Assembly (NCBI GenBank): GCA_900696525.1
Contig: CAADGL010000012.1
Location: 496,001-560,000 of the forward strand
DNA length: 64,000 bases
Direction of reading: 5' to 3'
Source of the DNA: an uncultured Planctomycetota bacterium
Lineage (GTDB): Bacteria > Planctomycetota > Phycisphaerae > UBA1845 > Fen-1342
Part shown: one piece after another, positions 1 through 64,000 of the stretch
Position numbering within the stretch: position 1 is the stretch's first letter
How the letters are laid out: the number at the start of each line of letters is the position of its first letter
Notes under the pieces: model-generated
The model's database searches: none
Told to the model about the DNA's origin: nothing
Seen by the model: the letters and a program-made list of their open reading frames with translations, nothing else
Translations under genes and position numbers: made by a program

Positions 1-734
1 ACAATCTGGTGCAGGGCCGTCTTGCCCTCGTTCAGGTGCTGGACGAACTCCTGGATGCCACGCTCGAAGTGGAACGTGTCGGAGCGCCCCGTGCGCTCAT
101 CGCTGATCGATATGCTCAGCCCGGAGTTCAGGTAGGCCAATTGCCGCAGCCGTTCAGCCAGCAGGTCGTAACTGAACTCGATCACGGGGAAAATCTGCGG
201 ATCAGGCTTGAACTGCACGCGCGTCCCCGTGCGGCTGGTCTCGCCGATCGCCTCCAACGGCCGCGTCGTCACGCCCCGCTCAAAACCGATGACCCATACC
301 TTCCCGTCGCGGTGCGTCTCCACTTCGCAGCGCTCCGACAGGAAATTCACGACGCTGACGCCAACCCCGTGCAGACCCCCCGATATCTTGTATGACCCGC
401 GGTCGAACTTCGCCCCTGCCCCCAGGACCGTCAGGCACAGCTCGATCGCCGTCTTGCCCTGATCGGGCTTCATGCCGACCGGAAAGCCCCGGCCGTCGTC
501 CTCCACCTGAACGCTGCCGTCGGCGGCGATGATCACGTTGATGCGCGTGCAGACACCGGCCATCGCCTCGTCGATCGAGTTATCGACCACTTCATACACG
601 AGATGGTGCAGCCCACGCATGCCGGTGTCGGCGATGTACATGCCCGGACGCTTGCGCACGTGCTCAACGTCCTTGAGCACCTGCACGCTTCCCTCGTCAT
701 ACGCCATTCCCGGACGCTCCTGCACAACCGACAC
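1..734 (-). CDS. gyrB: DNA gyrase subunit B, N-terminal part (runs off window)
   Basis: ATPase subunit of type IIA topoisomerase, which drives ATP-dependent negative supercoiling with GyrA. About 244 N-terminal residues are present, covering the GHKL ATPase domain: the helix with EVVDNSIDEAMAG (ATP-Mg Asn), the DDGRGFPVG loop and the LHGVGVSVVN lid are readable, as is KRPGMYI near the start. The 3' part lies outside the window. I chose a GTG at 734 because GGAGG (745-741) lies 6 bases upstream; an ATG at 707 would also keep the domain but has no such site. The start is 3 bases after the stop of the DciA-type gene, so the two are almost certainly co-transcribed with dnaN. Confidence 0.95.
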   Translation of the reverse strand, partial: MSVVQERPGMAYDEGSVQVLKDVEHVRKRPGMYIADTGMRGLHHLVYEVVDNSIDEAMAGVCTRINVIIAADGSVQVEDDGRGFPVGMKPDQGKTAIELCLTVLGAGAKFDRGSYKISGGLHGVGVSVVNFLSERCEVETHRDGKVWVIGFERGVTTRPLEAIGETSRTGTRVQFKPDPQIFPVIEFSYDLLAERLRQLAYLNSGLSISISDERTGRSDTFHFERGIQEFVQHLNEGKTALHQI

Positions 735-737
735 CCG

Positions 738-1130
738 TCACCTCCACGCATCCGCGCGCCGCCGTGCGCCGCCGTCATCTCCCGCCCCGGCGACCGTAAC
801 ACGGATTGACCGCACGCGCGACATACGAGCGCATAACTCGCTTACGAGCCCGGCCGAACGCCGCCGGACCTCCTCCGCCACGGCCCTGTCAGTGACAGCG
901 ACAGTCAGCACGCCATCGCTCAGGCTCACGACCGCCGTAGACGTGCTCCACCGCATCGCAACGCTTCGCCAGGCCCGCTCAGCCTCGGCAAGCCCACGCG
1001 CCTGCTCGGCGGCTCTGCGCACCCAGCGCGCCGCCTCTTCCGGCCCCAGCAGCGTGCGCGGTGCCCGCCGGGCCCGGTTTAAAAGCACCTGGCGAAAACG
1101 AGATTCCTCGCTCCGCGCTGGACGTGTCAC
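738..1130 (-). CDS. dciA: DciA/DUF721 family protein (probable DnaB helicase loader)
   Basis: A 130-residue basic protein. The central part (about residues 45-120, with WRSVAMRWSTSTAVVSLSDG followed by TVAV and a helix ending LCARM) has the pattern of the DUF721/DciA fold, a KH-like domain. DciA is the ancestral bacterial factor that recruits or loads the replicative helicase DnaB where DnaC/DnaI is absent; that is family knowledge, not shown here. The GTG start overlaps the dnaN stop as GTGA, and gyrB follows after 3 bases. The position between dnaN and gyrB is where recF commonly lies; no recF is visible in the window. Assignment rests on pattern and context; the sequence is divergent. Confidence 0.7.
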   Translation of the reverse strand: MTRPARSEESRFRQVLLNRARRAPRTLLGPEEAARWVRRAAEQARGLAEAERAWRSVAMRWSTSTAVVSLSDGVLTVAVTDRAVAEEVRRRSAGLVSELCARMSRVRSIRVTVAGAGDDGGARRRADAWR

Positions 1131-2239
1131 AGCGACACCGGCATGACGACGTAGAGGAAGTCCGCCTTGTCGGCGCCATACAGCACGCCGGGCCGGAAAG
1201 GTTCCTGAAGCTCGATCGTCACCTCGTGGTCCATCATGGCCCGCAGCGCCTCGCCAAGATAGGCCGGGTTGAACGCGATCTCGAGCGGCGTCCCGTCGTA
1301 TCGGATCGGCAGCCGCACACGGGCATCGCCCTGCTCCGGTGACTGGGACGTGATGACCAGCTCCTCGGGTGAGAACGCCAGCTTGACCGCGCGGGAATCC
1401 TCGGTCGTCAGCAGGGCGGCCTGCCGAACGGCGGCGTAGAGCTCTTCGCGCCCAATGACAGCCTTCTTGTCGCAACCCTTCGGAATCACATCCTGGTACT
1501 TCGGGAAGTGCCCCTCGACCAATACGGTCGACAGCACACGGTCGCCGCATTGCAGGATCGCCTGGTTCGGCTTCATCATGACGCGGACGACGCTGGCTTC
1601 GTCGTCGCGCGCCGAGAGGGCCACGCGCTCCAGTACGGTCAGTGCCTTCGCCGGGAGGATCGCCTCAAAGTCGGCGCTCTCCGACTCGCGCAGGCTCCCG
1701 CCTGAGCGCGCGAGCCGCCGACCATCGGTCGCAACCAGGTGCAAGCGCCGGCCGGATTTCTCCCAAAGGACGCCATTGATGGCATAACGGCTGGTTTCAC
1801 GCGCGGCGGCGTGGATCGTCAGCGCAATCATCCGCCGCAGCTCAGCGGCATCCATGACAAAGTCGGCGGCGCCCTCGAAGCCCTGCACAGGCGGAAAGTC
1901 AGCCGGCTCGAGCGTGAACACGCGGAACTCGCTGCTCTCGGCCCTGATGATACACTGGCGCTCGCTGGTCGCGATGGCGATTTCGACGTCCTGCAACTCG
2001 CGGACGATGCCCAGCAGCCGGTCCGCCGGGACGACCGCCTCGCCGGGTTTCTCAACCGAGAGGGCGGCAACGCCTGCGCGAAGCGCCGCTTCACCATCGG
2101 TGGCCGACAGCTCCAGGCGGTCGTTGCGCGCACTCAGCTTCACACAGCCGAGAATCGGTTTCGGCGAGCGCGCATTCGCAAGCGACGCCACGGCACCGAG
2201 CGCCTCCTGGAACTCCTGACGCGGCAGGACGGCCTTCAT
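1127..2239 (-). CDS. dnaN: DNA polymerase III sliding clamp (beta subunit)
   Basis: Ring-shaped dimeric clamp that tethers DNA polymerase III to the template. It has 370 residues, the normal family length, starting MKAVLPRQEFQEAL and made of three similar domains. The C-terminus ends VVMPVSL, close to the usual MPMRL-type end that faces the client-binding pocket, and the final domain has the expected GVLYGADKADFLYVVMP stretch. It lies downstream of dnaA, separated by 311 bases, and its TGA is overlapped by the start of the DciA-type gene, so dnaN-dciA-gyrB form one transcription unit. A TATACT hexamer about 140 bases upstream (2385-2380) could be its own -10 element. Confidence 0.97.
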   Translation of the reverse strand: MKAVLPRQEFQEALGAVASLANARSPKPILGCVKLSARNDRLELSATDGEAALRAGVAALSVEKPGEAVVPADRLLGIVRELQDVEIAIATSERQCIIRAESSEFRVFTLEPADFPPVQGFEGAADFVMDAAELRRMIALTIHAAARETSRYAINGVLWEKSGRRLHLVATDGRRLARSGGSLRESESADFEAILPAKALTVLERVALSARDDEASVVRVMMKPNQAILQCGDRVLSTVLVEGHFPKYQDVIPKGCDKKAVIGREELYAAVRQAALLTTEDSRAVKLAFSPEELVITSQSPEQGDARVRLPIRYDGTPLEIAFNPAYLGEALRAMMDHEVTIELQEPFRPGVLYGADKADFLYVVMPVSL

Positions 2240-2550
2240 AGACGCCTTCCCGCGTCATGCGGTGACGCAAAGTTGAGATGTCTGGCATGGACGTCTTTCA
2301 CAATGCTCTCCTCATAAACTGAGGAACAGTCTTAGTAGGCCCTGTCAGGACTGTCAGCCGCACTGCTTATCGTGGGCTAAGTATAGCCGAATTTGCACAT
2401 TGCGCCATGTCGCCAGCGCACAGCGGCTCCGGCGTCACCTGGCGTGATCTGGCCTTTCCGTCACGCCCCGCACTCACTGATTCGGTGGTGCTGTCAGGTG
2501 GTCCCGTCGCGGCGCCTCCGGGTGACAGCAGCCAACAGCCGACAGTCTCA
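2240..2550. other. dnaA-dnaN intergenic region, no clear DnaA boxes
   Basis: The 311 bases between the dnaA stop and dnaN start hold no convincing gene. In many bacteria this gap carries the origin, but I find no TTATNCACA-type box on either strand; the nearest string, around 2368 (TTATCGTGG), differs at several positions. There are short direct repeats of CTGTCAG (near 2343, 2351 and 2491). The dnaN-side half is less GC-rich than the coding regions around it. Confidence 0.6.
2380..2385 (-). promoter_or_regulatory. possible -10 element upstream of dnaN
   Basis: TATACT on the minus strand, in the AT-richer part of the dnaA-dnaN gap. No good -35 hexamer is found 16-18 bases upstream, so only the -10 match supports it. 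The leader to the dnaN ATG would be about 135 bases. Confidence 0.3.
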
Positions 2551-3855
2551 TCAGAACGGTCCCAGCAACTGCCGCGTCAGGGTGGACAGGGTGTCCGCGG
2601 TCTTGCGGGCGCGGCGCCGGTCGGCTTCGATGACCCGTTCAGCGTGAAGGACCGTGGAGTGGTCGCGGCCGCCAAAATGGCTGCCAATCTCTTCGAGGCT
2701 GAGCGGGGTCAGTTTCCGGGCCAGGTACATTCCGACCTGGCGTGGAAAGCTGACCGATCGGGAGCGCTTGCGGCCAACGAGATCCGCCATCCGGAGTCCG
2801 AAGTGCTTCGATACCGTGTCAAGGATGTCAGTGACCAGGAGGGGCCGGCCCGGGCGCGGTTCGCCCTCCTCAAGAACCTCCCTGGCTGTTTCGAGCGTCA
2901 TCGGCCGACCGCCGATCTGCGTTTCCGACATCAGCTTGGTCAGCGCGCCTTCGAGGCTGCGGACGTTGGACTCGACGCGCTGCGCGATGTAGTCGAGGAT
3001 TTCGTCGGATATCTCGGCGCCGCGCAGCCGGGCCTTCTTCTGGAGAATGGCCTGGCGGGTCTCGCGGTTGGGCAGGTCGATCTGCGTGACCAGGCCCCAG
3101 TTGAAGCGGCTGATGAGCCGGTCTTCGAGCGTGGGAATCTGCGAGGGAGGCTTGTCGGCCGAGAGGATGATCTGCCGGCGGCTCTGATGCAGCACGTTAA
3201 ACGTGTGGAATATCTCCTCCTGGCTCGATTCGCGGTTGGCGAGAAACTGGACGTCGTCGATGACCAGGACATCGACCTGCCGGGCGCTCTCGCGGAACGC
3301 GTACAGGGCGCCGGACTCGATCGCCCGGACAAAGTCGTTGATGAAGGTCTCGCACGAGACGTAAACCACGTTCCGCGACCAGTCCAACCGCATCAGTTCC
3401 TGGCAGGTGGCCTGAAGGAGATGCGTCTTGCCGAGCCCGGAGGGCGCGTGCAGGAACAGCGGATTGTAAACCGTTCCAGGCTGGGCGGATACGGCCTTTG
3501 CCGCCGCGTGGGCCAAGCGATTCGAGGGACCGACGACGAACTGCTCAAACGTGTAGTCCGCGTTCAAGGGCATGTGCGTCAGCGTCGGAACGACGCCGCC
3601 CAGCTCAACGGGCCGCTCGCGCGGACAGATGAAACGGACGGACAGCAGCATTCCCGTCAGGCGCATCGCGATCTGCACGAAGGCGTCCGTGCAACTGTCT
3701 CGAAGGAAGTTCGCCCGGTGGGGGTCGTCCACGATAACGCGCAACTCCCCGCCTTCGACCACCGGCGGCGGCAACTCTTCAAGCCAAGAGCGATACAGGT
3801 CTGGGAAGTCGGAGCGCAAGGCGCGGACGAACGCATCCCACTTCAGCGTGAGCAT
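2551..3855 (-). CDS. dnaA: chromosomal replication initiator DnaA
   Basis: AAA+ ATPase that binds DnaA boxes and opens the origin. It has 434 residues: domain I about 1-85, a very short domain II linker, AAA+ domain from about 100 (YTFEQFVVGPSNRLAHAAA), Walker A APSGLGKTH at 137-145, Walker B VLVIDDVQF near 196-204, and domain IV with the DnaA signature GGRDHSTVLHAERVIE near the C-terminus. The Walker A has Ser where GxxGxGKT proteins mostly have Gly or Val, within family tolerance. I start at the ATG at 3855 (MLTLKW); a longer reading through the upstream gap has no plausible N-terminal domain. It lies 28 bases after truD on the same strand, so it is probably transcribed from the bioY-truD side. 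Confidence 0.97.
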   Translation of the reverse strand: MLTLKWDAFVRALRSDFPDLYRSWLEELPPPVVEGGELRVIVDDPHRANFLRDSCTDAFVQIAMRLTGMLLSVRFICPRERPVELGGVVPTLTHMPLNADYTFEQFVVGPSNRLAHAAAKAVSAQPGTVYNPLFLHAPSGLGKTHLLQATCQELMRLDWSRNVVYVSCETFINDFVRAIESGALYAFRESARQVDVLVIDDVQFLANRESSQEEIFHTFNVLHQSRRQIILSADKPPSQIPTLEDRLISRFNWGLVTQIDLPNRETRQAILQKKARLRGAEISDEILDYIAQRVESNVRSLEGALTKLMSETQIGGRPMTLETAREVLEEGEPRPGRPLLVTDILDTVSKHFGLRMADLVGRKRSRSVSFPRQVGMYLARKLTPLSLEEIGSHFGGRDHSTVLHAERVIEADRRRARKTADTLSTLTRQLLGPF

Positions 3856-3883
3856 GGAACCCACCGTCTGGAAAGAGCGCCTC

Positions 3884-5188
3884 TCAGCCCTCGTCGTCGT
3901 CGATATCTTCCGACCCATGCCGCCCCGCGTCCACGTCGGCATCGACGAAGAACTCGCGCAGCAGCGACGTCGCGTAGCATCCGCTGGGTAATTCGAAACA
4001 AAACTCAAGATACGGACCGCGCTCATCCGCGCCAAGTCGCAATGACGCACCGCGCGGCTGAAAACGCAGCGGGCGCCGCTGACCCTTGATCCGCAGGTGC
4101 TCCGATCGCAGCGCAGACGGATCAAGCCCCTCTTCCCGCAGGAGTTCCGCCTCCAGGGCCCCAGGCGCACCCTCCGGCGTCGTCATGCGATACCCGAAGA
4201 GCGGCCCGGTCGGGCTGATCTCAAACGCGTCGGCCCGCGGCTGCTCAGCCATGGCATCCGACACCTTGAAAACGGCTCCTGACGCATGCAGCCATGCCAG
4301 ATCCCCGGACTGGAGCCGGCCGAGACCCGCCGGCATGCGGCGCGCGACGACCGCGTTGAACAGGTATGACTGGTAGGCGGAGACGTAGAACCGTCTGAGA
4401 TGCGGGTCGATGGCCAGGAAGCCGCGCTTCTTGTTCCCGCGCGTCTGGGCGAGTGCCTTCAGCGCCCGCCTTTCGTCACGGAACAGGTGCGGCCAGGCGA
4501 GAGCGGCGGCGCTGTAGTCGCCGTTTTCGTACAACTCCCGTGCCCGGCGGACGTTGGCGCGATCCGACGGAAGCGGGTGGCCCAGGAGGATGTCCAACGC
4601 TTCGTCGAGCCGGCCCCCAACAATCGCCCTTCCGACCTGCCAGACATCGCCCCGGCCGCCGAAGCGCTGCCGGCCGAAGTAGTTTGGCACACCGATGCGT
4701 GCAAGCGCAGCCAGCCCGTCCTGGAACTCGGCGAGGCGTGAGACGTCGGTGTGTCGCACGCGAATCTGGAACCGGTTTCCGAGCAAGTGCCCCAGACGCA
4801 GCTTGTTGCGGTGGCGCGTGACGTGCAGGACCGTCAACCGCGGGACCTGCACGTCGGTGACGCGCTCCGGGGGCATGTGCTCGATTGACAGCCATTGACG
4901 CGTCACGGCCCGCGCGTCCTTGAGCCCCGCATAGCCGATGTCGCGGCGGCGGACGTTGAGTGCGCGCGCCAGGTCACTGACGGCCTGCATCGTGCTGAGG
5001 CCGCGTTTCTCGATCAGCACGTAGGTGTGTGTGCCTTCGCCGCTGGCCTCGTACAGCGGCAGCTCCTCGACGCGGAAGTCCTCGTAGTCGGCCTTGATCA
5101 GGCCCTCGGCGAGAGGGTGGTCCGCGAGCTGTCTGGGAAGGCGCGCGACGGTGTCATGCTCCGCCACCCCGGGCGGCCGGCCGTTCAT
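3884..5188 (-). CDS. truD: tRNA pseudouridine(13) synthase TruD
   Basis: Converts uridine 13 of tRNA (Glu-type substrates in E. coli) to pseudouridine. In this 434-residue protein the catalytic motif GYAGLKDARAVTRQW places the active-site Asp at residue 91, and the family motif NYFGRQRFG lies at 169-177. The remainder contains the TRUD insertion domain and a C-terminal segment that completes the catalytic fold (RRFYVSAYQSYLFNAVV). It ends in an acidic tail (SEDIDDDEG). The ATG overlaps the stop of the upstream isomerase gene by 4 bases (ATGA), and dnaA follows after 28 bases, so it is translationally coupled and part of the replication-gene run. Confidence 0.95.
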   Translation of the reverse strand: MNGRPPGVAEHDTVARLPRQLADHPLAEGLIKADYEDFRVEELPLYEASGEGTHTYVLIEKRGLSTMQAVSDLARALNVRRRDIGYAGLKDARAVTRQWLSIEHMPPERVTDVQVPRLTVLHVTRHRNKLRLGHLLGNRFQIRVRHTDVSRLAEFQDGLAALARIGVPNYFGRQRFGGRGDVWQVGRAIVGGRLDEALDILLGHPLPSDRANVRRARELYENGDYSAAALAWPHLFRDERRALKALAQTRGNKKRGFLAIDPHLRRFYVSAYQSYLFNAVVARRMPAGLGRLQSGDLAWLHASGAVFKVSDAMAEQPRADAFEISPTGPLFGYRMTTPEGAPGALEAELLREEGLDPSALRSEHLRIKGQRRPLRFQPRGASLRLGADERGPYLEFCFELPSGCYATSLLREFFVDADVDAGRHGSEDIDDDEG

Positions 5189-6084
5189 GTCGCGGCCTTT
5201 GACGTGTCCGATGCGGTTACGACGGCGAAGCGAGGTGCGTGCTTGTCACCCTTGTACGCGGAAAGCTCGCCGACGGGCTTTGCGAGCTCGGCCCGGAGAG
5301 CCGCCGCCGCCGCGAGCGCCACGTGGGCCCGTGCGGCGGTGCTGATCGCGGGCGAAGATGAGACGACCAGCCAGCCGCGGAACGCCATTCCCTTCAGGAC
5401 ATCGACCAGTCTGGCGATGTCGACGGCTCCCCCGGCTAGGCCTTCCCACGCGACCGCGTCGTCGTCGTCACCCGGACGGACGGCCAGGTGGACGGCGGCC
5501 AGCACGGCGCCCATGCGGGGCAAGGCCAGCGAGATAGACTCGCGGGCGCGGACGGCGGCGGCCACGTTGAGGCAGGCGCGCAGGTTCGGCAGTCCGACGG
5601 AATCAGCGACAAACCAGGCGTCGGTGCTCGCGGGCAAGTCTCCGCCATTCTCGAACGCCAGCAGTACGCGCAGCCCCACCGCCTCGCGCGCCAGGCGGCG
5701 CAGGGCCTCCGCGTTCTGTTCGAGCGCGTGCGTCCGCAGGCGCCAGGCATCGAGCCGCGGCGCCGTCAGGATGACGAGCTCGGCCCCGAGCGATTCCGCG
5801 AGCTGAAGTGCACCATGAACCCGCTCAAGCTCGTCCGCGCGGGCCTTGCTGAAGGTCGGATGAACCGACCGGCCGGCGTGGACGCCGGCGATCGCCAGGC
5901 CGAGCCCGGAGGCCAACCGCCGAAGCTCACCGGAGCGTTCCTTCCACTGGTTCGCGGCGCCGACGTCGACGACGCCATGCGGGGCCGCCACCAGCACGCC
6001 GTCGTAGCCCCACGCTTTGACGTCGGATAGAACCTGGCTCGGCTCGGTCGGGGCGTCGATGAACTGAGACAGGCAGATGCGCAT
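5185..6084 (-). CDS. sugar phosphate isomerase/epimerase-like TIM-barrel protein
   Basis: A 299-residue protein with the layout of the xylose-isomerase-like/AP endonuclease 2 superfamily: N-terminal MRICLSQFIDAP strand, GYDGVLVAAPHGVVDV, a conserved-looking AIAGVHAG strand, LGAELVILTAPR, RVLLAFENGG (a likely metal or substrate Glu) and LRACLNVAAA. These enzymes bind divalent metals and isomerise or epimerise sugars, or act in inositol-type catabolism. The substrate cannot be told here, and several usual metal ligands near the C-terminus are not obvious (AVHLAV, LVVSSSPAI), so it may be a diverged or inactive member. It lies 44 bases after bioY and overlaps truD by 4 bases. Confidence 0.6.
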   Translation of the reverse strand: MRICLSQFIDAPTEPSQVLSDVKAWGYDGVLVAAPHGVVDVGAANQWKERSGELRRLASGLGLAIAGVHAGRSVHPTFSKARADELERVHGALQLAESLGAELVILTAPRLDAWRLRTHALEQNAEALRRLAREAVGLRVLLAFENGGDLPASTDAWFVADSVGLPNLRACLNVAAAVRARESISLALPRMGAVLAAVHLAVRPGDDDDAVAWEGLAGGAVDIARLVDVLKGMAFRGWLVVSSSPAISTAARAHVALAAAAALRAELAKPVGELSAYKGDKHAPRFAVVTASDTSKAAT

Positions 6085-6128
6085 TCGTTTCGCTCGGCCG
6101 GCGTCTTGTGGACCGCGGCGCGGAGAAT

Positions 6129-6728
6129 CTACGAGAACCACTTGCGGCGCGTTTTGAGCAACTCGAAACCCAACGCCATCGCGGCGCCCGTCTTGAGCAG
6201 CGTCCCCGGGATGAACGGCCAGAACCCGAGACGCAGCGCCGTCGCCAGGTCGCATCCGGCCCAGTACATGAGCCAGCTCACGCCGCAAGCAAAGACGACC
6301 GCATGCCCCGCGAGGCTCGCCGTCGCCAGGCTCAGCGCGCCTCCGCCCACCGAAGCCAGGCGGCCGATCACCGGCTGCGCGATCACGAACCCAACCAGGT
6401 AGCCGCCCGTCGCGCCGAGCAGGGTCTGCAAGCCCCAGTTGCCGGCAGCGAAAACGTGATAGCCGACGGCCCCGAGCAGCAGGTAGAAGAGCATGCTCAG
6501 CGTCGCCAGTCGCGGTCCGAGCGTCACACCGGCGAGCACGACGATGAGCGTCTGAAGCGTTACGGGCACCGGCGTGTCGGGAAGCGGCAGCCGGATCCAC
6601 GCGCCAACCGCCGTGAGCAGCGCAAAGGCGACGACTCCGCCGACGGCGGCCAGGCGGCGGACCACGACGTCGCGCTGCGCCGCGGGGGTCAGTCCGCGTT
6701 CATTCCCTGGAAGGCTGTGTGTTCGCAT
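6129..6728 (-). CDS. bioY: biotin transporter BioY
   Basis: Substrate-binding S component of an ECF-type biotin uptake system, an integral inner-membrane protein. In 199 residues about six hydrophobic helices are visible. The family hallmarks LPDTPVPVTLQTLIVVLAG (residues about 50-68) and the GATGGYLVGFVIAQPVIG segment are present. The C-terminal FWPFIPGTLLKTGAAMALG matches the family end. No BioM/BioN (EcfA/EcfT) genes lie next to it, so it either works alone or with shared ECF modules elsewhere. A TATACT hexamer 9 bases before the ATG and no Shine-Dalgarno sequence suggest a leaderless or nearly leaderless message. Confidence 0.93.
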   Translation of the reverse strand: MRTHSLPGNERGLTPAAQRDVVVRRLAAVGGVVAFALLTAVGAWIRLPLPDTPVPVTLQTLIVVLAGVTLGPRLATLSMLFYLLLGAVGYHVFAAGNWGLQTLLGATGGYLVGFVIAQPVIGRLASVGGGALSLATASLAGHAVVFACGVSWLMYWAGCDLATALRLGFWPFIPGTLLKTGAAMALGFELLKTRRKWFS

Positions 6729-6737
6729 AGGAGGGCG

Positions 6738-6743
6738 AGTATA
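6738..6743 (-). promoter_or_regulatory. -10 element of bioY, probable leaderless transcript
   Basis: TATACT on the minus strand ends 9 bases before the bioY ATG (6728), which would put transcription start at or just before the start codon. There is no purine-rich ribosome binding site between them. The -35 region has no consensus match. Confidence 0.45.
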
Positions 6744-6853
6744 TCGCTCCGGCGAGAGCCGCTCAACGCCGGGGGTCCTGGTGTTGGTGCGTGCAGCTCG
6801 ATCCGAGCCGCTCCCGTCAGGAAAGCGGCTGGGCTTGGTTTAACCGCGCCGCG

Positions 6854-6894
6854 AAAAAGCGGGCCGCTCCGCGGCCGTCTGCCGGGAGCGGCCC
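6854..6894 (-). terminator. Rho-independent terminator of the glycosyltransferase gene
   Basis: A perfect 10-base inverted repeat, GGGCCGCTCC (6861-6870) with GGAGCGGCCC (6885-6894), encloses a 14-base loop. In the minus direction it is followed by a CTTTTTC run (6854-6860). It lies 129 bases beyond the stop of the glycosyltransferase gene, the right place and orientation for an intrinsic terminator. Confidence 0.75.
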
Positions 6895-7022
6895 CTGGGT
6901 CGCCTGCGTCTGGAGGGAGGAGAGTTCGCAGGCACGGCGTTCGCTCGGGTCAGCGTTCGCCAACGCAATCGTATAGAGTGCCGCCGGGGCAGCGGGGATA
7001 CACGAAAGCGCTGCCGGACCGG

Positions 7023-8183
7023 TCAGAAATCGAGCGTGCTGCGGTAGGCCGCGGCCGTCGAGCGGCAGAAGCGTTCCCAAGTGAATGCTGACGCGCGGGC
7101 CAGGCCGCGCCGGCCCAGCTCGGCCCGCAGGTCCGGATCGTCGGCCAGGCGGCGCATGGCGGAAGTCCACGCCGCCGTGTCATGCGGATCGAGCAGGATG
7201 CCCGCCTCGCCGACCACTTCCGGCAGCGACGTCACGGCCGAGGTGACGACCGCTGCTCCGCATGCCATCGCTTCCAGCGGCGGGAGACCGAACCCCTCGA
7301 ACCACGTAGGCCAGACGAACGCCGTGCAGAGCGAGTACAGGCATGCCAGGCTCGGGTCGCGCATGTATCCCAGCAGGCGGACCTGGTTGCCGAGGCGGTG
7401 CCGTTCGAGCTGTTCGCGCAGGGCCTGCTGTTTCCAGCCCCAGGCGCCCACGACCAGCAACGGATGCTCGCGGCGGACGTCCGGGGGAAGCGCGGCGTAG
7501 GCCTCCAGGAGTCCGGGCACGTTCTTCCTGGGCTCCAGGGTGCCGACGTACAGAAAGAAGCGTGGGGGCAGGCCGAGCGCGGCGCGGGCCGCGGAGCGCG
7601 TGGCATGATCGACGGGTCGAAAGGCGGCCCGTGGCGCCTGGTAGGTGACGAACACGTGGTCGCCCCTGACGCCCAGGTGCGTGACCATCTCCTGGCGCGT
7701 GAACTCGGAGGCGGCGATGAAGCGGCGCGACTGTCTCAGCCCCGCGTGGAATTCGCGCTCGTACCAGCGGACGCGATCCGCCGGGTGCCACTGCGGGTGG
7801 GTCAGTCCGGAAAGATCATGAATGGTCGTGACCGTCGGCAGGCGGCAGCGGATCGGGATGTGATTCGGCTCGTGATAGAGCCGGTAGCCCGTAGCCGACC
7901 AGCGGAAGATGGCAGCGTAGCCCTGCTGGAGGAATCGGCGAAGCCACCAGGGATAGCGCGAGGCGCTGAGATCCCGCGGATGAGCTGGCGCGCCGGCAGC
8001 CGGCAGCTCGTCCGGCGCCAGGCACGCCCGCCAGTCGCGCCGGAGCACGCGTGAGTGATAGAACGGATCGACGCGGATATCGGGCTCGTGCTCCGGCAGG
8101 TGCAGCAGCAACTGGGCGATGTAGTTGCCCACGCCCGTGAGCGTGCGCGACAGGGCGCGGTCGTTGAGCAGGACGCTGATCAA
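7023..8183 (-). CDS. glycosyltransferase family 4-type (GT-B)
   Basis: A 386-residue GT-B fold glycosyltransferase that moves a sugar from a nucleotide donor to an unknown acceptor, probably a surface polysaccharide or glycolipid. The N-terminal domain holds the acceptor-side GVGNYIAQLLLHLP; the C-terminal domain starts with FFLYVGTLEPRKNVPGLLEAY and contains the GT4 donor-binding motif EGFGLPPLEAMACG with the two conserved Glu residues. I chose a TTG start at 8183 (MISVLLNDRALS) because GGAGAG lies about 8 bases upstream and the reading frame before it has no domain content. Divergent from bpt; a clear terminator follows it. Confidence 0.85.
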   Translation of the reverse strand: MISVLLNDRALSRTLTGVGNYIAQLLLHLPEHEPDIRVDPFYHSRVLRRDWRACLAPDELPAAGAPAHPRDLSASRYPWWLRRFLQQGYAAIFRWSATGYRLYHEPNHIPIRCRLPTVTTIHDLSGLTHPQWHPADRVRWYEREFHAGLRQSRRFIAASEFTRQEMVTHLGVRGDHVFVTYQAPRAAFRPVDHATRSAARAALGLPPRFFLYVGTLEPRKNVPGLLEAYAALPPDVRREHPLLVVGAWGWKQQALREQLERHRLGNQVRLLGYMRDPSLACLYSLCTAFVWPTWFEGFGLPPLEAMACGAAVVTSAVTSLPEVVGEAGILLDPHDTAAWTSAMRRLADDPDLRAELGRRGLARASAFTWERFCRSTAAAYRSTLDF

Positions 8184-8297
8184 CCGGGGCGCTCTCCGAC
8201 AACCGCCGACCGCGCCGGCGGGGAGATATATTAACACGGCCGATGGGCGACGCGTGACGCCGGCTGAAGGGCCGCCGCCGCCCCGGAACGCGAGTTC

Positions 8298-8999
8298 ATG
8301 ATCGAATACCACGAATCGATCGCGATTCCGCTGCTGCGGGGACCGGTGCAGGCGTGTCCGTACCTGCCCGAACAGCGCGCGCGCATGCAGTACGCGCTCG
8401 TGGCGGACGGGTTGCCGCGCGTCTACCGCCGGCTGATGGACGAGCGCTTCCGGCGGTCGGGGGACGTGGTGTACCGGCCGATGTGCCCGGCGTGTTCGGC
8501 GTGCGTGCCGATTCGCGTGCGTGCGGCGGAGTTCCGGGCGAGCCGGTCTCAACGGCGGGTGCAGAGGCGCAACCGGGACGTCGAGGTTTCGGCGGGTCCG
8601 CTGGGCACGGACGACGAGCACTACGACCTGTACGCGCGCTATCAGCTCACGATCCACGATGGCCAGATGCTGGGCTCGCGGGCCGATTTTGAGCATTTCC
8701 TGGGGCGGTCGCCGGTCGAGTCGTTCGAGATGACCTACCGCGTGTCGGGGCGGCTGGTGGGCGTCGGGGTGATCGACGCCTTCGATGACGCCCTGTCGAG
8801 CGTGTATTTCTATTATGACCCCAGCGAGGCCCGGCGGAGCCTCGGGGTGTTTTCGGGGCTGTGCGAGATCGACGAGTGCCGCCGGCGGGGGCTGGCGTAC
8901 TGGTACGTCGGCTATCACATCGCGAGTTGTCGGAAGATGGAATACAAGGCGCAGTTCCGCCCGCACGAGCTGCTCGAGCCGGACGGGGTGTGGCGATAG
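8298..8999 (+). CDS. bpt: aspartate/glutamate leucyltransferase (N-end rule)
   Basis: Transfers leucine from Leu-tRNA to proteins with N-terminal Asp or Glu, marking them for ClpAP-type degradation. In this 233-residue protein, typical for Bpt/Ate1, the N-terminal region carries the family Cys pattern (CPYLPEQRARMQYA, then YRPMCPACSACVPIRV) and the C-terminal GNAT-like domain has LSSVYFYYDPSEARRSLG and YWYVGYHIASCRKMEYKAQFRP, strongly conserved in this family. Stand-alone plus-strand gene, divergent from the glycosyltransferase and convergent with the UbiD-type gene. Confidence 0.92.
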   Translation: MIEYHESIAIPLLRGPVQACPYLPEQRARMQYALVADGLPRVYRRLMDERFRRSGDVVYRPMCPACSACVPIRVRAAEFRASRSQRRVQRRNRDVEVSAGPLGTDDEHYDLYARYQLTIHDGQMLGSRADFEHFLGRSPVESFEMTYRVSGRLVGVGVIDAFDDALSSVYFYYDPSEARRSLGVFSGLCEIDECRRRGLAYWYVGYHIASCRKMEYKAQFRPHELLEPDGVWR

Positions 9000-9053
9000 G
9001 CCAGACGCCGCGCGCCCCGGGGCACGCGCCCGGGATGCGTGCTCCGCGTAGGT

Positions 9054-10583
9054 TCACAGGCCGTATTCGACCCAGCGCCGCGTCACGCGCTCCCTGATCT
9101 CCGCGCTCATCTCGATCTCATCGGGCCAGTGGCGGACGGCCCCTTCGCCGGCGATCTTGCGGGTCGCGTCGATGCCCATCTTGCTGCCGACGCCCAGGCC
9201 GGGGCTGGCGTGGTCCAGGATGTCGAGGGGGCCGTCGACGAACATGACGTCGCGCTTCGGGTCGACGTTCGCGCACACGTGAAACAGCACGGACTGCTCG
9301 TCCTGCACGTCCACGTCGTGATCCACCACGACGATGATCTTGGTGAACGCCATCTGCCCGGCGCCCCAGATCGCGCTCATCACCCGCCGGGCCTGGTACG
9401 CGTACTCCTTGCGGATCTTCACGAACGCGCAGTTGTGAAAACACCCGAACATCGGCAGGTTGTAGTCGATGATGTCCGGGATGATCATCTGGAGCAGCGG
9501 CAGGAAGATCCGCTCGGTCGCCTTGCCGAGCCAGAAGTCCTCCTGAGGCGGCTTGCCCACGACGGTCGTCGGATAGATCGGGTTGCGCCGATGCGTAACC
9601 GCCGTCACGTGCAGCCGCGGGTACAGGTCCGCCAGCGAGTAGAAACCCGTATGGTCGCCGAACGGCCCCTCGACCAGCGGCGGCTCCGCCGGGTCGATGT
9701 AGCCCTCGACGACGATTTCGGCGGTCGCGGGGATTTCGATCTCCGGCTGCGAGACGCATGCGACCAGCTCGATCGCCGAGCCGTTGAGGAAGCCGGCGAA
9801 CAAGCACTCATCCATGCCCGGCGGCAACGGGCAGGTGGCGGCGTAGGGCATGACGGCTGGTCCGCCGAACGCGATCGCGATCGGCATCCGCCGGCCGAGT
9901 TCGCGGTAGGCCCGGAAATGGCGCGCCCCATCATGGTGAAGGTGCCAGTGCATGGCGGCGAGCTTCGGGCCGAAGACCTGAACGCGATAGGTGCCGACGT
10001 TGCGCTCGCCGGTTCCGGGGTGCTTGGTGAACACGCTCGTGAGTGTCAGGTAGCGGCCCTCGCCGCCGGGCGGCGCGCAGGCCGGCTCGCTGGCGATTCG
10101 CTCGCGGACGTGGGGATAGACGTTCGAGGAGGCCAGGTCGCCGTCGAGCGGCCAGCATTTCAGTGCCGGGAGCACGGTCAGATCGGCGTCGTCGGTGTGT
10201 ACGACCTCCTGGCAGACGCCGCGGCGGACGATGCGGGGCGGGAGGCTTCCGAGCTGAATCAGTTGCGGCAGCTTTTTGATCTTGTCGAGCAGCGTGACCG
10301 GGATTTCTGGCTTGATAAGGAGCTGCACGCGGGCGGCGACGTCATCGAGACGCTCAGCGCCGAGGGCCAGGCACATTCGCTCGCGCGTGCCGAAGGCGTT
10401 GATCAGGACGGGCATGCCGGAGCCGCGGACCTTCTCGAAGAGCAGGGCCGGGCCCCCGGCCTTGGTGACGCGGTCGGCGATTTCGGTGATCTCCAGCACC
10501 GGGTCGACCTCGACCGAGATGCGCTTCAGCCAGCCGCGCTGCTCCAGCTCGCGAACGAAGGTTTGCAGGTCGGGTGCGGGCAT
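9054..10583 (-). CDS. ubiD: UbiD family prenylated-FMN decarboxylase
   Basis: UbiD enzymes decarboxylate aromatic or unsaturated acids using prenylated FMN. The 509-residue protein starts MPAPDLQTFVRELEQRGWL with GGAGG 4 bases upstream. Visible family landmarks are VDPVLEITEIADRV, GGPALLFEKVRGSGMPVLIN, LTLTSVFTKHPGTGERNVGTYR, and the active-site loop EGPFGDHTGFYS, which supplies the catalytic Glu. The C-terminal KIIVVVDHDVDVQDEQSVLFHVCANVDP is also typical, although a planctomycete may use such a protein in ubiquinone, menaquinone or aromatic-acid metabolism; no neighbour narrows this. A UbiX flavin prenyltransferase is not in the window. Confidence 0.9.
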   Translation of the reverse strand: MPAPDLQTFVRELEQRGWLKRISVEVDPVLEITEIADRVTKAGGPALLFEKVRGSGMPVLINAFGTRERMCLALGAERLDDVAARVQLLIKPEIPVTLLDKIKKLPQLIQLGSLPPRIVRRGVCQEVVHTDDADLTVLPALKCWPLDGDLASSNVYPHVRERIASEPACAPPGGEGRYLTLTSVFTKHPGTGERNVGTYRVQVFGPKLAAMHWHLHHDGARHFRAYRELGRRMPIAIAFGGPAVMPYAATCPLPPGMDECLFAGFLNGSAIELVACVSQPEIEIPATAEIVVEGYIDPAEPPLVEGPFGDHTGFYSLADLYPRLHVTAVTHRRNPIYPTTVVGKPPQEDFWLGKATERIFLPLLQMIIPDIIDYNLPMFGCFHNCAFVKIRKEYAYQARRVMSAIWGAGQMAFTKIIVVVDHDVDVQDEQSVLFHVCANVDPKRDVMFVDGPLDILDHASPGLGVGSKMGIDATRKIAGEGAVRHWPDEIEMSAEIRERVTRRWVEYGL

Positions 10584-10727
10584 TCTGCCTCCACGCGGGG
10601 ACGAGCCGCGATTATATGACCTGCGCCGCGCGGCGTGGGGTCCGGGTGAGGGCGCAAACCGGGTCGGCGGCGGGATAGAATGATCCGTGGGAGCGCAATC
10701 GCCCTGGCAGGCGGAACGAGGTGGGTG

Positions 10728-11618
10728 GTGGGCTGGCGTGATCGCGACTACTCGAAGGCCACGCGCAGCGACGGCGGCGCGCGTCTTGCCCACCGGGGCG
10801 CGCGGACGCCGCTGCCCAGCGTGGTGCTGCTGCTGACGCTGCTGCACGTCGCGGGGTTTACGGTCGTCTGGGTCAGTGCCACCGACCCGTACGCCGCCGA
10901 CATGCTGGCGGCGATCCAGACCGGGGGGCTCGGCCCCTGGCTTCACCCGGTGCTGATGGATAGCCCGCTGCACTTCCTGCTCGTGATTGCGGCCTTGTGG
11001 CTGATCGGGACCAGGGTCGAGCAGGCGGTCGGGGCGCTGCACCTGCTGGCCGTTTACGTGTTGGGCGCCGCCAACGCCGCCGCCGGGTTCATGATGATCG
11101 AGAGCCTCGCGCCGCAATGGGCGTTGCTGACGCTGGAGTTTCCGGCGGGGTCGCTGGCGGCGGTGGCGCTGAGCGCGTGGCGTCACAGTCGCTACGGCCT
11201 CGTGACGCTGTTCGGGCGGACGGTGACCTATCGAACCACACTGGCGGCGGGCGCGGCGATTGTCGCGGCGCTGACACTGATGGGCCGCGGAGCCGGAGCA
11301 CTGGGCTGGGTGACCGCGGTCGCCGCCGGCGCGCTCGCCTCGCCGGCCTGCGATGGGCTGAGCTCCTGGTGGCGCCGACGGGCGATGGTGACCGCGCGCC
11401 GGGGCGTTTCTCGTGCGCCGGCGGCGCGCGAAGCTTCAGAACCAGCTCACGCCACGCCGGACGCCGCGGCGCTGCCAGAGGCCGATATTGACGACCTTCT
11501 GGCGAAGATCAGCAAGGGCGGCCTGAAGAGCCTGAGTCCGGCGGAGCGGCAGCGCCTGGAACGAGCGCGCGAGCGGATGCTGCGGAGCGCCCAGATGTCA
11601 CACGGGCCGGACGCGTAG
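10728..11618 (+). CDS. rhomboid-like membrane protein, probably proteolytically inactive
   Basis: A 296-residue integral membrane protein with about six hydrophobic helices and a soluble C-terminal tail. The helix 1-2 region (GPWLHPVLMDSPLHFLLVIAALWLIGTRVEQAVG) resembles the rhomboid loop that precedes LxNMxxLxxxG. The serine motif GxSG expected in helix 4 is replaced by FPAGSLAAVAL, and no His is seen in the last helix (LGWVTAVAAGALA), so it is likely a pseudoprotease. The tail DIDDLLAKISKGGLKSLSPAERQRLE matches a small C-terminal helix pair commonly found on rhomboid-like proteins. I chose GTG at 10728 (MGWRDRDYS, GAGG 6 bases upstream) over an ATG at 10680 that lacks a ribosome binding site. 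Confidence 0.65.
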   Translation: MGWRDRDYSKATRSDGGARLAHRGARTPLPSVVLLLTLLHVAGFTVVWVSATDPYAADMLAAIQTGGLGPWLHPVLMDSPLHFLLVIAALWLIGTRVEQAVGALHLLAVYVLGAANAAAGFMMIESLAPQWALLTLEFPAGSLAAVALSAWRHSRYGLVTLFGRTVTYRTTLAAGAAIVAALTLMGRGAGALGWVTAVAAGALASPACDGLSSWWRRRAMVTARRGVSRAPAAREASEPAHATPDAAALPEADIDDLLAKISKGGLKSLSPAERQRLERARERMLRSAQMSHGPDA

Positions 11619-11688
11619 CCGGCCGACCGATCGCACCCGGCGCGCACCCTGGACGAGCCGTTTCAAGCCGCGCGGCGCGGGTGTTTGG

Positions 11689-11718
11689 TTGACTTGTCGT
11701 CGAGCCTGCGGGTACACT
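11689..11718 (+). promoter_or_regulatory. sigma-70-type promoter of the PAS-GAF-receiver gene
   Basis: TTGACT (11689-11694), an 18-base spacer and TACACT (11713-11718): one mismatch to TTGACA and two to TATAAT. Transcription would start near 11725, giving a leader of about 90 bases to the ATG at 11815. Confidence 0.6.
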
Positions 11719-11814
11719 GCACGAGGGCGGCGAGAAGCACTCGGACCGGTCGGACGAGCCACGTTCTTGCTTGGCGGTCGTCCTGCTTCGTGCCCCGCAG
11801 AGGCCTGCCCGCGC

Positions 11815-13479
11815 ATGGCATTATCATCCGTGCCGCCACGCACACTGCGAATTCTGCTGGTCGCCGAGGATGGCGCCGATGCCGCCCTGGCCGGGCTGCT
11901 GAGCGGCGCCGGGGAGGTGCGCGTCGTATCCAGCATGGCGGAGGCCGCGCAGATCGCCGGCGACGACCCGGCCATCATCTGCTCGCCGCCCGAGGCGATC
12001 GCGCTGGCGTGCGCCGCGGAGTTCGTCCCGGGCTCGGTGCTGTCGCAGCTCGGGCAGGGTCTCTGCCTGCTTGATCTCGACGCGCGCGTGCTGTGGAGCA
12101 ACCAGAAGGCGCGCTCGCTCGGCCCGCAGGTGCTGGAGGCCGTGCGCAAACGGGTGGCCGACCGTGTGGCCGAACATCCGCCGCAGCGCTGGACGGGCCC
12201 GACGCCGCAGACGGAGCAGTTTGCGCTGTCGATGGACCGGACGCGGCACTTCGACGTGAGCGTGTCGCTGGTGCAGGGGGGCGGGGAGACGGAGCCGCGG
12301 CTGCTGGCGCTGATCAGCGACGTGACCCGTACGCGGGCGCTGCACGAGAAGGTGCTGGCGATCGACCAGGCGGGGCGCGAGCTGGTGGGCATTGACGCCG
12401 ACGCGATCTCGCGGCTGGACATCGGCGAGCGGCTGAAGGTGCTGGAGGACAAGATTCTCCGGTTCAGCCACGACCTGATGCATTTTGACCATCTGGTGAT
12501 TCGCGTGCTCGATCCGCGGACGCGCCGGCTGGAGACCGTGGTGGCGGGCGGGCTCTCCGAAGAGGCCGCGGCGCTGGAGATCTTCGCCAGCCCGGAGGGC
12601 AACGGGATCAGCGGACTGGTCGCGGCGACCGGAGAGTCATACATCTGCGCGGACGTCGCGCAGGATCCACGCTACCTGCCCGGGCTCGACCGCGCGCGAT
12701 CGACCCTGACCGTCCCCCTCTGGCTGAACGACCAGGTCGTCGGGACGATGAACATCGAATCGGAATTTCCCAGCGCCTTCAACGACGACGACCGTCAGAT
12801 CGCCGAGATTTTCGGCCGCTACGTCGCCATCGCGCTGCACATTCTGAAGCTGCTGGCCGTGGAGCGCAGCACCGTCGGCGGACAGGTAGCGGCCGACGTC
12901 CGCGCCGAGGTCGCCACGCCGCTCAACGCGATCGTCGCCGAAGCCACGTCGCTTCTGCCTGTGGCGCCGCCCCAACTGGCCGGACGCCTCCAGGCGATCA
13001 TCGACCAGGTGGAGGTGGCTCGCGCGGCGCTGAGCGCGGCGGCGGAGAACGCGGCGGTGACGGGCCCGCGCGGATCGTTCGAAGGAGGCGACCCGGCACT
13101 CCAGGGCAAGCGGATCCTCGTCGCGGACGACGAGGACATCATCCGCGAGACGGTCTGCGACGTGCTGGCGCGCGCCGGGGCCAGCGTCACCCCGGCCCGC
13201 GACGGACAGGAGGCGGTCGACGCGGCGGCGACGCAGCGGTTCGACCTGGTGCTGTCGGACATCAAGATGCCGCATCACAACGGCTATGAGGTGTTCGCGG
13301 CGGTGCGGCAGGCTTCGCCGCTGTGCCCGGTGATCCTCATCACGGGCTTCGGCTACGACCCGAACCACTCGATCGTCCGTGCGAGCCGAGAGGGGCTGGC
13401 GGGCGTGCTGTTCAAGCCGTTCAAGGTCGACCAGTTGCTCGAAGAAGTGCGCCAGGCGCTCACTGCCGCGCGTCGCTGA
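11815..13479 (+). CDS. PAS-GAF-receiver signalling protein with degenerate histidine kinase core
   Basis: A 554-residue cytoplasmic regulator. Order: degenerate N-terminal receiver-like segment (1-60), PAS-like domain (about 75-170, GQGLCLLDLDARVLWSNQKA), GAF domain (about 185-345), a HisKA-like helical hairpin (about 355-415), and a canonical receiver (432-550) with acidic pocket DDE at 438-440, phospho-acceptor Asp482 (SDIKMP) and Lys534 (FKPF). In the HisKA-like part the motif that would read SHELRTPLNAI is RAEVATPLNAI, so the phosphorylatable His is Ala, and no HATPase domain follows. It can therefore be a phosphorylation target but not a kinase by itself. No output domain and no partner kinase are nearby. 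The start follows a good promoter that overlaps any longer reading. Confidence 0.8.
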   Translation: MALSSVPPRTLRILLVAEDGADAALAGLLSGAGEVRVVSSMAEAAQIAGDDPAIICSPPEAIALACAAEFVPGSVLSQLGQGLCLLDLDARVLWSNQKARSLGPQVLEAVRKRVADRVAEHPPQRWTGPTPQTEQFALSMDRTRHFDVSVSLVQGGGETEPRLLALISDVTRTRALHEKVLAIDQAGRELVGIDADAISRLDIGERLKVLEDKILRFSHDLMHFDHLVIRVLDPRTRRLETVVAGGLSEEAAALEIFASPEGNGISGLVAATGESYICADVAQDPRYLPGLDRARSTLTVPLWLNDQVVGTMNIESEFPSAFNDDDRQIAEIFGRYVAIALHILKLLAVERSTVGGQVAADVRAEVATPLNAIVAEATSLLPVAPPQLAGRLQAIIDQVEVARAALSAAAENAAVTGPRGSFEGGDPALQGKRILVADDEDIIRETVCDVLARAGASVTPARDGQEAVDAAATQRFDLVLSDIKMPHHNGYEVFAAVRQASPLCPVILITGFGYDPNHSIVRASREGLAGVLFKPFKVDQLLEEVRQALTAARR

Positions 13480-13513
13480 GTCGAGCTGCGCGCCGGCGCC
13501 GTCGATTCGGCCG

Positions 13514-14803
13514 TCACTGCGGGGCGCGGATCACCAGCGTGTCGTTCTGGCCGCCGAAGCCGAAGCTGTTCGAAAGCGCGTGCCGCACCGTCGCCTTACG
13601 CGCCTGGTTGGGCACATAGTCAAGGTCGCAGTTCGGGTCGGGATTCTGATAGTTGCTGGTCGGCGGGAGCATGCCGTCGCGGATCGCCAGCACGCAGGTG
13701 ATGAGCTCGACCGCCCCGGCGCCGGCGATCAGGTGACCGAGCATGCTCTTGACGCTGCTGACCGGCACCTTGCGGGCGTAATCGCCGAACACGCCGCGGA
13801 TCGCCAGCGTTTCGAGCTTGTCGTTCTCTTCGGTGCCCGTGCCGTGGGCCGAGATGTAGTCGATCTGCTCCGGCCGCAGCCCCGCTGCGTCGAGCGCGGC
13901 CCGCATCGCCGCGATGGCCCCACGACCCTCCTCATGGATGTCCGTCACGCGGAACGCGTCGGCGGTCGAGCCATAGCCGACGACCTCGGCGTACAGCCGC
14001 GCGCCGCGGCGGCGGGCGGCTTCGTACTCCTCCAGGATGAGGATTCCCGCACCCTCGCCCAGGACGAATCCGTCGCGCGTGCGGTCGAACGGCCGCGAGG
14101 CCGTCATGCACGTGTCATTGCGCGTCGACAGCGCCGTCAGCCGGTTGAAGCCCGTCACCCCCAGCGGGTGAATCATGCTGTGCGCCCCGCCGGAGATCAT
14201 GATGTCGGCATCGCCGTGACGGATGATCTCGGTCGCCTCGCCGATGGCCTGGGTGCTGGCGGCGCAGGCCGTGAGCGTGTTCAGGCTCGGCCCTTGGGCG
14301 TCGAACCGGCAGGCGATGTGGCCGGCGGCACAGTTCGGATCCTGCTCGAACTCGCGAACGGCGTTGAGCCGCTCGTACGCGACCGCGGCCCAGCGCAACG
14401 CGTCGAGCGTGCGCTTCTCAGCGTCCCAGCCGGCGATCGAAGCGGCGACGAAGTTGTCGAAGTCGATCGGTCCCTCGCCGCCGCCCAGATAGACGCCGAC
14501 CATCTCCGGGTCAATTCCCGCGCCGTCGAGGCCGGCGTCGCGCCAGGCGATCTCGGCGGCCGCCAGGGCGAAGCCGGCGTTGCGACTGGCGGTCTTGTGC
14601 CGTTCGTAGTGCGGGCCGAGAAAGCGCGCCAGGTCGAAGTCCTTCACTTCGGCCGCGAACTGCGTCGGGTACGACCGCGCGTCAAAGATCGTCGTCGGCG
14701 CCACGCCGCTCTCGCCGCGCAGCAGCCGCTTCCATACGCCGTCGATGTCGTGCCCGAGCGGCGTGATCCAGCCCATTCCCGTGATGACGACGCGTCTGCC
14801 CAT
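13514..14803 (-). CDS. fabF: beta-ketoacyl-ACP synthase II-type enzyme
   Basis: Condenses acyl-ACP with malonyl-ACP in fatty acid elongation. The 429-residue thiolase-fold protein starts RRVVITGMGWITPLGHD; the catalytic Cys lies in LTACAASTQAIGEA, the two His in ISAHGTGTEENDKLE and KSMLGHLIAGAGAVE, and the C-terminus has NSFGFGGQNDTLVI, all standard for KAS I/II. No ACP, FabG or FabD gene is adjacent, so it could be the general FabF or a paralogue for a special lipid. It is convergent with the PAS-GAF gene, and lies 84 bases downstream from the end of hldE on the opposite side of its start, i.e. hldE reads toward it on the same strand. Confidence 0.9.
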   Translation of the reverse strand: MGRRVVITGMGWITPLGHDIDGVWKRLLRGESGVAPTTIFDARSYPTQFAAEVKDFDLARFLGPHYERHKTASRNAGFALAAAEIAWRDAGLDGAGIDPEMVGVYLGGGEGPIDFDNFVAASIAGWDAEKRTLDALRWAAVAYERLNAVREFEQDPNCAAGHIACRFDAQGPSLNTLTACAASTQAIGEATEIIRHGDADIMISGGAHSMIHPLGVTGFNRLTALSTRNDTCMTASRPFDRTRDGFVLGEGAGILILEEYEAARRRGARLYAEVVGYGSTADAFRVTDIHEEGRGAIAAMRAALDAAGLRPEQIDYISAHGTGTEENDKLETLAIRGVFGDYARKVPVSSVKSMLGHLIAGAGAVELITCVLAIRDGMLPPTSNYQNPDPNCDLDYVPNQARKATVRHALSNSFGFGGQNDTLVIRAPQ

Positions 14804-14887
14804 GCCTGCACCTTGCTGGAGAGGATACCCGCGGCCCGGGCGAAGGCATAGCGCCGCGCCCGGCCGCGGCCCGCCGAACGGAGGCGG

Positions 14888-16390
14888 TCAGCGCTTTTGA
14901 GACGCCGCCCGGATACGATCGAGCTCGCTGGTGGTGCTGAAGCCTTCTAGCAGCGGCGTGACGACGACGCGGCCTCCCCGGGAGCGCACCCAGTCTCCTC
15001 CGACGACGCCCTCCGGCCCGTAATCGCCGCCTTTTACGAGCACGTCCGGGGCGATGCTGCGAACGAGCGACAGCACCGACGGCTCATCGAAAAGCACAAC
15101 GTAATCGACGGCGGCCAGGGCGGCGATCATGCGGGCGCGATACTGCTCGCCGCGGATCGGGCGGTCGCCGCCCTTGTTCTGCGCGCGAACGGAGGCGTCG
15201 CTGTTGAGCCCGACCACGAGCAGGGAGCCTTCGGCCCGGGCGCGCTCCAGCAGGTCGACGTGCCCGGGGTGCAGCAGGTCGAAGCAGCCGTTCGTGAAGA
15301 CGATCGTCTCGCCCCGCGCGCGGCGCGCCTGAAGTTCCGCCAGCAGGTCCGGCAGGCGCCGCAGCTTGCCAGCGCCGGCCTCGCGCGCCTGGTGCAGCTC
15401 GTGCAGGACCTCGTCCCGCGTGATCGGCACGCAGCCGAACTTCGACACCTCCAGCCCGCCGGCGATGTTGGCCAGCTCGACCGCCTGCTCCAGTGACGCC
15501 GCCGCCGCCAGGGCCACGGTGGTCATGGCCAGCACGGCGTCCCCGGCGCCGGTGTTGTCGTAGACCGCGCGCGGCCGGACCGGAAAGCGTCGCGGCTCGC
15601 CGCCAGGGCGCACCAGCAGCGCACCGTCGCGGCCCAGCGTGACGATCAGCGCCGCCAGGTTCAGCCGTCGCGCCAGGTCGCCCGCGGCGGCCGGCAGCTC
15701 CGTTTCGTCGACGCGACGGCCCAGGCCGTGCTCCAGCTCGGCGCGGTTTGGCGTCATGACGCTTGCCCCGCGGTACTTGTCCCACGTCACCCGGGCCGGA
15801 TCGACCACGGTCGGCCTTCCGGTGCTGGATGCCAGTCGAATGACCTCGGCACAGATTTCGCCTGACAGGACTCCCTTGCCGTAGTCCTCAAGGCACACGA
15901 TGTCGCATGCGGAGATCGCGGCGCGGAAATGCTCCAGCAGCCGCGCGCCGTCCTCCGCCGCGGGCGGGCGAACCACCTCGTCGTCGATTCGAAGCACCTG
16001 CTGCCGGTGGCGGTGCTCAGCCAGGCCGACCAGGCGTGTCTTGGTGATCGTGGGCCGCGCGTCGCCCGCGACCAGCAGTCCGTCCACGTCGGCGCCCGAC
16101 TCGTTGAGAAGCTCACGGATTCGGCGGCCGAAGGCATCCGGGACGCCGTCCGCCCCGCCGACCAGGCCCACGCAGGTGACATGCGCCCCCAGGGCCAGCA
16201 CGTTGAGCGCGACGAACCCTGCGCCGCCGAGGCGGTCCTGGCGTTCGACCACCCGCAGGACGGGCACCGGGGCCTCGGGACTGATGCGCTCGGCGTCGCC
16301 GAAGACGTAGCGATCGAGCATGAAATCGCCGACCAGCAGGACGCGCCGTCCGGCGAGGCGATCCATGATGTTCAGCAGGGCGCCGTCCAT
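14888..16390 (-). CDS. hldE: bifunctional heptose-7-phosphate kinase / heptose-1-phosphate adenylyltransferase
   Basis: Makes ADP-heptose for the LPS inner core in two steps. The 500-residue protein has an N-terminal ribokinase-family domain (to about 325) with RVLLVGDFMLDRYVFGD, GGAGFVALNVLALG and the catalytic DNTGAGDAVLA, then a C-terminal cytidylyltransferase-fold domain (about 350-500) with TNGCFDLLHPGH, including the HxGH nucleotide-binding motif, and LVKGGDY. In GGAGFVALN the usual Asn-Val (GGAANVA) is changed to Gly-Phe-Val, a point of divergence. It implies LPS with heptose and fits the presence of lptB. Start at the ATG at 16390; fabF lies downstream on the same strand. Confidence 0.93.
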   Translation of the reverse strand: MDGALLNIMDRLAGRRVLLVGDFMLDRYVFGDAERISPEAPVPVLRVVERQDRLGGAGFVALNVLALGAHVTCVGLVGGADGVPDAFGRRIRELLNESGADVDGLLVAGDARPTITKTRLVGLAEHRHRQQVLRIDDEVVRPPAAEDGARLLEHFRAAISACDIVCLEDYGKGVLSGEICAEVIRLASSTGRPTVVDPARVTWDKYRGASVMTPNRAELEHGLGRRVDETELPAAAGDLARRLNLAALIVTLGRDGALLVRPGGEPRRFPVRPRAVYDNTGAGDAVLAMTTVALAAAASLEQAVELANIAGGLEVSKFGCVPITRDEVLHELHQAREAGAGKLRRLPDLLAELQARRARGETIVFTNGCFDLLHPGHVDLLERARAEGSLLVVGLNSDASVRAQNKGGDRPIRGEQYRARMIAALAAVDYVVLFDEPSVLSLVRSIAPDVLVKGGDYGPEGVVGGDWVRSRGGRVVVTPLLEGFSTTSELDRIRAASQKR

Positions 16391-16654
16391 TCTCTGAGAG
16401 TCTACCCGCGCCGGACGCAGGCCGCGATTGGCGAGCCGTGCGTCGCCGCCGTCGTGCCCTGACTGGCGCGCGGCCTGACGACGCGCGGGGTGCGCCTGGC
16501 AGGGGACCGCCCGGCTCTGGCGGGGTGCCCGTTGTGTCGAGCGCGGCGAAGCGTTAGCCGGCGTCACTTTCGAGCCGCCGCACGGCCGCACCCGCCAGGC
16601 CTTGGCGCGGTACACTCCGGCCGGAAACGGGCCGATTCTCACAGGAGACCACCG

Positions 16655-18010
16655 ATGCTGTTGTTGCAGTCCGCTTGCCGCGTGCGGACGCGCCTGTCGG
16701 CGATGACGATGGTGGCCGCGGCGTTCGTCGCCGCCCACGCCGGCGATCACTGGCCGCAATGGCGTGGTCCGGGGCTGGATGGCGTCAGTGCGGCCCGGCG
16801 GCCGCCCGCCGAGTGGGGCGAGGCGAAGAACATCATGTGGAAGACGGAGTTGCCGGCCTGGGCCGGCTCGACGCCGGTCGTATTCGGCGAGCGAATCTTC
16901 CTGACCACGCCCTCGAAGCCGGAAGAGGACGCGCCGGCGGCTGTCGGACGGCGGCTGGGACGTGGCGGCGGGCGCGAAAGCCCGGGTGGCCGGGACCTGC
17001 TGCTGATGTGCCTGAGCCGCGCCGACGGAGGGGTGCTCTGGACCCGCAAGCTGGATACGGGGAATAAGCTGTTCGGCAAGCACAACATGGCGTCGCCGTC
17101 GCCCGTGACCGACGGGCGAATGGTGTGGGCGCTGACCGGCACGGGCGTGCTCGTGGCGCTGGACATGGAAGGCGCGGAGAAATGGCGCTTCGACCTCGGG
17201 GCGGCGTACGGCGTCTTTGGGCAGTACTGGGGATACGGCTCGTCGCCGCTGCTGCACGAAGGCAGGATCATCGTCGCCGTGATGCACGGAGCGGCGACCG
17301 AGGCGCCTTCGTACCTGGCGGCCATTGACGGCGCGACGGGGAAGGTCGTCTGGCACGTGGAGCGGAAGACCGACGCCCGCGAGGAGTGCCCGGACGCCTA
17401 CACGACGCCGATCGTCGTGCGGCGCGGCGGTCGAGCGGAGATCGTGGTCAGCGGCGCCGATTATGTCACGGGCCACGACCCCGGTACGGGCAAGGAGCTG
17501 TGGCGCGTGGGCGGGCTGAACCCGCAGGGGCGCGGCAACTATCGCGTCTGCGCCTCGCCGGTGGCGGTTGGCGAGCGGATCATCGCGCCGACGCGCGTGC
17601 GGCCGCTGCTGTGCCTGGAGCCGCGGGGCGACGGCTACGAGGTCGCCTGGCGCTACGACGACGGAACCGGCCCGGACGTGCCGACGCCGGTGAGCGACGG
17701 AAAGCGGCTGTACGTCGTGAACGACAAGGGCATCGTGACGTGCCTGGACATGCGCGACGGCCGGGTGGTGTGGGGGCCGGAGCGCACGGTGGTGGGCACG
17801 GTGAGCGCCTCGCCGGTGCTGGCCGACGGCAAGCTCTACGTGACCAATGAGAATTGCGTGACGACGGTTCTATCGGCGGGGCCTGAGTTCAAGCTGCTGG
17901 GCTCGTACGAGCTCGACGGGGGATACACGCTTTCGACGCCGGTGGTCCTCGATGGGCTCGTCCTGTTACGTTCGGCGAAGTACTTGTATTGCATCGGCGA
18001 AGGGAGCTGA
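16655..18010 (+). CDS. exported PQQ-binding-like beta-propeller protein
   Basis: A 451-residue protein with an N-terminal signal-like segment (about 1-28, ending AAHAGDHWPQW) followed by repeated PQQ-type propeller blades: GDHWPQWRGPGLDGVS, GGVLWTRKLDTGNKL, GAEKWRFDLGAAYG, ATGKVVWHVE, GTGKELWRVGG and DGRVVWGPE each match the Trp-docking pattern. Planctomycetes carry many such proteins, described as outer membrane assembly BamB-like or PQQ-like, and their substrates are mostly unknown. No quinoprotein dehydrogenase catalytic residues stand out. AGGAGA lies 7 bases before the ATG at 16655. Convergent with pepF through a hairpin. Confidence 0.75.
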   Translation: MLLLQSACRVRTRLSAMTMVAAAFVAAHAGDHWPQWRGPGLDGVSAARRPPAEWGEAKNIMWKTELPAWAGSTPVVFGERIFLTTPSKPEEDAPAAVGRRLGRGGGRESPGGRDLLLMCLSRADGGVLWTRKLDTGNKLFGKHNMASPSPVTDGRMVWALTGTGVLVALDMEGAEKWRFDLGAAYGVFGQYWGYGSSPLLHEGRIIVAVMHGAATEAPSYLAAIDGATGKVVWHVERKTDAREECPDAYTTPIVVRRGGRAEIVVSGADYVTGHDPGTGKELWRVGGLNPQGRGNYRVCASPVAVGERIIAPTRVRPLLCLEPRGDGYEVAWRYDDGTGPDVPTPVSDGKRLYVVNDKGIVTCLDMRDGRVVWGPERTVVGTVSASPVLADGKLYVTNENCVTTVLSAGPEFKLLGSYELDGGYTLSTPVVLDGLVLLRSAKYLYCIGEGS

Positions 18011-18051
18011 GGCGCGCCGCATTCAAGTCAGCCCCGGGGCACGAGGGGGAG

Positions 18052-18074
18052 GCCCCAGCGCCCGCGCTTGGGGC
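18052..18074. terminator. hairpin between convergent genes
   Basis: GCCCCAGCG (18052-18060) pairs with CGCTTGGGGC (18065-18074) with one bulged base around a 4-base loop. It lies 42 bases after the propeller gene and 52 bases from the end of pepF, so it can serve either strand. No T-run follows. Confidence 0.45.
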
Positions 18075-18125
18075 TCGGATTGGGGCCACGGCCGTCGTTC
18101 GACCAGCACGAGACCCGATGGAGCG

Positions 18126-19838
18126 TTAGCGGAGCCGCGCGATCTCCTCCATCACCGCAGCGATCAGCGGCCGCAGGGTCTTTTCCGAGAAATCGAACGT
18201 GCAGCCGGCGGCCTCGAACAGCTCCGGCAGGGGGCGGCTGCCGCCGAGCGCCAGCCCGTTGCGATAGAAGGCGACAGCCTGCTCGAAGTCGCGCTGGCTG
18301 TTGAGCCAGACCTGGAGCGCACCGAGCTGGGCGATGCCGTACTCGACGTAGTAGAACGGCGCTTCGAAGAAGTGCAGCTTGCGATGCCAGTTATGCTGGT
18401 CGTAGCGCTCGAGGCCGGACCAGTCGACGAACGGACCGAAGCGCCGCGTCAGCCGGCACCATTCCTCCAACCGGGCCTCGATGCCGCAATCGACATGCGT
18501 GTAGACGAAGTGCTGCATCGCGTCGACCCGGGCCATGTACGGCAGGAATGTCACGATCTCCATGAAATGCCGCTTGTTCGCGCGGGCGGCGTCCGCGCCG
18601 TAGAACACGTTGCTGAACGGCAGCGCCAGGCACTCCATCCCCATCGACGCCACCTCGGCGAACTCCGTCGGGTAGCCGCGGTACGCCAGCAGCGGATCGT
18701 TGCGGCAGGCCCAGGTGTGGAACGCGTGGCCGCCCTCGTGCAGCAGCGTCCGCACGTCGCGCTCCGTGCCCACCGCGTTCATGAAGATGAAGGGCATGCG
18801 CCGCTCGGCGTAGGTCGCCTGGTAGCCGCCGGGGGCCTTGCCCTTGCGGCTGCCCAGGTCCAGCATGTCGCGCTCGCGCAGCCCGTCGAAGATCGCCCCC
18901 AGCTCGCGATCCACCAGGTGGAAGATCCGGCTGCAACCGTCCGCCAGCTCCGCGTCCGTGCGAAAGGGACGCAGCGGCGGCTGGCCGTCCGGATCGACCG
19001 CCATGTCCCACGGCCGCAGGCGCTCGACGCCGAGCTTCGCCCTGCGCTGCGCGGCCAGCTCGCCCGCCGCCGGCACGACGACCTTTTCGATCGCATCGTG
19101 AAAGGCCAGGCAGTCCTCCGGCGTGTAGTCGAAGCGCTCCATGGCCTTGAAGGCGAACTCGCGGTAGTCACGGCAATCGGCGTTGCGGGCCATCTGGTGC
19201 CGGACGCGGACCATCTTCTCGTAGAGCTGGTTGATGGCGTCGGCGTCCTGGAGGAAGCGGTCGGACGAGGCGCGCCAGGCCGCCTCGCGCGTAGCGCGGT
19301 CTGGCTCCTCGAGAAAGCGATCGACCTGCTGGAGCGTCATTTCCTCGCCGCGGAACACCACGGTCATGCCGCCGGTGATCTTCTGGTACTGCTGGGCGAG
19401 CTTGGCGTTCTCGACCTGGAGGGGGATGTTGGCTTCGCGGAATAGGGCGATGGCGTTTCGGATGCTGCGTTCGAGCACCTGGTAGCGCTTCGGCGGCAGC
19501 GGGAAGCGGCCGGCGAGCTCGACGAAGCGCATCCGCAGCTTGTTGTGCCAGGGCTCGCGATGCGGCTGGACGTGCTCCACGAAGTGCAGGAAGCGCTGCT
19601 CGCGGACCGGGTCGTCGGTGGCGCGGGTCATGTCGATCTGCCGGGCCGTGCCTTCCTCGTCGAAGACGGCGTCGGTCTCGCTGAAGTCGCGCATCCACTT
19701 CTCGAACTCGGCCAGCGAATGGACGGGGCGCTCCAGCAGCTCGCGGTAATAGCGTTCGGCGACGGGCCACTCGGCGAACACGTCGTCGGCGGCGACATAC
19801 TGGCGGGGAAACTCGGAGGCGGCGGTGCTTGCGGGCAT
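18126..19838 (-). CDS. pepF: M3 family oligoendopeptidase (PepF-type)
   Basis: Zinc oligopeptidase that trims peptides in the cytoplasm. The 570-residue protein has the zinc motif HEGGH at 367-371, with the third ligand Glu in FAEVASMG (about residue 395), the M3-specific GGYQATYAERRMPFIFMN before it and YYVEYGIAQLGALQVW near the C-terminus. No signal peptide is seen. The N-terminal helical part holds the substrate-channel lid. It is separated from the upstream metalloprotease gene by 137 bases that contain two hairpins, so it probably has its own promoter. Confidence 0.9.
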   Translation of the reverse strand: MPASTAASEFPRQYVAADDVFAEWPVAERYYRELLERPVHSLAEFEKWMRDFSETDAVFDEEGTARQIDMTRATDDPVREQRFLHFVEHVQPHREPWHNKLRMRFVELAGRFPLPPKRYQVLERSIRNAIALFREANIPLQVENAKLAQQYQKITGGMTVVFRGEEMTLQQVDRFLEEPDRATREAAWRASSDRFLQDADAINQLYEKMVRVRHQMARNADCRDYREFAFKAMERFDYTPEDCLAFHDAIEKVVVPAAGELAAQRRAKLGVERLRPWDMAVDPDGQPPLRPFRTDAELADGCSRIFHLVDRELGAIFDGLRERDMLDLGSRKGKAPGGYQATYAERRMPFIFMNAVGTERDVRTLLHEGGHAFHTWACRNDPLLAYRGYPTEFAEVASMGMECLALPFSNVFYGADAARANKRHFMEIVTFLPYMARVDAMQHFVYTHVDCGIEARLEEWCRLTRRFGPFVDWSGLERYDQHNWHRKLHFFEAPFYYVEYGIAQLGALQVWLNSQRDFEQAVAFYRNGLALGGSRPLPELFEAAGCTFDFSEKTLRPLIAAVMEEIARLR

Positions 19839-19864
19839 CGTCCTGCTCGACCTTCATGTTCGGA

Positions 19865-19884
19865 TCCCGGGCGATGGCCCGGGA
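19865..19884. other. perfect short hairpin upstream of pepF
   Basis: TCCCGGGC, loop GATG, GCCCGGGA: an 8-base perfect stem in the gap between the metalloprotease stop and the pepF start. It may be part of the pepF leader or a second terminator element. Confidence 0.4.
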
Positions 19885-19921
19885 CCTGAGCGTGAGCAAC
19901 GTTCGAGACTCAAAGCGGCAT

Positions 19922-19951
19922 CGCCGCCGGCCGTCATGACGACCGGCGGCG
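19922..19951 (-). terminator. hairpin after the large metalloprotease gene
   Basis: CGCCGCCGG (19922-19930) pairs perfectly with CCGGCGGCG (19943-19951) around a 12-base loop that contains its own GTCATGAC palindrome. It lies 25 bases downstream from the minus-strand stop at 19976. No T-run follows in either direction, so termination is inferred from the stem only. Confidence 0.5.
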
Positions 19952-19975
19952 ATGCGCCACGAAACGGAGGCGTTC

Positions 19976-22729
19976 TCAGCGCGCCTGGTACTGGGCGTTG
20001 AGCACGCGATCAATGTGCGACCGGGTCTGCGTCAGGTGCGCGCGCGAGGCGAAATCGAGGCGCGTCTTGCCGTCGCGGCCGTCGGCTTTCTTGAGCGTCG
20101 CGTCGATCTTGTCGCTCAGCTCCTGAAGGGCGTAACGAATCATGTTGTTCAGGTCCGGCGACATGCCGCTGCCCGGCAGCTGCTGCGCCAGTGACAGCAT
20201 CATGATCGTGTACGCGCGCTGGAGATTGCGCGACGTGGCGCGAATGAACGGCTGCGCATCGGAGTAGGAGCCCGAGCCCGCGTTGTCCAGGTGCCGCCAG
20301 ACGGCGTCACGCACCGACACGATCAGCTCCGCCGCCGTGAACTTGTCCTTGGCCGTGGTCTTGGCCTCGGCGTCGTAGACGCGCTGGAGCGTGGCCGGCG
20401 AGCAGGCGTTCATCAGGCCGATCAGTTGCAGGAGCAGCACCCGGTCGTGAATCGGGTAATCCACGCGCGTGCTGCCGGCGTCAGCGAAATCGAGCCAGCG
20501 CGACGGCGGCAGGTTGTTGAGCAGCTCCGGCGGGACGCTGCCGAAGTTGTCGTCGAGCAGCGACTCGATCAGCACCTTGAGCGCGTCGCGTTGCATCTGC
20601 GGCTCAATGAGCACCAGTGCCGGCCGGCCGTCCGGGTCGCCGATGTGATCGCGGTGGTAGCGCTGGCCCCCGAGCACGCGCGAGACGTACTCGAAGTTCC
20701 GCGCCTTCTGGGTGATGAGCGTGTTGAAGGCCTGCGTCAGGTAGTGCTTGGGATCGCCTTCCTTCGCTGCCCACTCGTTGAGCGTCGAGAGCAGCTTCTC
20801 GCACATCTGAAGGCGCGTCCGCGCCCAGGCCGCCGGGTCGTCGCCCATGTCGTAGCGGTTGGTGAACGGGTCGGGCGAGAAGGAGCCCAGCGTGTCCTCA
20901 TCGGTGGCGTAATCGTGGCCCTTCTGCGACTGGCGGGCGGCGATCTCCTTCAGCAGCTTGTCTTCGCGCTCGCCCTTGTCGGGCAGGCGATAGCCGTACT
21001 CGATCGCCAGCTCGTCATACGGGCCGATCGTCGGCGTCGCGAAGTGCCGCACCTTCGAGACGTCGTCGTCCGCGAAGAGCAGCAGCGGGTTGTAATCCAT
21101 CACCGACGCGGTCGTCGGCTCGTCGCCGCTGTCGCGGCGCTTGCGGATCTCATCCAGCGTCAGCCACGACGAGGCCTTGAAGTTGTGCCGCAGGCCCAGC
21201 GTGTGCCCGACTTCGTGCGTCACGACTTCCTTGACGGCCTCGCCGATCAGCCGCTCCGGAATCTGCTTGCCCAGGCCGCTGGCGACCATCGCGGCGTGCG
21301 CCAGGGCCATCTCCAGCGCCATGCCCTCGGCGTAGCTGCACGCGTGCTGGCAGGCGTAGGGATTGAAGCAGTTGCTGTTCTCGCGCGCCGCGCGCAGCGT
21401 CGCGAAGAGCTGGCGTTCGTCCGTCGCCGACGGCTCGCTGCGCAGCACGTGCGGGATGAAGTCGGGATAGCGCTCCTCCAGCAGCTCGAAGCCCGGACCC
21501 AGCAGCGACTTCGGCCCGCCCGACGTGAACACGTCCACGTTCGTCACGAAATACCGCACCCAGGCGTCGTCCATGACGATGTCAGCGTCGAGAATCTGCC
21601 CGGTGCGCGGGTCGGCCCGCGAAGGGCCGACGGCCAGCGCCCGCCCCGTCACCGTCCAGCGCACGAAGTTGTAGCGCGCGTCTTCCGGGTCGTAGTTCGC
21701 GTACTCGTTGTCGTCCGTCTGCTGCTGAACGACGATCGCGTCGACAAAGCCGATCTTCTCGAACGCCCGGTTCCACTCCAGCACGCCGTCCCGCACCCAG
21801 CGCCGCCACTGGATCGGCGTCGTCTTCTCGATGATGAAGGTGATCGGCTTCTTCGGCGGCGACAACTCGAGCGACGGATCGCGCTTCTCGAGCTGCCAGC
21901 GATTGATGTAGCGCTCCGCCACCTCGCGCTCGCTGTTGGGCTTGGCCCAGTCGACGCGCGTCGTCGTGAAGTAGCCGATGCGCGGGTCGGACGCGCGCGG
22001 CGAGTAGGCGCCCAGCTTCGGCAGGCGCTGGAAGGCGTAGCCGACGCCGACGTATCCGCCCGACCGCCCGCGAGCCGCCGCCAGGTCGGCCTCGATCAGC
22101 AGGTTGTCCGGGAAGGCCTTCACCTTGGTCCAGCGGCTCAGCTCCGGGCGGATCTGTCCGCCCGCGATGCCCGCCACGCCGGCGATGTCGGACTTGAGCA
22201 GCTTCTCGAAATCGACCACGACGTCGCCCTGCGGGCTCATCGCCAGAATCGGCAAGGCCGCGATCCACGTGTCGCCGTAGGTCGCCTCAATGGCGCCGGC
22301 GATCGGCTGCTCTTTCTTGGTGATGTAGCGCGTGTCGGGCGTGATCATCACGAGCTGGTCGCCGATGATCTGCCAGCGGAACAGGTAGTCCGCCCACATC
22401 CAGCCCGTGAAGCTCCCGCCGCGCGCGATGCTGGTCGCGAACAGCAGGTCCTCGTTGATCAGCCGGGCCGGGATGCGCGCCAGCAGCTTCTCCGGATCCT
22501 TGTTCTTGTCCGACGGATCGAATCGATACAACGTGAACAAGCCGTCCAGCGACTGCATGTCCTCCGTGACGTCCTTCACATCCTTGAAGCGCTTCTTCTC
22601 GCTCTTGTCCGCCTTACCCTCTGGAGCGCCCGGCGGCCCCTGCGCGACCGCACCGGCCGCCAGCAGGCCGGCCGTCGCAAGAACCAGACTGAGCCGGCAC
22701 CAGCGGGCGAGACCCTGTGTTCCTGACAT
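19976..22729 (-). CDS. secreted zinc-dependent metalloprotease (DUF5117 type)
   Basis: A 917-residue exported protein: a signal peptide (SLVLATAGLLAAGAVAQ, about residues 14-30), then a lysine-rich linker and a large DUF5117-like region (about 55-430) and the metzincin-like zinc motif HEVGHTLGLRHNF with SVMDYNP downstream, which is the Met-turn equivalent. The C-terminal 300 residues are mostly helical. Such proteins occur in Bacteroidetes and planctomycetes; target proteins are unknown. Start at the ATG at 22729 gives a proper signal peptide and GGGAG 8 bases upstream; a longer reading does not. Located upstream of pepF, another peptidase, but with separate signals between them. Confidence 0.85.
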   Translation of the reverse strand: MSGTQGLARWCRLSLVLATAGLLAAGAVAQGPPGAPEGKADKSEKKRFKDVKDVTEDMQSLDGLFTLYRFDPSDKNKDPEKLLARIPARLINEDLLFATSIARGGSFTGWMWADYLFRWQIIGDQLVMITPDTRYITKKEQPIAGAIEATYGDTWIAALPILAMSPQGDVVVDFEKLLKSDIAGVAGIAGGQIRPELSRWTKVKAFPDNLLIEADLAAARGRSGGYVGVGYAFQRLPKLGAYSPRASDPRIGYFTTTRVDWAKPNSEREVAERYINRWQLEKRDPSLELSPPKKPITFIIEKTTPIQWRRWVRDGVLEWNRAFEKIGFVDAIVVQQQTDDNEYANYDPEDARYNFVRWTVTGRALAVGPSRADPRTGQILDADIVMDDAWVRYFVTNVDVFTSGGPKSLLGPGFELLEERYPDFIPHVLRSEPSATDERQLFATLRAARENSNCFNPYACQHACSYAEGMALEMALAHAAMVASGLGKQIPERLIGEAVKEVVTHEVGHTLGLRHNFKASSWLTLDEIRKRRDSGDEPTTASVMDYNPLLLFADDDVSKVRHFATPTIGPYDELAIEYGYRLPDKGEREDKLLKEIAARQSQKGHDYATDEDTLGSFSPDPFTNRYDMGDDPAAWARTRLQMCEKLLSTLNEWAAKEGDPKHYLTQAFNTLITQKARNFEYVSRVLGGQRYHRDHIGDPDGRPALVLIEPQMQRDALKVLIESLLDDNFGSVPPELLNNLPPSRWLDFADAGSTRVDYPIHDRVLLLQLIGLMNACSPATLQRVYDAEAKTTAKDKFTAAELIVSVRDAVWRHLDNAGSGSYSDAQPFIRATSRNLQRAYTIMMLSLAQQLPGSGMSPDLNNMIRYALQELSDKIDATLKKADGRDGKTRLDFASRAHLTQTRSHIDRVLNAQYQAR

Positions 22730-23255
22730 CTTGCGCACTCCCAAACGTTTGTGAAAAGAAAACCGGATGCCGTCCGGAGCCGCATGGACTCCGAACCTCC
22801 GCACGTGTCGCCCATGCAACGCCGGATTCTACCGGCCGGCGCCGCCGCGCTCCACCCACTTGATACCCGGCACCATTCCGCTCGGCAGCAGACTACGGAC
22901 GACCGCCGCGCATTCGGGCTGTCGCAAAACCCGCGCAGGATCCGTCGGCGGTCCGCCGCTCAGCGCCGTCCACCGTGCCGACACCGGCGACAGTCGCGCG
23001 CCGTTCGGCCTCGTCGCCCGCATCGCGCCACGATTGCCCGACCGCGCAAGACGTACAGCGTGAGCGGTGGTGCTCCAGGGTCGGGCGAGGAAGGCCCCGG
23101 ACCTCCCCCAAGACGCACATAATCTATTTAATTTCAATATGTTACGCATTACTCCGATCGCGGCTGCGCGACCGGCAATGCTCCGCTGGCACGGTGCCTG
23201 CTCTCGCTTCGACCGACGGTCGCCAGCCAGTGGCTGGCCCCCAAGGAGTTCGCGG
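22730..23255. other. divergent intergenic region upstream of the flagellar cluster
   Basis: The 526 bases separate the metalloprotease start (minus) from the first flagellar-cluster ORF (plus). I see no convincing coding frame. It contains a marked AT-rich island at 23119-23153 (ATAATCTATTTAATTTC and on), very unlike the surrounding GC-rich DNA and therefore a likely promoter or protein-binding region, and a sigma-54-like element at 23187-23202. Confidence 0.6.
23187..23202 (+). promoter_or_regulatory. possible sigma-54 (-24/-12) promoter for the flagellar cluster
   Basis: TGGCACG, four bases, then CTGCT: one mismatch to TGGCACG-N4-TTGCW, with the invariant GG and GC correctly spaced. It is 53 bases before the small ORF and 278 before flgF. 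Sigma-54 control of rod and hook genes is common in other bacteria, but no enhancer-binding protein gene is seen here, and one such match can occur by chance in GC-rich DNA. Confidence 0.35.
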
Positions 23256-23483
23256 TTGTTACACGAGCACCCCAGAGTGACCGCCTCGTACCCCCCGCCG
23301 GACGCGGAGCCGGTGGAACCCGCGGGCGACGACCGGCCGGAACCAGGCCCGCGCTGGGAATGCGATCTGGCGAGCCTCGGGCGATTCGTCCTGCGAGCTG
23401 CGGCGGCGCGGGCTCTCAACCGCTCCGTCAAGACGACGTTCGCCGTCAATCCCGGCGTCCGAAGCGCAGAGGGTGGCGCATGA
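23256..23483 (+). CDS. small hypothetical protein coupled to flgF
   Basis: A 75-residue frame, starting with TTG at 23256 behind AAGGAG (23243-23248, 7-base spacer). Its TGA overlaps the flgF ATG as ATGA, the usual sign of translational coupling. The first 35 residues are rich in Pro, Glu and Asp; the second half (LASLGRFVLRAAAARALNR) could form a basic amphipathic helix. There is no signal peptide or family match that I recognise. It may be a real small protein of the flagellar operon, or a leader ORF that serves to deliver ribosomes to flgF. Confidence 0.5.
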   Translation: MLHEHPRVTASYPPPDAEPVEPAGDDRPEPGPRWECDLASLGRFVLRAAAARALNRSVKTTFAVNPGVRSAEGGA

Positions 23484-24232
23484 TCTACGGAATCTACGAA
23501 TCCGCTGCCGGCATGCTCGTCAACGAGTACCGCCAGGGCGTCATCGCGAACAACCTCGCCAACGCCGAGACGCCCGGCTTCAAGCGTGACATGGCCCTGT
23601 TCGCCGAGCGCGATCCTGCGCGAGTGGCGGGCGAGCGGGCCGGCCGCGGCAACGGGCTTCTGGATCCGCTGACGGGCGGCGTGTGGCTGGCGCGGACCGA
23701 GACCGACTTCCGCCCCGGCGCCTTCCAGCACACCGGCCAGCCGCTTGACGCCGCCATCGACGGCCCGGGCTTCTTCGTGGTCAACGCCGCCGGCCGGAAC
23801 CTGGCGACGCGCGACGGCCGGTTCGTGAGGGACCTTTACGGCCACCTGGTTGCGGCGAGCGACGGTGCGGCGGTGATGGGTGTGGGCGGACAGCCGCTGC
23901 GGCTGAATCCGCGCGGCGGCGACCCGGTGATCGACGAGGCGGGGCGCGTATTCCAGGATCGGGCGCTGATAGGGCAGGTGGCGCTGGTGGATTTCGCCGA
24001 CTACGCGACGTTGCGCAAGGCGGGGGCGGGGCGCTTCGAGTTGGAGGGCCAGCAAACGCTGACGCCGCCGTCGCGGGTCGCGCAGGGCTACGTGGAGGGG
24101 TCGGGCGTCGAGGCGGTGCGCGAGCTGGTGCAGATGATCGAGGCGTCGCGGGCCTACCAGCTCAACGCGTCGATGCTGAGCCTTCAGGATCAGACCAGCG
24201 GTCGATTGGTGAACTCGCTGACGCAGACCTGA
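23480..24232 (+). CDS. flgF: flagellar rod/hook-basal body protein FlgF-like
   Basis: A 250-residue axial protein of the proximal rod. The N-terminal rod motif is clear (MIYGIYESAAGMLVNEYRQ, then IANNLANAETPGFKRD), and the C-terminal helix with YVEGSGVEAVRELVQMIEASRAYQLN is the shared D0 end that builds the rod core. A DGPGFFVV box lies in the middle domain. It is close to FlgG in family; the order before flgG favours FlgF. GAGGGTGG lies just before the ATG. Confidence 0.88.
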   Translation: MIYGIYESAAGMLVNEYRQGVIANNLANAETPGFKRDMALFAERDPARVAGERAGRGNGLLDPLTGGVWLARTETDFRPGAFQHTGQPLDAAIDGPGFFVVNAAGRNLATRDGRFVRDLYGHLVAASDGAAVMGVGGQPLRLNPRGGDPVIDEAGRVFQDRALIGQVALVDFADYATLRKAGAGRFELEGQQTLTPPSRVAQGYVEGSGVEAVRELVQMIEASRAYQLNASMLSLQDQTSGRLVNSLTQT

Positions 24233-24282
24233 TGACCCGGGCCGCGGCTGCGAGCCCGGCCCGACGATGAGGGAACGAATCG

Positions 24283-25083
24283 ATGGCGATCACGGCACTC
24301 TACACCGCGGCCACGGGCATGGAGGCGCTCTCACGCAAGATCGACGTGATCGCCAACAACATCGCCAACGCCGACACGGTCGGCTTCAAGAGCTCCCGGG
24401 CGAACTTCCAGGACGTCTACTACCAGGTGCTGGCGCAGCCGGGCGTCCAGACCAGCGAGAATTCCAGCTCGCCGCTCGGCACGCAGCTCGGGCTGGGTGT
24501 CGCCGTCAGCAACACGCAGTTGCTGATGCGCCAGGGCTCGCCCATGCAGACCAACCGCTCGCTCGACGCGATGATCACCGGCGACGGGTTCTTCCGGGTG
24601 GAGCTGCCGGGCGGGGCCACGGGCTACACGCGGGCCGGGAACTTCGTCCGCAACAGCGCCGGGGAACTGGTGCTGGGCAACAGCGAGGGCCCGCGGCTTG
24701 TCGATTCGCCCACGATCCCTGAGGAGATTCCCGACCAGGAAGTCAGCATCACCAGCGACGGACGCGTGGTCGGAACGGCGGCGGACGGCACGCAGCAGGA
24801 ATTCGGCCAGTTGCAGCTTGCGCGTTTCGCGAACCCGTCGGCGCTGATCCAGGCCGGCGCCAACATCTACCTGCCGAGCGGGTCGAGCGGCGAGCCCATC
24901 GAGGGCACTCCGGGCGAGAACGGACTGGGCACGATCCTGCCGGCGGCGCTGGAGTTGAGCACGACCGAGGCCGTCACCGAGCTGGTCGAGCTCATCAAGA
25001 CGCAGCGGGTCTTTCAGATGAACTCGCAGACGATCGAAAGCGCCGACCAGGCGCTCCAGGTCGTGGCCAACCTGAGGCGCTAG
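24283..25083 (+). CDS. flgG: flagellar distal rod protein FlgG
   Basis: Forms the distal rod that crosses the periplasm and the P and L rings. In 266 residues, about the standard length, the N-terminus has ALYTAATGMEALSRKIDVIANN and ANADTVGFKSSRANF; the typical FlgG specific region LGLGVAVSNTQLLMRQGSPMQT follows, then GDGFFRVELPGG, and the C-terminal LVELIKTQRVFQMNSQTIESADQALQ. It is preceded by GAGGGAACGA. It lies 50 bases after flgF and 48 before flgA. Confidence 0.95.
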   Translation: MAITALYTAATGMEALSRKIDVIANNIANADTVGFKSSRANFQDVYYQVLAQPGVQTSENSSSPLGTQLGLGVAVSNTQLLMRQGSPMQTNRSLDAMITGDGFFRVELPGGATGYTRAGNFVRNSAGELVLGNSEGPRLVDSPTIPEEIPDQEVSITSDGRVVGTAADGTQQEFGQLQLARFANPSALIQAGANIYLPSGSSGEPIEGTPGENGLGTILPAALELSTTEAVTELVELIKTQRVFQMNSQTIESADQALQVVANLRR

Positions 25084-25131
25084 GTCATTGAGCCGTAATG
25101 CGCCCATCTTGAGGAGCGTCGGAGACGCATC

Positions 25132-26220
25132 ATGAACACCGAGATCATGGGACCAACGCCTACCAGGCGTCGCGCCGCGCAACATCTGGCGCGCACGGCG
25201 CTCGTCGCGCTGGCCTGCGTTTCTCACGTCCGCGCGGGCGAGACCGCGGAGCCCGAGACCTGCTCACTTGCCCTGCGGCCCCACGTGACGCTCGAGGCCG
25301 ATCGCGTCACGCTCGCGGACGTGCTGAACCTCGCCGACGCCGACGCCGCGCTCGCCGGCGAGATTGCCGAGTTGCCGCTGCGCGAGGGCCTGTCACCCGG
25401 GCGGATCACGATCGGGCACGCCGAGGTGATCGCGCGGCTCGACGAGCTGGGCGTGAACCTGGCGCGCGTGCTCGTCGGCGGTGCGCTCGAGTGCGCCGTC
25501 ACGCTCGTGCCGCCCGCGGCACCCGAGCCCGAGCCCGCGGCGCCGCGCCCGACCCCCGCCTGGCGCCGGAGCGTGCCGGGCGCCAGCCTCACGCTCGGCG
25601 ATGCGCTGCGCGAGTACATCCGCGGCGAGCTGTCCGCCATCGGCGGCGACGCCGAGATCGTCTTCGATCGCGCCAGCGACGAAGTGCTGCGGCTGGGCGC
25701 GCCGTACGCGTTCAGCATTCGTCCGGCGGACCGCGCGAAACTGGGGCTGCGCGGCTTCCAGGTCACGCTGCGCCGCGACGGCCGCAGCGAGCGCGTCGTG
25801 CACGTGACCGCGCGCATCCGCCTTCTGCGGGACGTGGTGGTCGCCCGCCGGCCACTGAACCGCGGCAATTACGTGCATCCCGACGACCTGATGGTTCAGC
25901 GCCGCGCGTTCGAGCGCGACGGCGAGTTGGGGCTGGTGCGGCCCGACGAGCTGGCCGGCCAGCAGGTGCGAAACTACGTCCCGGTCGGACAGATGCTCAC
26001 GCGCGACGACCTCAAGGCCGTTGACATGGTGACGCGCGCCCAGCGGGTCCGCGTCACCAGCGGCGGCGCCGGGGTCAGCCTCGAGCTCAACGGCGTCGCC
26101 CTCGAGAGCGGCGCGCTGGGCGACACCATCCGCGTCCGTCTCGGCGAATCGCGCACAGATCGCCGCACCGTCCGTGGCGTCGTCACGGGTTTTGGAATCA
26201 TTCGACTTCTGGAGGGCTGA
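25132..26220 (+). CDS. flgA: flagella basal body P-ring formation protein FlgA
   Basis: Periplasmic chaperone for FlgI P-ring assembly. The 362-residue protein is longer than the E. coli form. A signal-peptide-like stretch (about residues 18-37, ALVALACVSHVRAG) precedes the first domain; a Pro/Glu linker lies near 130-145; the SAF-type domain (VVVARRPLNRGNYVHPDDLMVQRRAFERD, then LAGQQVRNYVPVGQMLTRDDL) and the terminal beta domain (VRVTSGGAGVSLELNGVALESGALGDTIRVR) are characteristic. The extra N-terminal domain is unusual but seen in other planctomycete-like FlgA proteins, to my recollection. Its stop is followed closely by flgH. Confidence 0.9.
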   Translation: MNTEIMGPTPTRRRAAQHLARTALVALACVSHVRAGETAEPETCSLALRPHVTLEADRVTLADVLNLADADAALAGEIAELPLREGLSPGRITIGHAEVIARLDELGVNLARVLVGGALECAVTLVPPAAPEPEPAAPRPTPAWRRSVPGASLTLGDALREYIRGELSAIGGDAEIVFDRASDEVLRLGAPYAFSIRPADRAKLGLRGFQVTLRRDGRSERVVHVTARIRLLRDVVVARRPLNRGNYVHPDDLMVQRRAFERDGELGLVRPDELAGQQVRNYVPVGQMLTRDDLKAVDMVTRAQRVRVTSGGAGVSLELNGVALESGALGDTIRVRLGESRTDRRTVRGVVTGFGIIRLLEG

Positions 26221-26225
26221 CGCTC

Positions 26226-26981
26226 ATGTTGCCGTCACTCGCACGCGTCCTCGCCGGATTATCGCTCGCGACGGGGCTGGTCGCCGTCGCCGCCGCGCAG
26301 AGCAACTCGCTGCTGCACGGCCCGTCGCGGCCGGAGGCGCGCCCGCCACAGCCTGCCGGGGTCGTGCCGGACGTTGTGCTGGGTGGGGCGGCGCCGGCGC
26401 CGGCGGTGGATGAGCGTCCGAAGAACCGGGTGCTGCTGGCGCTGTCGCCGATCGCGGTGGCGCAGCCGAAGCCGCGCAAGATCCAGGTGAACGACCTGGT
26501 GAACATCATTGTTCGCGAGGACAAGCGCAGCGTGAGCGACGCGAAGCTCAAGAGCGACAAGAAGTGGGAGCTGGATTCGGAGCTGAAGAAGTGGTTCCGG
26601 CTGAACCCGGAAGACCATCTGGTCGCGCAGACCTTCAACCCGACGCCGGGCGCCGAGTTCGATTTCGAGAACAAGTACAGCGGCTCCGGCAAGGTGGACC
26701 GCACCGACTCGCTGGCGATGCGCATCCAGGCGATGGTGATCGACGTCAAGCCCAACGGCAATCTCGTTCTCGAAGCCAAGAAGCGCATCCGCACCGACGA
26801 GGAAGAGCAGATCATGACGCTCACCGGCACCTGCCGCAGTGAAGACGTCACGCCGCAGAACACCGTCCTCAGCTCGCAGGTCGCCGACGTGGTGATCGAC
26901 ACGCAGCACACGGGCGCGGCCCGCGACGCCGCGCGCCGCGGCTGGCTGATGCGCGCCTTTGACTTCCTGAGGCCGTTCTGA
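26226..26981 (+). CDS. flgH: flagellar L-ring protein FlgH
   Basis: Outer-membrane ring subunit around the rod. Its 251 residues open with a signal peptide (about 1-21, LSLATGLVAVAAAQ) without a clear lipobox Cys, unlike the lipoprotein FlgH of enterobacteria. The family region follows: KIQVNDLVNIIVREDKRSVSDAKLK, FENKYSGSGKVDRTDSLAMRIQAMV, VLEAKKRIRTDEEEQIMTLTGTCR and EDVTPQNTVLSSQVADVVI. GGAGGGCTGA at the end of flgA gives the ribosome binding site. The presence of FlgH shows that the organism has an outer membrane. Confidence 0.93.
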   Translation: MLPSLARVLAGLSLATGLVAVAAAQSNSLLHGPSRPEARPPQPAGVVPDVVLGGAAPAPAVDERPKNRVLLALSPIAVAQPKPRKIQVNDLVNIIVREDKRSVSDAKLKSDKKWELDSELKKWFRLNPEDHLVAQTFNPTPGAEFDFENKYSGSGKVDRTDSLAMRIQAMVIDVKPNGNLVLEAKKRIRTDEEEQIMTLTGTCRSEDVTPQNTVLSSQVADVVIDTQHTGAARDAARRGWLMRAFDFLRPF

Positions 26982-27010
26982 GCACTCGTGAAACACCAGG
27001 TGACCGTCTC

Positions 27011-28153
27011 ATGAGAAGCGAAATGACGCAGACCACGAGCAACGCCCGCGACCGGCGCCGCCGCTGCACGCTCGCGGCGCTGGCCGGCCTGGTGCTTGCG
27101 AGCGCCGCGCCCGGCCTGGGCCAGGTGCGCGTGCAGGACGTCGCCCGCCTCCAGGGCCAGCGCACCAATCCGCTCATGGGCTACGGCCTCGTCGTCGGGC
27201 TCGAAGGCACGGGTGACGGCGGCAAGAACGTCGTCACCATGCGGGCCCTCATGCAGATGCACCAGCGCTTCGCGCAGCCCGTCGTCGCGCCCGAGGAGCT
27301 GAAGAACAACAAGAGCGTCGCGCTGGTCGCCGTCACGGCCGAAGTCCCCGAATTCGGGGCGCGCGAGGGCCAGACGCTCGACGTTCGCATCGCGGCGCTC
27401 GGCGAAGCCCGAAGCCTGAAGGGCGGCACGCTGCTGGTCACGCCGCTGCAATACGCGCTCTTCGACCCCGACCGGCTCGAAACGCAGCAGATCATCGCCC
27501 TCGCCTCGGGACGCGTCGAAACCAGCGAGGACGGCGCGGCGACCAGCGGCGTCATCCGCTCCGGCGCGGTCCTCGAACAGGACTTCTTCTACAACTTCAT
27601 CGACAACGGCCAGGTCACGCTCGTGCTCGACGACGCGCACGCCGGCTATCCCATGGCGCACGCCGTCGCCCGCGCCATCAACACCGAGCTCGCCCGGCCG
27701 TCCGAGGAACGCCGGGCCGGCCGGCAGATCGTCGTCCGCGAGGACATCGCCACGGCGATCGGCCCGCGCAACGTCGTCGTGCGCATTCCGGCGTACGAGC
27801 TCGCCGGTCCGGCGAACTACATCCGCAGCGTGCTGCGCGCGGTGATCTTCGAGCTGCCCGAGCAGCAGGCCCGCGTCACCATCAACAAGGCCAGCCGCCA
27901 GGTCGTCCTCAGCGGCAACGTCACGATCGCACCCACGATTCTCTACGTCCCCGGCATGGGCAGCGTCTCCCTCGGCGGCAAGCCCGCCGAGAGCGCGAAC
28001 GAGCCCGGCCAGGCCGCCGGCGCGCCCGTGCAGCTCGATGAGCTGCTGCGGCTGATGACCCAGGCCGCCGTGCCGCCGGCGCAGGTCGTGCGCGCGATCG
28101 AAGACCTTCATCGCAGCGGCGCTTTGCGCGCCCAACTGGTGTACCGTGATTGA
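27011..28153 (+). CDS. flgI: flagellar P-ring protein FlgI
   Basis: Periplasmic ring that acts as a bushing for the rod in peptidoglycan. It has 380 residues, a signal peptide (about 18-38, AALAGLVLASAAPGLGQ) and the mature start VRVQDVARLQGQRTNPLMGYGLVVGLEGTGDGG, which is the family signature. The usual ALVAVTAEVPEFGAREGQTLDV and GGTLLVTPL segments follow. A Pro/Ala-rich stretch is seen near 315-330. Its stop overlaps the start of the rod-binding gene. Confidence 0.95.
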   Translation: MRSEMTQTTSNARDRRRRCTLAALAGLVLASAAPGLGQVRVQDVARLQGQRTNPLMGYGLVVGLEGTGDGGKNVVTMRALMQMHQRFAQPVVAPEELKNNKSVALVAVTAEVPEFGAREGQTLDVRIAALGEARSLKGGTLLVTPLQYALFDPDRLETQQIIALASGRVETSEDGAATSGVIRSGAVLEQDFFYNFIDNGQVTLVLDDAHAGYPMAHAVARAINTELARPSEERRAGRQIVVREDIATAIGPRNVVVRIPAYELAGPANYIRSVLRAVIFELPEQQARVTINKASRQVVLSGNVTIAPTILYVPGMGSVSLGGKPAESANEPGQAAGAPVQLDELLRLMTQAAVPPAQVVRAIEDLHRSGALRAQLVYRD

Positions 28154-28691
28154 CACTGTATCCGGCATCGGCGCCGTCGCCCGCGGCGGCCTGGCGAACT
28201 CCGTCGCGGCCCTGCCGGCCGATGCGCGCCAGCAGCTCGCCGCCACGGCGCGGCTCGGACGTCGCGCCGCCGCCGGCGGCGACGCCGCGCTAAGGCAAAC
28301 GGCTACCCAACTGGTCTCGCAGCTCTTCTTTCAGCCGCTGCTGGCCGAGATGCGCAAGCTGCCCTTCGGCGGACCCGGCGCGGACGGCGGCCGTGGCGAG
28401 GAAGTCTTCGGCGAGCAGCTCGATCTGCGCGTCGCTGACGCGGTGGCCGGCGCCAGCGGCGGATCGCTGAAGCGCACGATCGTTCGCGCGATCCGCAAGC
28501 AGCCATCCGAGATCGAGCGAGCGGCGGCCTCGCCGCCACCCGCGGGCCAGGCTCAGGCGCAGTGGCCGACGTGGGAGAGCCTGCGAAGGCAGGCTCGCGC
28601 CGAGGTGCTCGTGACGGGTCGCGAGGTGCTCGATGGGTTGCGCGACGAAGTGACTGACATGCCGGCCGCCGGCACAGGAGCGCGCGCTTGA
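28146..28691 (+). CDS. flgJ: rod-binding protein (FlgJ N-terminal type)
   Basis: A 181-residue protein corresponding to the rod-scaffolding half of FlgJ, containing LRQTATQLVSQLFFQPLLAEMRKLPFGGPGADGGRGEEVFGEQLDLRVAD, which matches the SLF-F-MRK pattern of the rod-binding domain. The peptidoglycan-hydrolase (SLT or glucosaminidase) half is absent, so another lytic enzyme must open the wall. It starts with GTG overlapping the flgI end by 8 bases, and its stop overlaps the next gene by 4 bases (TTGA). Confidence 0.8.
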   Translation: MIDTVSGIGAVARGGLANSVAALPADARQQLAATARLGRRAAAGGDAALRQTATQLVSQLFFQPLLAEMRKLPFGGPGADGGRGEEVFGEQLDLRVADAVAGASGGSLKRTIVRAIRKQPSEIERAAASPPPAGQAQAQWPTWESLRRQARAEVLVTGREVLDGLRDEVTDMPAAGTGARA

Positions 28692-29227
28692 CTCCCACGT
28701 TGCGATTGCATGCGGCCTCGGACGCGCTGGACGCGGCCACGCGCGACCTGCTGGACGTTCTGACGCTGACGCAGGCGCAGACGCGCGAGCTGCTGGTGCT
28801 GAGCGAGCGCAAGCTGGCGGCGTTGCGGAAGGCGGACGCGACGGTTCTGCGCGACTGTGCCCGGCAGGAGGAGGAGGCCCTGGCACGGATGCAGCGGACG
28901 ACGACGGCGCGGCGCGCGGTCCTTGCGCGGCTGGCGCAGCTTGTACGCGAGCCGTCGCTGGTCTCGGCTTCGGTATCCGAGCTGGCCGACCGCCTGCCCG
29001 AGCCGTTGGGATCGGCCCTGCGGGCCCGCAGCGTGCCTTTGCGAGAGCTGGCGCTGCAATTGGCGGAAAGAAACCAGCTCACGGCCCGCGTGGCACGCAA
29101 TCTGCATCAGCACATTCGCGCCGTGCTCGCGACGCTCGCGGAGCCGCAGCACGACGCGGCGCTCTACGGGCGCAACGGCGAGACGGCGACGACGCCGTCC
29201 CGCGGCTGGATCGACGCAACGGGCTGA
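28688..29227 (+). CDS. flgN: FlgN-type flagellar chaperone
   Basis: A 179-residue, largely alpha-helical protein with a TTG start overlapping the rod-binding gene. The helical, Leu- and Glu/Arg-rich sequence (LLDVLTLTQAQTRELLVLSERKLAALRKAD) resembles FlgN, the chaperone for hook-filament junction proteins FlgK and FlgL. The position immediately before flgK and flgL is the strongest argument. The sequence itself is poorly conserved, so the call depends on the context. The C-terminus is rich in Thr and Arg. Confidence 0.75.
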   Translation: MTPTLRLHAASDALDAATRDLLDVLTLTQAQTRELLVLSERKLAALRKADATVLRDCARQEEEALARMQRTTTARRAVLARLAQLVREPSLVSASVSELADRLPEPLGSALRARSVPLRELALQLAERNQLTARVARNLHQHIRAVLATLAEPQHDAALYGRNGETATTPSRGWIDATG

Positions 29228-29290
29228 GAAAGCGGCCGACGGAGGCTGCGGTCCGTTTCGACGCACCGGAAGCAAGCAGGAAACGTGGCG

Positions 29291-31000
29291 ATGCTTGGCG
29301 CATCATTTCAGATCGGGCGCAGCGCGTTGGCGGCCTATCAGGCGGCGCTTGCCGTCTCGGGCCAGAACATCGCGAACCTGGCCAACCCCGACTACGCGCG
29401 CCAGACCGGCCGTCTCTCGGCGCTGACCGGCGGCCCGGTGCTCGGCGGCGTGGCGCCGGGCGGCGGCGTGCGCCTGGGCGACCTGCGCCGCCATGTCGAC
29501 GAGGCCGTCGAAGCACGTCTGCGCCTGGCCAATGGCCAGTTGAACGCCAACCTGCTGATCTCGGGCGCACTCGGGCAGACCGAGGCAATCTACAACGAGC
29601 TAACCGACCAGGACGTCTCCACGCAGCTCTCGGACTTGCTCGCCGGGTTCAGCCAGCTTCAGGCGGCGCCGAACGAAGTCAGCCAGCGAAACCTGCTGGT
29701 CGCCTCCGCCGACGGCCTCATCAGCTCCTTCCGCCGCCAGCGCAGCGGCGTCCAGCAGCAGGTGATGGACCTCAATCGCCAGGCGAAGGCGGCGGTCGAC
29801 CGCGCCAGCCGCATCACCGAGGAGATCGCCAGGCTGAACGTGGACATCGTGGCGGCGGAGTCTGACGGCGTCACGGTGTCGGGCGCGTTGCGCGACCGGC
29901 GCGACGCGCTGCTGCGCGAGCTCTCCGGCTACATGGACGTGCGCGTCCGCGAGCAGGAGAACGGCTCGATCAACGTGTACGTCGGCAGCGAGCCGCTGGT
30001 GCAGTTCAACCGTTCGCGCGGGCTCGTCGTCGAGACGCAGCTCCAGGACGGCCTCGAGCTGGCGCGCATCCGCTTCGCCGACGACCGCGGGCTGGTCAAC
30101 GTCAGCCAGGGCAGCCTGGCCGGAATCCTCCGCGCCCGCGACCGCTACATGGTCGAGCAGATTCAGCGCCTCGACCAGCTCGCGCACGGACTCATCTACG
30201 AGGTGAATCGCATTCACTCCTGCGGCGTCGGCCTCGTCGGCTACGACAGCCTCCAGAGCCGCTACGCCGTCCAGGACGCGTTTGCGCCGCTCGATTCCGC
30301 CGCCGCCGGCCTGCCCTTTCCGCTCCAGAACGGCACCCTGCTGGTCAAGGTGCGCGACGGCAACAGCGGCCAGGTCATCACGCGGCAGATCGAAATCGAC
30401 CTCGACGGGCTCGGTGGCAACGACACGACTCTGGCGACGCTCGCCGCCGACCTCGACGCCGTCCCGGGCATCCGCGCCCGCGTGCTGGCTGACAACCGGC
30501 TTCAGATCGACGCCGACGGCGGGCGCGAGTTCTGGTTCGCCGAGGACAGCTCGGGCGCCCTGGCGGCGCTTGGCGTGGCGTCGTTCTTCACGGGCACCAA
30601 CGCCGCCGACATCGACATCGATCCGAACATCCGTGCGGACGTGCGCCGCATCGCCACGTCGGCGAGCGGCAACCTGCTGGACGGCGGGATCGCCGGGCTG
30701 CTGGCCGGCCTGGCCAGCCCCGAGCGCACGAGCGCTCTGCTGAACAACCAGAGCATTCAGAACTTCCATGCCAGCTCGATGGAGCGCCTCGCCGTTCAGG
30801 CCGCGGCCGCGCGCGGCGACGCCGAGTCGGCGGACGCGATCCACCAGGCGCTGCTGGCGCAGCGCGAGTCGATCAGCGGCGTGAATCTGGACGAGGAGGC
30901 GGTGAACCTGGCGCAGTACGAGCGCGCCTACCAGGGCGCGGCGCGCTACATCAGCGTGCTGGACAACCTGACCATGGAGCTGCTGGCCCTGGTGCGCTGA
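29291..31000 (+). CDS. flgK: flagellar hook-associated protein 1, FlgK
   Basis: First junction protein between hook and filament. The 569-residue protein has N-terminal MLGASFQIGRSALAAYQAA and ISGQN-like VSGQNIANLANPDYARQ, coiled segments QLSDLLAGFSQLQAAPNEVSQRN, and the C-terminal helix INLDEEAVNLAQYERAYQGAARYIS-type end (here GVNLDEEAVNLAQYERAYQG) that pairs with the N-terminal helix in the axial core. AGGA lies 9 bases before the ATG at 29291; a GTG 6 bases upstream would add two residues but leaves only a 3-base spacer. A 57-base gap precedes it. Confidence 0.93.
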   Translation: MLGASFQIGRSALAAYQAALAVSGQNIANLANPDYARQTGRLSALTGGPVLGGVAPGGGVRLGDLRRHVDEAVEARLRLANGQLNANLLISGALGQTEAIYNELTDQDVSTQLSDLLAGFSQLQAAPNEVSQRNLLVASADGLISSFRRQRSGVQQQVMDLNRQAKAAVDRASRITEEIARLNVDIVAAESDGVTVSGALRDRRDALLRELSGYMDVRVREQENGSINVYVGSEPLVQFNRSRGLVVETQLQDGLELARIRFADDRGLVNVSQGSLAGILRARDRYMVEQIQRLDQLAHGLIYEVNRIHSCGVGLVGYDSLQSRYAVQDAFAPLDSAAAGLPFPLQNGTLLVKVRDGNSGQVITRQIEIDLDGLGGNDTTLATLAADLDAVPGIRARVLADNRLQIDADGGREFWFAEDSSGALAALGVASFFTGTNAADIDIDPNIRADVRRIATSASGNLLDGGIAGLLAGLASPERTSALLNNQSIQNFHASSMERLAVQAAAARGDAESADAIHQALLAQRESISGVNLDEEAVNLAQYERAYQGAARYISVLDNLTMELLALVR

Positions 31001-31033
31001 GCACCGAACCGGAACCGAGCACTGAGCACTGAC

Positions 31034-32962
31034 ATGAGCGTTCAACCGATCAACGTCGCCCGCATCAGCCAGAACCTGCAAACGCAGCGACTGCTGAGCA
31101 GCGTGCGCGCCAGCCAGCTCAGCCTGTTCCGCTCGCAGAACCAGCTCGCGACCGGCCTGCGCTTCCAGACGCTCAGCGAAGACCCCGTCCGCGGCGAGGC
31201 CGTGCTCGAACTTGACGCCCGCCTCGACCGCCTCGGCGCCGTCGCAAACAACGTCCGGACGGCGGGCGACGTGCTGGCCGCTGGCGAGGCCGCCATGCAG
31301 CAGGCCATCGACCTCGTGCGCGAGGCCCACAACCTCGCGCTCCAGGCCGCCAGCGACTCGACCACCGCCGACGAACGCGCCGCGCTCGCCATCGCCGTCG
31401 ATTCGCTCATCGAGCAGACCGTCGCCATCGCCAACCGCCGCCACATGGACGGCGCCCTCTTCAGCGGCCACCAGGGACCCGTCAATCCGTTCGAGCAGCT
31501 CGCCAACGGCGTCCTGTTCCGCGGCGACGACGGCCGGCGAACGACCGTGCTCGACACCGATCTCTCCAGCGACTTCTTCACGATCTCCGGCAGCGAGTTC
31601 TTCCACGCCGTCTCGAGCGGCGTCCGCGGGTTCGTCGACCTCGACCCGGCGCTCTCGCTCGACACGCGCATCATCGACCTCGAAGGCGCCAATGGCGTGG
31701 GCGTCACGCTGGGCACGATCATCGTCACTAACGGCGCGCAGTCTGCGCTCGTCGATCTCAGCCACGCCGCCACCGTCGGCGACGTCATCGACCGGCTGAA
31801 CGCCGACCTGCCCCCGCCGCTCGTCGCCGCGATCAATGCGACCTCCATCGCCATTCAGTCCGCCGACAGCTCGCCGGTCCAGATCCAGATCATGGACATC
31901 CCCGGCGGCCGCACGGCGGCCGATCTCGGCCTGCTGGCGCTCAATCCGTTGCCCAGCGTCGTCGGTCAGGACCTCAATCCACGCCTGACGCCGCGCACGC
32001 GCTTGGCGCAGCTGCTCGGCGGCGCGGGGGTCGATCTGAGCACGGGCTTCACGGTTCGCAACGGCGACAAGGCCGTCCGCTTCGATTTCAGCGGCGCCGA
32101 GACCATCGAAGACGTGCTCAACGCGCTCAATCACTCCGACGTGCGCGTCTGGGCGCGCATTGCCGCCGACGGCCGGCGGATCGAGGTCCAGAACCGCGTC
32201 TCCGGGACGGCGCTGTCGATCGAGGAGAACGGCGGGCAGGCGGCGACGGCGCTGGGCATCCGCTCGCTTTATTCCGGAACGCGCCTGGGCGAGCTCAACG
32301 AGGGCCGTGGCGTGACGACCGTGGCCGGCGACGACTTCCGCATCTCCACCGCCGACGGCACGCTCATCGACGTTGATCTCGACGACGTCGACCTGGCCAA
32401 CGGCAGCCTTCAGGACGTGATCGACCTGATCAATCAGCGGGGCGGCGGCGCCGTGACGGCGGGGCTCAACGCCAGCGGCAACGGCATCACCATCACCGAC
32501 AACACCGTCGGACTGGAAGGCTTCAGCATCACGCGGCTGAACGTCTCGCCGGCGATCGACTGGCTCGGGCTCGACGTGACCGCGACGCAGAACCAGCTCA
32601 TCGGCCGCGACGTCAACCCGATCCGCGTGGATGGGCCGTTCACCGGCATGCTGGAGCTGCGCGACGCGATGCTCGCCGACAGCGTGACCAAGGCGGGCTT
32701 CGCCGGCGAGCGGCTCAATCGCGTGCTGAAGGGAATGCAGGAAGTGCAGGGCCGGCTTTCGGCCAAGGCCGGCGACCTGCTGCGGCGGGCCGAGCGCATC
32801 GAAGTCGAGACCTCGGCGGCGGAGATCCTGCGCAGCGACGTGCGCGACACCGACATGGCCGAAACGATCGTACGTTTTCAGCAGGTGCAGACGGCGCTCC
32901 AGGCGAACTACGCCGCCGCGGCGCGCTCGCTGGGCCTGTCATTGCTGGATTTCCTGCGCTGA
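31034..32962 (+). CDS. flgL: flagellar hook-associated protein 3, FlgL (extended form)
   Basis: Second junction protein. N-terminal D0/D1 (VNVARISQNLQTQRLLSSVRASQ-like sequence, then GLRFQTLSEDPVRGEAVLELDARL) and C-terminal D1/D0 (QVQTALQANYAAAARSLGLSLLDFL) are flagellin-like and match FlgL. At 642 residues it is about twice the E. coli FlgL, because residues about 150-560 form a large variable surface domain containing repeated beta segments such as NGVGVTLGTIIVTNGAQSALVDLS and RLAQLLGGAGVDLSTGFTVRNGDKA. Enlarged FlgL is known from several phyla. Preceded by 33 bases after flgK. Confidence 0.92.
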   Translation: MSVQPINVARISQNLQTQRLLSSVRASQLSLFRSQNQLATGLRFQTLSEDPVRGEAVLELDARLDRLGAVANNVRTAGDVLAAGEAAMQQAIDLVREAHNLALQAASDSTTADERAALAIAVDSLIEQTVAIANRRHMDGALFSGHQGPVNPFEQLANGVLFRGDDGRRTTVLDTDLSSDFFTISGSEFFHAVSSGVRGFVDLDPALSLDTRIIDLEGANGVGVTLGTIIVTNGAQSALVDLSHAATVGDVIDRLNADLPPPLVAAINATSIAIQSADSSPVQIQIMDIPGGRTAADLGLLALNPLPSVVGQDLNPRLTPRTRLAQLLGGAGVDLSTGFTVRNGDKAVRFDFSGAETIEDVLNALNHSDVRVWARIAADGRRIEVQNRVSGTALSIEENGGQAATALGIRSLYSGTRLGELNEGRGVTTVAGDDFRISTADGTLIDVDLDDVDLANGSLQDVIDLINQRGGGAVTAGLNASGNGITITDNTVGLEGFSITRLNVSPAIDWLGLDVTATQNQLIGRDVNPIRVDGPFTGMLELRDAMLADSVTKAGFAGERLNRVLKGMQEVQGRLSAKAGDLLRRAERIEVETSAAEILRSDVRDTDMAETIVRFQQVQTALQANYAAAARSLGLSLLDFLR

Positions 32963-32968
32963 GTCGCG

Positions 32969-32986
32969 GGCCCGCCGACGCGGGCC
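32969..32986 (+). terminator. hairpin directly after flgL
   Basis: GGCCCGC (32969-32975), loop CGAC, GCGGGCC (32980-32986): a perfect 7-base stem 7 bases after the flgL stop. No T-run follows, so it could be an RNA end-stabiliser or Rho-dependent terminator, or simply a feature of very GC-rich DNA. Confidence 0.4.
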
Positions 32987-33204
32987 GGGCTCGGGGCGGT
33001 CGGGGGCCGGAGGCAGGGAATGGAGGAAGCGGCGGCGCGCGGCGCGGCGGAGTGGCCGGCCCGCTCGCGGCCGATGGTTCGCCCGGGGTTCGGGCGCCGG
33101 CGGGAGCGCCGGGGGCAGCGGACGGTTGCTTGGGCTTTCGACCTGTGGGGTCGGGCCGTCCGCCGGTTCAACCGAGGTGGTACTGCGCCACGGAGCAGGC
33201 AAGC

Positions 33205-33654
33205 ATGCGCATCGAGACGACGAGATTCGGGCCGATCGAGATCAACGCCGACCGGGTGATCACGTTCGCGGACGGGCTGCTCGGGTTTCCGGGCCGGCGG
33301 CGGTTCGCGTTGATCGAGACGACGAATGACGCGGTGTTTTTCTGGCTTCAGTCGGTGGACGACCCGGGCCTGGCGTTCGTGGTCTGCGATCCGCAGGCGT
33401 TCGTGCCCGACTATCGCGCCCAGGTCCGGGCGGACGATCTGCGGCTGCTGGAGATGCGCGATTTGGCGGACTGCCAGGTGTTCGTGATCGTCAACAAGGT
33501 GGACACCTGGCTGACGGCCAACCTGCTTGGTCCGCTGGTGATTGGGGCCGGCTCGCGGCTCGGCCGGCAACTGGTGCTGAGCGACCGGCGCTATACGGTT
33601 CAGCATCGGCTGCGGGATGTCCGCGGGGCATCCGCGGCGGCGAAAACGGCCTAA
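33205..33654 (+). CDS. fliW: flagellar assembly factor FliW
   Basis: Binds flagellin and CsrA in a partner switch: free FliW releases CsrA inhibition of flagellin translation. The 149-residue protein starts MRIETTRFGPIEINADRVITFADGLLGFPG, which is the FliW signature, and has LVIGAGSRLGRQLVLSDRRYTVQHRL at its end. The ATG at 33205 follows GGAGCAGGCAAGC. It is 242 bases downstream from flgL and 210 bases upstream of csrA, in a region containing a separate csrA promoter candidate. Confidence 0.93.
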   Translation: MRIETTRFGPIEINADRVITFADGLLGFPGRRRFALIETTNDAVFFWLQSVDDPGLAFVVCDPQAFVPDYRAQVRADDLRLLEMRDLADCQVFVIVNKVDTWLTANLLGPLVIGAGSRLGRQLVLSDRRYTVQHRLRDVRGASAAAKTA

Positions 33655-33671
33655 CACCAGCGTATCGAGGT

Positions 33672-33700
33672 AGTTGTGGACCCCAGAGGACGGCTATAAT
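33672..33700 (+). promoter_or_regulatory. candidate promoter of csrA (and fliC)
   Basis: A perfect TATAAT at 33695-33700 lies in the fliW-csrA gap; AGTTGT at 33672-33677 lies 17 bases before it, a weak -35. The predicted leader to the csrA ATG is about 160 bases. Confidence 0.45.
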
Positions 33701-33864
33701 GAAACGGGCGGCAGCAAAAAGCCCAGCCAGCGCCAGCGATCATCGGACCGATCTGGTCGCGCCCTCGAGCAGTGCGCCGGGAAGCCAGCACCGGGCCTGT
33801 ACGGGTCTGCAAGCGACGTGTGGCTGCAACCGACGCATCGGCAATATCCAGGAAGGAGCCGCGG

Positions 33865-34107
33865 ATGTTGGTGCTCTCAAGACAACGCGACGAATCGATC
33901 ATGATCGGCGACAATGTGCAGATCACGATCGTCGACATACGCGGGGACAAGGTGCGGCTCGGCATCATGGCCCCCAGCGAGATACCCGTGCATCGCAAGG
34001 AAGTCTACGACGCCATTCAGCGCGAGAACCGCAAGGCGGCCGGCGTCTCGACCAGCGACCTGCCCGAGTCGGCGGTCCCCCCGCCAGCCCCTGGTCCGCG
34101 CGGCTGA
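33865..34107 (+). CDS. csrA: carbon storage regulator CsrA
   Basis: Small RNA-binding homodimer that blocks translation at GGA-containing leaders. An 80-residue protein starts [37 protein letters not shown], fully characteristic, with [13 protein letters not shown] in the helix. The C-terminal 25 residues (from about 56, rich in Ser and Pro) extend the usual 60-70 residue length. AAGGAG lies just upstream of the ATG at 33865. Neighbours fliW and fliC give the complete FliW-CsrA-flagellin switch. Confidence 0.96.
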
Positions 34108-34173
34108 CGCGCGACCTTCGTTTCCTCATTCCGTTTCGGACAACCCGACCCGTTTCCTCAGCCACGAACCGTT

Positions 34174-34181
34174 CAGGGAGG
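34174..34181 (+). promoter_or_regulatory. CsrA-type binding motif overlapping the fliC ribosome binding site
   Basis: CAGGGAGG fits the CANGGANG core of CsrA sites and contains the GGGAGG Shine-Dalgarno sequence, 7 bases before the fliC ATG. Two upstream GTTTCCTCA copies (about 34129 and 34152) carry TCCTC, which could pair with the GAGGA and present the GGA in a loop or sequester it. CsrA repression of flagellin is known for other bacteria; here it is inferred. Confidence 0.5.
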
Positions 34182-34188
34182 ATGGCCA

Positions 34189-35628
34189 ATGGCTCGTATT
34201 AACACCAACGTCCCCGCTATCGTCGCGCAGCGGCACCTCAGCAACGCCTCGCGCGATCTCAACTCCACCATCGCCCGGCTCAGCAGCGGCGTCCGCATCA
34301 CCCGCGGCGCCGACGACCCCGCCGGCCTGATCGCCTCCGAGCGCCTCCGCTCGGAGATCAGCGCCGTCAACCAGGCGATCCAGAACACCCAGCGCGCCAG
34401 CAACATCATCGCCACCACCGAGGGCGCGCTCGACGAGGTCGCAAACCTCCTCAACGACATTCAGGAACTCATCATCGAGGCCGCCAACACCGGCGCCCTT
34501 TCCGAGGACGAGATCCGGGCCAACCAGCTCCAGATCGACTCCGCCATCGCCAGCATCACCCGGATCTCAAACAGCACCACCTTCGCCGGGCGCCAACTGC
34601 TCAACGGCTCGCTCGACTACGTCACCAGCGGTGTCAACAACGCCATCGTCCAGCAGCTCGAAATCCACGGCGCGCAGTTCGGCACCCAGCCCTTCCTGCC
34701 TGTCAACGTCGACGTCATGCAGTCCGCCCAGCCGGGCATGCTTTTCTTCACCGACGCCGCCACCGGCGCCGACACCGTCACCGTCGAGATCGCGGGCAAC
34801 ACCGGCGTCACGACGCTCAACTTCGTCTCCGGCACGCCCGCCGCCGACGTGCTCGCTGCCATCAACCTGGTGCGCGACGCCACCGGCGTATCCGCCAGCT
34901 TCATCAACCCCGCCAACCCCAGCTCGGGCGTCATGATCCGCAGCCTCGGGCTCGGAAGCCGACAGTTCGTCAAGGTCAACGTGCTCTCGGGCACCGGCTT
35001 TACGACCTACTCCAGCATCGGCGGTCCGGCCGATTCCGACGACGACGGCCGCGACGCGGTGGCGCTCATCAATGGGGCCGCGGTCATCGCCGACGGCAAC
35101 CGCCTGGCGGTGCGAAACCTCGTGCTCGACCTCGAGCTGACGCTGGCCAACACGTTCGGCGAGGGCACGACCTCGTTCGCCATCACCAAGGGCGGCGCGA
35201 TGTTCCAGGTCGGACCGGAGGTCAACAGCAACCTTCAGGTCAACATCGGCATGCGCTCCGTCGCCGCCACGCGGCTCGGCAGCTTCGCGGCCGGCGGCTT
35301 CATGTCGCAGATCGGCTCCGAGGGCGAGTTCTCGCTGCTGAAGGGCAATGCCAGCCAGGCGCAGAACATCGTCAAGGAGGCGATCCGCCAGGTCTCGGTG
35401 CTGCGCGGCCGGCTCGGCGCGTTCGAGAAGAACACGCTCGACACCAACGTCAGCCAGCTCACGATCACCATGGAGAACCTGTCGGCCGCCGAATCCGCCA
35501 TTCGCGACGCCGACTTCGCCTACGAGACCTCGCAGCTCTCGCGCAATCAGATCCTGGTGAACTCCAGCACCGCGGTCCTCGCCCTGGCGCAGCAGACGCC
35601 CCAGAGCGTCCTGCGCCTGCTCGGATAA
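34189..35628 (+). CDS. fliC: flagellin FliC
   Basis: Filament subunit of 479 residues. The N-terminal D0/D1 has MARINTNVPAIVAQRHLSN, LSSGVRITRGADDPAGLIASE and SNIIATTEGALDEVANLLN, and the C-terminal half has VNLRVFEKN-type segments (LGAFEKNTLDTNVSQLTITMENLSAAESAIRDADFA) and ends LALAQQTPQSVLRLLG. The central 190 to 360 residues form the variable surface domain with beta-rich sequence. Glycine-asparagine content is moderate, and there are no cysteines. Translation is probably controlled by CsrA at the leader. Confidence 0.96.
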   Translation: MARINTNVPAIVAQRHLSNASRDLNSTIARLSSGVRITRGADDPAGLIASERLRSEISAVNQAIQNTQRASNIIATTEGALDEVANLLNDIQELIIEAANTGALSEDEIRANQLQIDSAIASITRISNSTTFAGRQLLNGSLDYVTSGVNNAIVQQLEIHGAQFGTQPFLPVNVDVMQSAQPGMLFFTDAATGADTVTVEIAGNTGVTTLNFVSGTPAADVLAAINLVRDATGVSASFINPANPSSGVMIRSLGLGSRQFVKVNVLSGTGFTTYSSIGGPADSDDDGRDAVALINGAAVIADGNRLAVRNLVLDLELTLANTFGEGTTSFAITKGGAMFQVGPEVNSNLQVNIGMRSVAATRLGSFAAGGFMSQIGSEGEFSLLKGNASQAQNIVKEAIRQVSVLRGRLGAFEKNTLDTNVSQLTITMENLSAAESAIRDADFAYETSQLSRNQILVNSSTAVLALAQQTPQSVLRLLG

Positions 35629-35677
35629 GACGCGGAAGGGCACGCCCGACTGCGTGCTCCACCTTCGGTCAACAGCG

Positions 35678-35708
35678 GAGCCGGGCTGTCCCTCAGCCCG
35701 GCTCTTTC
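35678..35708 (+). terminator. strong hairpin terminator after fliC
   Basis: GAGCCGGGCTG (35678-35688), loop TCCCT, CAGCCCGGCTC (35694-35704): an 11-base perfect stem followed by TTTCGCT. The distance from the fliC stop is 50 bases. The same GCCGGGCTG core recurs at 58381 and 58472, where it forms a long-range pair, so it may be a repeat family. Confidence 0.7.
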
Positions 35709-35821
35709 GCTCCCTCGTCCGGACCGCTCGGCCTTCGCGCCGCAGCCGAGCCGGGCTGGTCCCGGCCCGGCGACGCCCGGCTGACCCGCGCCGGCCATCA
35801 TCGCGTGCCGCGGCCCGGCGG

Positions 35822-35850
35822 TGGACAGGCGCGGCGCCGGCCACGATAAT
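35822..35850 (+). promoter_or_regulatory. promoter of tRNA-Arg
   Basis: TGGACA (35822-35827), a 17-base spacer and GATAAT (35845-35850): one mismatch in each hexamer. Transcription would start near 35857, about 70 bases before the tRNA. Confidence 0.65.
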
Positions 35851-35925
35851 GACATTGAGGCGTCGCATACGGAGCCGCAGCGCAGAGCCTTGGCATGCAG
35901 GGCGCCGTGTGCCGGCGCTGCGCGT

Positions 35926-35999
35926 GCGCCCGTAGCTCAATTGGATAGAGTGGCAGGCTTCGAACCTGTAGGTTGGGGGTTCGAGTCCCTCCGGGCGCG
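35926..35999 (+). tRNA. tRNA-Arg (anticodon UCG)
   Basis: A 74-base cloverleaf. The acceptor arm GCGCCCG (35926-35932) pairs with CGGGCGC (35992-35998), with discriminator G at 35999. The D arm is GCTC/GAGT with loop AATTGGATA; the anticodon loop CTTCGAA gives UCG, read on CGA codons. The T arm holds GGGGG-TTCGAGT-CCCTC. The CCA end is not encoded (GATG follows). The UCG anticodon with an unmodified U34 would decode CGA and wobble codons. Confidence 0.95.
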
Positions 36000-36075
36000 A
36001 TGCCGGGCCGTGGGTGACGGGGACCGCAGGCGTCCGGCCCACGGCCTTCGTTGTCGCCGCGAGGCGGTCCGAGCG

Positions 36076-36594
36076 ATGCGCTGGCTCGTGTTCGGTTTGA
36101 CGCTGATCGGCGTGCTGGTGATACAGACCAGCGTGCTGCCCGTGCTCGCGCTCGATGGACTCGACCTGTTCCTCGTCCTGGCGATCGTGTGGTCGCTCAG
36201 TGCGCCGGTTCACGACGCCCGCCTGGCCGCCTGGACGGCCGGACTGGCGCAGGACCTCGCCTCCTCCGGACCGCTCGGCGTGTTTGCCTTCGCGCTCGGC
36301 CTGGCGGGCCTGATCGTCACCATCCTGCGAAGCGCGGTCAACGTCTATGCCTGGTGGGGCCGTCTGCTCGTCGCCTTCATCGCCGCCTGGCCCGCCGCGC
36401 TGATCGCCGCCGCCCACGCGCGCTACTGGGAGGGCCGCGGGTCGGAGCCGCTGTGGATGCTGCCCGGCAACGCCGCCGGCGCGGCGCTGCTCGCCGCGCT
36501 GCTCACCACGCTGGTGACTACGCTGCCCAATCTGCTCACTCAACGCGCCGAGCGCGTCACGCGCGGACGGACGCTCCAAGGACGCCGGGCTTGA
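36076..36594 (+). CDS. mreD: rod shape-determining protein MreD-like
   Basis: A 172-residue membrane protein with about five helices. The first 60 residues (LVIQTSVLPVLALDGLDLFLVLAIVWSL) match MreD, which with MreB and MreC directs wall synthesis. It includes LAQDLASSGPLGVFAFALGLAGL, also typical of the family. No mreB or mreC is next to it, and a tRNA lies directly upstream, so the assignment is from sequence pattern alone. The start is ATG at 36076, and its TGA overlaps the TTG of the next gene by 4 bases. Confidence 0.65.
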   Translation: MRWLVFGLTLIGVLVIQTSVLPVLALDGLDLFLVLAIVWSLSAPVHDARLAAWTAGLAQDLASSGPLGVFAFALGLAGLIVTILRSAVNVYAWWGRLLVAFIAAWPAALIAAAHARYWEGRGSEPLWMLPGNAAGAALLAALLTTLVTTLPNLLTQRAERVTRGRTLQGRRA

Positions 36595-37436
36595 TTCTGC
36601 CGCGCCGGTCCATCCTCGTCGGAATTGCCACCCTGCTCATGGCCGCTGGTCTGGCGGGCTGCTCGCTGCCGGCGCGGCTGACCGCGCCCGAGCGTTATGG
36701 GCGGGGCGTGGTCTTCGTTCTGCCGGGCATCGAGGGCCGCAGCGTCTGGAACCGCAACATCGCGCTGGGACTCGACAGCGGCGGCGTCGAAGCCGCGATC
36801 GAGGTGTTCGACTGGACTTCGGGCGTGCCCGGCGGAATGTTGTATAACCTGATGGACCTGGAGCGCAACCGGCGCGTCGCGCGGCAACTGGCCGATCGAA
36901 TCGTCGCCCAGCGCGCCCGCCATCCGAACGCGCCGATCCATCTCGTCGGGCATTCCGGCGGCGGCGGCATGATCCTGCTCACGCTCGAAGCCCTCCCGCC
37001 CGGACGGCAGATCGACTCGGCGGTGCTCCTGGCGGCGGCGGTGTCGCCGGACTACAACCTCGTGAACGCGCTGCGGCGGACGCGATACGGGATCGTCAAT
37101 TTCTATTCCGAGCACGACGCGGGCTTCCTGGTCGTGGGCACGTCGCTGTTCGGGTCGATCGATCGCTACGCGGGGCCGTCGGCCGGTGCCGTCGGATTCC
37201 GCATGCCCGACTATCTCGTGCCCGAGGACCAGGCGCTCTACAAGGACAAACTGCGGCAGGTCGCGTGGGATCCGCGCCTGAAGCAGACGGGCAATCGCGG
37301 CGGGCACTTCGGCTGGACATCGCAGGAGTTCGTGCGCACGTACGTCGCGACGATACTCAAGCGACAGGCGGCAGATTACAAGTGGCGCCGGGTCGATGCG
37401 CCGGCGCCGCCGCCGCGCCGCACTCGCTCGCGGTAG
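36591..37436 (+). CDS. lipoprotein of the alpha/beta hydrolase fold
   Basis: A 281-residue lipoprotein. The TTG start at 36591 overlaps the previous stop (AAGGA 8 bases upstream) and gives a lipoprotein signal peptide with the lipobox LAGC (residues about 22-25). The mature part has the core of the alpha/beta hydrolase fold: GVVFVLPGIEGRS, the nucleophile elbow HLVGHSGGGGMIL (Ser at the centre), an acid in NFYSEHDAGFLV and a possible His in NRGGHFGWTSQEF. The catalytic triad is thus plausible. The substrate is unknown. It sits at the outer or inner membrane face and is translationally coupled to the mreD-like gene. Confidence 0.75.
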   Translation: MILPRRSILVGIATLLMAAGLAGCSLPARLTAPERYGRGVVFVLPGIEGRSVWNRNIALGLDSGGVEAAIEVFDWTSGVPGGMLYNLMDLERNRRVARQLADRIVAQRARHPNAPIHLVGHSGGGGMILLTLEALPPGRQIDSAVLLAAAVSPDYNLVNALRRTRYGIVNFYSEHDAGFLVVGTSLFGSIDRYAGPSAGAVGFRMPDYLVPEDQALYKDKLRQVAWDPRLKQTGNRGGHFGWTSQEFVRTYVATILKRQAADYKWRRVDAPAPPPRRTRSR

Positions 37437-37505
37437 CGCGGGCCTTGGACTCATATCGAGCCGGGTCGATTTGACCCTGGCGCGAGCCGCTCCAACAATC
37501 CGCAG

Positions 37506-39749
<2,244 letters not shown>

Positions 39750-39759
39750 TCTCCCCCAA

Positions 39760-41268
39760 TCAGCGCACGCGCACCCCCCATCCCGGCTGCTCACCCGGGA
39801 CGTAGCCGTCCATCACCAGCCATTCGAACGCCGGCAGCCAGCGCCCGCCGGCCGGCTCGAGCGCCCGGATCCGTCCGACGACTTCGCCGACGTGCCGCAG
39901 GAGAACGTCCAGGCGCGCCCCGTCCACCCGTGATCCGCCCCCCAGGGCCGCTGCTTCGACGAACGGGCGCAGCCGCTCGAGCTGCGCCGCGCCGCGCTCC
40001 AGCGCGGCCACGCACGCCGCGCTTTCCCCGCGGGCGTAGTGTCCGTCGGCCGCCTGCACGTCTCGCACCCACCCGACCGCGCGCCGATGCAGTTCGATCG
40101 GGTAGTGCAGCGGACTGCCCGCGGGCAACGCGCGCTCCGCCGCATCGCACAGACTCAGCACGCGCTCGCCGGCGTCGCCGGGCGCCTCGTCGCGCCACGC
40201 CAGCCACAGCCGAAACGGATTCTGCGAAAAGACCAGGTGACGCCGCAGTTGGCGCCACGTGCCAGGCGCGAGAAAAGCCGCCGCCGCGGGAATCTCGCGG
40301 CCGAGAATCTCAGCGGCGGCGGCGTAGCCTGCGCCGCCCTCCGCGACGATCGCATCGTGCCACGCCGCGCCGCGCCAGCGCCGCGCGACGGCCATGACCA
40401 GCGGCAGGATCGACTCGAAACTCGACAGGCCGGTGAACTCCCACGTGGTCAGGCACAGCCCCGCCGCACCGCACTCGCGAGCCTCGAGGGCATGCTGATC
40501 TGCGTTCTGCTGCGTGAGGCCGAGGAAGCACCAAGCGGAGTCGAACGTGTGCAGAGCCGGACAGCAGACGACGTCGAAGCCCTGCGCCCTCAGGCGGCCT
40601 GTCGTTTCCGCCGGCCCTTGGTCATACTGCCAGTCGAACAGCACGGTTTCGCGCGGGACGCATGCGAGCGCGTCGGGATGTTGCAGCAGCATGTCCGCCC
40701 ACAGGCACGGGCGGCGTCCGCGGGCCAGCACCCAGCGGCACAGGTCGCCGTAGTATTCGCCGTACAGGCCACCGGGCCCGATGCGCGCGACGCGCTGGGC
40801 GCACGCCGGACACTGGCCGAGCTGGCGCGTCTCGTCGCCGCCGAGGTGGACCCACTCGTCATCGAACGCGGCGAGCGCGTCGGCGACGAGCGCGCGGGCG
40901 AAATCGCGGCATTCCGCGCGGCTCGGGCACATCTGGAGCGACAGCAGCGGCTGATCGGGCGGGCCTTCGGCCAGCCACGTCCCGCCCCGTGACCCGATGA
41001 AGCCCTCCATGTGCCCGAGCGTGTTCAGAAACGGAATCAGCCGCACGCCGGCCCGCCGGGCGCTGCGCGCCAGGACGCGTGCGTCTTCGGGCGTCAGGGC
41101 GCCGTCGGCCGCGGCCCATGGCGCCGACGGATACGCGAAGCGATGTTCAAGGTAAAGGCCGAGCGCGTTGTAGCCGGCGGCGGCCGAGCGCTTGAGCCAG
41201 TCTTCCAGCCGTTCGACGCCGGGCGACTGGTCGCGCGCCAGGTCGTACATCCACGCCAGCAGGCTCAC
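39760..41268 (-). CDS. GH20-type glycoside hydrolase (beta-hexosaminidase-like)
   Basis: A 502-residue TIM-barrel protein. The GH20 core motif lies in EWVHLGGDETRQLGQCPAC, which provides the catalytic Asp-Glu pair; LIPFLNTLGHMEGFI is the preceding strand with its conserved His, and CLWADMLLQHPD (Trp, Asp) and DWQYDQG fit substrate contacts. There is no signal peptide, so it probably acts in the cytoplasm on imported or recycled sugars, such as N-acetylhexosaminides. The GTG start at 41268 has GGAG 6 bases upstream. It follows gatB by 14 bases on the same strand. The C-terminal part is helical and not recognised. Confidence 0.75.
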   Translation of the reverse strand: MSLLAWMYDLARDQSPGVERLEDWLKRSAAAGYNALGLYLEHRFAYPSAPWAAADGALTPEDARVLARSARRAGVRLIPFLNTLGHMEGFIGSRGGTWLAEGPPDQPLLSLQMCPSRAECRDFARALVADALAAFDDEWVHLGGDETRQLGQCPACAQRVARIGPGGLYGEYYGDLCRWVLARGRRPCLWADMLLQHPDALACVPRETVLFDWQYDQGPAETTGRLRAQGFDVVCCPALHTFDSAWCFLGLTQQNADQHALEARECGAAGLCLTTWEFTGLSSFESILPLVMAVARRWRGAAWHDAIVAEGGAGYAAAAEILGREIPAAAAFLAPGTWRQLRRHLVFSQNPFRLWLAWRDEAPGDAGERVLSLCDAAERALPAGSPLHYPIELHRRAVGWVRDVQAADGHYARGESAACVAALERGAAQLERLRPFVEAAALGGGSRVDGARLDVLLRHVGEVVGRIRALEPAGGRWLPAFEWLVMDGYVPGEQPGWGVRVR

Positions 41269-41282
41269 GGCTTGCTCCGGCC

Positions 41283-42767
41283 TTACCGTCCGAGTTGTCG
41301 GTCGATGAGCTCCGCCACGATCCGCGGGTCCGCCTTGCCGCCGGAGAGTTTCATCACCTGTCCGGTCAGGAAGCCCCGCGCAGCCTGCATCTTCTTCGGA
41401 TTGCCGCGAGCATCCTCGACGGCCCGGGCGTTGGCAGCCAGCGCCGCGGCGACCCATTCGGCGATCAGGTCTTCGTCGCGGCTCTGAAGCAGGCCCAGGC
41501 GCTCGGCGATCTGCCGCGGGGAGGCCGGCGGGCCGTCGCCGCCGCCCAGGAGCGCCTCGGCGATCTGTCCGGCGGCGGTGGCGTTGATCAGGCCGTCGCG
41601 CTGAAGGCGGGCCAGCTCGCCCATGTGCTCGGCGCTGACGCCCAGGCCGGCGATCGTTGTGCCGCGCTGGTTGGCGTGAGCCGACCAGAAGCTGAGGAAG
41701 TGCTTGCCGAGAATCTGCTTGTCTCCGCCGGCCTCGGCGGCGTGATCGAGCAGGTCGGCGGTGGCGCGGTCGCCGGCGATGGCGGGGGCGTCGCGCGGGC
41801 TGACCTTGTACTCGGCGACGATGCGCTCGCTGCGCGTCAGCGGCAGCTCGGGCATTTCGTCGCGCATGCGGGCGACCCACTCCGGATCGATGCTCAGGGC
41901 CGGGATATCGGGGTCGGTGAAGTAGCGGTAGTCGTGGGCCTCCTCCTTCTCGCGCTGCGGCAGCGTGATTCCGCGCTCGTCGTCCCAGCCGCGGTTGGAC
42001 TTGTTGCCGCTGGCGGCGGTGCGGCCGTCTTCGAGCCATTCCTGCACCTGGCGCTGCACTTCGTATTCGATCGCCGCGTGCAGCGCCCGGAAGGAGTTCA
42101 GGTTCTTGACCTCGACGATCGGCGTGAGGTGCTCGCGGCCGTCGCAAGAGATGCGGACGTTGATGTTGGGCTCGAAGCGCATCTGGCCCATCTGCATGTT
42201 CGCTTCGCTGACGTGCAGGTAGTGCACCAGCCGCTGCAACTGCACCGCAAACTCGCGCGCCTCGTCGGCGCTGCGCAGGTCCGGCTCGGTCACGATCTCC
42301 AGCAGCGGCGTGCCGGCGCGGTTGAGGTCGATCGCGGTTACGCCCGGAGTATCGTGCAGGTTCTTGCCGGCGTCTTCTTCCAGGTGCGCCCGGCGGATGC
42401 GGACCTTGCGAATGACGTGGTCGTGCGGCAGCTCGAAATGACCATCGAGGCACAGCGGCGCGGCGTATTGAGAGATCTGGTAGTTCTTCGGCAAGTCGGG
42501 ATAGTAATAGCTCTTGCGGTCCCAGCGCGTGTGTGTCGCGATACGGCATTGCAGCGCAAGCCCGGTGCGGATGGCATACTCGACGGCCAGGCGATTGATC
42601 ACCGGCAGCGCGCCGGGCAGACCGAGACATACGGCACAGACGCGCGCGTTGGGCTCTGCGCCGAATTCGAGCGGACAGCCGCAGAACATCTTCGTGCGCG
42701 TCGCGAGCTGGACATGCACCTCCAGCCCGATGATCGGCTCGATCCGCAGCCCTTCCGCCGCGCTCAC
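41283..42767 (-). CDS. gatB: aspartyl/glutamyl-tRNA amidotransferase subunit B
   Basis: With GatA and GatC, amidates Glu-tRNA(Gln) or Asp-tRNA(Asn). The 494-residue protein has the start LRIEPIIGLEVHVQLATRTKMFC, CVCLGLPGALPVIN with zinc-site cysteines, YYYPDLPKNYQISQY, the MGQMRFEPNINVRIS, and the C-terminal helical YqeY-like domain ending KADPRIVAELIDRQL. GTG start at 42767 overlaps the stop of the GNAT gene by 4 bases. gatA and gatC are not in this window. Confidence 0.96.
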   Translation of the reverse strand: MSAAEGLRIEPIIGLEVHVQLATRTKMFCGCPLEFGAEPNARVCAVCLGLPGALPVINRLAVEYAIRTGLALQCRIATHTRWDRKSYYYPDLPKNYQISQYAAPLCLDGHFELPHDHVIRKVRIRRAHLEEDAGKNLHDTPGVTAIDLNRAGTPLLEIVTEPDLRSADEAREFAVQLQRLVHYLHVSEANMQMGQMRFEPNINVRISCDGREHLTPIVEVKNLNSFRALHAAIEYEVQRQVQEWLEDGRTAASGNKSNRGWDDERGITLPQREKEEAHDYRYFTDPDIPALSIDPEWVARMRDEMPELPLTRSERIVAEYKVSPRDAPAIAGDRATADLLDHAAEAGGDKQILGKHFLSFWSAHANQRGTTIAGLGVSAEHMGELARLQRDGLINATAAGQIAEALLGGGDGPPASPRQIAERLGLLQSRDEDLIAEWVAAALAANARAVEDARGNPKKMQAARGFLTGQVMKLSGGKADPRIVAELIDRQLGR

Positions 42768-43543
42768 GATTCGGCCTCCGCGTCCGGCCGCGAGAATGAC
42801 ACGATGCGACCGTGCTCCTCCAGGCCGGCTCGCGAGAATACCCGAAGAGCCGCAACGTTCTCTACCGCAACCCGCGCACAAAGCGCCCGCAGCGACCACC
42901 GGCGGGCCGTCGCGATCACGTGCGCCAGCAGCGCCGCCGCCACTCCGCGGCCGCGACGGTCGGCCAGGACGTAGAGGTCGCAGATGCGGCCAATCTCGCC
43001 GACCTGCAGCAGACTGACCATCCCGGCCGGATCGTCGCCGAACAGGGCGACGAACGCGTCGTACTGCGGCTCGTTCAGTCGCTCGAGATGGTGTCGCGCA
43101 AGCTGGTCGGACAGTCTCCCGCCTTCGGCGCTGCGCTGCGCGACGACCGCCGTGTACGCCCTTCGCATCGCCCGACCGCCGAGGACCCGCACCGGGCATT
43201 GCGCCGCCGCCGGCTCCCGCGACAGCCCCAGCGCCGCCGCTTCACGCCGCTCGAAGCCCAGCGGCGACACAAGCGCCTCGACCGGCGCCGGCGACTGAAT
43301 GGCGGCGGGCTCCCAGCGAAGACATCGCAGCCCGCGCTCGGCAAAGTGAGCGTTCACCATTGCGACCGGGTCCGGCGTGTCGGCCAGCACGACCTCGCCG
43401 ACGAAATTGCAGTCCGCCAAGTCGGGGTAGTCGGCGCAGGTGTAGGCGTACCCGCAGTCGATCGTCTGGCGGCTGCTGACCAGTTCGTAGTAGACCTGGT
43501 CCGATCGTCGAACCGCGGACACGACCGGAGAGAGATCGCCCAT
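42764..43543 (-). CDS. GNAT family N-acetyltransferase
   Basis: A 259-residue protein. The C-terminal half (about 140-255) has the acetyl-CoA-binding GNAT core: EIGRICDLYVLADRRGRGVAAALLAHVIATA (the RxxGxG/A motif A) and ENVAALRVFSRAGLEEHGRIVSFSR. The N-terminal 130 residues (DQVYYELVSSRQTIDCGYAYTCADYPDLADCNFVGEV) do not match a family I know and may be a degenerate GNAT domain. Substrate unknown. The ATG at 43543 lies 8 bases from a TATACT hexamer (43557-43552), suggesting a leaderless message. It overlaps gatB by 4 bases. Confidence 0.75.
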   Translation of the reverse strand: MGDLSPVVSAVRRSDQVYYELVSSRQTIDCGYAYTCADYPDLADCNFVGEVVLADTPDPVAMVNAHFAERGLRCLRWEPAAIQSPAPVEALVSPLGFERREAAALGLSREPAAAQCPVRVLGGRAMRRAYTAVVAQRSAEGGRLSDQLARHHLERLNEPQYDAFVALFGDDPAGMVSLLQVGEIGRICDLYVLADRRGRGVAAALLAHVIATARRWSLRALCARVAVENVAALRVFSRAGLEEHGRIVSFSRPDAEAES

Positions 43544-43551
43544 GTGCGTGG

Positions 43552-43557
43552 AGTATA
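43552..43557 (-). promoter_or_regulatory. -10 element of the GNAT-gatB unit, probable leaderless transcript
   Basis: TATACT on the minus strand ends 8 bases before the ATG (43543), and no Shine-Dalgarno sequence is present between. The -35 position has no match. The same layout occurs at bioY. Confidence 0.45.
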
Positions 43558-43704
43558 AGGGGTTGAGGACGCCGCAGTGCGTCCGGCCCGCACCGGGCGG
43601 ACGCTGTCCGCGGCCCGCGAGTTGGCGCAATCGCACTAGATTGAAATCTGAAGCCGCTCTACCATCAGGGAGCCGCCGCCCGACCACCGGGAGAACTCAA
43701 CGCG

Positions 43705-45594
43705 ATGCCCACGGCGCTCGAATCCGGCTTCGACTGGCGCGCGAAGTGGCGAGACCGACTGACGTCGGCCCGGGCGGCGGTAAAGCACATCCGTCCTGGC
43801 GATGATATCTATCTGTCGGCAGGATCAGCCGTTCCGAGCGCCCTTCTCGATGCGATGGTGGCTCCGGGAGCGGTTCCTGGCGACCACCTCATCTACCACC
43901 TGCTGACGTTGGGTGACGCGCCGTATGCGCAGGATGGGTTGGCCACGCAGTTTCGACACAATGCACTATTTATAGGACCAAACGTCCGCTCCGCCGTTAC
44001 TGCCGGCCGCGCCGACTACACCCCCGTCTTTCTCTCCGAGATCCCCACGCTCATCCGCCGCGGGAGACTCTCGATCGAAGTCGCCGTCCTCACGTGCACG
44101 CCCCCCGACCAAGAGGGCTTTCTGAATTTCGGCACGCACGTCGACCTGGCGCCGGCGGTGTGCGACGTGGTGCGAACGATCCTGGTGGAGATCAACCCGC
44201 AGATGCCGCGCGTGCCGAGCCCGTATCGGCTGCACGTGGACCGGGCGGCGGCGATGGTCGAGTGCTCGCGGCCGCTGCCGGAGCTGCGGCACGGCAAGGA
44301 CAAGCCCGAGGCGCAGGACATCGCGCGGCACATCGCGGGGCTGGTGCCCGACGGCGCGACGCTGCAACTGGGGATCGGGGGGATTCCGGACGGCGTGCTC
44401 CGATACCTTCGCGACCGCAACGACCTGGGCGTTCACAGCGAGATGTTCAGCGACGGCGTGATGGAGCTGGTGAAGCGCGGCGTGATCACCTGCCGGCGCA
44501 AGAGCCTGCACCCGGGCAAGATCATCGCCAGCTTCGTGCTCGGCTCGCGCGCGGTCTACGACTGGCTGGACGGCAACCCGCTGGTCGAGCTGCACCCGGT
44601 CGATTACACGAACGACCCGGTGGTGATCGCGCAGAACGACAACATGGTGGCGATCAACACCTGCCTGCAAATCGACCTTACCGGGCAGGTCTGCTCCGAC
44701 TCGCTGGGCGAGCGTTTCTACAGCGGCATCGGCGGGCAGGTCGACTTCATCCGCGGCGCGGCGCGCAGCAAGGGCGGCAAGCCGATCATCGCCCTGCCCT
44801 CGACTGCGGCCAACGGCGTGATCTCGCGCATCGTGCCCCGGCTCGACGACGGGGCGGGTGTCGTGACCACGCGCGGCGACGTGCACTGGGTCGTGACGGA
44901 GCACGGCGCGGTCAATCTGCACGGGCTGAACGTTCGCGAGCGGGCGATGTCGCTGATCTCGATCGCGCATCCGAAGTTCCGCTCGTGGCTGCTGGCCGAG
45001 GCCAAGGCGCGGAAGCTGGTCTATCTCGACCAGGCGGAGCCGCCGCCCGAGGCCTTGCGCTACCCGGAGGAGCTGATTTCGCACGCGAAAGCCGCCGATG
45101 GCACGCCGCTCATCATCCGCCCCGTCAAACCCACGGATGAATCGTTGCTGCGCGAACTGTTCTACCGCCTGAGCAGCGAAACGATCTACAATCGCTTCTT
45201 CAACCTGCGGCGCGTCATGCCGCACGCCCAACTTCAGCGCTATTGCAACGTCGATCACGACCAGGATGTCGTGCTCGTCGCGACGGTGACGCAGAATGAC
45301 GTCGAGTCCATCGTCGGCACGGCGTCGTATCACCTGGATCCGACGACCGGATTCGCCGAGATCGGCCTGCTCATCGACGACGCGTGGCAGGCGCGGGGCG
45401 TGTCCGAGCTGCTGCGCGACCGCATGATCGAGATCGCCCGCCGGCGGCGGCTGAAGGGCCTGGTCGCCGTGGCCCTGTCGTCGAACCTGTCGCTCCAGAA
45501 GCTCATCGAACAGGCCGAACCGCGCGTCGAGACCACGCCCCAGGGCGAAACGATCGAGATGCGCCTGCTGCTCGATCCCGACGGCACGGACTGA
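43705..45594 (+). CDS. acetyl-CoA hydrolase/transferase fused to a GNAT domain
   Basis: A 629-residue two-domain protein. Residues 1-430 form a class I CoA-transferase/acetyl-CoA hydrolase (4-hydroxybutyrate CoA-transferase type): IRPGDDIYLSAGSAVPSALLDA, LQLGIGGIPDGVL, HSEMFSDGVMELV with the catalytic Glu at 246, and YTNDPVVIAQNDNMVAINTCLQIDLTGQVCSDS. Residues about 460-629 are a GNAT domain (IRPVKPTDESLLRELFYRLS, then TTGFAEIGLLIDDAWQARGVSELLRDRMIEIARRR). The fusion couples acyl-CoA handling with acetyl transfer. It may be a regulatory protein acetylating a CoA-metabolism enzyme, or the GNAT may bind CoA allosterically. No operon partner is visible. Confidence 0.85.
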   Translation: MPTALESGFDWRAKWRDRLTSARAAVKHIRPGDDIYLSAGSAVPSALLDAMVAPGAVPGDHLIYHLLTLGDAPYAQDGLATQFRHNALFIGPNVRSAVTAGRADYTPVFLSEIPTLIRRGRLSIEVAVLTCTPPDQEGFLNFGTHVDLAPAVCDVVRTILVEINPQMPRVPSPYRLHVDRAAAMVECSRPLPELRHGKDKPEAQDIARHIAGLVPDGATLQLGIGGIPDGVLRYLRDRNDLGVHSEMFSDGVMELVKRGVITCRRKSLHPGKIIASFVLGSRAVYDWLDGNPLVELHPVDYTNDPVVIAQNDNMVAINTCLQIDLTGQVCSDSLGERFYSGIGGQVDFIRGAARSKGGKPIIALPSTAANGVISRIVPRLDDGAGVVTTRGDVHWVVTEHGAVNLHGLNVRERAMSLISIAHPKFRSWLLAEAKARKLVYLDQAEPPPEALRYPEELISHAKAADGTPLIIRPVKPTDESLLRELFYRLSSETIYNRFFNLRRVMPHAQLQRYCNVDHDQDVVLVATVTQNDVESIVGTASYHLDPTTGFAEIGLLIDDAWQARGVSELLRDRMIEIARRRRLKGLVAVALSSNLSLQKLIEQAEPRVETTPQGETIEMRLLLDPDGTD

Positions 45595-45653
45595 GAACGC
45601 CGCGTTCCGGACATTCGTCGTACCAGCCGTCGATGCCGCCAGCCGACGCTCGG

Positions 45654-45659
45654 TATAAT
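45654..45659 (+). promoter_or_regulatory. -10 element upstream of the zinc-ribbon membrane protein
   Basis: A perfect TATAAT 65 bases before the ATG at 45725. The -35 region lacks a good match. Confidence 0.4.
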
Positions 45660-45724
45660 CCGCGCGGCTTGCGACCCGCCGGACCACGCGCCCGCGCGGT
45701 GCGCCGTCGCCGTGAGACGACGCG

Positions 45725-46810
45725 ATGGAATCGCCCAAGGACATCGTGATTCGCGGCACCTGCGCCTGCGGCCGGCGTTTCCGTATTCGCAACGCCGTCG
45801 CCGGCGCCGCCGTCACGTGCCCCGAGTGCGGCCGGCCGATCATCATCCATGATGCGGACCTGCGGTTGGCCGCAGCGGGCGAGCGCGTCGTGCCGCGTCA
45901 GCCGGAGGACGACGGCCCGCGCGAAGGTCGGCCGGTCGACGTGGTTGATCTGCGCCTGGCGCGCCAGGGCAGCCGGCCCGGCTTGTCGGGCGGCGCGACG
46001 CACCAGCAAGACGATGCGCTGCTGGCCGGGGCGCTCTCGGGACGGCCAGCGGCCGCGCTTCCGGCCCGCGATGGACCGCAGGCGACCGCGGCCCGCCGCG
46101 CCGCGCGGGGCTTTCTTGGCGACATGATCGCCAGTTTCTACTTTGCCGGCAGCCGCGGTAACGCCCTGAACGTGCTGGCGACGGCGACGGCGTGCTCGCT
46201 GTGCACGCTGCTGCTGTACCTGCCGCTGCCGCTCGGTCCCGTGCGTGTCGTCGCGATCATTCCGCTCATTCTGCTGGGTCTGTACGTCATTCAGTTCTAC
46301 TGGTCGGTGCTGCGGGAGACGGCCAACGGCGAAGATGAGATTCCCTGGTTCGCTGCCGACTGGGACCTGTGGGAAGACGCGGGCAAGCCGTTTTTCTGGG
46401 TGGCGGCGATCACGACGCTGTGCGTGCTGCCGGCGCAACTGACGGCGCTGCTGGCGCCGGCGAGCCTGCCCTATCGCGAGGCGGTCATCTGGGGCGCGCT
46501 GCTGGCGGGGACGCTGCTCTGGCCCGTGGGCGTGATGTCGGTGGCGATCGGCAACACGATCCTGTTTGCGCGTCCCGACTGGCTCGTCCGCTGCATGCTG
46601 GGCATCGGCCCGGTCTACATCGTCGCGTGGGCGCTGGTCATGGCCGTGATCGCCGGCTGGTGGGCGTTGCTCCAGTTCGCCGGCCAGATGCTGCTGGCGC
46701 CGATGCTCGGCGTCTTCGCGAACCTGTATCTTGGCTACGTGCTGTTCCGGATGCTGGGGCTGATCTACTACCACTTTCGGACGAGGTTCCCCTGGCGCTT
46801 CGAGGATTGA
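45725..46810 (+). CDS. membrane protein with N-terminal zinc ribbon
   Basis: A 361-residue protein. Residues 12-42 form a CxC...CPECG zinc ribbon (GTCACGRRFRIRNAVAG, then VTCPECGRPIIIHD), a kind of N-terminal ribbon frequent in planctomycete membrane proteins. A low-complexity linker to about 130 follows, then about five or six transmembrane helices (ALNVLATATACSLCTLLLYLPL; RVVAIIPLILLGLYVIQFYW; AAITTLCVLPAQLTALLAP and so on). No catalytic motif is seen. The role of the ribbon, presumably cytoplasmic, is unknown. It is followed by folP after 30 bases, so the two may be co-transcribed. Confidence 0.65.
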   Translation: MESPKDIVIRGTCACGRRFRIRNAVAGAAVTCPECGRPIIIHDADLRLAAAGERVVPRQPEDDGPREGRPVDVVDLRLARQGSRPGLSGGATHQQDDALLAGALSGRPAAALPARDGPQATAARRAARGFLGDMIASFYFAGSRGNALNVLATATACSLCTLLLYLPLPLGPVRVVAIIPLILLGLYVIQFYWSVLRETANGEDEIPWFAADWDLWEDAGKPFFWVAAITTLCVLPAQLTALLAPASLPYREAVIWGALLAGTLLWPVGVMSVAIGNTILFARPDWLVRCMLGIGPVYIVAWALVMAVIAGWWALLQFAGQMLLAPMLGVFANLYLGYVLFRMLGLIYYHFRTRFPWRFED

Positions 46811-46840
46811 CCACGGCGGGGCCCACGGGCGGGCCGGTGC

Positions 46841-47683
46841 ATGACGCAGATTCTGGGCATCGTCAACGTGACGGCCGACTCGTTCTCCGACGGGGGCCGG
46901 TTCCTGGATCCCGACGCCGCGGTCGCGCACGCCAGGCGACTGGCCGCGGACGGCGCCGACTGGATCGACCTTGGCGCCGAATCGACTCACCCGGATGCGC
47001 AGGACGTGCCCGCCGACATCGAGATCGAGCGGCTCACGTCCGTCATCCGCCGGCTGCGCGCCGACGGGTTGCGAATCTCCGTCGATACGCACAAGCCCGC
47101 GGTGATGCGGCACGTGCTGGGGCTCGGCGCGGCGATGATCAACGATGTGTGCGGCTTCAAGGACGCCGATTCCGTGGCGGCCGTGCGCGACGGCGACGCG
47201 CGGCTGGTCGTGATGCATGCGCGCAGCGCGGGCGAAGGCGCGGGGACCGCGGCCGGCGCTCGGGCGCAGCGCGGCGCAGCGGCCGATCCGCGCACGATCG
47301 TCGCGGAGGTGATCGAGTTCTTCCGGGCGCGGGTCGCCGCGCTGACAGCCGCCGGAATCGCGAGGCAGCGCCTGATCCTGGACCCCGGCATGGGGTTGTT
47401 TCTCAGCCCGGACCCGGCGATCAGCCTGGCGGTGCTGGGCGGACTGTCGCGGTTGCGCGAGCTTGAGCTGCCGATCCTCGTGTCAACCTCGCGCAAGGGC
47501 TTCATCGGCCGCGTGCTGTCGGACGCCGGCGGCGCGCCGCGGCCGGTCGAGCAGCGCGGCGCCGGCACGCTGCTGAGCGAAGCCTGGGCGGCGTCGCAGG
47601 GCGCCGCGTACATCCGCACGCACGACGTGCGGCAGCTTCGCGACGCGCTGCGCATGCAGGCGGCGATCCGCGGCGTCCCATAG
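46841..47683 (+). CDS. folP: dihydropteroate synthase-like protein (FolP variant)
   Basis: Dihydropteroate synthase joins pABA to a pterin in folate synthesis. The 280-residue TIM barrel starts ILGIVNVTADSFSDGGRFLDPDAAVAHA, clear family sequence, and has INDVCGFKD and VSTSRKGFIGRVL. However, two canonical substrate motifs are altered: ESTRPGA is ESTHPDAQ (residues 47-54), and the pterin-loop DPGFGFGK becomes DPGMGLFLSPDP. This form resembles the divergent DHPS-like subgroup found in several bacteria. It may act on a different substrate or be a genuine FolP; a second folP elsewhere would suggest the former. Confidence 0.75.
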   Translation: MTQILGIVNVTADSFSDGGRFLDPDAAVAHARRLAADGADWIDLGAESTHPDAQDVPADIEIERLTSVIRRLRADGLRISVDTHKPAVMRHVLGLGAAMINDVCGFKDADSVAAVRDGDARLVVMHARSAGEGAGTAAGARAQRGAAADPRTIVAEVIEFFRARVAALTAAGIARQRLILDPGMGLFLSPDPAISLAVLGGLSRLRELELPILVSTSRKGFIGRVLSDAGGAPRPVEQRGAGTLLSEAWAASQGAAYIRTHDVRQLRDALRMQAAIRGVP

Positions 47684-47728
47684 CCTCAGGCGGCCGCGAA
47701 GCGCGGGAGACGCGGGGACGCGCGACGC

Positions 47729-47914
47729 TTACGGCAGCACGAGCGGCGCGACGGCGCGGATGATCGCGTCGAGCGCGTTGCGCGTGTCATCCAGCAGCAC
47801 GGGCGTCACCGCTCGCAGGATTCCCTGCCCGCAGGAAAAAGGAATCAGAGCCGACAGCCAGGCCGTTCCGGCCAATGCGGCGAATCTTGCGCGCCGCGAG
47901 AAGAGAATGATCAC
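47729..47914 (-). CDS. small exported protein, unknown
   Basis: A 61-residue protein, GTG start at 47914 with GGAGG 5 bases upstream, a strong ribosome binding site. It has a basic N-terminus and a hydrophobic helix (RRARFAALAGTAWLSALIPFSCGQGIL, residues about 7-33) and a possible lipobox PFSC, followed by LRAVTPVLLDDTRNALDAIIRAVAPLVLP. It is likely a signal-peptide-bearing or tail-anchored small protein. It lies 38 bases downstream of the outer-membrane protein gene on the same strand, so it may be co-transcribed with it. I do not recognise its family. Confidence 0.6.
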   Translation of the reverse strand: MIILFSRRARFAALAGTAWLSALIPFSCGQGILRAVTPVLLDDTRNALDAIIRAVAPLVLP

Positions 47915-47952
47915 CAGTTCCTCCCGATTGGTCAGCGGTACTCAGATCACGG

Positions 47953-49032
47953 TCAATACGTGAACATCAGGTCGGCGGTGACGCGCGCGCCCATGATGTC
48001 GTTGTCCGGATTGTGCAGCGGGTACTCGAACGTCGAGCCGAATGACGCGTTGGGTGAGAGCTTCCAGCGGAAGCCCAGCCCGGCCCAGAAGACGCCGTCG
48101 CCCGCCACGTGCTCGGAGCCGATGTTCGTGTAGTCCAGCCCGCCGACGCTGAGCGGCAGCATGTCGCCGTTGCTCAGGTAGTGCAGGCCGTGGAACTCGA
48201 GCACCGGCGCAAAGCCCGGCAAGTGCTCCGGCAGGATCTCGTAGTCGAAGTGCAGGTCATAGCTGATGATGTGGACGGCGTCGTGACGGTCCATCGGGGC
48301 GCGGTAGGTGACGTTGCCGAGCATGTGAAAGCGGTCGAAGCCCTTGGCGAAGCTGACAAACGGGCTGAGCTCCTGCGCACCGCCTTGCAGCACGCGCTGG
48401 CTGCCGTTTGAGAGCTCCCAGCGCATGCCGCCCGTCAGGACGAAATCGTTGGCCTTGTCGACGATGAACGCGTACTTCAGGCCGATCGCCAGGTCGTTCC
48501 AGCCGTCCGCCGGCGGCAGGATGCCCGCATTCAGGAGGCTGTAGCCGTCCTTCGTGGCGATGAACGCCAGGCGATCGGTGAGCGCCAGGCGGATCTGCGC
48601 CGCGAACACGCTCAGGTCGCCGCCGCCGAGGTTTGAGCCGCTGGGGAACTTGTGCCACAGGTACAGGAAGCGCAGGTTGGTGTTGATGAAAGGCGATTCG
48701 AAGTAGAGCGGGCTGCCGATGGGCTCATAGAAGCCCTCGAATCCGCGCATGCCGGTCAGGAAGCCCGGCCAAAGGATTTCCGGATCATTGTGCCAGCGCT
48801 CCTTTGACAATAGGTAAGTCGGCTCGCCCGGCTCGTAATACTCCAGCCGCGTCGACTCCACGCGCTGTTGCGCCGGTTGGGCCTCGCGAGCGCCATCGGG
48901 CGGCGGGCCACCCTCCTGGGCGCGTGCGCGGCTGGTGACCGCCAGCCCGCAGATCAACAGGGCCAGGCCCACGCCGGCGCGGCCCCTTCCCGTGCCGAAA
49001 ATCCACCGCACGTGACGCACATTCTCGACCAT
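47953..49032 (-). CDS. predicted outer membrane beta-barrel protein
   Basis: A 359-residue exported protein. A long N-terminal signal peptide (about 1-38, GVGLALLICGLAVTSRARAQ) is followed by a linker, then alternating hydrophobic strands with aromatic residues (RLAFIATKDGYSLLNAG, DLAIGLKYAFIVDKAND, FVLTGGMRWELSNGSQ, VLEFHGLHYLSNGD) ending MGARVTADLMFTY; the C-terminal aromatic residue is the usual barrel-assembly signal. The family is not recognised with certainty. GGGGG before the ATG at 49032 gives a ribosome binding site. A substrate-specific transport role is possible but not shown. Confidence 0.65.
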   Translation of the reverse strand: MVENVRHVRWIFGTGRGRAGVGLALLICGLAVTSRARAQEGGPPPDGAREAQPAQQRVESTRLEYYEPGEPTYLLSKERWHNDPEILWPGFLTGMRGFEGFYEPIGSPLYFESPFINTNLRFLYLWHKFPSGSNLGGGDLSVFAAQIRLALTDRLAFIATKDGYSLLNAGILPPADGWNDLAIGLKYAFIVDKANDFVLTGGMRWELSNGSQRVLQGGAQELSPFVSFAKGFDRFHMLGNVTYRAPMDRHDAVHIISYDLHFDYEILPEHLPGFAPVLEFHGLHYLSNGDMLPLSVGGLDYTNIGSEHVAGDGVFWAGLGFRWKLSPNASFGSTFEYPLHNPDNDIMGARVTADLMFTY

Positions 49033-49218
49033 GAGTGTCCCCCTTTCGACGGATGTCGCGGACCACCGTTCTGCGAAAGACAACAAACGAATTGCGACCG
49101 TGGCGGCGAGCGTAGGAAAAACACGAAATTCCGCCCAGGGGGGAGCGGGGACAAAAAAAGAAAACGGAATCACCGATAGACGTGTCTTTGTTAGGCTGCC
49201 CGGCAGGGCCGACGACGT

Positions 49219-50016
49219 CTACGGCGCCCCGCCGGGAATGGCGCTGCGCCGCTCCGGCGATGGGCTGCCGGCGTAGCGCACGGCGGGCCCGAACTCGTCG
49301 CCGCGGAAGGTGTTGCCCAGGTAGGTGTCGCGCACGCGCTGGTTGTTGACCAGTTCGGCGGGCGTGCCGGAGCAGATCACCGTGCCCTCGTGGATGACGT
49401 AGCTGCGGTCGGTGACGCGCAGCGTCTCGTGCACATTGTGGTCGGTCAGCAGAATGGAGATGCCGTCGTTGCGCAGACGCACGATCTCCTCGCGCAGCTC
49501 CTCGATCGCCTTGGGGGCGACGCCGCTGAAGGGCTCATCGAGCAGAATCAGGCGCGGCCGCGTCACCAGGGCGCGGGCGATCTCCAGCTTTCGTCGCTCG
49601 CCGCCGGAGATGTTCTTCGCCATGTTCCGCCGGACTACGATCAGGCTGAACTGCTCGAGCAGCTCCTCGACGCGGCGGCGCCGCTCGGCGCGCGTCAGCC
49701 GCATGGTCTCGCAGATGGCCATCAGGTTCTGCTCGACGGTCATGCGCTGAAAGACGCTGGATTCCTGGGGGAGATAACCCACGCCGCGGCGGGCGCGGCG
49801 GTACATGGGCAAGTGAGTGACATCGACGCCCTGAAAGCGAACGCTGCCGCGATCAGGCCGGATCATGCCGACGGTCATGCGAAAGGTCGTGGTCTTTCCG
49901 GCGCCGTTGTTTCCGAGCAGGCCGACGATTTCGCCGTCCCCGACATGACAATCGACGCAGTTGACGACGACACGGCCGCCGTAGGACTTCACAAGTTGCT
50001 GGGTTTCAAGGAGCAT
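49219..50016 (-). CDS. lptB: LPS export ABC transporter ATP-binding protein LptB
   Basis: ATPase of the LptB2FGC complex that lifts lipopolysaccharide from the inner membrane. The 265-residue protein has Walker A GNNGAGKTTTF, the signature ISGGERRKLEIARALV, Walker B LILLDEPFSGVAP and the switch His (LTDHNVHETL), all typical of LptB. A 25-residue C-terminal tail (FRGDEFGPAVRYAGSPSPERRS) is longer than in E. coli. LptA, LptC, LptF and LptG genes are not adjacent. The start is preceded by the DnaA-box cluster. Confidence 0.93.
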   Translation of the reverse strand: MLLETQQLVKSYGGRVVVNCVDCHVGDGEIVGLLGNNGAGKTTTFRMTVGMIRPDRGSVRFQGVDVTHLPMYRRARRGVGYLPQESSVFQRMTVEQNLMAICETMRLTRAERRRRVEELLEQFSLIVVRRNMAKNISGGERRKLEIARALVTRPRLILLDEPFSGVAPKAIEELREEIVRLRNDGISILLTDHNVHETLRVTDRSYVIHEGTVICSGTPAELVNNQRVRDTYLGNTFRGDEFGPAVRYAGSPSPERRSAIPGGAP

Positions 50017-50360
50017 TCTGACCCCGGCCGAAGCGGTTTTCCGGCCTGTGGATAACTTGTGGACAATGGATGTTGACAAGTTTCGGGCGGCCCGTTTCCG
50101 GTGCTGTCTGGTGGTCGACGATCGCGCCGCGGTCCCCAATTTCCGACGCGGCCCCGATCTCGCGCACGATGTTATTATGAATGAACTTACGTTTGCGCTC
50201 GACGCGCCGCGGGCCTGCGGCATCGCGTGCTCGCCGCCTCCGATTTGCGCCACCCGCTTGACGGATATTCGTCACATCACAGCCAGTGTTGAAAACCTCT
50301 CGCGACGGGGTTGACGACCCGTTGTCGCCGACATAGACGCCCCGTCTCCCGCGCCGGCCT
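50017..50360. other. intergenic region with a DnaA-box cluster (candidate origin)
   Basis: The 344 bases between lptB and the first signal peptidase gene carry no gene that I can support. They contain three same-orientation DnaA boxes at 50047-50079 and an AT-rich stretch (about 50168-50192, GATGTTATTATGAATG and on). The AT-rich part lies some 90 bases from the boxes, as in a DNA unwinding element. The gap also contains an imperfect inverted repeat near 50307-50330. Confidence 0.6.
50047..50079 (-). promoter_or_regulatory. cluster of three DnaA boxes
   Basis: Read on the minus strand: TTGTCAACA (50079-50071, one mismatch to TTGTCCACA), TTGTCCACA (50066-50058) and TTATCCACA (50055-50047, perfect). 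Starts are 13 and 11 bases apart, so all lie near one face of the helix. The closely spaced pair with a 2-base gap is typical of chromosomal origins. Confidence 0.7.
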
Positions 50361-51938
50361 TCACCGAATGAACCGCACCCGCCCAAGATCGGGAATGCCC
50401 CAGCGGCCGCGTTCATCCATCGGCAGGAGGCCCGGAAGGTACACAAGAAACGCCCGCCCGACAATCTGGTCCGCCGGCACCGTGCCGATCTGGTACTCGC
50501 CGCGCTCGTAGCGTCCCTCCAGCCGCGAGCCGAAACGCGTCCATTCGCGGCTGTCGTGGCTGTTCGAGCTGTTGTCGCCCATGACGAAATAGGCGTCAGG
50601 CCCGAGCATGAAGGGACTGCCGGCGAAGGCCCGCCGCGTGTCGCTCTCCTCGTAGGTGTAGTGAACGTCGCGCTCGATCCGCAGCCGGCGCAGGTCAAAC
50701 GACAGCCCGGCGCCGGTGAGGCTCAGCTCGATCGGCCGGTGGCGCCGCTGCCGCCGCAGCAGACGCACGTCACAGGCGTAACCAGACTCGTCGGTCTGCA
50801 CGACCGGCCAGCCGTCGACGCGCACGTAGGCGCGCCGGTCTACGTGGCCGAACTCGATGGGGCGCGCCTGGCCGTCGATGAATGGACGGACGCGCCCCTG
50901 CCATGTTGCGGACTCGCCCTCGACGCCGGTCAGCTCCAGGCGGACGTCGCCGCTGCGCGCGAACGTTGCGACGAAGCGCCGCTCATGGTGGTCGATGCAC
51001 ACTTCAAGCGAGCCGTCGCCGCCGACGGCGATGAACTCGGTCAGCAGGCGCACGTCGCTGACGAATGCCCGGGGCGCGCCGCCCTTGTAGCGATCGATGA
51101 ACTCGCTGTTGTACGCCGCCACGTCGCGGAAATAGGCGCCGCCGAGGCCGGAGTCGAAGGTGAGCGTCCGCCCAGTCGTGCCGGCGGCCCGGTAACGAAG
51201 CACCCGCGTATCCAAGCCGCTCCAGCCGGCGACATCCGTCGCACCGTCGGGCGCAAGCCAGCGCGGCGGCGCATCCGCCGGCAGGAGATCCTGCGAAAAA
51301 ACGGGCGCCCACAACGCGCTTTGGGCGGCGGCGGTCTTGCGCGCGATGCGGCCGTCGATGTACACGTCGCCGTCGATGATCTCGACCGTCTCGCCCGGCA
51401 ACGCGATGAGGCGTTTGATGAAGTTCGTCTGCGGGTCGGCGGGATCGCGGAACACGATCACGTCCCAGCGCCGCGGTCCGAACCAGCCGCCGAGAAGGTA
51501 GGGCCACTTGTGGACCAGGATGCGGTCGCCGGCGCGCGGCGGCGTTTCCGGGGGCAGCGGGGAGTAGCGTCGGCAGTTCGGACAGAACGCCAGTTGCGGG
51601 GGACGAAAGAGCGGGTCGTTGGCCTGTGCCGTTCCGACGGGGCCGAAATCGGATGAGGCGCCGCACTCGGGGCAGCGCAGCACGCCGTGCATGCCGAGCA
51701 GTGCCGGCGCCATCGACCCCGTGGGGATGATGAACGCCTCGATCATGAACGCGCGGAAGACAAACGCGAGGATCAGCGCCGTGAGCACGGTCTGGATAGT
51801 CTCGATGATTCGCGCCCCGGCGCCGGCCAGCGCGTCGGTGTCGGGGGATGAAGCGGTTCCGGTCGCCAGCGCCGAGTCGCCGGTCAGAGGGGACGCCGCT
51901 ACAGCCTCGTTGCTCTCAGGAGACGCCAAGCGCCACAC
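50361..51938 (-). CDS. lepB: signal peptidase I with zinc-ribbon insert (1)
   Basis: Membrane serine-lysine protease that removes signal peptides. The 525-residue protein has one N-terminal transmembrane helix (about 47-70), the catalytic Ser75 in PTGSMAP, a zinc-ribbon insert CPEC (89-92) ... CPNC (119-122), Lys175 in NFIKRLIALPGE, and the box with GDNSSNSHDSR near 470. About 270 residues of beta-rich sequence separate the Lys and the last box. E. coli LepB has no zinc ribbon. A second gene of the same type lies 4 bases upstream of its start, so both form one unit. Divergent from lptB by one intergenic region but transcribed in the same direction. Confidence 0.9.
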   Translation of the reverse strand: MWRLASPESNEAVAASPLTGDSALATGTASSPDTDALAGAGARIIETIQTVLTALILAFVFRAFMIEAFIIPTGSMAPALLGMHGVLRCPECGASSDFGPVGTAQANDPLFRPPQLAFCPNCRRYSPLPPETPPRAGDRILVHKWPYLLGGWFGPRRWDVIVFRDPADPQTNFIKRLIALPGETVEIIDGDVYIDGRIARKTAAAQSALWAPVFSQDLLPADAPPRWLAPDGATDVAGWSGLDTRVLRYRAAGTTGRTLTFDSGLGGAYFRDVAAYNSEFIDRYKGGAPRAFVSDVRLLTEFIAVGGDGSLEVCIDHHERRFVATFARSGDVRLELTGVEGESATWQGRVRPFIDGQARPIEFGHVDRRAYVRVDGWPVVQTDESGYACDVRLLRRQRRHRPIELSLTGAGLSFDLRRLRIERDVHYTYEESDTRRAFAGSPFMLGPDAYFVMGDNSSNSHDSREWTRFGSRLEGRYERGEYQIGTVPADQIVGRAFLVYLPGLLPMDERGRWGIPDLGRVRFIR

Positions 51939-51942
51939 TGCC

Positions 51943-53586
51943 TCAGTGAATCCAGCGAATCCGGCCGGCGTCGGGGACGATCGTGACGCCCCAGGAGGTC
52001 GCGGGCAGGAAGCCGGGCCAGTAGACCAGGAACGCGGGTCCGATCATCTGGCTCGAAGGAACCGTCCCGAGATGGTATTCGCCGCGCTCCAGGGCGGCGA
52101 CCAGATGCGGCCCGAGTTCGTCGCGGCTCCACATGCGGCTGTCTCCGCTGGCCGGGCTGTTGTCGCCCAGTACAAAGTACTCATCGTCATCGAGCGAGAT
52201 CGGGTTGCCCTGCACGCCGTTCCCCAGCGCATAATGCCGGCCCATGGCATCGGTGAGCGTGCCCTGCCCCGGGTCGGGCGGCGCGCCCGCGGGCAGCCGC
52301 CGAAGGTAGCCCGAGCGATAGTGGACATCGCGGTCGATGCGCACGTGCGACAGCTCGGCCCGGACGCGTGCCGCGCCAATGCGCACCGGCACGCGCGGGC
52401 GCAGCTCAGCGCGGGCACGCGCCAGATCGGGCGTAACGGCGTAGCTGTCGGGAGAAGTCAGCAGTGGGCGGCCGTTGACCGCGAGCACGACCTGGTAGTC
52501 GGCATGGCCAAGCGAGAGCCGGACGGATCTTCCGCTTGGGATTCGTTGCTCGGCCGTTCCCCAGGACTCGCGCACGCGCGTCGCGAGGTCTTCGGATTCG
52601 AGCGTCACGCGGCCGTCGGCATAGATCCGCGCGAAAAAGCGCCTGGTGTACTTGTCGAGAGCCAGCTCAACGAAGCCATCGGCGTCGCCTTCGAGCATGC
52701 GGACATCGGCGGCGAGCCGCACGTCGGTCACGACCTCGAACCAGGCGCCGCTGCCATCGGCGACGCGGTTGGCGTTCAGCGCGTTGTAGCCGTAGAAGTC
52801 GATGATCTCGCCGTCGCGCGTCGTCGGATCGGGGTCCGTGACGAATTGGAGCTGCTCCAGGTCGCGCCCGGCGCCGTCGAAGCGCAGCACGCGCTGGCGC
52901 GGATCGCCCCAGCCGCTGTTTGGAGACACGATCTGCCAGCGCGGGTGATAGCTGCGGCCTGGCGCGACGCCGGCAAACCCGCCGGGCCGGGCGGGGAGGT
53001 GATCGTGGCTGTAGTAGGGCATCCAGAGCGCCTCCTGCGCCTGGGGCGACTTGCGCGCCACGCGGCCATCGACCCACACGTCGCCGTCGATGAGTTCGAT
53101 CTGCTCGCCGGGAAGTCCGATAAGGCGCTTGATAAAATTCGTCTGGCCGTCCTTGGGGTCCTTGAACACGACGACGTCCCAGCGTCTCAGCGCGCGGTCC
53201 GGCCAGAGGTCGTGAACCCAGCCATGGACGACGACGCGGTCGCCCGCCTTGCTGTTGTGCGCGCTGCGTGGATCGCCGCTCCAGCGGCAGTTTGGGCAGA
53301 TCGGCTCGGGCCAGGTCGTGCCGTGCAAGCCGAGCTTGTACTCGAAGCCGCAATTCGTGCAGGTCTGCACCGTGTGCTGGCCGGCCAGCGTTTCCGCCAT
53401 GGACCCCGTCGGGATAATGAACAGCGGCAGAAAGAACTGCTTGAGCACCAGCAGCCAGACGAAAAGCTCGACGAACGAGCCGATCTGCGCCAGCACCGGC
53501 TCGCGCCGGGACGCGGACGTCCGGTTGGCGGCCCCGGGGCTGCGGCTTGTGGTTGCACCCTTCGCCAAGTCAGGGAGTTCCGTCAC
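51943..53586 (-). CDS. lepB: signal peptidase I with zinc-ribbon insert (2)
   Basis: A second type I signal peptidase, 547 residues from the GTG at 53586. The same layout is seen: one transmembrane helix, PTGSMAET with the catalytic Ser (about residue 62), zinc-ribbon cysteines CTNC ... CPNC 14 to 38 residues later, NFIKRLIGLPGE with the catalytic Lys, and GDNSPASGDSRMW at the end. Most of the central region is beta-rich. A TTG at 53625 would add 13 residues and put Ser at the same position (75) as in the neighbour, so it cannot be excluded; neither start has a strong ribosome binding site. It lies directly upstream of its sister gene. Confidence 0.88.
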   Translation of the reverse strand: MTELPDLAKGATTSRSPGAANRTSASRREPVLAQIGSFVELFVWLLVLKQFFLPLFIIPTGSMAETLAGQHTVQTCTNCGFEYKLGLHGTTWPEPICPNCRWSGDPRSAHNSKAGDRVVVHGWVHDLWPDRALRRWDVVVFKDPKDGQTNFIKRLIGLPGEQIELIDGDVWVDGRVARKSPQAQEALWMPYYSHDHLPARPGGFAGVAPGRSYHPRWQIVSPNSGWGDPRQRVLRFDGAGRDLEQLQFVTDPDPTTRDGEIIDFYGYNALNANRVADGSGAWFEVVTDVRLAADVRMLEGDADGFVELALDKYTRRFFARIYADGRVTLESEDLATRVRESWGTAEQRIPSGRSVRLSLGHADYQVVLAVNGRPLLTSPDSYAVTPDLARARAELRPRVPVRIGAARVRAELSHVRIDRDVHYRSGYLRRLPAGAPPDPGQGTLTDAMGRHYALGNGVQGNPISLDDDEYFVLGDNSPASGDSRMWSRDELGPHLVAALERGEYHLGTVPSSQMIGPAFLVYWPGFLPATSWGVTIVPDAGRIRWIH

Positions 53587-53809
53587 GACGGGCCAGCGCG
53601 TCGCGTTCGTGGGCCAGCCTAGCAACGGGCTCGGCGCGGGTCAATCCGCGCGATCCAGTGCGCCCGGGGGTGGGGGCATGCGGGCGACGAGCCGAGCCGC
53701 TACCCGCCGCGATTCACGAAGTTTTCCAAGCGAGAGCGCGGCGGCGGCGGTATCATGAGGGCGCTGAGCCGCTGTTTCATTTGGCGCCGCGGACAAGGGA
53801 GGAATCCTG

Positions 53810-54580
53810 ATGCGAAGCATTCTGGCGTGTGCGAGCCTTGCCGGAGCCTTTCTGGTTCTAGCGGGATGCCAATCCATGCGGGGAGGGTTGACAGCCGTCG
53901 ATGAGCCAGGGCTGGTCGCCGGCGAGCGAACCGGGGGCGATTCTGCCCCCGCGCCGGCGCAAGGCTCGGCGTCATCGGCCCAGGCCGGGCCGGCGAACCC
54001 GATCGAGAACTACCGCCAGCAGCGAATGGCGGCGGCGATGCGCGGGCTGCGATATGAGAGCGGGCGGGCCGAGATCGACACGTCTCTCTCCGACCTGCCG
54101 GCGCATGACGCGGCGGAGGCAGCGCTGTCGCACGGGCGCGGGCTCGATTTCTACTCGCGGAACATGTTTGTCGAGGCGATCGGGGAGTTCACGCGCGCCG
54201 TGCTGCAAGATCCGGACGCCGCACAGCCCTATAGCGACCTGGCGCTGGCGCTGGTGGCCAAGGGCCGCATGAACGAGGCCCTGGCGGCGTACGCCAGCGC
54301 GCTCGATCGCGACCCGTCGGCGGTTGAGACGCGCATGCGCAGGGCCATGGCTTTCGAGATGGCGGATCGCTCCCACGAGGCGATCGATGAGTGGAGCGCC
54401 GTGCTTGAGCACGACGCCTCCAACCTCGCCGCGCACGGCCGGCTGGCGATTCTGTATTACTACGCCGGCCGCTATTCCGAGGCTTGGGCGCATGTTCACG
54501 CCGTCGAGGCGCTCGGCGGCGCGGTGCCGCCGCAGTTCCGTCCGCTGCTGGCGGCGCACATGCCAGAGCCGGCGAACTGA
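53810..54580 (+). CDS. TPR-repeat lipoprotein
   Basis: A 256-residue lipoprotein. The signal peptide ends in the lipobox VLAGC (Cys at residue 20). A Gly/Ala/Pro-rich linker follows (about 25-65). From about 100 the sequence forms tetratricopeptide repeats: AALSHGRGLDFYSRNMFVEAIGEFTRAVLQDPD, AQPYSDLALALVAKGRMNEALAAYASALDRDPS, and VETRMRRAMAFEMADRSHEAIDEWSAVLEHD. Such proteins usually scaffold envelope or secretion complexes; no partner is evident. It is divergent from the signal peptidase pair, and the Asp-box protein gene follows. Confidence 0.8.
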   Translation: MRSILACASLAGAFLVLAGCQSMRGGLTAVDEPGLVAGERTGGDSAPAPAQGSASSAQAGPANPIENYRQQRMAAAMRGLRYESGRAEIDTSLSDLPAHDAAEAALSHGRGLDFYSRNMFVEAIGEFTRAVLQDPDAAQPYSDLALALVAKGRMNEALAAYASALDRDPSAVETRMRRAMAFEMADRSHEAIDEWSAVLEHDASNLAAHGRLAILYYYAGRYSEAWAHVHAVEALGGAVPPQFRPLLAAHMPEPAN

Positions 54581-54663
54581 ACGTTCCTCCTCGAATACGG
54601 AAGGGATCAGAAAACGTGGGATATCAGGCGAGGCGCGCCGTCGCCTTTCTCGGAGTGACAGAA

Positions 54664-56157
54664 ATGACCGCACTGTTCTGCAATCGCGCGGGCGCACTCG
54701 GCGCCGCGATCATCGCCCTGTCGGCCGCGGCCTCCGCGCAGGTCACCGTCGGCCCGCAGGTCCGCATCGACGTCGCCGGCGGCACCGCCGCCGCCAACGA
54801 GACCACCATGGCCTCGACTGATTTCAATCCTCTGCGTGTCGTCGGTGCCTGGAACGACTGGCGCCCCAGCGTCCCGCCGAACGAGATCATCCGCATGGGT
54901 GTCGCCATCAGCTTCAACGGCGGCGCCACCTGGACGGATTCGGTCCTGCGGCCACCGCTGGCGAATCAATCGAGCGTTGAGGGCGATCCGATGACCTGTT
55001 ACGACAATCGCACCGGGACATTGTGGGTCGGGGCGATTTCCTTCGCCAGCAACGGCGGCGTCTACGTCGCGCGGATGGGTCCGACGGACCTGGGCTTCGG
55101 CCCGAGCGTGATGGCGGCGACGACCGGCGGCGCCGACAAGGGCTGGATGGCCGCCGGACCGCGGCCGGGCCTGCCCGATACGACGCGTGTGTACATCGCC
55201 TATAACCAGGGGCTGCTGCGCTCGGACACGATGGGTTCGAGCTGGACCGGGCCGGTCGGCTACGGCGGCGGGCTGGGGTTCCTGCCGCGCGTCGGCCCCG
55301 GCGGGCAGCTCTACATTTGCTACTGGGATATCGGCACGGGCGTCCGGCTGAAGCGCAGCCTGAACGGCGGCGATTCGTTCACGGACCTGCCGATCGCGAC
55401 GCGCATGGACGTCTGGGGCGTGCAGGATGGCTCGCGCTTTCCGGGGACGTTCCGCGTGCCGGCGATGAACTACCTGGCGGTCGATCCGGTTGATGGCACG
55501 CTCTACTGCGTGTATTTCGACACGACGAACATCGTCAACGGTCAGCGCAACGTGGACCTCTACTTCACGCGCTCCACCAACCAGGGCACGAGCTGGACCA
55601 CGCCGAAGGTCATCAACGGCGACAGCAGCCCGCCGGGCGACCAGTTCTGGCCGTGGATCGAGGTCGACCAGCAGCAGAACCTGCACATGGTGTTCATGGA
55701 CAGCCGCGGCTTCAACCAGAACGACGGCATCGTCAACGGCATGTTCAACATGTATTACGCGTTCAGCTCCGACAAGGGCGACACCTGGCAGGAGCACAAG
55801 CTCACCCCCGCGGCCTTCAACAGCGACAACGACGGCCTGAACCGCCCCACGCAGTTCATGGGCGATTACCTCGGGCTCGCCGTCGGCGGCAACCGCGTCT
55901 ATCCGTGCTATCTTTCGTCCCAGAACGGCGACACCGACATCTTCACCAACGTGGTCATCGTCACCCCGCCCTGCCCGGCCGATCTCAACGGCGACGGCGT
56001 GATCGGACAGGCCGATCTCGGTCAGTTGCTTTCGTCGTTCGGCAAATGCAGCGGCGATATCGGCTTCGATCCGGCGGCCGACCTCGACGGCGACGGCTGC
56101 GTGGGACAGGCGGACCTGGGCGTGCTGCTCGGGGTCTTCGGGCAGAGCTGCCCGTAA
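54664..56157 (+). CDS. secreted Asp-box (sialidase-fold) protein with C-terminal dockerin-type repeats
   Basis: A 497-residue exported protein: signal peptide (about 5-25, GALGAAIIALSAAASAQ) then a six-bladed sialidase-type propeller with several Asp boxes (SFNGGATWTD, SDTMGSSWTG, SLNGGDSFTD, STNQGTSWTT, SSDKGDTWQE). The C-terminus (about 440-497) has two EF-hand-like calcium loops, ADLNGDGVIGQADLGQLL and ADLDGDGCVGQADLGVLL, a dockerin-type pair of the kind frequent in planctomycetes. The usual sialidase catalytic Arg triad is not clear, so glycosidase activity is not claimed. I used the ATG at 54664 (GGAG 8 bases upstream). Confidence 0.8.
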   Translation: MTALFCNRAGALGAAIIALSAAASAQVTVGPQVRIDVAGGTAAANETTMASTDFNPLRVVGAWNDWRPSVPPNEIIRMGVAISFNGGATWTDSVLRPPLANQSSVEGDPMTCYDNRTGTLWVGAISFASNGGVYVARMGPTDLGFGPSVMAATTGGADKGWMAAGPRPGLPDTTRVYIAYNQGLLRSDTMGSSWTGPVGYGGGLGFLPRVGPGGQLYICYWDIGTGVRLKRSLNGGDSFTDLPIATRMDVWGVQDGSRFPGTFRVPAMNYLAVDPVDGTLYCVYFDTTNIVNGQRNVDLYFTRSTNQGTSWTTPKVINGDSSPPGDQFWPWIEVDQQQNLHMVFMDSRGFNQNDGIVNGMFNMYYAFSSDKGDTWQEHKLTPAAFNSDNDGLNRPTQFMGDYLGLAVGGNRVYPCYLSSQNGDTDIFTNVVIVTPPCPADLNGDGVIGQADLGQLLSSFGKCSGDIGFDPAADLDGDGCVGQADLGVLLGVFGQSCP

Positions 56158-56215
56158 TTGCAAGCGCCTAACAGCGTTCGCGGCCGACGGGGCCGCGCGC
56201 GTAGAATCGGGGCGC

Positions 56216-57010
56216 ATGGACGAGCCGCATGCGTCAGCCCCGGCAGCGCCGCTCTCGGCCGCGCCGGCCACGCACAAGTACAAGCTGACGATCGCGTACG
56301 ACGGCACGGATTTCCACGGCTGGCAGCGCCAGCCGGGCGTCCGCACCGTGCAGGGCGTCATCGAAGACGTCGCGCGGCGCGTGCTGCGCGAGCCGTTGAC
56401 GGTCGTCGGCGCCAGCCGCACCGATGCCGGCGTCCATGCTGTCGGCCAGGCTGCGCACCTCGCGCTCGCGCGTGACCTTCCGGCGGCCGCGGTGCAGCGC
56501 GCCTTGGCGCTGCGCTTGCCCGCGGACGTCACGGTCGCGGCCGTCGAGGCGGTTGGGGCGGTCTTTCATGCCACGCGCGACGCGCGCTCAAAACAATACT
56601 GCTATCGCATTTACGCGGATCGGGCCCGCCCGGTCGAGCAGCTCGCCCAGCGCTTCGCCTGGCACGTCTGGTGGCCCCTCGACACCGAGCGCATGCGCGC
56701 CGCGGCCGAGCTGCTCATCGGCCGGCACGACTTCGTCGCCTTCGCCGGCGCAGGAAGCCCACGCCTCAGCACCGTCCGCAGCGTCACCCGCCTCGACGTC
56801 CGGCGCGTCGAGCGCGAGGTGCGCATCGAAATCGAAGGCGACGGCTTCCTTTACAACCAGGTCCGCAACATGGTCGGAACGCTCGTCGAAATCGGCCGCG
56901 GCCACTGGCCCCCGCAGCACGCCGGAGAGATCCTGGCCGCGCGTGACCGGCGGCTCGCCGGGCCCACCGCGCCGCCCCACGGGTTATGCCTGATGTGGGT
57001 GCGATATTGA
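56216..57010 (+). CDS. truA: tRNA pseudouridine(38-40) synthase TruA
   Basis: Modifies uridines 38-40 in the anticodon stem-loop of many tRNAs. The 264-residue protein has the family start YKLTIAYDGTDFHGWQRQPGVRTVQG, the catalytic Asp in GASRTDAGVHAVGQ, and the C-terminal EIEGDGFLYNQVRNMVGTLVEIGRG. All motifs are intact, and the length is standard. Convergent with the nitroreductase gene. The window contains a second pseudouridine synthase, truD. Confidence 0.95.
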   Translation: MDEPHASAPAAPLSAAPATHKYKLTIAYDGTDFHGWQRQPGVRTVQGVIEDVARRVLREPLTVVGASRTDAGVHAVGQAAHLALARDLPAAAVQRALALRLPADVTVAAVEAVGAVFHATRDARSKQYCYRIYADRARPVEQLAQRFAWHVWWPLDTERMRAAAELLIGRHDFVAFAGAGSPRLSTVRSVTRLDVRRVEREVRIEIEGDGFLYNQVRNMVGTLVEIGRGHWPPQHAGEILAARDRRLAGPTAPPHGLCLMWVRY

Positions 57011-57085
57011 GTTCGATTGTCGTGATCGCGCCCTGTGATTGTCGCCACTACGCGAGCCGGCGCTCGCGCCCGTCAGCGCGCCTCG

Positions 57086-57871
57086 TCAGCGCGGCGATGC
57101 GCCGGCCTTCCAACCCTCGTAGTGCACCATCCGCTCCAGCGGCAGGCGCGTCTTCCGCAGGTCGGCCTCCTTCGCGTATCCCAGCGGAATGATCACGCAG
57201 ATCACGTGTCGGCGCGGCAACCCGACCACGCGCCGCACCCGCCCCTCGTCGAAGCCCTCCATCGGAACCGTTGACAGCCGGGCCGCGTGCGCCGCCAGCA
57301 TGAAGTTCATCGCGCTCAACATCACCTGCCGCGTCAGCCATTCCCGCCGATACACGGCCGGCAGGCACGGCGTCGGACAGAAGAGGCGCCGGACGGGCGG
57401 CAACAACGCCTTCCAGAGCCAGCCCAATCCGACCGGGCCGCGCTCGAAGGCCAGCGGAACCAGCGAGCTGAGCCGGGCGGCGTATTGGGGGCTTGTGGCT
57501 CCGGCGGCGAGGTCTTCCGCCAGCACCGCCGGCAGGTTCCGATAGGCGTGTCCATCGCCCGAGAACACGGTCACGAGCGGCGCCGCGAGCACCTGCCGCT
57601 GAGACAGGCACGCTGCGTGCAGGCGCTGTTTCAGGCCAGGGTCGCTGACGACAGTCACGTGCGTCGGCTGGAGGTTGTAACCGCTGGGCGCCCAACGGGC
57701 GGCGTTCAGGAGGCGTTCGAGCAGCTCGGGTGGGACGGGATCGGGCCGGAAATCGCGAACGGAACGGCGCGAGTGCACGAGGGTCTCGAATTGGGCGAGG
57801 GTCATGGGGGGCGCCGAACGCTCGGAGGCGTGCGGCTGTAGATCCGGACGGGCTGGCCGTGGGGTCGTCAC
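57086..57871 (-). CDS. nitroreductase family protein
   Basis: A 261-residue FMN-dependent oxidoreductase. The N-terminal motif SRRSVRDFRPDPVPPELLERLLNAARWAPSGYNLQPTH is the family hallmark (FMN phosphate-binding Arg and SxxNxQP), and the C-terminal half has NFMLAAHAARLSTVPMEGFDEGRVRRVVGLPRRHVICVIIPLGY. The insert LPPVRRLFCPTPCLPAVYRRE near 145-170 is longer than in short nitroreductases. Substrate unknown. GTG start at 57871 is assumed; an ATG at 57805 would also keep the domain. It lies 19 bases after yacG, on the same strand. Confidence 0.88.
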   Translation of the reverse strand: MTTPRPARPDLQPHASERSAPPMTLAQFETLVHSRRSVRDFRPDPVPPELLERLLNAARWAPSGYNLQPTHVTVVSDPGLKQRLHAACLSQRQVLAAPLVTVFSGDGHAYRNLPAVLAEDLAAGATSPQYAARLSSLVPLAFERGPVGLGWLWKALLPPVRRLFCPTPCLPAVYRREWLTRQVMLSAMNFMLAAHAARLSTVPMEGFDEGRVRRVVGLPRRHVICVIIPLGYAKEADLRKTRLPLERMVHYEGWKAGASPR

Positions 57872-57890
57872 AAACGGCGTCTCTCGCGGA

Positions 57891-58094
57891 TCAGGGTCGG
57901 TCGTCCGGGGTCGCGGGCGGAGGCGGCTCGGGCCGCTCTTCCGGCTTGGGATGGTACTCGATGGCGTGCTTCTCGCGGAGCCAGCGGCCGAGGTCGACGA
58001 GCTTGCACCGCTTGGAGCAGAAGGGGTAGAGGTCCGGGAGAGCCCCGGACCACTGCATGGGTCGGTCGCAGGTGGCGCAGCGATACGTCGGCAC
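57891..58094 (-). CDS. yacG: DNA gyrase inhibitor YacG-type zinc finger protein
   Basis: A 67-residue protein with the YacG zinc finger: CATC (residues 6-9) and CSKRC (26-30), spaced like the family, then KLVDLGRWLREKHAIE, also typical. YacG in E. coli binds gyrase and blocks its DNA binding. I chose GTG at 58094 because AAGGA lies 7 bases upstream and the length then matches E. coli YacG (65); a longer frame from 58193 would overlap the predicted promoter and lacks a ribosome binding site. The C-terminal 15 residues are Pro-rich. It precedes the nitroreductase gene. Confidence 0.85.
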   Translation of the reverse strand: MPTYRCATCDRPMQWSGALPDLYPFCSKRCKLVDLGRWLREKHAIEYHPKPEERPEPPPPATPDDRP

Positions 58095-58163
58095 GGGCAG
58101 TTCCTTGGCGGCAGGGCGCCGGGCGGCGTCGCGGCGGCGCGAAGGCACGGGCCGGGAGCGCTG

Positions 58164-58193
58164 ATTGAATGGGGGGCGGGCTACAGGCGTCAA
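58164..58193 (-). promoter_or_regulatory. candidate yacG promoter
   Basis: TTGACG (58193-58188), an 18-base spacer and TTCAAT (58169-58164), read on the minus strand: one mismatch in the -35 and two in the -10. The leader to the GTG at 58094 would be about 60 bases. Confidence 0.35.
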
Positions 58194-58205
58194 CGGGAAG
58201 GACTT

Positions 58206-58222
58206 TTATAGAAAATCTATAA
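58206..58222. repeat. AT-rich palindrome upstream of yacG
   Basis: TTATAGA (58206-58212), AAA, TCTATAA (58216-58222): a perfect 7-base inverted repeat, strongly AT-rich within GC-rich DNA and just upstream of the yacG promoter candidate. It could be an operator or a protein-binding site. Confidence 0.4.
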
Positions 58223-58380
58223 CGACGCTTTGCGAGAAGCGAGAGCCGCGTTTTTCAGAGAAACTTGGGACCGTGCCTTGGAGAAGCGGGTCGACGTGAA
58301 TCTGGGGAGCGGTCTCCTGCCGGTATCTGAGACGCGTGGTGGAGGCTTTCAGCCCGTGCGTCACCCGGCATATTGAGCAA

Positions 58381-58480
58381 AGCCGGGTTGTCCCCAGCCC
58401 GGCACTTGGCGCGGCTCGGATCTGGTTCCGGGGTCGGCCGCAGGTGTCCGGCCTGAGGCCGAGCTGGGGACAGCCCGGCT
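58381..58480. repeat. 18-base inverted repeat pair
   Basis: AGCCGGGTTGTCCCCAGC (58381-58398) and GCTGGGGACAGCCCGGCT (58463-58480) match in 17 of 18 positions as an inverted repeat, separated by 64 bases. The core resembles the fliC terminator stem at 35678. Confidence 0.6.
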
Positions 58481-58505
58481 CTGATGGGGTGCCTGCCTTA
58501 TTCGG

Positions 58506-58521
58506 TGTTTCACGTGAAACG
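58506..58521. other. parS partition site
   Basis: TGTTTCACGTGAAACG matches the consensus parS TGTTTCACGTGAAACA in 15 of 16 positions, with the inner palindrome perfect. It lies 8 bases beyond the MEMO1-family stop and 0.9 kb downstream of parB. parS sites are bound by ParB for chromosome segregation and usually lie near the replication origin. Confidence 0.9.
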
Positions 58522-58529
58522 CACGCCAC

Positions 58530-59393
58530 CTACGAGTGGAAAACCGCCGACACATAGCCGACGGCGTTCAGCCGGTCCGGGTCGAGCGGCGCCTGCTCCG
58601 CGCTGGTTGTGTGCTGCAATTCACGATAGGCCACATTCCCCGAATCCACCAGCGCGCTCAACATCGCCGCCACCGCACCGGAACCACAGGCGTTATACGA
58701 ACGCAGGGCCTCCGGTACGACGGCCTCCTCATCAAGCTGGGCCACGCGCTCCAGGAACCGGCGATCATTCACCTGCTTCGCCCAGCGCAGCCCCGCCTCT
58801 CCCCGCCCCGCCGGCTCGAATCCGAAGATCGGACCGTAGTGCGTCAGGTCCGTTGATGCCAGAAACGCCGCCCGCCTTCCAAGGTCGGCCGCCGCACGCC
58901 GGCAAACGCGACCGATCTCGTTCGCCCAGGGGCCAGGCTGAATCATGAGCGGCACAATGCGGGTCTCGGGGAGATAGTACCGCAGAAGCGGCAGCTCCAC
59001 CTCAATCGAGTGCTCGTTGATGTGAGCCTCCGGCGCGATTCGAATCGCAGGACAGCTCGCGATCGCGTCGCATACGTCCGCGTCGACGGCCAGCTCCCCC
59101 AGCGGCGTTTCCCAGCATCCGCGCTCGAACAGGCTTGCCCGGTTCGGGTCGTAAACATGGACCGCGCCGAAGACAAATACCGTCTCAGGTCTTGAGGCCG
59201 CGAGAGCAGCGATCGTGCGGGCCGCCGTCGCACCGCTGTAGATCCACCCGGCGTGTGGAACAAGGCCGCCAAGGACAGGGACGTCGCTCTTTTTGACAAT
59301 GTCCCAGCCGCGGACCATGGCCCGACACTCCCGCTCGGACGCGGGATAGAAGCGACCGGCGAACATCGGAGCCCGAGTCACCATGGAACTCAC
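58530..59393 (-). CDS. amrB: AmmeMemoRadiSam system protein B (MEMO1 family)
   Basis: A 287-residue MEMO-like protein: APMFAGRFYPASERECRAMV at the start, GLVPHAGWIYSGATAARTI, FVFGAVHV, and EHSIEVELPLLRYYLP are the family motifs, with His residues for a metal site. It is related to extradiol dioxygenases and to human MEMO1, and in bacteria it usually occurs with AMMECR1 (AmmA) and a radical SAM protein; neither lies next to it here. The GTG start overlaps the parB stop by 4 bases, so it is read with parB. Role unknown. Confidence 0.85.
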   Translation of the reverse strand: MSSMVTRAPMFAGRFYPASERECRAMVRGWDIVKKSDVPVLGGLVPHAGWIYSGATAARTIAALAASRPETVFVFGAVHVYDPNRASLFERGCWETPLGELAVDADVCDAIASCPAIRIAPEAHINEHSIEVELPLLRYYLPETRIVPLMIQPGPWANEIGRVCRRAAADLGRRAAFLASTDLTHYGPIFGFEPAGRGEAGLRWAKQVNDRRFLERVAQLDEEAVVPEALRSYNACGSGAVAAMLSALVDSGNVAYRELQHTTSAEQAPLDPDRLNAVGYVSAVFHS

Positions 59394-60310
59394 TCGAAAG
59401 CCGATTTGCCGCCGAGCCTTTCGGCGATGCGGTCAAACTGCTCCAAGCTCGAGTAGCGAATGATGATACGTCCGCTGTTCTTTTTCCGGCCAGGTCTCAG
59501 CAGCACGGTGGTGCCGAGCAGCTTGCTGAGCTGGTCCTGAACGTCGGAGAAATGTCGATCACGGCCGGTCGGCGCGTCACTCGACGACACCGGCCCGGAT
59601 GGAGGCACGCGACGGCTCTCTCTGGCCAGCGTCTCCACCTGGCGGACGGACAGATTCCGGCGCGCCGCGAGCCTGGCAATGGCCAATTGCTGTTGCGGAT
59701 CGGTCAAGGCAGCGACGGCACGGGCCTGGCCCATGCCGAGCTCGCCGCGACGAATGAGTTGCTTCACTTCATCCGGGAGCTTCAGGAATCGCAGGTAGTT
59801 CGCAACGTTGGAGCGGCTTTCCCCCAGCCGCTCCGCCAGGCGCTCAACGGAGCTGCCGAAGTCAGCCAGATAGCGCTCATAGGCGGCGGCCCGCTCCAAG
59901 GGGCCGAGGTCTTCGCGCTGAAGGTTCTCGATCAGCGCGCATTCGAGTGCTTCGGCGTCGTCGACTCTCCGCTCGATCGCCGGAATCGTCGCCAGGCCGG
60001 CGAGCCGCGCGGCGCGCCAGCGCCGCTCGCCGGCTACGAGCTCGTAGCGACCGTCCTCCCGCGCTCGCACCAGAACGGGCTGAAGCAAGCCCGTTTGCCG
60101 GATTGATTCGGCGAGGCCCCGCAACGCCTCGTCATTAAACTCGGTTCGTGGCTGATGTGCATTGGGGACGATAAGATCGAGGCTGAGATCCAGCAGGCGG
60201 CCGTCCACCGCGGCAGTGGCCGCCGGCTGGAGTGGCGGGCTCGGAGCTGGTTGGCGGGCGCCGATGATAGCGCTGAGGCCCTTGCCGAGGCGCGGAGTCG
60301 ATTTCGACAT
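59390..60310 (-). CDS. parB: chromosome partitioning protein ParB
   Basis: CTP-dependent DNA clamp that loads at parS for chromosome segregation. The 306-residue protein starts SKSTPRLGKGLSAIIG, the ParB N-terminus that engages ParA, then the N-terminal CTPase motifs (VPNAHQPRTEFNDEALRGLAESI; VAGERRWRAARLAG; ALIENLQREDLGPLE), the HTH region (AERLGESRSNVANYLRFLKLPDEV, MGQARAVAAL) and the C-terminal dimer domain (YSSLEQFDRIAERLGG). A strong own promoter lies at 60369-60342. No parA is next to it. A parS site lies 0.9 kb downstream. Confidence 0.96.
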   Translation of the reverse strand: MSKSTPRLGKGLSAIIGARQPAPSPPLQPAATAAVDGRLLDLSLDLIVPNAHQPRTEFNDEALRGLAESIRQTGLLQPVLVRAREDGRYELVAGERRWRAARLAGLATIPAIERRVDDAEALECALIENLQREDLGPLERAAAYERYLADFGSSVERLAERLGESRSNVANYLRFLKLPDEVKQLIRRGELGMGQARAVAALTDPQQQLAIARLAARRNLSVRQVETLARESRRVPPSGPVSSSDAPTGRDRHFSDVQDQLSKLLGTTVLLRPGRKKNSGRIIIRYSSLEQFDRIAERLGGKSAFE

Positions 60311-60341
60311 GACAGGCTCCGTGAAACGTGCGTCGCCGCGC

Positions 60342-60369
60342 AGTATGGACAAAAAGCGTCCGGTGTCAA
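60342..60369 (-). promoter_or_regulatory. promoter of parB
   Basis: Read on the minus strand: TTGACA (60369-60364, perfect), a 16-base spacer and CATACT (60347-60342). It gives a leader of about 25 bases to the parB ATG at 60310, and no gene precedes parB on this strand. Confidence 0.7.
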
Positions 60370-60512
60370 CGTGAGGGCGTAGCGGCGCGGGCATGCGGCG
60401 CGGCGATGTGGCGCGTAATGGCTGACGGAGGCGGGGCAAGACCACCGGTCTGCGCGGTTGTCAGGGACCGGGAAACTGGGACAATCGGGGCGGGACGGCG
60501 CGGAGCGAGACA

Positions 60513-62633
60513 ATGAAGCTGATCAAGGTGGCGGCGGCGGTGCTGAACCAGACGCCGCTGGACTGGTCTCGCAATTGCGATAACATTATCAATTCTGTCG
60601 CGGCGGCGCGCGCCGCCGGGGCCAGCATCGTCTGCCTGCCGGAGATGTGCATCACCGGCTACGGATGTGAAGACGCGTTCCTTTCGCCCGGCGTGCAGCG
60701 GACGGCGTTGCGGTTGCTGAGGGAGCTGCTGGCGGAGACGCGCGGGCTGGTCGTCTCGTTCGGGCTGCCGGTGTTGTACAACAAGGCGCTGTTCAACACG
60801 GCGTGCCTGGCGGTGGACGGGCGGCTGCTGGGTTTCGTGGCCAAGCGGTTTCTTTGCGGCGATGGGATCCACTACGAGCCGCGCTGGTTCAAGCCCTGGC
60901 CGCGGAATCATCATGCGCACGTGCAGCCCTTCCGGGACCTGGGCGACGATGGCTCGTTGCCGATCGGCGACGTGCACTTTGACGTTGCGGGAGTGAAGAT
61001 CGGTTTTGAGATCTGCGAGGATGCCTGGGTGGCCGACCGGCCCGGGGCCGACCTGGCGCTGCGCGGGGTGGACGTGATCCTGAACCCGAGCGCCAGCCAC
61101 TTCGCGTTCGGCAAGGCGGAAGTTCGCGAGCGGTTCACGCTCGAGGGGTCGCGCGTCTTCGGCTGCGCTTACGTCTATGCCAACCTGCTCGGAAACGAGG
61201 CGGGCCGGGCCATCTACGAGGGCGGGGCGATGATCGCCTCCTGTGGGCGCATGGTCGCCCGCGGCCCGCGCTTCTCCATGCAGGACTGGGTCGTCACCAC
61301 CGCCGTCGTCGATATCGACGCGAACCGCATGCTGCAATCGCGGCTGACCAGCTTCGAGCCGAGCGTCGACGATCCGGGGGCCTGCGTCTCGACGCCCTTT
61401 GAGTTCCCCGACGCGCCAGTCGAGCCGCCGCACGCGGAGCGCGCCGCCTGGGAGCGCGGTGAGTGGGCGAAAGAGGAGGAGTTCACGCGGGCGATCAGCC
61501 TGGCGTTGTTCGACTACCTGCGGAAGAGCCGGTCGCGCGGGTTCGTGGTGTCGCTCAGCGGCGGGGCGGACTCGGCGGCGGTGTCGTGCCTGGTGGCGAT
61601 GATGGCGTTGCTGGCGCAGCGCGAGCTGGGGCCGCACGCCTTTGCGGCCAGGCTTGGGCGCGAGGGGCCGGCGGCGCATAACGGTCCGGCGCGGCCGGCG
61701 GGCGGTCTTCCGGTGGCGGGGCTGGATTCGCTGCTGACGTGCGTCTACCAGTCGACCCGGAACAGCTCGCAGCGGACGCGCGAGGCGGCCCGGGCGCTGG
61801 CCAAGGGGCTCGGGGCGGAGTTCGTGACGTTCGACGTCGACGCGCTGGTGGAGAGCTACGTGAGGCTCGCGTCGAAGGCGGAGTCGCGCGAGCTTTCATG
61901 GGAGCGCGACGACGTCGCGCTTCAGAACATCCAGGCGCGCGTTCGTGCGCCCGGCGTCTGGCTGCTGGCGAACCTCCGCAACGCGCTGCTGCTTTCCACG
62001 AGCAACCGCTCCGAGGCCGCTGTCGGATACGCGACCATGGACGGGGACACGAGCGGCGGACTGTGCCCGATCGGCGGCATCGACAAGGCGTTTCTGCGGC
62101 GCTGGCTGCTGTGGCTTCAGGAGCACGGACCGGAAGACGTCGGGCCGATCGCGGCGCTGGCCCAGGTGACCGCCCAGACGCCGACGGCGGAGCTGCGCCC
62201 CCCCGAGCGGTCGCAGACTGACGAGGCCGATCTCATGCCCTACGAGGTGCTCGACGCGATCGAGCGTGCCGCCATTCGCGACAGGCAGATGCCGGTGGAG
62301 GTGTTTCGGCTGCTCGCGCCGCGCTTTGGCCAACAGGGGCCGCGCCAACTGGCCACGTGGATCGAGCGATTCTTCACCCTCTGGTCCCGAAATCAATGGA
62401 AGCGCGAGCGTTATGCGCCCTCGTTTCACGTCGACGACGAGAACCTCGATCCAAAAACCTGGTGCCGGTTCCCGATTCTCTCCGGCGGCTTCGAGCAGGA
62501 GCTGGCCGAGCTGCGAGCCTTCGTGGATCAGATTGCCGGCGAGCCCAAAAGCGTCCGTGGCGCCGAGCGCCGCGGACGAAGCGTCGAACAACGTCGGCAG
62601 ACGGGCAAAGGGGCCATCGCCCGCAAACGCTGA
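60513..62633 (+). CDS. nadE: glutamine-dependent NAD+ synthetase
   Basis: Makes NAD+ from deamido-NAD+, ATP and glutamine. The 706-residue protein has an N-terminal nitrilase-fold amidase domain (Glu44 in CLPEMCITGYG, Lys111 in AKRFLCGDG, Cys168 in GFEICEDAW) and a C-terminal synthetase domain with the PP-loop SLSGGADSAAV (about 348), STNRSEAAVGYATMDGD and CPIGGIDK. Residues are complete for channelled ammonia use. GGAGCGAGACA precedes the ATG. Divergent from parB across 200 bases. Confidence 0.95.
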   Translation: MKLIKVAAAVLNQTPLDWSRNCDNIINSVAAARAAGASIVCLPEMCITGYGCEDAFLSPGVQRTALRLLRELLAETRGLVVSFGLPVLYNKALFNTACLAVDGRLLGFVAKRFLCGDGIHYEPRWFKPWPRNHHAHVQPFRDLGDDGSLPIGDVHFDVAGVKIGFEICEDAWVADRPGADLALRGVDVILNPSASHFAFGKAEVRERFTLEGSRVFGCAYVYANLLGNEAGRAIYEGGAMIASCGRMVARGPRFSMQDWVVTTAVVDIDANRMLQSRLTSFEPSVDDPGACVSTPFEFPDAPVEPPHAERAAWERGEWAKEEEFTRAISLALFDYLRKSRSRGFVVSLSGGADSAAVSCLVAMMALLAQRELGPHAFAARLGREGPAAHNGPARPAGGLPVAGLDSLLTCVYQSTRNSSQRTREAARALAKGLGAEFVTFDVDALVESYVRLASKAESRELSWERDDVALQNIQARVRAPGVWLLANLRNALLLSTSNRSEAAVGYATMDGDTSGGLCPIGGIDKAFLRRWLLWLQEHGPEDVGPIAALAQVTAQTPTAELRPPERSQTDEADLMPYEVLDAIERAAIRDRQMPVEVFRLLAPRFGQQGPRQLATWIERFFTLWSRNQWKRERYAPSFHVDDENLDPKTWCRFPILSGGFEQELAELRAFVDQIAGEPKSVRGAERRGRSVEQRRQTGKGAIARKR

Positions 62634-62800
62634 ACCGGGAAGCCCGTCACGATCGGTTTCTCGGACCGGATAACGCCGCATGCCGGCGGACGGCGAATGG
62701 CCCGCCGCGTGGCGAGCGATTGGTCCCGGCTCCCCGGGGGATGCGGCACGGAAGGAACCTTGAGGTCATCGATGATCTCACACCGGACGCGGAGGATGTC

Positions 62801-64000
62801 ATGCATTACGGCCTGCTGATCCTGTTGCTGCTCGCGTCTCAGTCGACGCAGCCCGCGAATCAATCCGCAATCGCCCGGCAGTTTCCGCCGCTGCCGGACA
62901 TGACCTCCGACGAGCCGGACTACTTCGCGTGGGTTGCGGACCGCGTGGCCGGGGACATGCCCATGGAGGAGAACGCGGCGCCGCTCTACCTGGAGCTGTT
63001 CGGCCGCATGTCGAGCGCCGTGCAGGAGCTGGGTTTCAAGGGCTTTCGCACGGACCGCGACATCACGCGGTCGTCGGCGCCGGCGCCCTGGGACCCGGAG
63101 CAGCACCCGGAATGGGAAGAGTCGTACCGCCGCTCGCAGGAAGCCATGCAGAAGTACGCCCGGGCGGCGGCGAAGCCCTTCGCACTGTTTCCGTTCTTTC
63201 ACGACGAGAAAGAGAAACCCGAGGAGCGGCTGCTCTACTATGCGCTGACGCCTTACCTGCCCTACATGCGCACCTACAGCATGCACCTGTCAGAGATGGC
63301 CTGGCGCGCGCCGGGCGGGCGCGTCTCGGCGGAGCGCCTGATCGCCGCCTGCCGCACCAGTCTGCAAGTCGCCCGGCAGGTGGAGCGCATGCCGCTGATG
63401 CGCACGCACCTGGCGGGCGGCGGCCTGCGCGTCGTGGCGTACGAGGACCTGCGCTACGCCCTGCGGTACGACGTGTTCTCGGCGGGCGAGCTGGCCGACG
63501 CGCTGAGAATGCTCGAAGCCCACGACGCGCTCCCCCCGCCGCTGAGCCACTGCCTGGCCGGCGAGGCGGCGACGATCTTCGACATGGTGCGCGCAGCGGC
63601 GGACCGGTCGCGTCCTCCGCTGGGCAAAGAGCACATTCGGGACGCGCTGAGCCTGGTGCGTTCGCGGCAGATCGACGCGCGCGAGACGGTCGAGCACGTG
63701 CTCGAGTACCTGGTCGAAGCGGCGCTTTTCGCCGAGAAGCCGTATGCCGCGGAGAGCCGCTCGCTGGCTTCGAACCTGGAGGCGGGCGGGGCGAGCCCGA
63801 GCATGCTGACCAAGATGGTGTTCCCCGATTTCTCGCAGCTCTACTCGCTTGATCGCCGCGTCCGCGCCGAACGCGCCGGAACGCGGCTGCTGCTTCACCT
63901 GCACGCCTTCCACAAGGCGCACGGGCGCTGGCCGGCGACGCTCGACGAGCTGCCGGCGGATGCGAAGCCCTACGTGATCGATCCGTACCGCAACGGCCCG
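62801..64000 (+). CDS. hypothetical exported protein, truncated by window end
   Basis: At least 400 residues are encoded to the right edge, with no stop in the window. The ATG at 62801 has GGAGG 5 bases upstream. A short hydrophobic N-terminus (LLILLLLASQSTQ, residues about 5-17) suggests a weak signal peptide. Most of the sequence is helical and rich in Arg, Ala and Leu (ERLIAACRTSLQVARQVERMPLMRTHLAG). The last visible part (TRLLLHLHAFHKAHGRWPATLDELPADAKPY) matches a stretch often found in planctomycete proteins near the processing motif of secreted or pseudopilin-like proteins. The function is unknown. Confidence 0.65.
   Translation, partial: MHYGLLILLLLASQSTQPANQSAIARQFPPLPDMTSDEPDYFAWVADRVAGDMPMEENAAPLYLELFGRMSSAVQELGFKGFRTDRDITRSSAPAPWDPEQHPEWEESYRRSQEAMQKYARAAAKPFALFPFFHDEKEKPEERLLYYALTPYLPYMRTYSMHLSEMAWRAPGGRVSAERLIAACRTSLQVARQVERMPLMRTHLAGGGLRVVAYEDLRYALRYDVFSAGELADALRMLEAHDALPPPLSHCLAGEAATIFDMVRAAADRSRPPLGKEHIRDALSLVRSRQIDARETVEHVLEYLVEAALFAEKPYAAESRSLASNLEAGGASPSMLTKMVFPDFSQLYSLDRRVRAERAGTRLLLHLHAFHKAHGRWPATLDELPADAKPYVIDPYRNGP

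Follow-up and report, generated by a model that had tools for sequence, protein, structure and literature searches.

Tandem signal peptidases I of a planctomycete with a zinc-ribbon-like insert and a predicted jelly-roll domain

Nearly universal among enzymes, signal peptidase I is also a target for antibiotics. In the window, by which we mean the whole stretch of 64,000 nucleotides analysed here, we found two adjacent genes, A and B, whose products are type I signal peptidases of family S26 with a Ser-Lys dyad, and both carry a four-cysteine insert after the catalytic serine and a large beta-rich domain. We consider it likely that they are active tandem signal peptidases with a ribbon built on a structural metal and a jelly roll, that they go back to one duplication, and that they divide their work at the level of the membrane. 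Planctomycetota commonly carry these two extra modules in signal peptidase I, one of them inserted in the loop on the C-terminal side of the catalytic serine.

The gene pair, its catalytic residues and its large beta domain

The two genes are arranged head to tail, both on the minus strand, with 4 bases from the stop of A to the start of B (Table 1). B starts with GTG, and the TTG start of A is uncertain, with the initial ~40 residues being of low confidence. The endpoint at 53586 in the first-pass annotation falls 39 bases inside the listed ORF of A. That annotation had proposed two adjacent signal peptidases I whose tandem copies have diverged strongly, and both statements hold. The two ORFs exist and score above the family cut-offs, with 108.8 bits for B and 85.0 bits for A against the curated cut-off of 22.9 for Peptidase_S26 (PF10502), and 102 and 74.2, respectively, against the cut-off of 47 for the signal peptidase I model TIGR02227. 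A and B share 36% identity across a 557-column alignment. A search of PHROGs matched one family of unknown function, which covered the core alone.

Table 1 Features of the signal peptidase locus; positions are those of the window.
Feature	Positions	Strand	Basis
Gene of an LptB-like ABC ATPase, next after B	49219..50253	-	Pfam ABC_tran, BCA_ABC_TP_C; synteny
Paralogue B (signal peptidase I), 525 aa, adjoins LptB-like gene	50361..51938	-	ORF list, Pfam, NCBIfam, synteny
B jelly-roll domain, residues 211-426 (predicted)	50661..51308	-	Alignment to A only
B general-base Lys175	51414..51416	-	Alignment
B zinc-ribbon-like insert, residues 86-125, C89/C92/C119/C122	51564..51683	-	Conservation, alignment to A
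B catalytic Ser75	51714..51716	-	Alignment
B membrane helix	51744..51809	-	Alignment to A
Paralogue A (signal peptidase I), 560 aa, first of the two genes	51943..53625	-	ORF list, Pfam, NCBIfam, AF2
A GDNS box 487-490, then S493, D495, R497	52156..52167	-	GDN and S493/D495/R497 in 108/108
A concanavalin-A-like/CBM66-like jelly roll, residues 202-435 (predicted)	52321..53022	-	Foldseek, VIA
A general-base Lys166	53128..53130	-	Conserved in 108/108
A zinc-ribbon-like insert, residues 86-116, C89/C92/C110/C113	53278..53370	-	Cys conservation, profile matches
A catalytic Ser75 (PTGSM)	53401..53403	-	Conserved in 108/108
A membrane helix, single, predicted, residues 44-65	53431..53496	-	Model secondary structure

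The host genome comprises 3.6 Mb in 22 contigs and is 93% complete. A Peptidase_S26 profile search of it returned four matches, namely two pieces each in A and in B, and no S26 peptidase besides A and B was found in this 93% complete genome. Since all four matches fall within the pair, A and B are probably the entire signal peptidase set of the genome.

For the collection of homologues, we scanned genome contigs with the patterns FIIPTGSM and RRWDV[VI]VF, in which the cysteines were not used, and took the best 80 of 242 matches. This gave 77 loci, every contig being titled as a Planctomycetota group, and 106 full-length homologues were aligned with A and B; open-ended rows, rows shorter than 440 aa and duplicates were left out of this 108-row count. 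The catalytic Ser and Lys, the GDN of the GDNS box (at residue 487 in A and 454 in B) and the positions corresponding to S493, D495 and R497 of A are each present in all 108 sequences. The catalytic strands IIPTGSM and NFIKRLI have the same sequence in A and B. With all catalytic residues in place, catalytically dead copies were ruled out, and both enzymes should be active. Judging from the architecture of LepB, the catalytic body would lie on the outer side of the inner membrane, after one N-terminal helix.

We modelled A with AlphaFold2 on the 108-row alignment, which gave a pLDDT of 88.4 and a pTM of 0.87, with values below 50 only in the first ~33 residues. In VIA comparisons, the model matched LepB (3s04) with a Z of 13.9 and an rmsd of 2.6 over 146 aligned residues at 32% identity, spanning residues 64-560, and its residues 206-435 matched the CBM66 structure 4azz with a Z of 17.0 and an rmsd of 3.1 over 157 aligned residues. 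The jelly roll also gave a Foldseek match at E 8.6e-8, and other concanavalin-like jelly rolls matched the model, many of them starting at residue 202. Based on the LepB and CBM66 matches, the large beta-rich domain noted at first pass, which is predicted with high confidence in A, is by this model a concanavalin-A-like jelly roll at the position that domain II occupies in LepB. The jelly-roll matches take in many unrelated concanavalin-like proteins, and no function was deduced from them.

The four-cysteine insert and its cysteine loss across the phylum

The first cysteine of the insert lies 14 residues past the catalytic serine. In the 108 aligned members, C89, C92 and C110 are each conserved in 108/108 and C113 in 107/108, and this conservation is not built into the sample, since the scan patterns ignored the cysteines. 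A contains exactly four cysteines in 560 residues, all inside the ribbon, so these are not the by-product of a Cys-rich protein; together with their conservation, this ruled out chance cysteines. The first-pass annotation had described a CxxC...CxxC insert after the catalytic serine and had named conservation of the cysteines in relatives as a check that might refute it. A zinc-ribbon-like four-Cys insert was confirmed in both genes, and this check, once run, found the cysteines kept in the family.

To characterize the insert, we aligned 84 slices, i.e., those of A, B and the 82 of 106 homologues that have two CxxC and fewer than 85 residues, in which the four cysteines are invariant by selection. 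The Pfam model Zn_ribbon_4 was matched by 48 of the 84 slices at E<=0.05, with a best E of 2.3e-5, while no Pfam zinc-ribbon match with a displayed cut-off passes it, the E-values being low and the scores below gathering. When the non-Cys residues of ten slices were permuted, a zinc model was matched by 1/10 of the shuffled versus 9/10 of the real slices. Against the PDB, the ribbon profile found rubredoxins at E 0.0013; designed and CTCF zinc fingers outrank rubredoxin, sharing the Cys spacing and not the fold. In the model of A, the Cys stretch forms a strand, the first knuckle, another strand (84-88 and 95-99) and then the second knuckle. The ribbon slice modelled alone reached a pLDDT of 64.6, which is low confidence, and each structural match of this slice is individually weak (Foldseek E >= 0.69, VIA Z 2.6-3.5). 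The lists obtained with this low-confidence model are dominated by MCM, ribosomal ribbons, HOIP, rubrerythrin and LysW, entries that we take to carry zinc-ribbon or zinc-binding domains. Some relatives have longer inserts that hold 6-10 cysteines, with as many as four CxxC ahead of the GD strand, and two of these long inserts hold six CxxC up to the Lys. Overall, the insert resembles a zinc ribbon, and zinc binding by it is putative.

The family is found throughout the phylum, with a family-profile match at E<=1e-10 in 289 of 294 genomes drawn from the phylum and at E<=1e-60 in 284 of the 298 genomes of a class sample. A chosen part of these matches was read (loci L142-L392). Of the 360 homologues in the last alignment, 20 were dropped for an unaligned Ser or Lys, which left 340. 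The insert is absent from 21 of the 340, so the ribbon is unnecessary for signal peptidase function in general, and it exceeds 30 residues in the other 319. Among these 319 inserts, 75 contain no cysteine, 3 contain one, none contains two and 4 contain three, whereas at least four are present in 237 (four in 191, five in 30 and more than five in 16). Since two Cys-less families, f9 and f15, were sampled heavily on purpose, the 75 is not a frequency, and the finding is the gap between zero and four. In the Cys-less inserts, the CPxCG knuckle is mostly replaced by S/D-x-x-S/T-G and CPNC mostly by DPMT or similar, with the insert retained. In f9 and f15, all ribbon cysteines are replaced and the insert is retained in each aligned copy read.

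A 302-row tree, computed with the insert columns excluded, contains 9 Cys-less clades, and a 73-row tree implies 6 changes, or 7 once two rows are dropped. In AU tests, for which the groups were chosen after the tree was seen and the tree searches were short, a single clade was rejected for all 29 Cys-less rows of the 73-row set (p-AU 2.65e-72), for the 26 Cys-less rows of f9, f15, f11 and f12 (p 0.0067) and for the 7 Cys-less rows of f11 and f12 (p 0.017). For the six Cys-less f12 rows, the test did not reject a single clade (p 0.438), which leaves the loss count uncertain. On these trees, all four cysteines appear to have been lost jointly in at least three lineages, and probably four or more losses took place. 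The all-or-none counts favour one joint, structural metal site and disfavour a metal sensor: the metal looks structural because its four ligands disappear jointly and the scaffold remains.

The same counts would also be compatible with two interlocked disulfides, by which the four cysteines could hold the loop together, without any metal, in a periplasm that is oxidising. The insert follows the membrane helix and should be outside the cytoplasm, and among the proteins of the host genome is one of VKOR type, which scores above its cut-off and probably forms disulfides, so the ribbon cysteines could be oxidised there. However, DsbB was not found in the host genome, and the spacing and context of CPxCG and CPNC match zinc-ribbon and rubredoxin profiles, while shuffles with the cysteines fixed do not. 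Some relatives also have extra CxxC pairs (8-10 Cys), as expected of repeated ribbons. With VKOR present and DsbB not found, disulfides are a real rival, which we nevertheless regard as unlikely. The closeness of the first ribbon cysteine to the catalytic serine, 14 residues away, would suit a sensor, of zinc or of redox state, by which the peptidase activity is switched, and metal sensing had been suggested at first pass. This suggestion fared poorly: whole families, f9 and f15, retain the insert with all four cysteines replaced, which is not expected of a sensor, and a metal sensor was set aside on this ground. In addition, a mixed pair of Cys-bearing and Cys-less copies was not seen in two f9 genomes with two copies (L217 with L218, and L390), where all are Cys-less. 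Accordingly, we regard a sensor of either kind as very improbable, and the structural metal site as the preferred reading of the insert.

Origin and divergence of the two copies

All of the 61 genomes searched match the family. Among the 27 genomes of the window's own family, both copies lie on one contig in 24 and on different contigs in 2; the remaining genome shows one copy, and the contig of its named counterpart (L053) ends soon past it. At E<=1e-60 in the class sample, members of the order's other families have a single copy at most; in the search of the 61 genomes, one contaminated 9.3-Mb genome (G030) shows two. In the tree, the A-type clade (24 rows) and the B-type clade (23 rows) each have a support of 100 and are sisters with a support of 96. 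Since both clades are supported and are sisters, the pair is, on this tree, the product of a single tandem duplication in the family's ancestor.

In 23 of the 31 loci, an LptB-like ATPase gene lies 3' of B or, where there is one copy, of that copy. Of the eight loci without it, five are on contigs that end soon after, two hold A alone, with the B copies of the same assemblies (L056 and L057) adjoining an LptB-like gene, and one (L059) does not have the gene despite room on the contig. Because the LptB-like gene adjoins B or the single gene, we read this gene order as B being the copy at the ancestral place and A the derived copy.

We then compared 23 A-type with 22 B-type sequences at a 90% threshold. 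Eight positions are fixed differently, of which six fall in residues 44-80, i.e., in the membrane helix and just after it; the other two are positions 135 and 536, and neither the ribbon nor the jelly roll holds any. In the catalytic boxes, A and B are 62% and 52% identical, against 32% for the ribbon and 31% for the jelly roll. The jelly roll resembles the carbohydrate-binding CBM66 and the pair is retained in the family, from which it might be supposed that A and B serve two export chemistries, for instance sugar-decorated or C-terminally tagged proteins, with the jelly roll choosing between them. However, the jelly roll holds no fixed A/B residue and is among the least conserved parts even between orthologues (34-39% identity), concanavalin-like folds are common and do not imply sugar binding, and the catalytic strands of A and B are identical. 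We find such specialisation hard to credit, somewhat more so than the disulfides. The first-pass annotation had offered LPxTG-like or dockerin-tailed exports as examples of two substrate classes, an idea that gains nothing from the identical catalytic strands and from fixed differences located mainly in the membrane helix; the A/B differences give no pointer toward either class, no part of the sequence shows such substrates, and the idea was dropped. The membrane helix is where A chiefly departs from B, so the copies probably meet different signal peptides or partners there.

Proposed mechanism and comparison with known systems

We infer the catalytic activity, the identity of the metal, its structural role, a docking role of the ribbon and the division of labour as follows. 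The N-terminal membrane helix would anchor the catalytic body outside the inner membrane, where ordinary signal peptidase chemistry would proceed. The first module, a putative Cys4 zinc ribbon, would be an outgrowth of the loop that links the catalytic serine to the following strand in the active-site sheet, and the second, the CBM66/concanavalin-A-like jelly roll, would substitute for LepB domain II. Growing from the loop right after the catalytic serine, the ribbon must, by LepB architecture, lie beside the cleft. The metal, probably zinc, would most likely be structural and fix this loop as a rigid ribbon, on whose surface the membrane, the translocon or the emerging chain may dock or be positioned. 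In metal-free lineages, the S/D-x-x-S/T-G ... D-P-M-T motif may hold the same scaffold, and A and B would probably meet different signal peptides or partners in the membrane.

A bolder version is that the extracytoplasmic metal ribbon in the active-site loop of planctomycete signal peptidase is a docking or gating part of the export machine in which several lineages have independently swapped all four ligands, from CPxCG..CPNC to SPxTG..DPMT. We hold it only tentatively. To the same tentative degree, by analogy with ribosomal proteins, the ligand swap could be a zinc-economy switch that operates outside the cell.

In the literature searched, neither a zinc ribbon nor a concanavalin-like domain was found described for signal peptidase I; a passage of PMC11131199 deals with lipoprotein signal peptides only. 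As far as we found, an architecture with ribbon and jelly roll is thus widespread in the phylum and apparently undescribed so far. A ribbon that held zinc outside the cytoplasm and shaped the cleft would represent a new means of tuning signal peptidase, and the natural Cys-bearing and Cys-less versions provide a ready comparison for the role of the metal.

The enzymes share with E. coli LepB (S26A) the catalytic body, the Ser-Lys dyad, the GDN box and the S/D/R set. LepB, however, has no insert after the serine, two membrane helices and a smaller, different domain II, whereas A and B have one membrane helix, the four-Cys ribbon and a predicted jelly roll of ~230 residues. The signal peptidase of Chlamydia is also enlarged. 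The jelly roll of A resembles CBM66 and concanavalin-A-like domains in fold (VIA Z 17.0 over 157 residues), but with 12-13% identity, as a domain inserted in a membrane protease and with sugar binding being putative. With zinc ribbons and rubredoxin (Zn_ribbon_3, Zn_ribbon_4, Zn_ribbon_8 and DZR), the insert shares the CxxC...CxxC pattern, the CPxCG and CPNC knuckles and the short strands; unlike them, it should be extracytoplasmic and lies within a loop of a protease, and its cysteines have been lost repeatedly while the insert was kept. Ribosomal proteins exist in versions with Cys-bearing and with Cys-less ribbons. Although the protein is a different one, and a Cys/Cys-less pair in one genome was not found among the signal-peptidase genomes read, the likeness lies in the coordinated replacement of all metal-binding cysteines in a ribbon that keeps its place.

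Ribbon cysteines among homologous inserts

Among the homologue loci that we read, an insert lacking the ribbon cysteines was found to be the state of whole sampled families within the class (L217, L218, L220-L222, L227, L262-L291, L348-L375 and L386-L390), and in most of these loci SPxTG ... DPMT-like motifs replace CPxCG ... CPNC. Three ribbon cysteines, a rare state of the insert, were observed in L338 and L100, which may be intermediates of cysteine loss. In the signal peptidases L172, L230, L177, L231, L189, L201 and L202, four to six CxxC pairs lie between the catalytic Ser and Lys, an arrangement that resembles a stack of two or three ribbons.

Divergent second copies

In family f79, the second copies (L382, L377 and L385) are divergent signal peptidase paralogues. 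In the alignment, their inserts hold only three cysteines, L382 has Ala at the column of the catalytic Ser and L377 has Ser at that of the catalytic Lys; judged from this alignment, these copies are possibly inactive.

Neighbouring genes

The LptB-like gene is retained next to that of the signal peptidase in 23 of 31 loci, a neighbourhood that might link the signal peptidase to outer-envelope building. The protein that matches BNR_2 weakly carries two C-terminal DLNGDG/DLDGDG..GQADLG repeats, which we take to be dockerin-like.

Genes neighbouring the signal peptidases
Feature	Position	Strand	Remark
LptB-like ABC ATPase gene	49219-50253	-	adjoins signal peptidase gene
Protein with weak BNR_2 match	54484-56157	+	Pfam
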